IMG/VR virus record: IMGVR_UViG_3300032736_000613
Location: 1-37,470 of that record
Strand: one strand, 5' to 3'
DNA from: a virus
DNA: 37,470 bases
Part shown: positions 1 through 37,470 of the stretch, one piece after another
How positions within the stretch are numbered: the first letter of the stretch is position 1
Layout: every line of letters begins with the position of its first letter
Notes under the pieces: model-generated
The model's input: only the letters and a program-made list of their open reading frames with translations
Told to the model about the DNA's origin: nothing
The model's database searches: none
Program-made: the position numbers and the translations under genes

Positions 1-1092
1 GCCTAATTCCTCGGTAAGATGCGTTTTGGTAATAACCGGATTGGTAATGCTTGGGTTTAAAGAGGCAGCAATCGCTTGTCGCTCATCCAAGGTTAACTCA
101 GCAGTTCTGAATATTGGGCGGATATCCCGTAAGAACGAAGAGGGGATTGGGCTGTTCCCTTGGAATGTGTTGGGAACAAATACATATGCTAGTGGTAAAA
201 AGAATGATGCATTGCGATTTCTTTCCGCAAAATCATTTAGTGCTTCAGTAATGCTTTGTTTGGAAAAACAAATATTTACCAGATCGTCTGGCAAAGGGAC
301 AGTTCCGAACTGTGGAGATCTTGATGGGGATCCATCTAAATTGTAACCTAGGGCATTTAAATCCTCTTGGGGGATTCCTACAGTAACATACTTCTCCCCT
401 CTAACTACTTGGCGAATCTTGGAAGTGGTTCCTTGTACGATTCCCGCTCCTCGTACAACTGCTAATTTTGCATAACCGTTGCCAGTTATAAGATCAGTCA
501 AAGCTTGACCCTTTAGGTACGGATCGTCCAAAGCGCCGTTAACTGTAGTTAATCCTATCAAGTCAATACGCGCTAATGGGGGTGTTGTTGATGCGCCCCC
601 TTTGTTTGCAAACTCATCTGGACCAAAAGGGTCTATGTCAATTCCGCCACCATTAAAAGTAACTACAGCAGTCCGACCAACAGTTTCTGCTTTATACCCA
701 AGCGTGCCGAGTTGCTCGGATTCAATATCAACAGAATAATCAACGCTCCCCACGGCTCCTTTGGTGGGCGGAAATTTCTTTTCGTTTGTCCCACCATTAA
801 TTCCCTTTACAGGACTCCCACCTAAATCAGAATCTGCGCTTCTCTGAATGCGACCAATAAAAGAGCCGGAACGAACAAATACTCTGCCTGGGGAGGCGGG
901 GTCAATATAGGGTTGTAATTCTAAAATACCTGATCGAGTTACTTTAGTCCCGCCAGATCTCAACTCGTCAATTTGCGCCTGAAGAATTCTATCATTGTCA
1001 ACCAAATCTTTTAAAGGTAGGTTGTCAACTTCAAAGTAGTATGGATCCCCGGCAAGGTAAAAACGAATGTCTTCGGAAATTCTGTCAGCCAT
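1..1092 (-). CDS. Adhesin/tail-fibre-type virion protein, C-terminus beyond left edge
   Basis: This frame is open for 364 codons from an ATG at 1092 to the window edge, so the gene is incomplete at its C-terminus. The ATG shares one base with the stop of the upstream tailspike gene (TAATG), implying coupled translation. Residues 11-45 carry the pattern FYLxxDPYYFEVDNLPLKDL followed by a short helix (NDRILQAQIDEL), closely echoing the N-terminus of the tailspike next door. The rest is Gly/Pro/Thr-rich with beta-strand-like patterning and no enzyme motif. I infer a baseplate-attached fibre or decoration subunit, from its position at the end of the baseplate/adhesin operon and from the shared N-terminus. 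No exact family is recognised. The reading frame is certain; the function is tentative. Confidence 0.72.
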   Translation of the reverse strand, partial: MADRISEDIRFYLAGDPYYFEVDNLPLKDLVDNDRILQAQIDELRSGGTKVTRSGILELQPYIDPASPGRVFVRSGSFIGRIQRSADSDLGGSPVKGINGGTNEKKFPPTKGAVGSVDYSVDIESEQLGTLGYKAETVGRTAVVTFNGGGIDIDPFGPDEFANKGGASTTPPLARIDLIGLTTVNGALDDPYLKGQALTDLITGNGYAKLAVVRGAGIVQGTTSKIRQVVRGEKYVTVGIPQEDLNALGYNLDGSPSRSPQFGTVPLPDDLVNICFSKQSITEALNDFAERNRNASFFLPLAYVFVPNTFQGNSPIPSSFLRDIRPIFRTAELTLDERQAIAASLNPSITNPVITKTHLTEELG

Positions 1093-4000
1093 TACAATAC
1101 TCTATCTAGGTCAAATAGGTTGAGAGATCTAACTCCAACCCCGAAAGAAGACCACTTCGTGTCACCATCCCTGCCTTCGCCGCCGTTGAATGTACCCCTG
1201 TGGGATCTATAGATAGACACACCGTTAACTTTATCCTCGGATAGATGCTTGGTGTTTTGCCATACATTAGATGCGGTCTGGTCAAAGAAGTTCCGCAAGT
1301 ACCCCTGCCATTCCATGTGTAAAGGAGGCATTGGCATTACTGGTGCCATGGAAGCGTAGAAGAACGCGGTATCTGGAGTCGTACTTGAAAGCGCGTTGTA
1401 AGCACTGAAGCCACTCATGCGGCTCTGTATTGTCCCTACACCGCTATAAATTGCTTGCGCTGGATATCCCCACCCGAACACTCTGCCAGCAGAGGAGGTC
1501 TGATAGTCACCTTCAGGGTAGTCGTTATCCTGCCCGAACAAGCGCCTCTCGTCAGATCCATCGAGAGGACGAACGCATTGTGTCCAGTGCATATAACCTG
1601 CACCGTTTATTTGATCCAAAGCGCATCCACCAGATGCTTCAGTGTCTTTCCAAACATTAGTATTAGAACTTAAAGAACTCACAGAGTAGAATGTTTTTAA
1701 GTCCCCGCGAGTGGACAACATCAACCTAAAGATTCCGTTGTTATGGTGGGCGTTTCCTAAAGCGCCATAACTAGTCCTGCGACCACCCAACCCGTAGTAA
1801 TCCAAGGCTACGCCGTTGAACCATTTCCCCGTTGGACCGTGGTAGTTTGCAGTGTTAAGACAGTGAGTTTCTGGGTCCACACCATTTAGTAGGCAGTTTG
1901 CTGCGTGGATCCTAGAAGAATCAGCGATATTCCAAATGTGGATTTGGCTGCCCATGCAACTTGGCTGGACTGTTTCCCAGTCAATCTGGGACCATATGTC
2001 ATTACCGTCTGCGTCCGTTCCATACAATTCTCGGCGGGCACCCGTACTCATCTCATCCCCTATAACTGTCGGATCAGTGGGGTGTTCCAGATTCATGAAC
2101 GCACTGTTGTTACCTTTACCCGCAGTGATATAGGTGGAATGTCCTTCCCCGGCTGCGGTAGAGTTAGTACCAAAAGTATTGGTCGATCCTGGGTTATCTT
2201 TGATGCGACCAGCAGTCCAATCTTCTAATTCGCCTGGACCTCCGCCTGTTCCTCCACCGCCGACTTCAAACATTCCTGGAGGTAAACCACCCCCAGGCGG
2301 GGCTGGAACTTCAGTAAACCCTGTACCCCCAGGCGGGGTAGTATTACCACCTCCTGAATCGCCAGCAGCATCGGGACAATATTCACACCCAGACCCAGCG
2401 TAATTATAGTAAGCTCCTGATAATGAACTTGGGGCAGTGAACATATGGAAGTTCACTAAGTTTACATCCACAAAACTATCCATCACGGCGCGAACACACA
2501 TACCACCAGTTGTATGCGCGGCGTGCTCAGTCGCAGGAAGAATAAATCTCTTTGTGGGGTCAAACGCATTTACTATGTCTACCTGTACAGCAGGAAGTGT
2601 AGCGACAGCGCTGGTGAATGCGTTGGGATACATTTTTACATAACCACCAGAGGTAGCGTGTAAAAATTGATTAAAGTGATCCCCAACTAATAGGGTATCA
2701 GCGTACTCCGTAGAAAATACATCAACAGAGTTAAGTACATTGGATCCATTGGAAGTGGATCTAGTTTTTCCACCGACAGCATAGAAAACGATTCCAGATT
2801 TTTTATTTGCGACCAAACATGATCGTGTAGCATGTACCTCTAACGAAGTATGGTTAGAAGACACGGTGAGTAAAGTGTAACCAGAAATATCTAAGATATT
2901 GTCTGTGCCAACAAGAGTTGGCGGTTTGCAAACAAACTGTGAATTATCTTCCGCCAAGAAAGGCACACCAAAACGCGCTGTTTTTGTTGGTCCAGTAATC
3001 TCGACTTTAGAATTAGAAATTGCGACTACACCAGCTGTTAGCCAACTTCTAAATTGGGTGAGGACAGTATTGACAGGGTAGTAATTAAAAGTTGTTGCAG
3101 CAGCAGATGAACCACGAAGGAATAATGTGGATCCATTTGACGCAATTGCTACCTTCCCTTTACAAGTGTCGGTGCTATTAACAGCATACTGCAAGTGAAC
3201 TATTTCAGCGGAAGAATTGTTGGAAACAACAATACCTGGCTTATTGCCAGCCCGGAACGGAGTAGCCCCATAATGGTTGGCTGGCAAGGCACTACTCGCC
3301 GTGCCCAAAGTATCATACAACCAATCTGATCCACCCCACCGACCAAATTTAACTGGTATAGCGTTAACGCGGAATGGGGACACTGAGGAAGCTTTATCAA
3401 CAAGTAGATTTTGATTGTTTGAATCTACATGGAATTGAGCGCGTGCTCGAACTCGTTTCGAGGTGTCATTTGCGCCATTAGCAAACGAAGTGTTGCAGTA
3501 TAAATGAATAGCATACGCATCTGGCTTAGAAAGAAGAAGATCAGAATTTATGCCATATATGAGCTGCGTACCCTCAAGCCGAATGCCAAATTCAGAATTA
3601 TGGTTTACAGTAAATTGGGCTAAACGGAGTTGTGACCTCCGAGCTTCAATTCCGTTAACTTGGTTAAGGTAAGAACTAAGTCTTCCTTTGAATTCAAAGT
3701 CGGTGCCTTCTAAATGTAGACCATTCTCGTTACATTCTGAAAAATGAAGAATAGTGGTATGCAAGTCTCCACCAGCACCAGACAGTGCGGCGTAACTCGT
3801 TCCTTGGTGTGAGTTGTAACTCGCTCCTAGTTTTGTAGATCCGCCGTTGGGCATTCCAGAAGCCGTCGCCCAATAAATACCACCACGGACAGTAGAGTTG
3901 CGTAAATCCATTCCACGCTTACTCTTTCCAAAATACAACAGTGATTTTCTGCTGTGTGGATATGCGGTCGCATCAAATAGAATATCAGTATTCACTGCCA

Positions 4001-5156
4001 ACATTCCAGTTCCGTCCGCAGTTCTGTCCGCGTTAGTTTTCCCTGCTTTGGTATAGTTTCGCCATGCGATCATATGACCCGTGAGTTTAATACGGGAATT
4101 TTTCACATGGTAGCCAACACCAAAAGCTCTAAACGCCGCAGTGTTATCCAGGATGACTTCGCTACCATCTATTTCCCAACCATCCTCTTCTATGTGCATT
4201 GTGCCGTCAGTGTGGACATTATCCACACCAGAAGCAGTATCCACAAGAATATTTCGGAATATAACACTACCTTGACAATCCTTAACCCGCACCTTCGAGA
4301 AATAGTTACCATACCCAACTAAAGTGCTCTGTCCTTGTGTGTAAGTTACTTCTCGTTTTGTACCGCGCATGAACGAATTGATTGAAGATCCGTAGTACGC
4401 GGAAGCATCTAAAGCTGAAATAGACCTGTCCTGGAATGGACTGTATGGGTCAAATTTAAATTTACCATTGTCACCATTAGTTATAGTGAATGGAGTAACG
4501 CCTGTACCGCTGCTGATATGCACAGTGAGGTTATGCATTTCTCTATCTGTGTCTGGTCCTTGTGCCGTAATGAAACGACCGTGGGTCTGCCAATTTACAG
4601 TATCGCCAAATATAACACCTAGGCGAGTAGAGGAAGCGTTTATCATATCAGACGACGCTTCTAAAGAATAAACATTGTTTATAAAATTACTAGCACCATC
4701 TGGACCGCCAGTAAGACTGACAATGCCTTGCGAGGATGCGTGAGTATCTTCGAAGAAGGCTCGGTTTCTAAATTCAAGAATCCCATCTCCTTCACATGTA
4801 ATGTTACCAAGGTCTAAAGTTCCAAGATCCCCATAAGTGCATATCTCCACTAAGACAGGGAATTTTAACCTTTTTGGGATACGCTCAACAATATCAGCGA
4901 TTGAATCATAAACTCCATTGCTCTCATCAACATTTCCTGCGCTGGACAGTACGAAGGTAATACCCTCCGGGTTTCCACCAGGAAAGCCCATAGCGTTGTA
5001 CAAAATATTCCCACGCCGCTCCAAAGACCATAGGGGTATATTGTCTTGCTCCCAGGAATAAAAAGAACTGGGGTCATATTTAGGGACATTAACATCCCAC
5101 TCCAAAGGTAGGATCCCATTGCCGCCCGAACTAGTAATGTCTTTATAGCTTGCCAT
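1092..5156 (-). CDS. Tailspike/long adhesin with beta-helix-like core (1354 aa)
   Basis: This large late protein lies between a short tail protein and another adhesin. Residues about 30-48 contain the anchor-like motif SWEQDNIPLWSLERR. Residues about 90-800 show many short repeated strands rich in Asn, Ser, Gly and Val, with phrases such as GSEVILDNT, NSRIKLTG and GIEARRSQL. This is the pattern of right-handed parallel beta-helix (pectate-lyase-like) tailspikes. A Gly/Pro-rich linker (about residues 929-977, with PPGG repeats) separates a C-terminal domain of about 370 residues. The likely role is host receptor binding, possibly with polysaccharide cleavage, but I cannot assign catalytic residues. 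The ATG follows the upstream stop by two bases (TAATCATG). No frameshift is visible. An alternative is a non-enzymatic fibre. Confidence 0.75.
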   Translation of the reverse strand: MASYKDITSSGGNGILPLEWDVNVPKYDPSSFYSWEQDNIPLWSLERRGNILYNAMGFPGGNPEGITFVLSSAGNVDESNGVYDSIADIVERIPKRLKFPVLVEICTYGDLGTLDLGNITCEGDGILEFRNRAFFEDTHASSQGIVSLTGGPDGASNFINNVYSLEASSDMINASSTRLGVIFGDTVNWQTHGRFITAQGPDTDREMHNLTVHISSGTGVTPFTITNGDNGKFKFDPYSPFQDRSISALDASAYYGSSINSFMRGTKREVTYTQGQSTLVGYGNYFSKVRVKDCQGSVIFRNILVDTASGVDNVHTDGTMHIEEDGWEIDGSEVILDNTAAFRAFGVGYHVKNSRIKLTGHMIAWRNYTKAGKTNADRTADGTGMLAVNTDILFDATAYPHSRKSLLYFGKSKRGMDLRNSTVRGGIYWATASGMPNGGSTKLGASYNSHQGTSYAALSGAGGDLHTTILHFSECNENGLHLEGTDFEFKGRLSSYLNQVNGIEARRSQLRLAQFTVNHNSEFGIRLEGTQLIYGINSDLLLSKPDAYAIHLYCNTSFANGANDTSKRVRARAQFHVDSNNQNLLVDKASSVSPFRVNAIPVKFGRWGGSDWLYDTLGTASSALPANHYGATPFRAGNKPGIVVSNNSSAEIVHLQYAVNSTDTCKGKVAIASNGSTLFLRGSSAAATTFNYYPVNTVLTQFRSWLTAGVVAISNSKVEITGPTKTARFGVPFLAEDNSQFVCKPPTLVGTDNILDISGYTLLTVSSNHTSLEVHATRSCLVANKKSGIVFYAVGGKTRSTSNGSNVLNSVDVFSTEYADTLLVGDHFNQFLHATSGGYVKMYPNAFTSAVATLPAVQVDIVNAFDPTKRFILPATEHAAHTTGGMCVRAVMDSFVDVNLVNFHMFTAPSSLSGAYYNYAGSGCEYCPDAAGDSGGGNTTPPGGTGFTEVPAPPGGGLPPGMFEVGGGGTGGGPGELEDWTAGRIKDNPGSTNTFGTNSTAAGEGHSTYITAGKGNNSAFMNLEHPTDPTVIGDEMSTGARRELYGTDADGNDIWSQIDWETVQPSCMGSQIHIWNIADSSRIHAANCLLNGVDPETHCLNTANYHGPTGKWFNGVALDYYGLGGRRTSYGALGNAHHNNGIFRLMLSTRGDLKTFYSVSSLSSNTNVWKDTEASGGCALDQINGAGYMHWTQCVRPLDGSDERRLFGQDNDYPEGDYQTSSAGRVFGWGYPAQAIYSGVGTIQSRMSGFSAYNALSSTTPDTAFFYASMAPVMPMPPLHMEWQGYLRNFFDQTASNVWQNTKHLSEDKVNGVSIYRSHRGTFNGGEGRDGDTKWSSFGVGVRSLNLFDLDRVL
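2289..2338. repeat. Two copies of a 14-base C/G block encoding Pro-Pro-Gly-Gly
   Basis: The 14-base string ACCCCCAGGCGGGG occurs at 2289-2302 and again at 2325-2338, exactly 36 bases (12 codons) apart and in the same frame. It encodes the PPGG units of the Gly/Pro-rich linker of the tailspike. Each copy can also form a short C4/G4 stem. It most likely arose by in-frame duplication in a flexible linker; a regulatory role is not supported. Confidence 0.6.
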
Positions 5157-5158
5157 GA

Positions 5159-5770
5159 TTAGAAGTCAATAATCCACCGAATGACCAATGTGAAAGCATC
5201 AGTCTTATACACAGGTTTGAACCAACGATACGCGCACAACATAGATGCATCTACTGCTTCTCGATAAGGGTTTTTGCTGAATAACCCTATCTCATCAATC
5301 CATCTAGCGGGAGTTTCATCCCCGACATTGGCGGTTTGTTCATCCAAAATTATTTGCCACATGCATCTAGTAGGGCTAACCCTTTTGATGTATGCGTGTG
5401 GAATCACTCCAAATGTGTTTGCTCCACCAGTTCCAGTAGTCTTTGCCCCATCACGAATTAGATTATGGATCTTTATATCCATTGTACTGTTGGGACCGTA
5501 GTCTACCGCTGTGAATGGGCCAGACAGATCCCCTGTCCCCGATACTTGCAACTCATTATTGCCGGAAGACCCAGCTTTAAAATACACAATTTGAAAATTC
5601 TCAACAGAGACTGTTTCAGCAGCGTCCATGAGTTCTGCCAAGGTAGCACCCATACCACTTGTTATGACATTTTTATCGGCATAGTGCAACTCTCTTGTCC
5701 CGTCAGGATAATGTTTCCAAACTTCCAAGTACCCTTGAGGGTTAAGTTTTTCAAGAAAAGAGAAATTCAT
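5159..5770 (-). CDS. Short baseplate/tail protein, compact relative of the 1440-aa protein upstream (203 aa)
   Basis: The start chosen is the ATG at 5770, one base after the upstream stop (TAATATG). The frame extends six codons further to a TTG at 5788, but that lies inside the upstream gene and has no ribosome site. The N-terminus carries GYLEVWKHYPDGTRELHYADKN and the C-terminus carries an EIGLFSKNP...FKPVYKTDAFTLVIRWIIDF type ending. Such short tail proteins end in an IGLF segment followed by a hydrophobic strand with W-I-I/D-F. Both ends are matched by the neighbouring 1440-residue protein, so this looks like the minimal form of that fold. It is probably a virion protein of the baseplate periphery or a fibre adaptor. 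The family is not named with confidence. Confidence 0.72.
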   Translation of the reverse strand: MNFSFLEKLNPQGYLEVWKHYPDGTRELHYADKNVITSGMGATLAELMDAAETVSVENFQIVYFKAGSSGNNELQVSGTGDLSGPFTAVDYGPNSTMDIKIHNLIRDGAKTTGTGGANTFGVIPHAYIKRVSPTRCMWQIILDEQTANVGDETPARWIDEIGLFSKNPYREAVDASMLCAYRWFKPVYKTDAFTLVIRWIIDF

Positions 5771-5771
5771 A

Positions 5772-8700
5772 TTATAGTAGTGGGTCAAAATCCCAAATGA
5801 TGGTCAAAAAATTCGTGGTCGCGTAGTCAATATGTAGCCCTGGTGGGAACATAACCTTCTTAGATACCAACTTGAAAACTGGATTTCGTGTTGGATCTAA
5901 ATTATATAGAGCCACTGGAGTATCAGCCACATAAGATCCAATCGCGCTTAAATGAAGATCAGTGCCGAGTTTGGCGTAACTCTTTTTATAGTCTAAACAA
6001 TTAAGACCCAAAGCGCCGATACCTCCATAGTATGTATCAAGAAAACGCCAATCGTCTTTGTGAATCCTCAAAATATACCTGAGGCGTTTCTGTTGAGGGT
6101 ATGACCCACCATCACTAATAGAAGAGGCTATGAAACCTGCGGATGCGTCCAAAGCAGCTAATCCAGCACCTGGGTTAGGATAAATGTACCCGTCACTGTT
6201 TACAACGCCCCATAAATTTAAAGTGCCAGACAGCAAGCCTAAATTTGCTGCTTGTCCTAAAGAGCCCTCTCTAAACCATAAGCCACCTGATGGTAAATAA
6301 GCCCCCATTGAAACAGCCTGTTCAAAAGTTAATTCCCCAGTTACAGATGGATTGCAAGGGTTATTATTTTCCTCCGTAGAAGAAAATCCTGCACCGCTAA
6401 AGGCTGTGTAATCAAAGAAATTAATTCTGTTTAAAAATTGGCCTAACTCAGCACCTGCACTTCCAACAGCTTGCAGCGTTCTGTGTGTGGGGGATGGAAA
6501 TTCTGGGAAAAGGAATGTGTCACCGGACACTCTATAATCTGATGCTGGCGTTTCTGTTACCTTATAAACCCTAAACCCCTTCAAGTTTATCTGCTCATTC
6601 CCGCCGCCGTCTCGGTTGACCATCCGTAAACCAGCGATAATTGTAGTGTTTCCCAAATCAAGGAAAGGTATTCTTGGTGTTATGATGTGAGTCCAACTAC
6701 AAGTATCGTTTGATGAGGATAGGGGACCAAACGATGCTTGTGATCCTTTCACTAGGAATGAATCTTCCTTGGCGTTTGAGTCTGGTTCCCACGAACTGGT
6801 GTTGGTGTTAAAAGAATAAATCCCCTTGTCGCCAGTCGCCTGTATAAATGTTCTTACATTAAACCCGACTGAATCAGCATACGCGACAGCATCCCACCCA
6901 ATGGAAAAGAAGTCGCCTCTTTTTAACTCATAGTCTGCTAATTTAATATTTCGAATAACCCAAGGGCTATGCCGAATCGAATTGTTAAGCAAATGAAATT
7001 GAAAACTAGGAGCGTAATTTGAGGTTGCGGCTGCAAATGAAACTGGTGTTTTCAGCCGCGCCTGGTATGCGCCAGGTGGAATAAACCCAAGACTAAAAGT
7101 GGAAGGGTTAGCAGGGTCAGTAAGCAATCCGTTATTGAACAACTTAACCACAGTTGATTTTCCCCACCCAAAGAATTTTTTGTCGGCGTAAGGTTCACTG
7201 GTAAAGATTCTTCGATCCCTTACCCATGACTCTTTACCAGAATCCATTAACAAGGAAAAATCAGTTATGCTGATATTGTTAATGAAATACTCACCACCTG
7301 ATATATCCACCACATTCAATTGATATTCTGCGTCTCGGTCTAACCCGGACACACACATATTTGTTATTGGGTTCTGTACTGTATAAACGAACGGGATATA
7401 CCCGTTTACAGACGGACCCTCTAATGCACTGAATGTAGTTGTGTTAAATGGGGCTGGTAACAGTGGTATCCAGCGACGATTAGAAAAATCGTAATAAAGC
7501 TCTTTCCAAATATCAACGGACGGACTTAATCCAGACCCCCGCATTGCGATATTTGAGATTGAAACTTTTCCTGCCCCAGAAAAAGTTGGACCATACACAG
7601 AAGCTGTTAGTCTCCAATCCCCACGGGAACCATAAGTATCCAATGTTGGTTTGCCAAACACCTCTACATTAGACTGTGTGTTTAGTGGTATGACCACATC
7701 ATACTTATAGTGGTCGAAACTATTTTTGCTCGGCGTACTTGGTAACTGTAAAAAGTAAGGTCCAGAAGTCTCGCCACCATAGAAAGGAGCTTGTGCGGGA
7801 GTAAATGATTCCCATTCACCATCGTCCCAATTAAAGAAAGTATGGATGTTAGCTGCTCGTAACGAACTCAGTACGAAGTAGGAACCATCAGCTGTCTCGT
7901 TAAACACATCAACTGAGAAAATATACTCACCAGTGTTAGCAGTGACCTGTTCTGATATAGAGGCGGAGGCGGCAAGAATGACACCCCAATCAGTAGGTGC
8001 TACTGACAGAGAGTCTAGTGTTTTTTGGAAGGATGGAAAGGTAGACCGTGTAACACCTGTTCTGTTGGAGTATGGTGTTAGTTCAGAAACAATATTTGTT
8101 GAGCTTGGGTTGCTGGCATCTGTAAACCAAGATCCGAGAATATTATAAGACCCGCTCGATCTGCCACCTCTAGACTTCGCTTTTAATAAGGTAGAAAACT
8201 CAGGAGCTTTTGTTTTGTACCCACCTTTGATCGTCACAACATAACTCTTGGTTGGTTCTAGACCAGTAAACTGTCTTACGAACTGTACTTTGTTGGGGTC
8301 CACTGGGTTATTTATAATGTCCCTCAAATTCGTATAAACACTTATAGCGCCATAATTGTCGTTGGAACTAACATATATGGAACTACACAGTTCCCCACTT
8401 ACCGCAAATGGAGCCTTTGGATACACATATTTAACAGTAGCAACAGAATACGCGTTGTAGTTAAACAAGCCCCAGCCTATGTCAGCTACGCGTACATTTT
8501 TTAAACCATAATAACAAAATCCGCCAGAACCAACTCGCCCGCTCCCTCGTATTAGGATAGTATAGCTTTGATTGTCAGCGGTGGCAGGAAGATTTATTGG
8601 CACCCCTTCGTTATACCAAGTGTCTTTTGCAGCAAATGAGTATATCAGATCTGCGCCGTCCGGTGAGAAATAGTTTTTCTTGCCAGTAATTTGATTTGCA

Positions 8701-10094
8701 GAAAAATTATACTTAGTGCCATCATTATTTTTAATAAATGAGATATGCAGATACCCACAATTGGCAGCAGTACCCTCTCCTGAAACCATTGAGTCAAAAC
8801 ACAAAACAACTGTTTTGTTCCCATCCGCCTGTCCGTGCGCAGCATTTAAATTAATGGGGGTGTTCTTGAATTGACCATCCCCAAATGCATAAGTGTTTCT
8901 AAAGTCTGATTGTAGATAAAATGTCTGTGATATGTTCGAGGCTCCGCTCGAATCTAGCGCGACAGACGAAGCATACAAAACTACTCCATCAACCATAGAT
9001 GAAAACACGGTGTCTTTAAACACGCCAGCGTTTGCAGGTTTAACCCAACCCAAACCCGATGCAGTTTCGGTGGTGCCTGGATCAATTGAATAGATCGCAA
9101 GTGGATTATACTGAGTCCAAGCGGATATGCGCTTCAAACCTACTGCTTCGCAAGCGGGAAGGTTCTTTACGGAATCAAAAGCAAAAGAGGTAGTATGCTC
9201 AAATGCACTATTGAGAAGTTTGCTTTGAGCCTCAAGAAATCTAGGATTGCCTAAAATCTGGCTTCGCGAATCAATTAATTCAAAACTCTTTAATTCAATA
9301 AAAGGATTCTTGTAGTTCGCATCCCACGGAGCAAACCACTCATCCCGAAAAGAGTAAGATGGGAATTCCAACTCAACATAATACTCAGTCCATTCAGAAA
9401 AGATAGCGTCCTCTTGCTCACCATACAGCTTTACCTTCCACTCGTAAACATCTTCCGTAGCGGACAGCAATACTGTTTTAGAAATAGCGCTTTTTGTGGT
9501 GTCGAGAGGGGCTGCAAACTTATTCGTCTTGTAATCATAATACTCCATTGGAGTGTTATTATTACCACGACAAAAACGAATATCCAAAGTTGCTCTATCA
9601 GCCTTCCCCTTAAGGTACACGAAGTAATCACCCCCAAGCCTTATCGGTACGGCGCGACGAAACACTGTTCTAGCCTTACCGCTTGAAAATTCAAAACGAG
9701 TGTAGGGAAAATCCTCAACCAAATTAGAATTTTCATACTTCCATTGATTAAAAATCTTTCCAGTTAGAGAAAATAGACCTTCAGGGTTATCAGACTCTGT
9801 TGGTTTTAAAAGATGATAATGTGAATTACTGGTTTGTTGCGCGCTAAAATAGAATCTAGAATCCCTTAAATCGTAATAATCCTTAGCGCTGCCTAGAGAG
9901 AATGCTTGTATCTGATAACTAGAAACGGAGCTGACTCCATTCATTGGAGCATACGAACCGGACGGACTCGGTTTAAAAGTTAATGCGTCGGCAATAGTTT
10001 CGCGCAAACCATCCACTAACATATTGTCAGCTTTAAACAGAAGCTCAGAAGTTCCATCTGAACCTTCTCGGATTATTTGAACGCTACCTTTCAT
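5772..10094 (-). CDS. Giant baseplate/adhesin protein with repeated jelly-roll-like modules (1440 aa)
   Basis: The N-terminus (GSVQIIREGSDGTSELLFKADN) and last 70 residues (VALYNLDP...LTIIWDFDP) match the two ends of the 203-residue protein encoded next. The intervening roughly 1200 residues are beta-rich. They contain several segments resembling carbohydrate-binding jelly rolls: long strands, aromatic clusters, and module-ending strands such as LKNVRVADIG, ISNIAMRGSG, IRNIKLADY and LKGFRVYK. No catalytic motif is seen. The likely role is a peripheral baseplate component or receptor-binding protein. The ATG lies inside the end of the preceding 56-codon frame. The function is inferred from repeats and position; the frame itself is secure. 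Confidence 0.7.
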   Translation of the reverse strand: MKGSVQIIREGSDGTSELLFKADNMLVDGLRETIADALTFKPSPSGSYAPMNGVSSVSSYQIQAFSLGSAKDYYDLRDSRFYFSAQQTSNSHYHLLKPTESDNPEGLFSLTGKIFNQWKYENSNLVEDFPYTRFEFSSGKARTVFRRAVPIRLGGDYFVYLKGKADRATLDIRFCRGNNNTPMEYYDYKTNKFAAPLDTTKSAISKTVLLSATEDVYEWKVKLYGEQEDAIFSEWTEYYVELEFPSYSFRDEWFAPWDANYKNPFIELKSFELIDSRSQILGNPRFLEAQSKLLNSAFEHTTSFAFDSVKNLPACEAVGLKRISAWTQYNPLAIYSIDPGTTETASGLGWVKPANAGVFKDTVFSSMVDGVVLYASSVALDSSGASNISQTFYLQSDFRNTYAFGDGQFKNTPINLNAAHGQADGNKTVVLCFDSMVSGEGTAANCGYLHISFIKNNDGTKYNFSANQITGKKNYFSPDGADLIYSFAAKDTWYNEGVPINLPATADNQSYTILIRGSGRVGSGGFCYYGLKNVRVADIGWGLFNYNAYSVATVKYVYPKAPFAVSGELCSSIYVSSNDNYGAISVYTNLRDIINNPVDPNKVQFVRQFTGLEPTKSYVVTIKGGYKTKAPEFSTLLKAKSRGGRSSGSYNILGSWFTDASNPSSTNIVSELTPYSNRTGVTRSTFPSFQKTLDSLSVAPTDWGVILAASASISEQVTANTGEYIFSVDVFNETADGSYFVLSSLRAANIHTFFNWDDGEWESFTPAQAPFYGGETSGPYFLQLPSTPSKNSFDHYKYDVVIPLNTQSNVEVFGKPTLDTYGSRGDWRLTASVYGPTFSGAGKVSISNIAMRGSGLSPSVDIWKELYYDFSNRRWIPLLPAPFNTTTFSALEGPSVNGYIPFVYTVQNPITNMCVSGLDRDAEYQLNVVDISGGEYFINNISITDFSLLMDSGKESWVRDRRIFTSEPYADKKFFGWGKSTVVKLFNNGLLTDPANPSTFSLGFIPPGAYQARLKTPVSFAAATSNYAPSFQFHLLNNSIRHSPWVIRNIKLADYELKRGDFFSIGWDAVAYADSVGFNVRTFIQATGDKGIYSFNTNTSSWEPDSNAKEDSFLVKGSQASFGPLSSSNDTCSWTHIITPRIPFLDLGNTTIIAGLRMVNRDGGGNEQINLKGFRVYKVTETPASDYRVSGDTFLFPEFPSPTHRTLQAVGSAGAELGQFLNRINFFDYTAFSGAGFSSTEENNNPCNPSVTGELTFEQAVSMGAYLPSGGLWFREGSLGQAANLGLLSGTLNLWGVVNSDGYIYPNPGAGLAALDASAGFIASSISDGGSYPQQKRLRYILRIHKDDWRFLDTYYGGIGALGLNCLDYKKSYAKLGTDLHLSAIGSYVADTPVALYNLDPTRNPVFKLVSKKVMFPPGLHIDYATTNFLTIIWDFDPLL

Positions 10095-10254
10095 TTTCTA
10101 CAAACCCATATATCCCGTTCGTCGCGGAGTGATTTCCACCCCAATACTCTAAGTATTCTGCTCTTGACCCACCAGATAATTGATAAACGCCAGATGAATC
10201 ATGGGCATCTCTAGAGTGCTTGCTGTTAGCAAGATCATCAAAATACTCAAACAC
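10084..10254 (-). CDS. Candidate 56-aa protein, or amber-readthrough tail of the 1513-aa protein
   Basis: Between the wedge gene and the 1440-residue gene, the minus strand has an open frame with a GTG at 10254 and a TAG at 10084-10086. It reads VFEYFDDLANSKHSRDAHDS and continues with SGVYQLSGGSRAEYLEYWGG and NHSATNGIYGFVENER. The composition (Gly, Tyr, Asn, Trp) is that of a structural protein. The frame is exactly continuous with the amber stop of the upstream gene, only two codons (Phe-Gly) before the GTG, and it overlaps the next ATG by 11 bases. No good ribosome-binding site sits at the usual distance; GAGAAG is about 15 bases upstream. It could therefore be a small separate gene translated by reinitiation, or a readthrough extension. 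Confidence 0.5.
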   Translation of the reverse strand: MFEYFDDLANSKHSRDAHDSSGVYQLSGGSRAEYLEYWGGNHSATNGIYGFVENER

Positions 10255-10260
10255 ACCAAA

Positions 10261-13200
10261 CTAATCGCGCTTCTCATATCCCGCAACATATTCATTATAG
10301 CGCGAGTTAACTAGATTTACATTTAATAATGTAACTCCATTAAAATCGCCAGAATGGTACGGTTTTACTATTTCTATATAGTAAACAGAGTCAGAATCAT
10401 GTACGGGACCAGCTGACAGGAAATACCCATCCATTGGTCCTTGCACGGATTTGGAATAATATTTTAACGGCGTGCGGTTATTTTTAGTTGTTATACCAAA
10501 CTCATGATCTGTGCCACCCACAGAGTCCGAATCAATGTGCATTAATTGCCATTCATCTTTTTCTTGAATGTGTTTTGCATCATCCCAAAACTTGGTGTTC
10601 CAATTGTATGCCCAAAGTTTAGCATGTTCTTCCCACCCATTACCAGCAAAAGGTTTCTGCTCCACAATTACTCTCATGGCGATAGTCTCAGGTTGATAAT
10701 CGCCAAGATCCATTTTTGCTACGCGGGCAGACACACCAATTTTATAATCCTGATCAGGGAATAGCTTATTGCCAACCACACCATTAAAGTACTTTTGCGT
10801 GGTGTCGGGCTCTACGGAGTATATTCCTATGTCGCGAATATTAAGTTCCTTTCTGGCGGTGGCGAGTGCATCAGTGTCAGTCGGGAATAACCACACGCGA
10901 TATAAATCCCCTTTCTCGAACATACTCGAAGTAGAAAACACGCTAGAGAGGGTAATCCAACTAGTTTGGGTGCCACCAACCCGAACAATATCTGTAGTGG
11001 TATTGCCGTTGATTGCTGCTGCGGCTTCAGCCCAGGTAGTGCCTGTCCACTGTTTCTTCTTAGTCTCATTAACTAAAACAAGACCCACGCAAGCGGTGCC
11101 TACAGTTCCAGATGATTCAAAGGCCAGTCTGTATGTTTGACCAGGATCAAGATACCGAAGATTTGGGGGGGTTGCTATATCAATTGGGGTGGAGACACTA
11201 GTTATGCACGGCGTGAATGCATCCCCTGGACTACCATGGCCAAGTGCAACAAAATGCACATGGTCTAGCGAACTTGCATTAGGAGCGTCAACAAAAGAAA
11301 TAGCTGGTTCAGGTGAAGTAGTATTTAACATCAAAGATGGCGTTCTGTATTGATCTACCATCTGCCACCCAGCTATGGCTGACAGAGATGAATCGGTTTT
11401 AGTGCCGTCTAATGAAGCAAATTTAAACTTGCCATTCCACGCGTAGTTTACATTACCGTCTAAACAAAAACGAACTTTTAAAGCGTCTCTATAAGAAATA
11501 GAATTGGAGCGAGTAACCAAAGTTAACCCGCTTGACCCTATCTTATCCACATTGTAAGTGGAGTTTAAAGGGTCATTTTTTACAGCAAAGGAATCAGTTT
11601 GTGGTGAGACAATATCAACGCCAGACATCAAACTACCGTTTGAGTACATGCCCGTAAAACGACGCTCAAAAATATCCAAAGGGTTCTGGTAAGTGTTCCA
11701 CGCATTTGCTTGAAGAATTCCTGGGAGGAGATCATACCGTGTCCCGGCTGTGTTTACAATAGCCTTGTTCACTCCAGCTATACGATCCGATCCGGCTAAG
11801 GCGCTCCAATCATAAGCAACAGAGGAAATAGAAGCCCCACCTAGTTTTGGAAACGCAACAGCGCTTAAACTGTCAATGACTAACCCTTTAATAGAAAAGT
11901 TATGGTTAAACAACAGTGGTCCGAATGCGTGGGCTATAACATTTAACCCACCAGCAAATTTATCTCCTTTTTGGTATGCGATATCCAGAACCCAATTATA
12001 CAATTGGCGTCTAAAAATTGTGTTGTAATCTCGGTATAGTGCAAATATACCCTCACCAAATTTAAAATTTTCGAACCCTACTTCAGAGAAATTCAACCAG
12101 CGTGAATCAATCTCTCCACGCCTGATAAACACCCGCGTTATAACCCGAATAATGTTAGTGCCAATGATGTCTCGTATTGGAACCCAACTGGACACATCGG
12201 CATTTAAATCTGTTACGGCACGCGCAGGGAAGAACGAAGACCCCGCGAACTCATAAAAAATCGTTGATGAAGTAATTGAATCTGCGTATATCGCAGACAA
12301 AGCGCCACTAGTTGGGAAAAATGTCTGTGCCGAAAAATTCCATCCCTTAGGTACAAACCCACTAATATGAAGACCGTGCTCTATGTTAGTTGAGGAGGCG
12401 GAAAAGAAATCAGTGGCGACGGGTTGGTTTAAACCATTTCTTGTTTGTGGCCACCCAGAAAACTTATACTTGTAATTTTTTCTTCGTGAGGCAACTCTTG
12501 GTGATGCGCCTAGTTTCTTATACCCCAACGATGTACTGCTTACTGTGGCTTGTGACCCGCCGCCACTAAAGAAATAAGTATCGTTGTGTAAGCTGGCAGA
12601 GGGTATGTATCTCCCTTGTTTCGGGTTGTATATGTTAGGTCCAATACCAGAAATGATGCCAGTGTTATGTGTACCAGGAAAAGCAGAAATGCTGTAGTTA
12701 CTATTTATCTGATCCATTTCAGAGCTAATAGTTCTAATCAACAAAAAATGCGAGCGGTCCGTAGCGTAGTAATCTTCGAGAAACTCTAAACCTACAAACA
12801 GTTTATTAAGTACATGGAAAGGAGCAAACTGCCGGAAAATATCCGACACAAGGGGGATGCCTTTTCTTCCTAGTTGTGTGCCCGTTTGGTCTATGTAATC
12901 ATCATGTGCAAAATCAACTCCTGATGCTACAAAAAGCGTGTGCACCTCAGACGATTTCGAACTCCAATAATCAAATAATGACACTGCGGCAAGATTACCA
13001 CCTTCAATTAACTGTGTGTAATTAAATGGTAATTCTAATCCTGAAGTAAAGAACTTAAACCCGGAGTTCATACCAAACCCAGGTTCCACGAAAGGGTTTG
13101 CTGCAATGTGATTGGGGTCAGTACCACTAGCCCCAAGAAAAGACGCTAACGCTGTGCAGGCGGACACAGGTATACCAACTCCAAGGTTTCCTACTTTGCG

Positions 13201-14802
13201 GGATAACAAAGCAGAAACATCCCAAGTCATTGAATCCTTCAAGAAACAATTCTGGTAGAATCTCTGCTCCTCCCATGGTGGGATACTAAGTTTTTTCCCG
13301 CGAGCAAAGTAGCCTGGGGATTGATTGGCACTTAGTTGCGCTTGATAGTAGGGCGAGTCCTTGTAGGAAGCATAACCGCCGATTTTCAAAAACTTATATT
13401 TATGGTCAAGGAATTCCAATATGTAATCTACAAGAAACCTTATGTTGTTGTCCAAATTGGTCGAATCAAAATTAGTAAGTTTTATATTAATACCAGAGGC
13501 ATCAAGCGCTTTATTCCAAGCGGAGATAAGCTCCCGGTAATTCTCCTTACTTTCCCCAATATTACTTTCAGTTTTTATAGTGTAGTAAAGAAGATTCGGG
13601 AAATAGGACTCCCACATTTCCCTCAAACCAGATACAGAATCAGAAGGATTCCATACTGACGAAGGGATGATCATAGCCGCAGCCTGCGCTATGCCCCTTC
13701 GAGTGCCTTTTGATTTGTATAGGTAAATTGCATTCCTAAGCTGCTGCCGCCATTTTTCATGGTCGTCGGTTAAAAACTGCCAACCTAGAAAATGCCCAAG
13801 AAACTCTAGGAACTGTTTCGGGCAAGTGTCTATGTCTAGAAGTTCTTGTATATCCCTTATTGTTTCTGTGAGATCGTAGAATCCGTAAGACAATGCTTTT
13901 AGCATTTTTCCCATCGGTCCCGCGTTCGCTAACTTTTTAAAACTGGTTCCAAGAAGTGAAGCATCAACAATTTCTTTGAAGTAAAGGCTATGTTCCTCTG
14001 TCGTGGAAACCCAAGTTCGAATTAATGAATCTAAAGAGGAAGATAGTTGTGCGCCGGAGGCGTAGTAGTTATCCGAATATAACGACGAGGGCTGATTGAA
14101 CGGTGCCGGAAGAAAATTAGCTTTTACAGATGAGAAGGATGCATTGTCTGTGAGAATGTTTCTATACATCCACTCAAACAGAGTTGACACACCTTCTTCC
14201 TCAGTAAACTCATCACCGTAGTAAAGCCCCTTTGTCAGCCTCTCAACCAAAATGGAACTTGGCGCAATGTAATTAGAAGTTGGAACCTCACCACTTGTGT
14301 TTAAGAAGTATGCCCAGCCTAGATGCTCGACAAGTTTGTTGGAGCAAAGTGCTACAGAGCTACTACCGATATCAACTAAGGAAGAGTAAGAAGCAGCGAA
14401 CGAATCGGAAACATCGTTGCAGCGCGTTAACGGTAGCGCTGATGTGATCAGGAAGGAACTAAAATCATTTGCCGTCTTAAACGAACTAAAAGTTCTGCCT
14501 AAAGGCATCAGTATGTTCCGCTCGTACTCCTTTGGCGTGCAGCGTGACAGTTTGTTGGACGGTACAAAGTACGGTACAAAAGTTCTGTTTGAACTAAAAC
14601 CTGGGTCAGTGTTAGGTAACTGTATGAGTGCAGAGGTATGCTTGGCGGTGTATAAGATCTTTCCTAGCACGCGGTATAGATGATCTTCTTCTTCCCCAAA
14701 TAATTTAAACTCTACCTCATCATAGAATTCGGGAATTGCCCTCTTAATTACATCAATGTAATTAGATTTAAATACCCCTTGCGAAAGCCCAGTATCAGAC
14801 AT
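10261..14802 (-). CDS. Baseplate wedge protein, gp7-like / tail protein I-like with appended modules (1513 aa)
   Basis: The gene directly follows the gp6-like gene with a TAATG junction, the slot held by gene 7 in T4. Residues about 315-380 contain LDIDTCPKQFLEFLGHFLGW followed by WRQQLRNAIYLYKSKGTRRGI, the signature of the P2 gpI / tail protein I family, which joins the wedge to fibres. The N-terminal 300 residues look wedge-like. The C-terminal 600 residues are beta-rich jelly-roll-like modules resembling those in the 1440-residue neighbour, for example repeated GVTLLNVNLVNSRYN and LNIRDIGIYSV strand endings. T4 gp7 is about 1030 residues, so this version is extended. It likely links the inner wedge to the outer adhesins. 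It ends in TAG. Confidence 0.72.
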   Translation of the reverse strand: MSDTGLSQGVFKSNYIDVIKRAIPEFYDEVEFKLFGEEEDHLYRVLGKILYTAKHTSALIQLPNTDPGFSSNRTFVPYFVPSNKLSRCTPKEYERNILMPLGRTFSSFKTANDFSSFLITSALPLTRCNDVSDSFAASYSSLVDIGSSSVALCSNKLVEHLGWAYFLNTSGEVPTSNYIAPSSILVERLTKGLYYGDEFTEEEGVSTLFEWMYRNILTDNASFSSVKANFLPAPFNQPSSLYSDNYYASGAQLSSSLDSLIRTWVSTTEEHSLYFKEIVDASLLGTSFKKLANAGPMGKMLKALSYGFYDLTETIRDIQELLDIDTCPKQFLEFLGHFLGWQFLTDDHEKWRQQLRNAIYLYKSKGTRRGIAQAAAMIIPSSVWNPSDSVSGLREMWESYFPNLLYYTIKTESNIGESKENYRELISAWNKALDASGINIKLTNFDSTNLDNNIRFLVDYILEFLDHKYKFLKIGGYASYKDSPYYQAQLSANQSPGYFARGKKLSIPPWEEQRFYQNCFLKDSMTWDVSALLSRKVGNLGVGIPVSACTALASFLGASGTDPNHIAANPFVEPGFGMNSGFKFFTSGLELPFNYTQLIEGGNLAAVSLFDYWSSKSSEVHTLFVASGVDFAHDDYIDQTGTQLGRKGIPLVSDIFRQFAPFHVLNKLFVGLEFLEDYYATDRSHFLLIRTISSEMDQINSNYSISAFPGTHNTGIISGIGPNIYNPKQGRYIPSASLHNDTYFFSGGGSQATVSSTSLGYKKLGASPRVASRRKNYKYKFSGWPQTRNGLNQPVATDFFSASSTNIEHGLHISGFVPKGWNFSAQTFFPTSGALSAIYADSITSSTIFYEFAGSSFFPARAVTDLNADVSSWVPIRDIIGTNIIRVITRVFIRRGEIDSRWLNFSEVGFENFKFGEGIFALYRDYNTIFRRQLYNWVLDIAYQKGDKFAGGLNVIAHAFGPLLFNHNFSIKGLVIDSLSAVAFPKLGGASISSVAYDWSALAGSDRIAGVNKAIVNTAGTRYDLLPGILQANAWNTYQNPLDIFERRFTGMYSNGSLMSGVDIVSPQTDSFAVKNDPLNSTYNVDKIGSSGLTLVTRSNSISYRDALKVRFCLDGNVNYAWNGKFKFASLDGTKTDSSLSAIAGWQMVDQYRTPSLMLNTTSPEPAISFVDAPNASSLDHVHFVALGHGSPGDAFTPCITSVSTPIDIATPPNLRYLDPGQTYRLAFESSGTVGTACVGLVLVNETKKKQWTGTTWAEAAAAINGNTTTDIVRVGGTQTSWITLSSVFSTSSMFEKGDLYRVWLFPTDTDALATARKELNIRDIGIYSVEPDTTQKYFNGVVGNKLFPDQDYKIGVSARVAKMDLGDYQPETIAMRVIVEQKPFAGNGWEEHAKLWAYNWNTKFWDDAKHIQEKDEWQLMHIDSDSVGGTDHEFGITTKNNRTPLKYYSKSVQGPMDGYFLSAGPVHDSDSVYYIEIVKPYHSGDFNGVTLLNVNLVNSRYNEYVAGYEKRD

Positions 14803-16412
14803 TAAACGATCTCAAATGTGAACTCAAAGTTATTCAATTGCACAATCTCATTAAAGTTAACAAATACATCCTGGTCAATGTTTTCTACGCGGAAAAATCT
14901 TACCTCAGGGACGGTCAACATAAAATTAACAAGCTCCGCCATTGAAAGCTTCTGCCCAAACTCTCTGTTGTCAGTGGAAAAGAACTCAACGAGTTTTTTG
15001 GCTGCTTTCTGCTTAACTGTCTCCACGAATGGAAGGTTGGCTTTATCAACGAAGATAGTGGCTACTAAATCTACTGTGCGGACAACTCCATCAGACACTA
15101 CAATCTCATCCGTTAACATTTTATAAGTTTGGAAGTAGTCCAATAACTCTTTCTTAAATGCAACGGATGCCCGTTCTAATTGAAGCGAAGAGGCTTTTGC
15201 AAGAATGTAAAGATCAATGATGTTGGCAGATGCACCATTCTTTCTAAGAGACACCATGGCTTTAGCAGTTTGTCCAGTAGTCCCGATGAAAGCATTCGCA
15301 AGCGAGTGATAGTCTTCCCCGGTAACAGCACGGTACTGCGTTTTAAAGAAATACGGTGCGTAGCGTTTAGCATGTTCCACACTTTCTGCTTCATTACCAC
15401 CAGTTGCTTTGGTTATGTTCTCTATCTTGGCGCCTATAGTATTTGCGCCTATCATAACCGGGATTGCGGCATTTAACCCGCCGCGAATAATATTGCCATT
15501 TGCCCCACCACCAATACGATAAGTGGCAATATAGTTTGCATCCGGCGATGGAAGTTTTCCACGGTGGCCATCTCCAAACGCAAGAATCACACCATAATTA
15601 TTAGTGTATGTTTTTTCAAAAACATTATGCGCGCCACCAGAAGCAGCAAACAATTTAAAAATTTCATCGTATATTGTCCCGGACCCCTCATCGGAGGATA
15701 CAGACAAACTACCTTCGACTATAGGACCATCTGAAATTTCTATGGTTTGCCTTGTAACGCCTGTAAGAAATTTCCCAGAGGTTGCTTTAAGCGCCCCTTC
15801 TAAAAGGAGTAAGTTGCTTACTGTGGTCGTGGAGGCAAAATCAACAAGAGGGATAACTAGGTCTTGCGAAGCTAGGTCTAGAGTCCCATTGGCATTCTGC
15901 CTGTAAATAGTGTAGGTCAAAGACGAATTATTGCGCCCTGTCTGCATAGTGAGACGGCGGTTAGCTTCTAGTATGGTTACTGCGCCACCAGGAACAATAT
16001 CAACAGTCAACTTGCCTGTAGCTTTAGACGCTGTTGGACCACGCATTGATACACCAATTAACTGTAAAAGCCTTTGTAGGTTACCCCTATCTTTGACAGT
16101 ATCAATATACATCTCATTGGCTGTCATATCTGCGCGCAAAGTTAATGTAGAGGCTAAGTATGCAAACAACTCAACTAACATCTGCCCTAAATCCGAAGAA
16201 GCGAAGTTGTTATAGTCTAATGGGTATACGGATTTAAGATAGTTGTTGAGGGCAGTACGATACTCTTCGAATGAATTTAAATTATAGTCAATTAAATTCT
16301 TCTTGGAACCATCTGGTACACGCGCAAGTTTAAGAAAATCGGACTCAATAGTCCCATCAAATCCCGAAACATTATGAATGCCCTGTAAAAATTTATCAAA
16401 GGTGTCTGTCAT
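14802..16412 (-). CDS. gp6: Baseplate wedge protein gp6 / baseplate J-like (536 aa)
   Basis: The N-terminal quarter has the pattern NYLKSVYPLDYNNFASSDLG followed by LVELFAYLASTLTLRADMTANE and YIDTVKDRGNLQRLLQLIG. This matches the start of T4 gp6 and of baseplate J-like proteins, in which the protein forms a ring of dimers in the baseplate wedge. The C-terminal half carries a domain ending in a two-layer sandwich (KKELLDYFQTYKMLTDEIVVSD, then VVRTVDLVATIFVDK). T4 gp6 is 660 residues, so this is somewhat compact. It is preceded by gp25 and followed by the gp7-like gene, both through TAATG junctions; the order gp25-gp6-gp7 supports the call strongly. Confidence 0.88.
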   Translation of the reverse strand: MTDTFDKFLQGIHNVSGFDGTIESDFLKLARVPDGSKKNLIDYNLNSFEEYRTALNNYLKSVYPLDYNNFASSDLGQMLVELFAYLASTLTLRADMTANEMYIDTVKDRGNLQRLLQLIGVSMRGPTASKATGKLTVDIVPGGAVTILEANRRLTMQTGRNNSSLTYTIYRQNANGTLDLASQDLVIPLVDFASTTTVSNLLLLEGALKATSGKFLTGVTRQTIEISDGPIVEGSLSVSSDEGSGTIYDEIFKLFAASGGAHNVFEKTYTNNYGVILAFGDGHRGKLPSPDANYIATYRIGGGANGNIIRGGLNAAIPVMIGANTIGAKIENITKATGGNEAESVEHAKRYAPYFFKTQYRAVTGEDYHSLANAFIGTTGQTAKAMVSLRKNGASANIIDLYILAKASSLQLERASVAFKKELLDYFQTYKMLTDEIVVSDGVVRTVDLVATIFVDKANLPFVETVKQKAAKKLVEFFSTDNREFGQKLSMAELVNFMLTVPEVRFFRVENIDQDVFVNFNEIVQLNNFEFTFEIV

Positions 16413-16825
16413 TATTGCACCGTTACATCAATCAATTCTTCTGCATTTAAATCTTCTTTAGAAGATATTGTAAGAACAACGCGAATACGATTATCATCTG
16501 GCCTTGGTGTTAATTTTAACGATTTTACAACTACACGGGGCTCATACTTGGCAACTGTAGATAAAATCTGTCTTGTTAGGTTTTCAATGGTTGTGTCGTC
16601 CAAAGGTTCGAACACGCTCTTCTTTAGATCTGTTCCAAAATCGGGGCGCATTACTCTAGCGCCGCGAGAGGTCAGTATCAACTGAATAATACCATCGCGC
16701 AAAGACCCCAAATTTTCATTTACAGTGAGGTACCCACCTATGCCATCTGTTCTCATAGGAAACGCAACACCTTTTAAAGTTTTGCGTCTTGAGCTTTGAA
16801 GATACGGTAAGCTAAAAATTGCCAT
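16412..16825 (-). CDS. gp25: Baseplate wedge protein gp25-like (137 aa)
   Basis: The length and pattern fit the GPW/gp25 family: an N-terminal segment, LRDGIIQLILTSRGARVMRP, then DFGTDLKKSVFEPLDD and the conserved KYEPRVVVKSLKL containing the family's EPR motif. In T4 this protein sits at the baseplate core and starts sheath assembly. Here it lies directly between the 1041-residue baseplate protein and gp6, with TAATG at both junctions. There is nothing unusual in size or sequence. Confidence 0.92.
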   Translation of the reverse strand: MAIFSLPYLQSSRRKTLKGVAFPMRTDGIGGYLTVNENLGSLRDGIIQLILTSRGARVMRPDFGTDLKKSVFEPLDDTTIENLTRQILSTVAKYEPRVVVKSLKLTPRPDDNRIRVVLTISSKEDLNAEELIDVTVQ

Positions 16826-19800
16826 TAGGATGAAAGTAGGATATTTTTAAAGAAGCCTTTCTGGGAATCGTAATTCTTTTTAGCTTCTGTAGTAGTTAGG
16901 GGTTTTGAATAAATTTTGAAACTGCCGACGAAGCCGTCAAGACCACTCCTCGGTGTATCCCGTAGCGCGGCACTACTGCCACCACGCGATGACGACAGCG
17001 GTGGGTTATGCTGACCGACGATGTAGGTTCCACCATCAGATTCCACAGATGTAACAAGATTGGTCCCAGGGACGGTCCCTTGGTGCGTATGGTTGGTGTT
17101 GCTTCCAAGAAATCCCAGCGGGCGATACTCAGTGCCAGCTAGTTTTCCAATGTTATCCGTGAAGCCGCCACCAATAATCCAAGGCGTAAAGATCGGGAAC
17201 GGCGCTCGTTCGTCAGTAACGCGGGCATCATAAATACTGTTTCCCAAGAAACTCTCTGTGCGTGGGTTAGATGCATGAATTTCCTTTGGCTCATTTCGAT
17301 AGTCAATCTTAGCTGCTGTGGCTATGCCGATATTTCCCGCACCACCGCCAAGCACGCTAGCTAATGACGAAGTGGAAAGGAGTTGCCCATCCAACACAAC
17401 GCGAACTTCATTTTTGCCATAATCAAATGATAAATTAAAATGACAGAATTGCCCGCTGCAATCTCCAATACCTGACCCGTCAAGAGTTCTAGTGCCACTT
17501 GTTATAAACATACCGATCTGGCTTACTTCACTGGCGACTGGTATTTTAGAATTTATACTATTCCAAGTCTCAGCGATGCAGACGCTGTGACCCCAACTCT
17601 TATTAGGGTCAGAAACACTCTTTAGATTCTGCCCTACAGTTGGGCAAATAACAAACTCAAGCCCGCTAGAATTTGCAGAGTTTGGGATACCCCTGTCACG
17701 CCAACCTACAATCATTCCAATGGTTCTAGTAAGATCAACCTCTGAATCCTTGGTGTTTAGTTTGGCGCTAACATATCGTGAGTCAACTGGACCACTATTC
17801 TCGTTAGCAAGTATCAATCGGTACCTGTGTTTGGCAGTTAGGTCTGTCAGTAAATTAGGAATATAAGCCCAGAAATCAAAAGAAACCCCTTTACCAGAAT
17901 AGAACAAATTGTCTAAAGCGCGGGTACCGTTATACGGTTGATTTGTCTCCTTGTGATCCTTTGCTAAGTTAGGCAGCACGGCGTAGGAACCCTTTATAGG
18001 TGTCCACGCATTGGAATGCTTTATGGTTGCATCAAATAGCGTCCCACCCATATAAGCAATACCCACGCCAGACGGGAATACAAAAGATCTATCGAAGCCT
18101 ACTAATTTGGCGTCGAGTCTGGTGGAGCCTTCTGCTGCATTATTCAAAGCGAACAAATTAGAAGATGGCTGCGTTACTGCTTGTGGGTCAAGGAAATTAT
18201 AACAAGCTATAAGTTCATCGGCTACTATGTCGTCCGTAAGCGATTTGAATAACGGAACTGTTGAACTCAAAGATGCCGAAGTTTCTCTGTGTACCCAATC
18301 ACCCAAACCTATATCATCAATAGCAAGTTCGGTGGTGAAAGACCTGGGTTGGATTGGTGCCACAACATACGACGCTTGATATGGCGCAATAATTGTATCA
18401 AGGTCTTCCGAGAAGAGAGTAATTTTTTTCTGTGTGTTTAAGGGGATGTCTGTTTCTCTCAAATAAGAGAAATCATTAATAGGGATCCTCGGAATCTGTT
18501 GCCAGAATCCAACTTGTGCCAACACATTATGCTCGTCCGGCACTTTAGTAATTGTTTTTGTCTTGGTATTCCACGCGACAATTTGACCACCTTCAAGCCT
18601 TGCGAATGTAAATTGTTGTAGTGACGCGGGCAAGTCTTTATATTTCAACTTGTATTCAAATACTTTTCCTATTGGTGGTTTGTATTGAAAAAACACACCA
18701 GCTCCTATTGAGTGGCTGCTATCCGTGACAAAAAAAGTGTCCCTGCCAAATAGCGCAGCTATCTGCAACTGGCGTTTGCGCTTTGTAATCTTTCTATCGT
18801 ACACAGACGCGGTTGCTCCCAGCTGCCCATAGTATGATTTTACAACGGCGTCACTAAGACTATACCCATTAGATATTAACTCAGCAATATAACCAGACAC
18901 CTCTAATAAATGAGTTTGTTTGTCCTCAGAAAATTGCTGCAAGATATCATCAAACTCATAGTAGGATTGTATAACTGGATTGGTCTCGTCCAGTTTTTCA
19001 TTTAAATTAAAAATAGTACCAATCGAATCTTCCCCGTCTTCTTCAGAAAACGAAACTCCTCTACCGCCACGGTTGGAATCAAACTGCAACTCCCAAGAAA
19101 TAGAAGATGTTGGGCTGGGTTGAATATCAGGAACCTTTGCAGTCCTAGAGTTGTAGTACAGTCCATCAGACGCAAGAACAAACGAATTACCGACTGACAC
19201 AGGTGGACCAAACTCCAAATCGAATGTTGGCGCAACATCATCAAAACCGACGAGTTGGGCATTAACAGCCTTTAAGAAATCCTGGTCACGGAGATAAGGG
19301 TCTATGATTTGCTTCTGAACATACAACTCATATTTATCAAGGGCATTTGTTACGAAGGTATCCCGTCGCAGTTCGTAGCGTGCGAGCGCGGCTGTATTCA
19401 ACTCAGGGTTCGCGGCAGTTCCATTCGCCCGCATAGAAATCAACTCGGTGATATACTTAATTGTTTCCTCTGTTTGAAATAATTTTTCTTGTATGGTACC
19501 TTTCTTAAATACGAGGTCACCAACAACACTAGCGGTTAAAGAAGACGACTTTTCAAGTTTAGCAGTCTCAAAATACTTTGTAGTCTCCGTTATTAACTCT
19601 TCCACATCTTCCTTAGTAGGCGTGAAATCTGTTGTACCAGGGACGAACACAGGTAAACTATCAGGGTTATATGTAGGGCTATTAAGAATAGAAGCTGTGT
19701 TAACCAGCGAAGTAGCGCCAGCGGCACCACCAGACTTGCGCGTGAATGACGAATCTTCACCATAAGACGAAATTTGAACAGCGCCAGACTGCGGAGTTCT

Positions 19801-19950
19801 CATCACAAACACTCCAGTCAGCTTAGAAATCTTCGCATCGAGCGATTGAATTTGAGTAGAGTACAATCCAAAATCAGATTGCAATGAGTTCCGCATCCCA
19901 ACTAAAACATTGGTTGGAGACAGCTTTAAGGTATTTTCGGAGAAAAGCAT
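16825..19950 (-). CDS. Large baseplate protein with C-terminal concanavalin A/LamG-like domain (1041 aa)
   Basis: No single family is recognised over the full length. The N-terminus (LSPTNVLVGMRNSLQSDFGL, then repeated helices) is partly helical; residues about 150-200 could form a coiled coil. The last 350 residues look like a concanavalin A-like lectin/glucanase sandwich: GVSFDFWAYIPNLL opens a strand set, FCHFNLSFDYGKNEVRVVLDG follows, and DGFVGSFKIYSKPLTTTEA closes it. Such domains in phage proteins bind glycans. The gene sits between the spike and gp25, inside the baseplate operon, so the protein is probably structural with a host-surface binding role. The ATG follows the spike stop by one base. 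Confidence 0.68.
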   Translation of the reverse strand: MLFSENTLKLSPTNVLVGMRNSLQSDFGLYSTQIQSLDAKISKLTGVFVMRTPQSGAVQISSYGEDSSFTRKSGGAAGATSLVNTASILNSPTYNPDSLPVFVPGTTDFTPTKEDVEELITETTKYFETAKLEKSSSLTASVVGDLVFKKGTIQEKLFQTEETIKYITELISMRANGTAANPELNTAALARYELRRDTFVTNALDKYELYVQKQIIDPYLRDQDFLKAVNAQLVGFDDVAPTFDLEFGPPVSVGNSFVLASDGLYYNSRTAKVPDIQPSPTSSISWELQFDSNRGGRGVSFSEEDGEDSIGTIFNLNEKLDETNPVIQSYYEFDDILQQFSEDKQTHLLEVSGYIAELISNGYSLSDAVVKSYYGQLGATASVYDRKITKRKRQLQIAALFGRDTFFVTDSSHSIGAGVFFQYKPPIGKVFEYKLKYKDLPASLQQFTFARLEGGQIVAWNTKTKTITKVPDEHNVLAQVGFWQQIPRIPINDFSYLRETDIPLNTQKKITLFSEDLDTIIAPYQASYVVAPIQPRSFTTELAIDDIGLGDWVHRETSASLSSTVPLFKSLTDDIVADELIACYNFLDPQAVTQPSSNLFALNNAAEGSTRLDAKLVGFDRSFVFPSGVGIAYMGGTLFDATIKHSNAWTPIKGSYAVLPNLAKDHKETNQPYNGTRALDNLFYSGKGVSFDFWAYIPNLLTDLTAKHRYRLILANENSGPVDSRYVSAKLNTKDSEVDLTRTIGMIVGWRDRGIPNSANSSGLEFVICPTVGQNLKSVSDPNKSWGHSVCIAETWNSINSKIPVASEVSQIGMFITSGTRTLDGSGIGDCSGQFCHFNLSFDYGKNEVRVVLDGQLLSTSSLASVLGGGAGNIGIATAAKIDYRNEPKEIHASNPRTESFLGNSIYDARVTDERAPFPIFTPWIIGGGFTDNIGKLAGTEYRPLGFLGSNTNHTHQGTVPGTNLVTSVESDGGTYIVGQHNPPLSSSRGGSSAALRDTPRSGLDGFVGSFKIYSKPLTTTEAKKNYDSQKGFFKNILLSS

Positions 19951-19951
19951 T

Positions 19952-21127
19952 TTATTGTGATGGGACAGCGTTACTAGTTGTTGGCTGATTTGGCTGTCGT
20001 TCGAAGTGTTGGTGTTTTACGAATCCAACTTTACCAATCATAATATCACCAGTTGCGCCAGTAACAGAAACACCAGCCTCTGCCTCTATATTTATGGTTG
20101 TGCCAGACATTTTCGTAAACGACGAGTTAGCTACCATTGTGCCCGCTTCAGTTACAAGAGTGTTGGCTTCAATACTCACCAGATTGCCCTTTATGGTAAT
20201 CCCATTGGGGTTCAATTTAATTGTGGAATCCCCGCACTGCAAAGTAATACCTTTAGGGGATGCTAATTTTATAACGCCTTCATGGGCAGTAAGAAGGATA
20301 CTACCTTTACCGACAACATCAACAGTGTAATCACCTGCGCTGTCTGGACCTATAATCCCCTCCATCTTTCCAGTCTTAGAGTACACTTCATAGTTTCCAC
20401 CACAGGTACTAACAATAGAATCCTTGTTATCCCCCTCACTGGTTATTTGTATTGAATTATCATTTTCATCAATAATGGTTATGGTGTCCCCTGCATCATC
20501 AAAAATGATTTTCTTTCCACCGGCAGTCTTTATCTTTATCTCATCAACTATGCGCTGAGACCCACGCTTCTGAGTCATTTCTATAAAGTGACCGCATGGG
20601 TGTTTGAATACCCAAGAATCAGGTAACCCATTATCAGCATACACTGATCCTTGATTTGGAACGCCATGCGACAGAGTGTCTGTTACTTGCTCTGGTGTTC
20701 CTGAATCGTCTACTTCAGTTCGCGGGAGTTGGTTCTGATCATTCTTAGTATACGGCTGCAAACGCATACTTGGGGAGGCAGCAGTATTAGTGGAGTACAA
20801 ACACCCCATCCAAAAACTGCGCGTGGGAGTTTCTTTGCTGGTGATCCTTCCCACTAGTACCGTGGCACCAATTCCAGGGAGCGCAAAAAACCCATAGTTG
20901 GCTCCAGCGACAGGGGATACATAATCACACTTTGTTGGTTTATCACCAAACATGGGTGCCACAACAACAAGCGCGCCGCCGCTGTTAGGGTCTTCACAGC
21001 TATAAACAGTACCAAAATCAAATTCAACTGCCGGAGGAGCAGACTCAACTTGCGCTGATTCTTCATCAGACTTAAGGGGTTTAAGCTTTGCAAATAATCT
21101 TTGCGCTTCTTCGGAATTACTAGCCAT
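19952..21127 (-). CDS. gp5: Central tail spike, gp5-like without lysozyme domain (391 aa)
   Basis: Residues about 36-115 resemble the OB-fold of T4 gp5 / gpV spikes (FGTVYSCEDPNSGGALVVVA, then GYFALPG-type strand and VLVGRI). After a linker, residues about 190-350 consist of short alternating strands (IKIKTAGGKKIIFDD, ITIIDENDNSIQI, VDVVGKGSILLTAHEGVIKL, TIKLNPNGITIKG), which is the trimeric beta-helix of contractile-tail spikes. No lysozyme domain is present between them, unlike T4 gp5. Near the C-terminus KHQH gives an H-x-H pair (His372, His374), the type of motif that binds iron at spike tips in P2 gpV and phi92 gp138. It follows the hub gene through TAATG, as expected for the hub-spike pair. 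Confidence 0.85.
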   Translation of the reverse strand: MASNSEEAQRLFAKLKPLKSDEESAQVESAPPAVEFDFGTVYSCEDPNSGGALVVVAPMFGDKPTKCDYVSPVAGANYGFFALPGIGATVLVGRITSKETPTRSFWMGCLYSTNTAASPSMRLQPYTKNDQNQLPRTEVDDSGTPEQVTDTLSHGVPNQGSVYADNGLPDSWVFKHPCGHFIEMTQKRGSQRIVDEIKIKTAGGKKIIFDDAGDTITIIDENDNSIQITSEGDNKDSIVSTCGGNYEVYSKTGKMEGIIGPDSAGDYTVDVVGKGSILLTAHEGVIKLASPKGITLQCGDSTIKLNPNGITIKGNLVSIEANTLVTEAGTMVANSSFTKMSGTTINIEAEAGVSVTGATGDIMIGKVGFVKHQHFERQPNQPTTSNAVPSQ

Positions 21128-24100
21128 TAAAAAGTGGGGTTGCTCATATTTAAAGTCAGACTTCGGTACAGTGACAATGTTGTCAAATAACCAACGGAGG
21201 TGTCAATTATATGTGAGAAGCTTTTAATTTTATAAAAGCCCGAAAGCCAATGGAATTCATGATTTCCTGCCAATCTCGAATCAAATACTTTAAGATGGAT
21301 TATTCTTGACCCTATCTCATATGGCAGTTGGTCTATTTCTGGTATACCCAGAATGGTCAAATCTAATGACCAAATCTCTTCAGATTGTCTTAAGTAGGTA
21401 TTCCATTTAATATCAGTAAGTAGTTTCGCCAATGTGACGCTATTACCATCCCCAATATCAATGTGCGCGGGTAAACCAAAATCTATTCTGCGGCTTAACT
21501 CTTTCTGCTCAAATTCTTCAAATTCCAATTTTGGTCCTTGACCTGAATCCACTAAACGATATGATTTAATTCCACCACCAATGGCGGGGAATAAAGTATC
21601 GCGGGCGGCGGTGTCATTAAAAATTTGCGCCAGAAATTTTATATCCTCAATAGTAGCTGTTGGTAACCCCAACTGATTAACATCATTCAAAATAGACTGC
21701 GCCGCGTATGGGAAGAGAGAGAAATAATCAGCCTCTAGTGTATTCTTCTGCCTTGGTAATTTTCTAAGCAGCGACTCTAGTTTCAATTTAAATGGATCGA
21801 ATGGGTTTAATTTCTTTTGTAGTGGCACAAAAGCACTAAAAATAACTTTTTTAATGTTGAATGTCCCATCAAGAATTGATTGGGGTATGTGCGTATTGCG
21901 TATAGAGTGGTAGGTGTTAGTTAGATTAGTAAGATACCTAGTGTCACCTTCAAATTTAATATCAGCAATAATAGAATCTTGAGTGCCATATTCTAGAGTC
22001 AGCACATCGGAATTTTCGGCAAAGGTTATTTCAGGAAACGAATAAACCTTCCGCGTAGAATCTAATCTGAAACCTGGAATCGCTGTGCCAGTACCGATAA
22101 ACAGGTACACCGGCTTTTCACTTTTTATAATATTTAATTCTTTAGGGGAAATAGTTCCATCGAAAAGTGATTCCACCAATGCATCAAATCCTTCGCCCTC
22201 ATAAGATGCAAAATCATAGATCTTTATAACTAGTTTGCTTTCAACCCCGGTACAAATACTGTTTAGTGTCTCAATAAAATTAAATAAAGTCTCGCGTATA
22301 TTGTATCTTTTTGTAAGAGTGTCCGCTGATCTCTCAGTTCGAAGGGCTACGGTAAAGTCTATTTGTGTAACTTTAGGTGGTTGTATCACGCCTGCAAGCA
22401 CCTGAAATTCTAGGCTAGGAGCAATGGAGGGGGTAGCTATTATGAGCTTTCGTAGTTTATCATCCACCTCAAGTCTTATGCGAGCAACAAGGTCGGATAA
22501 TTTTGTTAAGGTGTACGGGGTTGGGTATAAATCTAGTGTTTTTACCGCATACCTAGAATCCCTCCATTGTTTTATTTCATTCCCAATACCAAACTCTAAA
22601 AATCCTGTTGTTGGTGGTTGGAGTAGAAAATTCTCTACCAGAAAATTAGAAGTTCCCGAAACACTGGCATCAACAAGAGGGTAGACAAGTGGCTCCCAAT
22701 TCGCCAACCAAGGATAGGTTGAATCCAAATTTTTACGCGATCCGTGAGTACTATACGCAGTTATAGGGACTCGCGGCAGCAGGCCGCGGTACTCCTTCCA
22801 CGCATTTTCAAACACGGGAATTCGCACAGGGCATTTGATGTTTTTGCACCCATAAATAGAAGCATAATAATTAATCGCACTATGGATGCGGTAATTTTTA
22901 AGTACTTCAGGGGCCAAGTAATAGTTTTCCAACTCATAAAAGGACATAATATGTCTTCTTGATTTTCTATTATAATCTTTTATGAACTCATCATCAACGG
23001 CTTGTCCCGATACAAAATCTTTTGGCTTAACTAACGAAGTGTTTCTTGGAGTTAGGCCAGGGTGTAACACTATTGTTGCCACGGCGATTGGCCAACCATC
23101 CCTATCAACATACTTGATTGATGCCTTCGGATTTTTTTTAGTTTTTGGGAAGTAAACAGGAAGATAATATTCTAGACCATCAGGGAATTCTACTGCTAAA
23201 TCAACTTTTATTGCTCGTTTTGCTATCTCCTCCAAACTAGCTTGAGATTCAGTCGGCGTTTCAAAAAAATTAGCTACCACCTGCTGTCTGGGAACTGCCT
23301 TTATTGCGTTTAGGACTGTGTTTTCTCCAAGGTTATCCTTGTAGGTCAGTTCCACAGATAAACCCAAAGCATTAAACACAACTTCATAAGCTTTAATAAA
23401 AGTGTTTATGGTGGTAGACCCAAATTGCTCTTTAGAAAAAGTTACTTTTGGAATTTCACCCCCATTTGTGTTTGCCACTAAATCTTCAAGTTCTTTTTTG
23501 TCTCCACCAGTAGTAGTGCTGAAGGCAGCTGGCTGTTGCGCTGGGAAGAGACCCCCAGAGCGTGGCTGGTACACAGGATCTTTAAGACTATTTAAAGCCA
23601 ACGCGTGTGCTGTATTGGCGACCATACCTTCAATAAAATCAGCTTGGTCTATAATTTTAGTAACAATATTGGTACCGGGAACTAATCTTGCATAATTACT
23701 AACTAGTTCATTTAGAATATCTCGCATTGGACGAAATGAAAACCCGCCGACTTCTGTCTCTACAATCGAGACAGTTTCGACCTCATTTCTAGAAACAAAA
23801 TCATCACCAGAGAAAAACGAAAAGCTATCTACGCACACTAATTCAATAACGCGATCAGCACCAGTATCCAGCATGTAACGAGTCTTCACCAAACGCACTT
23901 TATGAATAGAGGATATACCTTCTTCAATTGAGGTTCCATAACCCCATCGCACATAGAGAAGCGGTATGGCTCCCTTCTGAGCCGCTGTAATAGGAGTACC
24001 AAACACTATATCCTTAAAATCCTCTATTGGTTTTTGATGCAATAGACTTAAGTATTCAAAGAGCGCAGTTTCTAATTGCTCGGTTGGGTTAAGTAAACGA

Positions 24101-24339
24101 AACTTAAATGACTGACCACCCTTACTGTCAGCCGAGTACTCCATGCGCTGGAGAGTTGCTGAGAATGAAAACCTGTCACTCCCGACTAGTGCATTCTTAT
24201 TGATCCCGCCCGCGCCAAGAAAAGCTCTCTCCGTATCAGTTAACAAACTTGATGCTTCGTATGCCATAGAAACAAACACAGAATTGGTTCCTGTGTATGC
24301 TTTGGTCTTCGTCGCTGTCGGTCTGGAAATCGTGTCCAT
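21127..24339 (-). CDS. Baseplate hub protein, gp27/gpD-like, enlarged (1070 aa)
   Basis: The gene sits between gp53-like and the spike, where a hub is expected. N-terminal residues about 50-200 have hub-type beta-barrel patterning (RFSFSATLQRMEYSADSKGG, KVRLVKTRYMLDTGADRVIE, LVCVDSFSFF). The C-terminus, with IGSRIIHLKVFDSRL and HWLSGFYKIKSFSHIID, resembles the last strand set of gp27/gpD-type hubs, where a V-x-H/F-x-x-G-x-Y-x-I strand pairs with the spike. The central 600 residues are unrecognised and make the protein more than twice the length of T4 gp27 (391 residues). The hub seats the spike and the end of the tail tube. The call rests on context and pattern. Confidence 0.66.
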   Translation of the reverse strand: MDTISRPTATKTKAYTGTNSVFVSMAYEASSLLTDTERAFLGAGGINKNALVGSDRFSFSATLQRMEYSADSKGGQSFKFRLLNPTEQLETALFEYLSLLHQKPIEDFKDIVFGTPITAAQKGAIPLLYVRWGYGTSIEEGISSIHKVRLVKTRYMLDTGADRVIELVCVDSFSFFSGDDFVSRNEVETVSIVETEVGGFSFRPMRDILNELVSNYARLVPGTNIVTKIIDQADFIEGMVANTAHALALNSLKDPVYQPRSGGLFPAQQPAAFSTTTGGDKKELEDLVANTNGGEIPKVTFSKEQFGSTTINTFIKAYEVVFNALGLSVELTYKDNLGENTVLNAIKAVPRQQVVANFFETPTESQASLEEIAKRAIKVDLAVEFPDGLEYYLPVYFPKTKKNPKASIKYVDRDGWPIAVATIVLHPGLTPRNTSLVKPKDFVSGQAVDDEFIKDYNRKSRRHIMSFYELENYYLAPEVLKNYRIHSAINYYASIYGCKNIKCPVRIPVFENAWKEYRGLLPRVPITAYSTHGSRKNLDSTYPWLANWEPLVYPLVDASVSGTSNFLVENFLLQPPTTGFLEFGIGNEIKQWRDSRYAVKTLDLYPTPYTLTKLSDLVARIRLEVDDKLRKLIIATPSIAPSLEFQVLAGVIQPPKVTQIDFTVALRTERSADTLTKRYNIRETLFNFIETLNSICTGVESKLVIKIYDFASYEGEGFDALVESLFDGTISPKELNIIKSEKPVYLFIGTGTAIPGFRLDSTRKVYSFPEITFAENSDVLTLEYGTQDSIIADIKFEGDTRYLTNLTNTYHSIRNTHIPQSILDGTFNIKKVIFSAFVPLQKKLNPFDPFKLKLESLLRKLPRQKNTLEADYFSLFPYAAQSILNDVNQLGLPTATIEDIKFLAQIFNDTAARDTLFPAIGGGIKSYRLVDSGQGPKLEFEEFEQKELSRRIDFGLPAHIDIGDGNSVTLAKLLTDIKWNTYLRQSEEIWSLDLTILGIPEIDQLPYEIGSRIIHLKVFDSRLAGNHEFHWLSGFYKIKSFSHIIDTSVGYLTTLSLYRSLTLNMSNPTF

Positions 24340-24340
24340 A

Positions 24341-24634
24341 TTAAATCTGGGGTATTATTATAGAAACCCCCGCCTTAAAATCCACTTCATAATCAAAAGC
24401 ATTATTTGCTTGAACAATAACCCACCACAAATCAGAAGTGTTGTACGCTCCCATAGAAATCAAATCAGGGCGACCTTCCATTTCGTTTGGAACGACTGCA
24501 ATTTTATACGAAGTTGTTTCATACAGAGTTTTTAAAAACCCAATATACTTTGTGGAGCTCCCTATGTCGGTTAGGGTATGTTGCCTGTGCTGTACCGTGT
24601 TGCCAGGGAACGATTGTTTGCGGTCTTTAGCCAT
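24341..24634 (-). CDS. gp53: Baseplate wedge protein gp53-like (97 aa)
   Basis: The C-terminal 60 residues match the gp53 family closely: a tyrosine-based start, then NEMEGRPDLISMGAYNTSDL, WWVIVQANNAFDYEVDF and AGVSIIIPQI (the RPDLIS, LWWVI, N and aG..I.iP signature). The same fold is LysM-like. T4 gp53 is 196 residues, so this is a short version consisting mostly of the conserved core. In T4 it helps join wedges around the hub. The gene precedes the hub gene by one base between stop and start (TAATATG). Confidence 0.88.
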   Translation of the reverse strand: MAKDRKQSFPGNTVQHRQHTLTDIGSSTKYIGFLKTLYETTSYKIAVVPNEMEGRPDLISMGAYNTSDLWWVIVQANNAFDYEVDFKAGVSIIIPQI

Positions 24635-24648
24635 AGGTTATGCGGTGA

Positions 24649-25734
24649 TTAAGAGGTCCAAAATCCAGGGTTGCGTGTGTCACTTGCTCGGTCTCCTGGA
24701 AGCGGGTCAATACGCCCCAGTTCCATAATTGAGTCCCACCCAGGCAAGTCGCCAGTAACCGAAGGGTCACCAAACTGATTACCGTGGACATTGCGTATTT
24801 CCTGTAAAGTCATCATAACTTTAACTCTGTTTGGTATTAATGATTTTAAATCATACCCAGCATCTTCCATCGGCTCAATCTTGTAGTCTAATACGACGCT
24901 AGGTGAAAAATCATACAAAGCACCAAATTTTAACTCAACGATAGGTGGACCTTTCGAAAACCTCTTACTCCCAATTACGGAACTTCGTATATGGTTGATG
25001 AAATACAAAACAACGGCTTGAATATCTACCCATCTTTGCTGCGCGTGCATCACATACGAAAGTAGATAGTTAAAGGTGGAGTCCTCCTGAGAAGCCATTT
25101 GGTAATTACCATAAGCACCAGGACCATCAAAAACGCTTGATCGTTTAGACATCTCTACAAAATCTCGGCTTTGTGGGTTGCTTTCTGTGTCCCCTGTTAA
25201 TGGTTGTTCCGGGTAGGCGCGAACATCACGGGCGACAACATCAAACACATACTCCTTAATAGAGTTAATTTCTTTAAGGGTGGGTCCAACATTCCAACCA
25301 CCAACTACTGTTCCTTTTGTGATAAGATCAATAATGGTAGCTGTTGGTAGCAGATACATCATATGAACTGGGGTGTAATAAAATTCAACTTTAAACTCCC
25401 TAGCCTCACTTCCAGTGAACAACCGCACTGGCTCATTCCGTCCAAAAATAGGTTGGGATGCATACCTAGCCTTTCTTGATTCAGATATTGAAGGGTTTTC
25501 AAAGAAAGGTAGCCACGCAACACTTTTTGTCTCTCTGTCCCCAAAAATATGAAATGGGTAATTAAATCTTAACCCCCCCCGATTTTCTAAAGCGCTATTA
25601 AAACCGAGACGAAATAGGGATCCACTCTCGTCTGGTGGTCCTGCTGGAAAGAACTTGTCATATAGTTCTTTTGCGTAAAACGCGCCCATTATGGCGTACT
25701 CAAGTTGTTTTCCGTGTTCGTTGAGGAAACTCAT
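24649..25734 (-). CDS. Baseplate tube-cap protein, gp48/gp54-like (361 aa)
   Basis: The gene lies directly between the tape-measure-like gene and gp53, the position of tube-initiation proteins. The sequence has the phrases FFENPSISESRKARYASQPI, REFKVEFYYTPVHMMYLLPT, and near the end VLDYKIEPMEDAGYDLKSLI followed by PNRVKVMMTLQEIRN. This pattern (strand, short helix, strand with a P-x-x-h-x-V-x-M-T-L-x-E ending) is seen in tail-tube-like proteins that cap the baseplate. It probably provides the platform on which the tail tube polymerises. gp48 versus gp54 cannot be decided. A run of eight G (minus strand) at 25573-25580 lies in frame within it. Confidence 0.6.
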   Translation of the reverse strand: MSFLNEHGKQLEYAIMGAFYAKELYDKFFPAGPPDESGSLFRLGFNSALENRGGLRFNYPFHIFGDRETKSVAWLPFFENPSISESRKARYASQPIFGRNEPVRLFTGSEAREFKVEFYYTPVHMMYLLPTATIIDLITKGTVVGGWNVGPTLKEINSIKEYVFDVVARDVRAYPEQPLTGDTESNPQSRDFVEMSKRSSVFDGPGAYGNYQMASQEDSTFNYLLSYVMHAQQRWVDIQAVVLYFINHIRSSVIGSKRFSKGPPIVELKFGALYDFSPSVVLDYKIEPMEDAGYDLKSLIPNRVKVMMTLQEIRNVHGNQFGDPSVTGDLPGWDSIMELGRIDPLPGDRASDTRNPGFWTS

Positions 25735-25736
25735 GG

Positions 25737-27233
25737 TTATGGTTTGATAGTACCGTATGTAGCTAGTCGTAGAGATGCAACGCCCATATTATTAGCCTCC
25801 TCCCCCAATAGAACTAAATTGGAAGCGTATTGCAAACTACGCGCAAAAGTACTGTTAAGTTGGTCGAGTTTTGCAACTATAGATTTTGAGGTGTTAGCCG
25901 CAGTTGTTTTGGAGGAGATTTCAATTTCTTTAGTCTGTTTATTGATATCAGCTAATTGTTCAGTCAGATCGGCTACTCCAGAATCCTCTTTATTAGTACC
26001 AGCAAGTGACGCCATTTCTTTTGATGCTTTAGCTAAGCGGCTGGCGACATAAACACCAAGCGCCGTTGAAGCAACGATACCAACAACTTTTACCCAGGGG
26101 ATGGGAATTGCTGTAGCTATTTTAGCTGCCGCTAGCCCAACGGCTAACCCTCCAACAATATTCCCAGTACCACCTGTGTCCAGACTTTTTTGGAGAGAGT
26201 TAAAAATACCCTCTAACCACACAGACGCCATACTAGCAGCCGTAAGAAGTTTTAATTGAATGCCTATTGCTATAGTAGACATTTTTTGCTGTAAAGAGAG
26301 CAAAGAAACCGAATCACTTGCGTCCTTCACGGCTTTGTCATTAAGGTCGCCAATACCACCCGCAACAACTCTTTGTAGGGCATTCAAAGAATCTATAGAA
26401 ATACCAAGAACATCCGCGATAGCTTGGAAAGCTGGTTGGTTGCCTTGACCTGACGATGGCAGCATAGCGGCTATGTTCGAAATAGCCTGAAACAATTTTC
26501 TATTTACTTCAACTGAAGACTCTCTTCCAGTAAATTGAACCCCCGCCTGAGCAGCAAGAACTAAACCTTCTGTTCCCGTGGTCAAACTGGATATCAACTC
26601 TGCAATTTCAACAGACAATTCGCTGTTTTTGTTGATTAAACTCATTCGCGCACGCGAGACATTCGCAGCAAACTCCGGTCCAAGTTCTACACCAGCCTGA
26701 CGAGTCTTAACTTTAACAGCAAGAAGCGCATTAACAAGAGAATCAGAAGCATTTTTATTTGCAATGTTAGTCCCGGCAACAGTTTTTGCCAATTGTATAG
26801 AAGATTCATGTGATAAGCCAAGGGCTTCTGTATTCTCCCTAACAAACGACATATAGGCAATATTATCTAATCCAAGCTTCTTAAATTGCGTGGAGAGTTT
26901 TATTGAGTCAGTTTTTAATGCTGACTGTCCTATTGTTGCAGCGTCTTGCCACGCGGAAATTGTTTGTTCAAGCGATGCACCAGTCTCTACACCCATTCTA
27001 GCAGCAGCTGTAATATTTTTTTCGGTTGCTAGATTAAATTGCGAAAGCGTGGTTACTAATGCATGTTGGCTACGAACTGCGGATTTCATTCCGTCAAAAA
27101 GCACACCTCTTAGAGAGGTAACAGCAAGAGTTAGTAGGGGGATTGCTGACCGCAGCTTCTCCATCTCTTTTTTGCTATTGGCAATAGCCCTTAAAAGCTC
27201 TGCGTTGCTTATGTCTTTCGTTTTAGCTGCCAT
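25737..27233 (-). CDS. Tape-measure protein, gp29-like (498 aa)
   Basis: The protein is strongly helical and Ala/Ser/Leu-rich, with almost no strands. N-terminal heptad-like stretches (ISNAELLRAIANSKKEMEKL) are followed by long helices. A hydrophobic stretch at about residues 355-395 (GGLAVGLAAAKIATAIPIP, VGIVASTALGVYVA) could form one or two membrane-inserting helices, as in tape measures that enter the host membrane. A second coiled coil follows (ADLTEQLADINKQTKEIEIS). Position upstream of the tube-cap gene, as T4 gene 29 precedes 48, supports the role. T4 gp29 is 590 residues. Fully helical, 498 residues would span about 75 nm, suggesting a tail shorter than T4's. Confidence 0.72.
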   Translation of the reverse strand: MAAKTKDISNAELLRAIANSKKEMEKLRSAIPLLTLAVTSLRGVLFDGMKSAVRSQHALVTTLSQFNLATEKNITAAARMGVETGASLEQTISAWQDAATIGQSALKTDSIKLSTQFKKLGLDNIAYMSFVRENTEALGLSHESSIQLAKTVAGTNIANKNASDSLVNALLAVKVKTRQAGVELGPEFAANVSRARMSLINKNSELSVEIAELISSLTTGTEGLVLAAQAGVQFTGRESSVEVNRKLFQAISNIAAMLPSSGQGNQPAFQAIADVLGISIDSLNALQRVVAGGIGDLNDKAVKDASDSVSLLSLQQKMSTIAIGIQLKLLTAASMASVWLEGIFNSLQKSLDTGGTGNIVGGLAVGLAAAKIATAIPIPWVKVVGIVASTALGVYVASRLAKASKEMASLAGTNKEDSGVADLTEQLADINKQTKEIEISSKTTAANTSKSIVAKLDQLNSTFARSLQYASNLVLLGEEANNMGVASLRLATYGTIKP

Positions 27234-27655
27234 TATAGTATTTCCTTACTAACCCCTATTATATGTAGCCCGGAAATATACTTTGTATTATAGGTTCTGA
27301 CGACACCTCCTAAGTTTAGTTGGGTTAGCTTGGCAAGGCTCTTATACGAGATAGCCCCTGGTTTGAGTTTTCCAGCTGTTTTTATAATTTTATACCTACT
27401 TCTGACATCTAGTTTGTGCAGAGCAATACCAGTTATGTACAGCTGACCATCCTTGGAGAACCAATTAGGGTTCACAAACAAAATAAAGGGAGAAGGGTCA
27501 GTAGCCAGAGGAGCACTATATCTGAACACTGCTAATGATCCAAAATCATAATCTGGGGAATTAGGGATAACTTCAAGCGGTGTTTTGAGGAAAGGGACCA
27601 GAAACTTGAGTTTTAGAAAAAAACCCTGAAATAATTTTTTTATTGTGGTTGCCAT
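27233..27655 (-). CDS. Uncharacterised small tail-operon protein (140 aa)
   Basis: The gene starts the long minus-strand tail operon and shares TAATG with the tape-measure gene. The N-terminus is basic and hydrophobic (TTIKKLFQGFFLKLKFLVPF). The middle has FRYSAPLATDPSPFILFVNP, a strand, then DGQLYITGIALHKLDVRSRY. The pattern F-x-Y...P...DG.YI.GI.LH.L...R weakly resembles phage proteins annotated as DNA-end-protector or similar structural proteins, but I do not claim homology. Given its place before the tape measure it may be a tail assembly or hub-associated factor (a T4 gp28-like slot). Confidence 0.6.
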   Translation of the reverse strand: MATTIKKLFQGFFLKLKFLVPFLKTPLEVIPNSPDYDFGSLAVFRYSAPLATDPSPFILFVNPNWFSKDGQLYITGIALHKLDVRSRYKIIKTAGKLKPGAISYKSLAKLTQLNLGGVVRTYNTKYISGLHIIGVSKEIL

Positions 27656-27731
27656 CGGGACTCTTAATATATATTATATTTAAGTTTGAGCTAGTTAATG
27701 CTTGTTCTTGATTCTTGTTTTTCTTTTCTTT
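27656..27731. promoter_or_regulatory. Divergent A/T-rich intergenic region, candidate promoters
   Basis: This 76-base gap separates the divergent starts of the 140-residue gene (minus) and a small plus-strand gene. It is the most A/T-rich spot nearby, with TAATATATA at 27665-27673 (TATATATTA on the minus strand) and a T-rich tract before the plus-strand ATG. The same nine-base string also lies upstream of the core-like gene at 35478-35486. It is not a match to the T4 late element TATAAATA, so the promoter assignment is only suggestive. Confidence 0.35.
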
Positions 27732-28043
27732 ATGACTGATGACTTAGCCCTAAGTGAACTACTGGATCAGATAAACTATTGCTTATCCCTACAGTTCAAA
27801 GAAAAATGGAGACATCGGTTTAGTTCAAACTTCATCGACATTTTTCAAGATAGGATTCTACAGGGATTTAAATCTACGAAGGCAATAAAGCTGTCGTCTA
27901 TACTGTCGCTGTTCATAAAGAAACACGGGTATTCCCCAATAGAAGTATTTGATTTTTTCAAAGCAATAGAAGTAGAAATCTATTACCCGTTGATATACGA
28001 AGATAAGAAATTTATACTACAAAAGAAAAAGCTTAAACTGTAA
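27732..28043 (+). CDS. Small hypothetical protein (103 aa)
   Basis: The start chosen is the ATG at 27732; the frame continues upstream to a TTG at 27702, but the added residues (LILVFLFF) are a translated T-rich tract. The product is mainly helical, with patches LDQINYCLSLQFKEKWRHRF and SSILSLFIKKHGYSPIEVFD, followed by FFKAIEVEIYYPLIYEDKKF and a lysine-rich end. No motif is recognised. It is isolated: divergent from the tail operon, and its end overlaps the end of the convergent nuclease gene by 11 bases. Gene reality is supported by tight packing, not by homology. Confidence 0.6.
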   Translation: MTDDLALSELLDQINYCLSLQFKEKWRHRFSSNFIDIFQDRILQGFKSTKAIKLSSILSLFIKKHGYSPIEVFDFFKAIEVEIYYPLIYEDKKFILQKKKLKL

Positions 28044-28845
28044 AAGGCTCTAGTTTAGCCTTGCTTTCTTTTAGTTTTCTAGCAATCCGCTTTTTGCTAA
28101 TTTCTTCGTTGTAAAGCTCAATGTGGTTTCCGCCACCCATAATGGGGCATAACGCTTGGTAAGCGCACCAACCACAAAACATGTTACTTCTTGCGACGAA
28201 CTCGTCTTTTTTTTTCTTGCGGACTTCCCAGACCATCTTAGTGAGTTTGCGAATGCAACCCTGTAATGTGATTTTGGGGTATTGAATAGTGACAATTTTA
28301 TCCAAGTGCGGATAAAAATGCATCAAAGTAATCTTCTCGAAAGGAACTTTGTATAGGTGATGCACTGCGATAGCATACATCATCATTTGCGGATCGGTCA
28401 TCAAATCTCGTTTTGAAGATGGGCGTTTAGATGTCTTGTAGTCAATAACCAAGTACCCACCATCATTACCTTTAACAATCCTATCTATGATTCCATTTAT
28501 TGTTAAGTCTTTGGTTACCTTAACTAGGAATTTTTGTTCCGTGGAAACCGTGGTTGCACTCATTAAGGACTTATTAAACTTAATGAAGTTGGATATGCAA
28601 ATTGAAGTCTTAGCGCCACGCGCCGCATCAAAAGTATAGGTATCTTTTAGTTTTTTTGCAATCTCAAGTAGTGGTTTTTGAGTGGTATGTTCTACCCCAT
28701 CCTCAAATATCTTGTGGATGTACTGCCCGAACTGTGTGGCGTCGGATCCGGGATCCTCAAGGAAGTCCACATACTTGAATTTATACTTCAAGGGGCATTC
28801 CTGATAGACTTTAACCTTACTAGCCGAGACTCTATTTATGAACAT
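28033..28845 (-). CDS. Cas4/RecB-type PD-(D/E)XK nuclease with Fe-S cluster motif (270 aa)
   Basis: All elements of the Cas4/AddB-like exonuclease fold are visible in order: Cys17 in YQECPLKYKFKY, His44 in FGQYIHKIFE, Asp121 in GIIDRI, the catalytic D135-x-K137 in VIDYKTSK, Gln153 and Tyr157 in QMMMYAIA, and the C-terminal cluster Cys224, Cys227 and Cys233 in FCGWCAYQALC. Cys17 with the last three would bind a 4Fe-4S cluster that clamps the nuclease. Such enzymes trim DNA ends in recombination and repair. No CRISPR array or cas gene is present, so a phage recombination role is likely. A ribosome site (AGGTGG) sits 7 bases before the ATG. The start overlaps the divergent primase start. Confidence 0.85.
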   Translation of the reverse strand: MFINRVSASKVKVYQECPLKYKFKYVDFLEDPGSDATQFGQYIHKIFEDGVEHTTQKPLLEIAKKLKDTYTFDAARGAKTSICISNFIKFNKSLMSATTVSTEQKFLVKVTKDLTINGIIDRIVKGNDGGYLVIDYKTSKRPSSKRDLMTDPQMMMYAIAVHHLYKVPFEKITLMHFYPHLDKIVTIQYPKITLQGCIRKLTKMVWEVRKKKKDEFVARSNMFCGWCAYQALCPIMGGGNHIELYNEEISKKRIARKLKESKAKLEPFTV

Positions 28846-29824
28846 TGCGCTGCCACCTAAGATTATTAGAGACTATTTGGAGTCCAAGTTCAATGAAAGT
28901 TTGATAACGGACTCAAAAGAATTTAGAGTGAACTCTATTTTTGTATCTGATTACAAAAAAAAATTATACATCAACTTAAATACTGGATTTTGGATTGATT
29001 TTAAAGCAGGAGAGACCGGGAACTTCTATCAGTTAGTGGCGCACATTGAGAATATCTCCTACAAGCAAGCAGCACTATTAATAAGAAAAACAATATTCAA
29101 CTCTACTGGGATTTTGTTTGAGTTGGATACAAAGCAGGTCGAGCAGCCGATAGTTGTTGTGGACTCTATCAAAGAAGAAATGAAAAATTGGAAATTGGTT
29201 CTACCAGACAGAGATCTTACTTCACCCTTACTAGTTAAACGATTGGCAGCGAAATATGCAATCTCTAGGGGGTTCAATAAGCATCCATTCTTTGTTGGTG
29301 TGAAAGGGAGAACATTCTCGCGGCTGATAATCCCGTACTATGACAATGAGGAGTTTTTCTACTATCAGGCGCGGGCACTAAATGACCAAGAGCCACGGTA
29401 TCTAAACCCCAAGGTTAGCGAGAATGGTATTAAATCTTCTAACATTCTTTACCCTTATAACAAGGAGAAAAATTATGTGATTTTAACGGAGGGTGTCATG
29501 GACGCCATGTCTTTACAAGCCGTTGGATTTAATGCTACTTGCACTCACGGGTGCCATTTATCAATAGCACAAGCGAAAGAGATAAAAGGAAAGAATGTTG
29601 TTATCGCCTATGACAATGACGAAGCAGGTCGTATGGGCGCGAAGCAATCTCGATCACAGTTACTTCTTATGCGAAGCAATAAAATAGGCATACTGAAATG
29701 TCCACCTTCTTTTAAAGACTGGAATGACTTCTTCTGCACAGATAAAAATGTTCTTAAGGCATGGGTCAAAAGCAACATAAAAGCCTATACCTGGGACGCC
29801 AATATTATCGAACAATTATCTTAA
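28838..29824 (+). CDS. DnaG/gp61-type DNA primase with TOPRIM domain and cysteine-free zinc-ribbon region (328 aa)
   Basis: The central region has the primase-core phrase RLIIPYYDNEEFFYYQARA followed by RYLNPK, and the TOPRIM motifs TEGVMDAMSL (Glu218) and AYDNDEAGR (Asp259, Asp261), which coordinate the catalytic metals in RNA primer synthesis. The N-terminal 90 residues keep the layout of the DnaG zinc-ribbon domain (KKLYINLNTGFWIDFKAGET followed by NFYQLVAHIENISYKQAALL) but contain no cysteine at all, so no zinc can be bound in the usual way. The length is close to T4 gp61 (342). It would act with a replicative helicase not in this window. The gene stands alone on the plus strand and overlaps both neighbours: 8 bases with the divergent nuclease, 20 bases with the convergent gene. 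Confidence 0.86.
   Translation: MNIALPPKIIRDYLESKFNESLITDSKEFRVNSIFVSDYKKKLYINLNTGFWIDFKAGETGNFYQLVAHIENISYKQAALLIRKTIFNSTGILFELDTKQVEQPIVVVDSIKEEMKNWKLVLPDRDLTSPLLVKRLAAKYAISRGFNKHPFFVGVKGRTFSRLIIPYYDNEEFFYYQARALNDQEPRYLNPKVSENGIKSSNILYPYNKEKNYVILTEGVMDAMSLQAVGFNATCTHGCHLSIAQAKEIKGKNVVIAYDNDEAGRMGAKQSRSQLLLMRSNKIGILKCPPSFKDWNDFFCTDKNVLKAWVKSNIKAYTWDANIIEQLS
28853..28858 (-). promoter_or_regulatory. Ribosome-binding site of the nuclease, inside the primase gene
   Basis: AGGTGG on the minus strand lies 7 bases before the nuclease ATG at 28845. It falls within the coding region of the divergent primase gene, which fixes the nuclease start and shows that the head-to-head overlap is real rather than a misplaced start. 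Confidence 0.55.
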
Positions 29825-30971
29825 ACTTCGGAGTGTAAAATGTTTGTTCTACCACAGTATATCTCGCCTGCACTTCATACACTCCTCTGGACCCACCTAA
29901 GATATCATCCGAGTATTTCGGGGTAATACTTTTAGTGTCAAAATTGTACGATAGTGTGTTATCTGATGTTAGGACAGTGTTATCCTCAGTATCATCAAAG
30001 TCTTTAATCAAGACTCGGTTTGTAAACTCAGGACTATCGTTCAGTTTGAAAATCCTAAAGGAGGGTTCGGTTACAAGAGATCCACTCTCAAGAAGATTCC
30101 GCACATGAGCCCTAACACCCTCATTATCAACGGTAAAGAACACTTTGATTCTTATCTGCTGTTTTGAACCAACTTCAATGTACCGTGTAACCAACTCATT
30201 CTTTGTTGATATTTGAAGTGGTTCAGTGACCACTTGAACTTGCGCGTGGTCAAGTCGGAAGGTATTAATGTAGCACTGGGCTTTACTTCCAATAACATCT
30301 ACAACAGTCCAAATATCAATATTGTTTCCTGTCCCGGAGCAGGTTTGGAAATAGGCAGTTGATATGCTATTGTTTGGGGCACCACCTGGGAAACCACCAC
30401 CAAAAGCACCTCCAAACGGACCTAGCTCTACTTCAGGATCACTATTGAAAGGTGGTTCAACAGGGTCAATAGTTGTAGTTGTTGGCCAAAAAGCATCAGC
30501 ATTAATTAAAGCATCTGCCCCCGTATAAGGGGCACCATCAACCCCACCACCCCAAGTCCAGTAATACCCACCAGGAGTAAGGATAACAGCGAAGTGACCA
30601 TCTTTAACTTTAAAAATGTTAAAGCTTTGGTCAACTCCTTTGTAATCACTTTGAACTGGGCAAGCCGCAATGCCTGCATCTGGTCCGGTCCAAGTAGTAT
30701 TTATATTCTGGAACCGCGCTTTTAGAACCCCTGGTTTTGGAACTAACCCACGGACGGAACTAACGAGACCATAATTTGTAGCTCCTGCGCTTAAATTTAA
30801 ATATTGATCTGCGGTACCATATTGTGTGTCCGCAAACACATGGACAGAACAGACCTGATAAGGGTCTTGGTATACTCCATCCTTGATAAAATAGAAATCT
30901 AACTTGGTTGGGGTTAGAGGTGTGGGCTTTCTATTTCGTTCAATAACAACTGTTCTGTTAAATTTAGCCAT
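29805..30971 (-). CDS. Beta-rich virion protein of unknown family (388 aa)
   Basis: The gene follows the gp26-like/-1 frame unit on the minus strand, 5 bases after its stop. The product is beta-rich, has no signal peptide, and contains a Gly/Pro loop at about residues 188-206 (LGPFGGAFGGGFPGGAPNN). Its C-terminal third looks like one or two immunoglobulin-like sandwiches (FRIFKLNDSPEFTNRVLIKD, then VYEVQARYTVVEQTFYTPKF). It is probably a baseplate or tail surface protein; the location between gp26-like and tape-measure genes supports a tail role. T4 gene 27 occupies a comparable place, but I see no gp27 resemblance here, and the hub is better assigned to the 1070-residue protein. Confidence 0.62.
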   Translation of the reverse strand: MAKFNRTVVIERNRKPTPLTPTKLDFYFIKDGVYQDPYQVCSVHVFADTQYGTADQYLNLSAGATNYGLVSSVRGLVPKPGVLKARFQNINTTWTGPDAGIAACPVQSDYKGVDQSFNIFKVKDGHFAVILTPGGYYWTWGGGVDGAPYTGADALINADAFWPTTTTIDPVEPPFNSDPEVELGPFGGAFGGGFPGGAPNNSISTAYFQTCSGTGNNIDIWTVVDVIGSKAQCYINTFRLDHAQVQVVTEPLQISTKNELVTRYIEVGSKQQIRIKVFFTVDNEGVRAHVRNLLESGSLVTEPSFRIFKLNDSPEFTNRVLIKDFDDTEDNTVLTSDNTLSYNFDTKSITPKYSDDILGGSRGVYEVQARYTVVEQTFYTPKFKIIVR

Positions 30972-30976
30972 ATCTA

Positions 30977-31222
30977 TTATTTAGCATTACGAGCGCGATC
31001 AATTTGTTCTTTCTCTTCCTGCTTCTCCTTTATATAGGCAGACAGGAATGTCGTTCTCTCCTCCCCCGTTAGAGAAAGAACATCGTGAAAAGTAAACCCT
31101 AAATGATGCACCAAGAAATAGGCTTCTTGAGCTAGAGATTCAAACCTAACCTCTAGCTCGCTGTAAAAAAACCAGCTGTTATCGGTAGCTCTATGTCTTG
31201 CAGCTTTTGACAGGCGAGGCAA
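30977..31222 (-). CDS. -1 frame extension of the gp26-like gene (gp51-like position), probably made by frameshifting
   Basis: This frame is open from 31222 but its only possible upstream start is a TTG without a ribosome site, 70 bases inside the gp26-like gene. It is better explained as entered by a -1 ribosomal slip at 31165-31171, giving a 62-residue extension starting YSELEVRFESLAQEAYFLVH. The core (YFLVHHLGFTFHDVLSLTGE then ERTTFLSAYIKEKQ) has the A-Y-x-x-x-H-x-x-x-x-x-x-D-x-x-x-L-x-x-x-E-R pattern of the small proteins that follow the gp26-like gene in contractile injection systems and occupy the T4 gp51 slot. It ends in a charged helix. A role as a baseplate or hub assembly chaperone is inferred from position. 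Confidence 0.65.
   Translation of the reverse strand: MPRLSKAARHRATDNSWFFYSELEVRFESLAQEAYFLVHHLGFTFHDVLSLTGEERTTFLSAYIKEKQEEKEQIDRARNAK
31129..31159 (-). ncRNA. Frameshift-stimulating RNA hairpin
   Basis: On the minus strand the arms are GAGCTAGAGGTT (31159-31148) and AATCTCTAGCTC (31140-31129). They pair over 12 positions, eleven Watson-Crick and one G-U, around a seven-base loop. The hairpin begins five bases after the slippery heptamer, inside the usual 5-9 base spacing. The zero-frame stop TAG (31155-31153) is inside its 5' arm. It is a cis-acting mRNA element, not a separate transcript. Confidence 0.75.
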
Positions 31223-31995
31223 TCAAATTTGAAGCGCGTAACTAAACCATACCAGTTGTGGAACACTTTATCGCGCAGGAAGGCAAAGTCCCTTAAAGTT
31301 GTTTTCTGTAAAAATGCCCGTATTACCCTTTGTTCTTTGTATGGTCCAACTGACAATATAAGTTTTGGGATATTATCAATGGCTGACTCCGTTGTTTCGA
31401 AAAGTTGTTCGTGGGAGCACCTGGGCGACACAAAAGAAACTTCAATTTTAGAGTCTGGGAGTGTCACTTTTATCGGCTCAACAAAATCATCATCAGCGTA
31501 CTTCACAATGAAATCACTGATGTTGACATTAAGCTTATTACCCTGATGGCAAGAAGGGCAATCCACCTCAAATTCATACTTGTCGCCATAGGATATCTTT
31601 CGAAGCATAAACAAAATATAGTTTTTGTCTGCCAAGGTTAGAGAGTCGTAGTCAATACCCCTCATGCAGTCGCCAAATAAAGATTTAATCACTTTGGAAA
31701 CACCTGCATTAGTTGAAGCAGTTCGAAGTTTTCTTTCCTGCTCATACTTGAATGGAGTCAATTGCACTCGATCAGTGCCGTCCTTGTACGACTTTCCACG
31801 CGATGGCAGTTCAACTTCAAGCCAAGACTCCCCCTGTGGTACATTTTTTAGAAGAATGGCCAAAGCATCTTCAATTGATTGGTCTAAGACATTCTTGGGT
31901 TTGGCATTTGGTTCAGGCATGGAGACGGAGGAAGGATCTAATCCTTTCTCTTGAGCATATTCTTGAGCGAGTTCGATTAAAGTTTTTTGTGACAT
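31153..31995 (-). CDS. gp26: Baseplate hub assembly protein gp26-like, zinc-binding (280 aa)
   Basis: The middle and end match the T4 baseplate protein family to which gp26 belongs: LPSRGKSYKDGTDRVQLTPF, then DYDSLTLADKNYILFMLRKI and SYGDKYEFEVDCPSCHQGNK. Cys146 and Cys149 (CPSC) with Cys259 and Cys262 (CLAC) form a likely zinc site; the paired C-x-x-C motifs are usual in this family. T4 gp26 is 208 residues; here an extra N-terminal region (about 50 residues, with PEPNAKPK) is added. AAGGAA lies 7 bases before the ATG. The gene ends at a TAG within a frameshift-type hairpin, so about 277 residues would be shared with a longer fused product. Confidence 0.85.
   Translation of the reverse strand: MSQKTLIELAQEYAQEKGLDPSSVSMPEPNAKPKNVLDQSIEDALAILLKNVPQGESWLEVELPSRGKSYKDGTDRVQLTPFKYEQERKLRTASTNAGVSKVIKSLFGDCMRGIDYDSLTLADKNYILFMLRKISYGDKYEFEVDCPSCHQGNKLNVNISDFIVKYADDDFVEPIKVTLPDSKIEVSFVSPRCSHEQLFETTESAIDNIPKLILSVGPYKEQRVIRAFLQKTTLRDFAFLRDKVFHNWYGLVTRFKFDCLACQKLQDIELPITAGFFTAS
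31165..31171 (-). promoter_or_regulatory. Slippery heptamer T TTT TTT for -1 frameshifting
   Basis: In the zero frame of the gp26-like gene the codons read GGT TTT TTT ACA, so the seven T form X XXY YYZ exactly in register. A -1 slip re-reads the next codon as TAC and enters the downstream open frame, bypassing the TAG ten bases later. Together with the hairpin at 31129-31159 the arrangement is complete. Confidence 0.75.
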
Positions 31996-32002
31996 GGAAG
32001 GG

Positions 32003-32008
32003 TTCCTT
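32003..32008 (-). promoter_or_regulatory. Ribosome-binding site of the gp26-like gene
   Basis: AAGGAA on the minus strand ends 7 bases before the ATG at 31995. It is one of the clearer ribosome sites in the window, in contrast with the downstream operon genes, which mostly rely on stop/start overlap. Confidence 0.6.
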
Positions 32009-32010
32009 AC

Positions 32011-32016
32011 TATAAT
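32011..32016 (+). promoter_or_regulatory. TATAAT at the centre of an 11-base palindrome between divergent starts
   Basis: TATAAT is a perfect -10 hexamer on the plus strand within ACTATAATAGT (32009-32019), which is an inverted repeat around one central base. It sits between the gp26-like start and the helicase start. The upstream hexamer at about 17 bases is a poor -35 match, and the predicted transcript would begin almost at the helicase ATG. It could be a promoter or an operator; confidence is low. Confidence 0.3.
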
Positions 32017-32026
32017 AGTGAGGCTG

Positions 32027-33382
32027 ATGATAAAAATTTATATTTCTAATAAAGATGCTGTAATGGAGACAGATGACGACAAACTCCTTAAAGCTTTATC
32101 TAAAAAATATCGTGCCCGCATGCCTGGGTATGAATACGCGCAGGCGTATAAACAGCACAGGTGGGATGGGTATAAATACTTCTTCAACGAAGAAACATGT
32201 AAGTTTGGAGCTGGTCTATCCAAATATATCACCGACGACCTAGATTATCTAGGGCTGACCTACACAGTAGAGGATTCTCGCTTCACAGCGAGCAGCCGAC
32301 CATTCTCCCCGCCTGGAGTAACTTTAAGGGCATACCAGACCGCGCTGATAGATAAGGTCTTGGAGAGGCGCGGAAGCATCGTGCAGGCACCGACCGGATC
32401 TGGAAAAACACTAGTATTAGCTGGTATTTTAAATTCTCTGTCCGACATGAGAGGCTTAATCTTTTTTACAAAGAAACAACTACTATATCAAACATATGAG
32501 TATCTTACTAGCCTGGGCTTTGATGTTGGTCGCGTTTGTGGTGACGGTACGGACATTAAACCGATTACTCTTTGCACTATTCAGTCTGTATCAAAAATAA
32601 TAGATAGCCATGTACAAACGGCTGAATTTATTATTTTTGACGAAGTACATGAATTCTCCATGGGTAAACTGACAACAGCGGCTTTGAAGTCTTTCCCTTT
32701 CGCGGAGTACAGAATAGGAATGACGGCTACCGTCCCCAAAGACAAGTACAAAAAACTAAATTTAGTATCAAACCTTGGGCCAGTTTTAGATGATGTATCG
32801 ACCGAAGAGTTAATGGCTTTAGGATTTTTAACTCCACCAACTATTAATTTGATTAAAATTGAGAATAAGTTAACTTTAGCGGATATGGAGCTTACTTACC
32901 CGGAAACCTACGACAAGTTTATTGTTTTCAATGATAAGAGAAATAGAACGGTTTTGAAGATCATTGAAAAAATTCAAGCAGAAAACGCATCTTCAAAAAC
33001 ACTTATTTTAGTAAAAGATCTGAAGCATGTAAAAATACTAAAGGAACTGTACCCGTTGGCGCTAACAATAGAAGGCGCTGACATAATTACGGATAGACAA
33101 GCACAAATAGATAAGTTTGTTTCACAGACGCACGGCGTAATAATAGGCACAGTGGTAATGCAAACTGGAATTGACATCCCAGAAATCACACATTACATAA
33201 ACGCCCGTGGTTTAAAATCAGAGATAGCGACTATTCAAGCCATGGGGCGATCTTTGCGCGTACACCACACTAAAACTGATGTATATATTTATGATTTTCT
33301 TGACGAAGGTCCATATATCGGGCAGCACGCAAAAAAACGGGCTATTATGTATAAATCCCATGGTTTCACTGTATTAAAATGA
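32027..33382 (+). CDS. uvsW: UvsW-like superfamily 2 DNA helicase (451 aa)
   Basis: The start chosen is the ATG at 32027, because the N-terminus MIKIYISNKDAVMETDDD then lines up with T4 UvsW; the frame is open 11 codons further but those lie in the divergent promoter region. An N-terminal DNA-binding domain includes YKQHRWDGYKYFF, the UvsW-type RWDG motif. Helicase motifs follow: LRAYQ (residues 100-104), Walker A APTGSGKT (121-128), DEVH (205-208), MTATVP (232-237) and QAMGRSLRVH near the end. In T4 the enzyme remodels branched DNA and R-loops and switches origin replication to recombination-dependent replication. It overlaps the next small gene by ATGA. Confidence 0.9.
   Translation: MIKIYISNKDAVMETDDDKLLKALSKKYRARMPGYEYAQAYKQHRWDGYKYFFNEETCKFGAGLSKYITDDLDYLGLTYTVEDSRFTASSRPFSPPGVTLRAYQTALIDKVLERRGSIVQAPTGSGKTLVLAGILNSLSDMRGLIFFTKKQLLYQTYEYLTSLGFDVGRVCGDGTDIKPITLCTIQSVSKIIDSHVQTAEFIIFDEVHEFSMGKLTTAALKSFPFAEYRIGMTATVPKDKYKKLNLVSNLGPVLDDVSTEELMALGFLTPPTINLIKIENKLTLADMELTYPETYDKFIVFNDKRNRTVLKIIEKIQAENASSKTLILVKDLKHVKILKELYPLALTIEGADIITDRQAQIDKFVSQTHGVIIGTVVMQTGIDIPEITHYINARGLKSEIATIQAMGRSLRVHHTKTDVYIYDFLDEGPYIGQHAKKRAIMYKSHGFTVLK
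32035..32042 (-). promoter_or_regulatory. Candidate late promoter element TATAAATT
   Basis: On the minus strand TATAAATT matches seven of eight bases of the T4-type late element TATAAATA and lies 40 bases before the gp26-like ATG, a sensible distance for the first gene of a late unit. It is inside the coding start of the divergent helicase gene. A/T-rich DNA makes chance matches likely. Confidence 0.35.
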
Positions 33383-33606
33383 AAAACTCCAAACAAGAAG
33401 ACAAGAATTTAAATAAGCTTAACCCTGAAATGCGGGATCGCCTGCATATAATGGGACAGCGCTTAGAAGAGCTGGAAAAAAAGAATCTGGTGGATGAATC
33501 TATGCTTAGAGAATTGGATAACCTTGTAATGGAACTTATGATGTTCCGTGGCTCGGTTAATTCAAATCTTTACGCGTGGATTAAACAAGGATACCTTGTA
33601 GATTAG
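33379..33606 (+). CDS. Small coiled-coil protein coupled to the helicase (75 aa)
   Basis: The ATG overlaps the helicase stop (ATGA), so the two are probably translated together. The product is charged and helical (RDRLHIMGQRLEELEKKNLV, then ESMLRELDNLVMELMMFRGS), likely a coiled coil, and ends in NSNLYAWIKQGYLVD. It does not resemble the T4 UvsW.1 protein as I know it, although it occupies the same place. Its stop overlaps the stop of the convergent core-like gene by two bases. The function is unknown; a helicase partner is only a guess from coupling. Confidence 0.62.
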   Translation: MKNSKQEDKNLNKLNPEMRDRLHIMGQRLEELEKKNLVDESMLRELDNLVMELMMFRGSVNSNLYAWIKQGYLVD

Positions 33607-35453
33607 AGTTCATCCCCTTCTTCCCCACCCACTGCGAGATCATCTTCCTCTTCTTCTGGAAGATTCAAGTCCATTTGGTCTAGAACGCCTGCAATTTTAG
33701 AAAAGAGTTGAGTAAACTCTAGATTTTGAGCCTCAAGATCGGCCACGGTGGGTTCCCCCTCCTCTAGACCATCCTCGTCTTCATCTTCCTCAATCTCATT
33801 GCCTTCGTTTTCGTCTGTTTCCATTTCTTTAGCTGCTAGACCCTCTTTTTTGAGAAACGCGGGCTTCTTTTTATCGCCCTTTTCTTCTTTTGCGTTAGGA
33901 TCTTTTTCATCAGAGGCTTTTTTATCCCCAGGTTTTCCACCTTTTTTCTGGAAGGGGTTTTTCTTTCCTTTTTCATCGTCTTCGCTGTCCCCTTCATCGC
34001 CTTCATCCTCTGAACCCTTCTTTTTAAATGGGTTCTTCTTTCCTTTTGTGCCTTTCCCTTCTTCATCTTCCCCGTCACCCTCATCACCCATATCAACTTT
34101 CTTCTTTTTAGTTAGTTTACGGTCGTTCTTCTTGCCATCTGTATTGGACAGAGTATCCTCATCACCATACAGACCAGCTTCTTTGATGAATTCACCTAAG
34201 TCTTTAAAGACAGAGCCATTGAGATAGCCAGTTTTACTTGGTACAATCTCAACATCGCCTCGGCGCAAAGCTTCTGCAAGAAGATTGCACACATCAAGGA
34301 CTTGAACTCCACCTTTCGATGTTAGTTTTTGAGCGAACTCAACTAAAACATCACGAAGAATACCTTCGTCGCACATATCGCTAATAGTTGTAAAGATTTC
34401 AGCCTGTGCCTCTGCAAGTCCACGGAAGGAAGGTACGAATTTCAAACTTTGAACATTCACACCATACTCCTCGTTTAGAGTTTTTATAACAACGGCTTTT
34501 AAAGGCTTCTTGAATTCAAATATCTGAGAAATGAAGACAGAAATATCCTTGGGCGAAATTGTACCGGGATTAGACATGCTGAAAACAGACTCAAAAAGAG
34601 TTTCCAGTTCTACTTTTGTCGCAAGAGCAAGATAGGGTATTTTAACTACACATTCTTTTAGAGCTGTTTTGATTTTGGAGTCAGTGGAAAAGATGTTGGA
34701 TGCCAGACGGGAGATATCCTCGTTGTTAACCCACATTTTTGAGAATGAAGTTTTGCTCTCAATAAGCTCATGCTTAATAAGCTCATTGTTGCAAATGATT
34801 TCGTACAGGGTTTTGTTGAAATTGTTAGGAATAACAATAACAGACTCTGCTAGGTTGCTCTGCTTTAGAGGTGGTAGATTATACACCTGCTCAACTGTCA
34901 CACAAAGCCTAAGACTTTCTGCGAGCATATCGCTATTCTCAATTTCCTTTTTGTTCTCCTTCAAGAAGTTTACAAACAAAGGGAATACCTCAATAAACTT
35001 CTTAAAGCTTTTCGTTTCGCGGATATTGTACGCCTCGCCAAATTTTTCAATTTTACGGACAAGTTTCTTGCGGGCGTCTTCTATTTTTGCGCGTGTCTCA
35101 AAAGACTCAATTAAATTAGAAAAAGTATGCTCAGCGTCAGTGTAGTTATCAGTCTGTAGAGAATCTATAAAACTAGAAATTTCTACGGAGACTTGCTTGT
35201 CCACCGCTTCATCTGACATAACCTCGTCCAAAGACTCCACAATGAATTTAGAGAGAGTTAGATTTCCCTTTATGAACTCATAGTCACACCGAATAAAGTT
35301 TTGTTTCTCGGTTACAAAAGTAACTTTGTTCTCCTTACTATCCATATCGTAGATAATTAGGTTCTGACGAAGGCGACGACCAATATAATCAGCCGCTTCC
35401 GACAGACGAGCAAAATGTTTGGTCCGGTTTTCAAAAAGATGTTTAGGAAGCAT
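33603..35453 (-). CDS. Prohead core/scaffold-like protein with highly charged repeat tail (616 aa)
   Basis: Residues 1-430 are helical and ordinary in composition (LPKHLFENRTKHFARLSEAA at the start). Residues about 440-616 are low complexity, alternating acidic (DEGDGEDEE, EEDEDEDG) and lysine-rich blocks, with KGKKNPFKKKG, KGKKNPFQKKG and KKKPAFLKKEG as a loose three-fold repeat, and an acidic C-terminus. The sequence contains eleven L/I-x-E followed by A, S or G sites (for example LSEA, IVES, LIES, LAES, LFES, LAEA, IKEA), the kind of site cut by T4-type prohead protease. T4 keeps acidic core genes after the portal gene, so a prohead core or scaffold role is inferred. The family is not recognised, and the tail could instead bind DNA. 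Confidence 0.62.
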   Translation of the reverse strand: MLPKHLFENRTKHFARLSEAADYIGRRLRQNLIIYDMDSKENKVTFVTEKQNFIRCDYEFIKGNLTLSKFIVESLDEVMSDEAVDKQVSVEISSFIDSLQTDNYTDAEHTFSNLIESFETRAKIEDARKKLVRKIEKFGEAYNIRETKSFKKFIEVFPLFVNFLKENKKEIENSDMLAESLRLCVTVEQVYNLPPLKQSNLAESVIVIPNNFNKTLYEIICNNELIKHELIESKTSFSKMWVNNEDISRLASNIFSTDSKIKTALKECVVKIPYLALATKVELETLFESVFSMSNPGTISPKDISVFISQIFEFKKPLKAVVIKTLNEEYGVNVQSLKFVPSFRGLAEAQAEIFTTISDMCDEGILRDVLVEFAQKLTSKGGVQVLDVCNLLAEALRRGDVEIVPSKTGYLNGSVFKDLGEFIKEAGLYGDEDTLSNTDGKKNDRKLTKKKKVDMGDEGDGEDEEGKGTKGKKNPFKKKGSEDEGDEGDSEDDEKGKKNPFQKKGGKPGDKKASDEKDPNAKEEKGDKKKPAFLKKEGLAAKEMETDENEGNEIEEDEDEDGLEEGEPTVADLEAQNLEFTQLFSKIAGVLDQMDLNLPEEEEDDLAVGGEEGDEL

Positions 35454-35514
35454 AAGCGAAAGGTTACGGTTTTCTAATAATATATAGCAAAATACGAATG
35501 GATAATTTTAACTT
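35454..35514 (-). promoter_or_regulatory. Leader of the core-like gene with TATATATTA
   Basis: This is the only clear gap in the head-gene block (61 bases). It contains TATATATTA (minus strand, 35486-35478), 24 bases before the ATG, also found before the tail operon at 27665-27673. No Shine-Dalgarno-like sequence precedes the ATG. It may hold a phage promoter; the evidence is one shared nonamer. Confidence 0.3.
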
Positions 35515-36024
35515 TTACTTGGGTTCCTCTCCGTACACCCAGAAATCGTCTTGCTGGCTCCCACGAACCAGCACATACCCTTTTGATAATAAGTAAGCTC
35601 TAGAAGGCTCCTGGGTTCCTAAATTTCGATATGCGTCAGTTTCGTAAGTTATACATTTAAACTTATACTTGTCAAAAGGAATCTTGTATAAAACTTCAAG
35701 AGTTAATGTAGGGGGTTCCAAATCTAGCGATAAATAGTCTACAACCACAGGCAAGTTATTATCCTCAAACCATTGCGCGTAATCAATCTTTAAAGCATTA
35801 GCGCAAAGAAGCCCCGCCGTAGACCGTTTGCCCTCCCACTCATCAATAGATTTTTGGTTAATATCTACGGACAAACCACTCCAATCAAGTTCAGTCTCTA
35901 AGGCATAAGTATTATTTATTGCTATTGGTCGGTCACAGCCTATATCAACCCAAGTTCCTCTTTTTTTAAAGTTTAAAGTTTCACAAACCCACTTATCTTG
36001 TCCTATCTGGGAGTAATATTTCAT
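35515..36024 (-). CDS. FkbM-type SAM-dependent methyltransferase (169 aa)
   Basis: The sequence follows the FkbM pattern from end to end: YSQIGQDKWV at the start, GTWVDIGCDRPIAINNTYAL (motif I with the SAM-binding D-I-G), ETELDWSGLSVDINQKS (the acidic strand after the L-x-W-x-G phrase), then DYLSLDLEPPTLTLEVLY near residue 97-113. The family methylates hydroxyl groups on small molecules, glycans and possibly proteins; the substrate here is unknown. At 169 residues it is a minimal version. It starts directly after the portal stop, with AGAGGAA 9 bases before the ATG, so it is transcribed with the head genes. Its place between portal and core is unexpected for such an enzyme. Confidence 0.82.
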   Translation of the reverse strand: MKYYSQIGQDKWVCETLNFKKRGTWVDIGCDRPIAINNTYALETELDWSGLSVDINQKSIDEWEGKRSTAGLLCANALKIDYAQWFEDNNLPVVVDYLSLDLEPPTLTLEVLYKIPFDKYKFKCITYETDAYRNLGTQEPSRAYLLSKGYVLVRGSQQDDFWVYGEEPK

Positions 36025-37470
36025 TTAACGGGGTTCCTCTTTGGGAGGTACATTACCCTGTTCATTTGGCAGCCCTTCACCTGGTGCCCCAGGAGGCATA
36101 CCTGGCATTCCAGGCGCGGGCATTCCAGGCATAGGAGGTTGTCCACCACCCAATGCCGTAGCAGCGTCACTCTCTTCACTTTGTTCATTCTCCCGTTGAC
36201 GGTTGATCTCAGCAATTTCCGACTCACTGAGTTTGAAGTAGATTTTTAAGAGGTATTCTTTGGAGAACAGTTCTAGACCTTGTACAGCCTGAACTACTCT
36301 GGCTTGCTGTTCTGCAATTTCTAATTTTCGTTTCTCATTTAAATCAGAAGTTGGAGCTAGTTTAATTTTAACAGATTTACGAAGATCTGCGTGTACACCA
36401 CGGAACTGCAAGTGACGATCCACAAGAGTTGTGATGCCGACTTCAATATCGCGTTGAACCCGCAATACAGCCTTTGCGAACTTAGCATCTAATTGCGACA
36501 AGTTCGCTTTGCGTTCTGGGGATTTATCTTTCTCTACGATAAAATCTTTTGGTACTTTAAGGGCAGCAAGCACTTTATCACGGAAGTAACGAACATCGTC
36601 AATATCTCCCAAATTTTGTGCTCCTGGCAAAGTTTCTACCTTAGTACCTTGCCCGTTGCGCCACGGAATAAAGAAGTCTTCCTCGGCGGAAATTGGATTA
36701 AACCGCTCGTCAGTATTGAACGAATCCTGATTAAAGAATTTCTCTTTCTTTAATTTAGCCTTAATACGCTCCATGAACACTTCCACGCGAGCGGTAGGTA
36801 GATTTCCAGTCTCTACATAGAAAATTCTACGCTCAGGTGCTCTGTGCAAACGATAGATTAACATCGCCTCTTCCATCCAGCGTAGAGACTGCCAAGAACG
36901 CACAGCCGGAGCTAGTAACGACTTACCGTAAGGATAGTAATTCGGATCAGAGGTATAAACCCTAAAGTGTACAAGCTGGGTTGGTTCTAATTTTATCTTC
37001 TGTTGGCGCTCAGTACTTCCAAATTCAGGAGTAGGCGCGTGAAGGGTTTTTGGAACTTCCTGCTCAAACCCCTTCAAATATCCAAATTTATCCTCTTGAC
37101 GCAGAACAAAGCCAGGGTTCAAAATTTTCAATCGTTGGATGCCAGCTTCAGGATTATTGAGGTCAATAATGTTTTCTACGAAGCAATCACCATACTTGCA
37201 TACATTTCTAGCGATATCCCAAATGTATTCGTTGAGTTTAGTTTCTGCAATAAACTCCTTAACCATGTTTTTTAATTTAGGACTATCAACTTCTACTGTT
37301 ATAATGTCCCCGTCTATGTGCTCTTGGGTAGCATCGTCTGCATAGATATCCATGGCGGACCCAATTTCTGGGTACTCATCCATCTTCTCATAATCTTTAT
37401 AACGCTTGCGCCGTTCGTATTCTAACTTGGGGACTTGGTGGTTAGATTTAGAGAACCCCAAGGTTCCACC
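36025..37470 (-). CDS. gp20: Portal vertex protein gp20-like, N-terminus beyond right edge
   Basis: The frame stays open to the window edge; the first in-window start codon is only a TTG (37461) and three more codons (Gly-Gly-Thr) continue upstream, so the gene is probably truncated at its 5' end. Conserved T4 portal phrases are plain: EYPEIGSAMDIYADDATQEH, WMEEAMLIYRLHRAPERRIF, YVETGNLPTARVEVFMERIK. Portal dodecamers form the DNA entry channel and nucleate the prohead. The C-terminal 45 residues are an odd Pro/Gly/Met-rich tail (PMPGMPAPGMPGMPPG), then an acidic end. About 481 in-window codons compare with 524 in T4. The stop directly abuts the methyltransferase start. Confidence 0.9.
   Translation of the reverse strand, partial: GGTLGFSKSNHQVPKLEYERRKRYKDYEKMDEYPEIGSAMDIYADDATQEHIDGDIITVEVDSPKLKNMVKEFIAETKLNEYIWDIARNVCKYGDCFVENIIDLNNPEAGIQRLKILNPGFVLRQEDKFGYLKGFEQEVPKTLHAPTPEFGSTERQQKIKLEPTQLVHFRVYTSDPNYYPYGKSLLAPAVRSWQSLRWMEEAMLIYRLHRAPERRIFYVETGNLPTARVEVFMERIKAKLKKEKFFNQDSFNTDERFNPISAEEDFFIPWRNGQGTKVETLPGAQNLGDIDDVRYFRDKVLAALKVPKDFIVEKDKSPERKANLSQLDAKFAKAVLRVQRDIEVGITTLVDRHLQFRGVHADLRKSVKIKLAPTSDLNEKRKLEIAEQQARVVQAVQGLELFSKEYLLKIYFKLSESEIAEINRQRENEQSEESDAATALGGGQPPMPGMPAPGMPGMPPGAPGEGLPNEQGNVPPKEEPR

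Follow-up and report, generated by a model that had tools for sequence, protein, structure and literature searches.

A gp26-like gene followed by an open -1 frame

We have analyzed a stretch of 37,470 nucleotides (hereafter the window) from a metagenomic virus (IMG/VR record IMGVR_UViG_3300032736_000613, positions 1-37,470). The unit described here lies on the minus strand and is composed of a gp26-like gene and a -1 frame that continues past its stop codon (Table 1). The predicted product of the zero frame matched Pfam PF12322 (E 1.1e-19; 71.5 bits, above the curated cut-off of 24.5) and PHROGs family phrog_150 (E 6e-22).

Table 1. Features of the gp26-like unit in the window
Feature	Position	Strand	Remark
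Zero-frame gene, gp26-like short form, 280 aa	31153..31995	-	PF12322 T4_baseplate / phrog_150
Slippery heptamer T TTT TTT, X XXY YYZ register	31165..31171	-	In-register T TTT TTN at the equivalent place in relatives
Spacer ACAGC, 5 nt	31160..31164	-	Between heptamer and stem
Stem of 12 bp (31159-31148 with 31140-31129), 7-nt loop	31129..31159	-	Likely frameshift stimulator
Zero-frame TAG	31153..31155	-	Within the 5' arm of the stem
-1 frame extension (C-terminal part of the long form, with its stop codon), ATG-less	30977..31165	-	SP-15-type profile match, E 9e-9
Whole unit, 339-aa frameshift product	30977..31995	-	Predicted products of 280 and 339 residues

The zero frame reads GGT TTT TTT ACA across the slip site. 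The downstream stem, with a single G-U among its base pairs, folds with -17.7 kcal/mol (z -2.9). The -1 frame runs for 62 codons beyond the slip codons to a TAA at 30979-30977, six bases before the ATG of the next gene (30971). It has no ATG, and the only start-like codons past the zero-frame stop were TTG and GTG, 41 and 44 nt downstream and within the conserved segment. The window thus meets the heptamer-register and downstream-structure criteria of a programmed -1 frameshift signal; the frameshift product itself is inferred from sequence alone. The gene directly after the unit (29805-30971, 388 aa) has no Pfam or PHROGs family match, and a 140-aa protein at 27233-27655 gave a weak match to a DNA end protector family (phrog_429, E 0.0088).

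The genes of the window contain 73 in-register heptamers of this kind, among which the one described here ranks first, with the strongest downstream fold and the longest -1 run, and is the only one with a 12-bp stem 4-9 nt away. Stems of 12 bp start at only 3 of the 35,331 coding positions. This agreed with an earlier note on this DNA, which had called the chance of such a stem at this spot very small. The heptamer, spacer, hairpin and TAG within the 5' arm were all found where that note had placed them. The ATG-less open -1 frame of 62 codons (counted past the slip codons) and the predicted products, given there as 280 and about 339 residues, held as well. Its central proposal, a -1 frameshift joining the gp26-like gene to a gp51-like frame, is supported as an inference, with one correction: of T4 gp51, only the last ~60 residues have a counterpart in the -1 frame.

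A second IMG/VR contig carries the identical stretch, with zero differences, and its independence from the assembly of the window is not known. Searches using the protein and the extension of the window returned nothing beyond this contig, and a distant DNA search of phages gave no match.

The -1 arrangement in related phages

A tblastn search with the window protein recovered distant relatives in 26 phage records, and one with the gp26 of cyanophage Syn19 reached 913. We have then read the gene ends of 81 related loci in which this end was legible. In 69 of the 81 loci (42 distinct extensions) a T-heptamer stood in register at the equivalent Phe-Phe close to the end of the gene, and the -1 frame was open. 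The carriers include isolated phages of several families, such as Kyanoviridae, Pootjesviridae (N34) and Straboviridae outside the T-evens (ValKK3, AsFcp_2), as well as Mendera, LG08 and Atu_ph07. The clade nearest to the window (LR756511, L081-L088) likewise has the -1 arrangement.

The earlier note had named conservation of the heptamer and covariation in the stem as checks, and separate ATG-started genes without a heptamer in relatives as a refutation. The first check was met by the 69 loci. The second could not be applied to the window stem, its only near copy being identical, so that there were no diverged copies to compare. The refuting situation was not encountered in most lineages; two lineages, Cygsa01 and Vibrio D528, do lack the heptamer and have TAATG instead.

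Cyanophages carry the same kind of pair, annotated as "gp26" (phrog_150) and a small "gp51 baseplate hub assembly catalyst" (phrog_634), with a T TTT TTC slip site. They share with the window the short form and the kind of extension. They differ from it in being annotated as two genes, the small one starting at an internal ATG, and in having a variable stem and, ahead of the slip site, a GAGGG motif. In three loci the annotated "gp51" (L010:3232-3369, L012:3217-3360, L024:1753-1890) starts at an internal ATG, leaving out ~17 residues that are conserved; L007 and L020 have no annotation of the extension at all.

Between the window extension and that of cyanophages the match was weak (E 0.001, probability 20%), and PHROGs contained no match to the former. 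The link of the window extension to phrog_634 is indirect, through the SP-15-type extension (Table 1), which in turn matches the cyanophage type with E 1e-5. The Pfam family DUF6760 was considered for the -1 frame and set aside, as its match (E 0.014) was below the family cut-off and was not used as evidence; DUF6760 is of unknown function, and the weak match raises a possible link to other contractile systems. No relatives of the SP-15 protein were found in a one-genome-per-species search or in plasmids.

The slip site, not the stem, is conserved

We have compared codon usage over 231 columns in a set of 39 distinct genes of the cyanophage type. Ahead of the Phe-Phe pair the residue is either Ser or Ala (AGT, TCT, GCT), and its third base is always T; no other column of the 231 changes its residue while keeping the third base fixed. 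The first Phe of the pair is TTT in 39 of 39 genes, compared with 332 TTT and 162 TTC for Phe overall. Other Phe-Phe pairs of the same loci occur in this context in only 6 of 74 cases, and finding all 12 of 12 lineages in it would have a probability of ~1e-13 by chance, if lineages are naively treated as independent. From the slip site to the ATG usually annotated as start in the cyanophage-type loci, the -1 frame has a dN/dS of 0.28, indicative of purifying selection.

Downstream hairpins were found in the window, LG08, Atu_ph07, L042 and L072 types and were absent from several relatives, where other stimulators must therefore serve. In the cyanophage types the Shine-Dalgarno-like GAGGG precedes the slip site by about ten bases, and one cyanophage clade combines almost unchanging stem bases with a variable loop. 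The conserved element across lineages is the slip site and not the stem, a point that the earlier note had understated or missed.

A +1 version and other exceptions

In seven phages (SP-15, LIS04, SagM-GXN1, BRock, LuckySocke, LR756508 and Mel-JY01) it is the +1 frame that holds the extension, and the Phe-Phe position reads TTT C or TTT TTT. Profile comparison showed the SP-15-type extension to be a homolog of the window's -1 extension. The +1 version was seen at loci L004, L005, L006, L007, L008, L009 and L025, and SagM reads TTC TTT CGT, which resembles known +1 shift sites.

Salmonella phage Marshall (Ackermannviridae; L021 around 1825) has an open extension frame with neither T-heptamer nor ATG, and ATT where its relatives have TAATG. 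This ATT may serve as a start codon, or an unrecognised shift may operate there; both remain possibilities. T-even phage Gravdalen has separate gp26 and gp51 genes, as in T4.

Predicted fold and gene neighborhood

Models of the short form from the window (pLDDT 71) and from a cyanophage (pLDDT 85) were compared with solved structures by VIA-align. The best rows for both models were the HK97 tail assembly chaperone 2ob9 (cyanophage model: Z 7.4, 81 aligned residues, 3.6 A; window model: Z 5.6, 76 aligned residues, 3.0 A) and YqbN 3klu (Z 6.8 and 6.0, respectively), which we take to be an XkdN-type tail chaperone. These matches cover the N-terminal ~85 residues of the family domain. All Z values were below 8 and hence modest; Foldseek with both models gave nothing significant (E-values above 1 for the 2ob9 and 3klu chains), and no sequence search against solved structures was significant. 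A chaperone-like fold is therefore a model prediction with modest support.

The gene sits between the tail tube and tape-measure genes in several relatives; among the neighbors of the window, family searches identified neither a tape-measure nor a tube gene. Based on the fold ranking and this gene order, the pair is best read as the short and long forms of a tail assembly chaperone, and the label of baseplate pair given in the earlier note appears to be off.

T4 gp26 and gp51 are paralogs that resemble the two forms

T4 gp26 (208 aa) and gp51 (249 aa) are encoded by separate, divergently oriented genes, each in a single frame, in agreement with the earlier statement that T4 encodes the two separately. 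Both match PF12322 (E 8.8e-64 and 3.9e-52, respectively) and each other (blastp 2e-6), and are thus paralogs by sequence. T4 gp26 ends in GLKEFFELL, and gp51 runs on from this end point: it consists of a whole gp26-like protein plus C-terminal ~60 residues that match the -1 frame. The family phrog_634 matched both this C-terminal segment of T4 gp51 (1.2e-23) and the Syn19 -1 extension (7.6e-28), and a profile match had E 4e-6. The window extension, when compared with the T4 gp51 C-terminus by itself, showed no significant match. Within one family, gp26 therefore resembles the short form and gp51 the long form including the extension; T4 differs in its gene arrangement. T4 gp51 is reported to be absent from the final particle (PMC3004832).

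In a tree of the family, both T4 paralogs fell within the -1 group, together with ValKK3 and AsFcp_2 (86/80), a placement that is tentative given the long branches. The simplest history compatible with this tentative tree is that a frameshifting gene was duplicated and recoding was then lost.

Alternative explanations

The frameshift could be real and its products still be baseplate-hub assembly factors, rather than counterparts of lambda gpG/gpGT acting on the tape measure and tube. T4 gp26 and gp51 are indeed described as chaperones of hub assembly, and gp26 has been assigned to the hub itself in some work (PMC3004832). However, the T4 tape measure gp29 is itself a hub protein, so the roles overlap, and both the position between tube and tape measure in several relatives and the resemblance of the predicted fold to tail assembly chaperones speak against this reading, which we regard as unlikely. 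Still less likely is that no frameshift occurs and that the extension is a separate small protein, made by termination-reinitiation or from a non-ATG start near the zero-frame stop. In its favor, the stop reads as TAATG or TGATG in Cygsa01, Vibrio D528, Mendera, N34 and ValKK3, and an ATG lies just past it in some cyanophages and the LR756511 clade; with an ATG at or just after the stop in several relatives, the extension could also be made alone. Yet no ATG lies between the slip site and the conserved segment in the window, Syn19, BRock, LG08, SP-15 or LIS04, selection acts on the -1 frame ahead of the annotated ATG, and the third bases of the slip codons are conserved.

Slippage of the polymerase on the T run, instead of the ribosome, could also join the frames. 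The window, Melnitz and HTVC008M have 7-8 T in a row, which would allow it, but most relatives have TTTTTTC, and six T are short for polymerase slippage; the register to the zero frame is moreover always kept, which makes this explanation very improbable. Finally, the window being a metagenomic virus record, an assembly error or a chance overlap with a fortuitous hairpin might be invoked. The identical second contig argues against this explanation, and isolated phages with the same arrangement already contradict it; the hairpin cannot be dismissed as an intrinsic terminator, a candidate that was tried and rejected because no U run follows the stem on either strand. We consider this last possibility all but excluded.

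Discussion

The slip site, its register, its conservation and the open extension are shown by sequence; that frameshifting occurs, in which ratio and with which bound partners are inferences without expression data. Our preferred reading, to which we assign a probability of about 0.8, is that this T4-like phage uses the gene as its tail assembly chaperone, the counterpart of lambda gpG/gpGT in the T4 superfamily, with both frameshifting and function inferred. Most ribosomes would stop at the TAG and yield the 280-residue gp26-like short form. On T TTT TTT a fraction would shift by one base into the -1 frame, with the 12-bp stem 5 nt further on as an aid, and these ribosomes would produce the 339-residue long form, which has ~60 additional residues at its C-terminus. 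If the proteins act as gpG/gpGT do, the N-terminal part common to both would be the one to bind the tape measure, the extension would recruit another tail part, both partners being inferred, and both forms would leave before the virion is finished.

As in lambda, the short and long forms share their N-terminal part, the putative frameshift lies near the 3' end of the tail-chaperone gene, the gene precedes the tape measure in several relatives and the best fold match is the HK97 chaperone. In contrast to lambda gpG/gpGT, the proteins belong to a different sequence family, PF12322, with a second domain bearing zinc-ribbon-like CxxC pairs, and the units would use -1 in one group and +1 in another.

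The tail assembly chaperone frameshift is conserved in long-tailed dsDNA phages (Xu 2004, reviewed in PMC5009743), and the review names T4 as an exception. We have found no report of a gp26/gp51 frameshift in the literature searched, mostly without subscription papers, and prior notice is not excluded. In the proposed scheme the frameshift unit would be widespread in the T4 superfamily, and in T4 the two forms would have become separate paralogs, gp26 (short) and gp51 (long, in one frame). A bolder reading, which we consider probable, is that T4 gp26 and gp51, proteins of hitherto unclear role, descend by duplication from the short and long forms of an ancestral tail assembly chaperone that used a frameshift and, jointly, that most of the superfamily still frameshifts, by -1 in one group and by +1 in another. 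If true, T4 would be no exception to the gpG/gpGT rule, gene duplication having replaced recoding. The reading would also correct the annotation of small "gp51" genes in many phage records, and -1 shift, +1 shift, reinitiation and duplication would form a natural series of ways to make the same two proteins.
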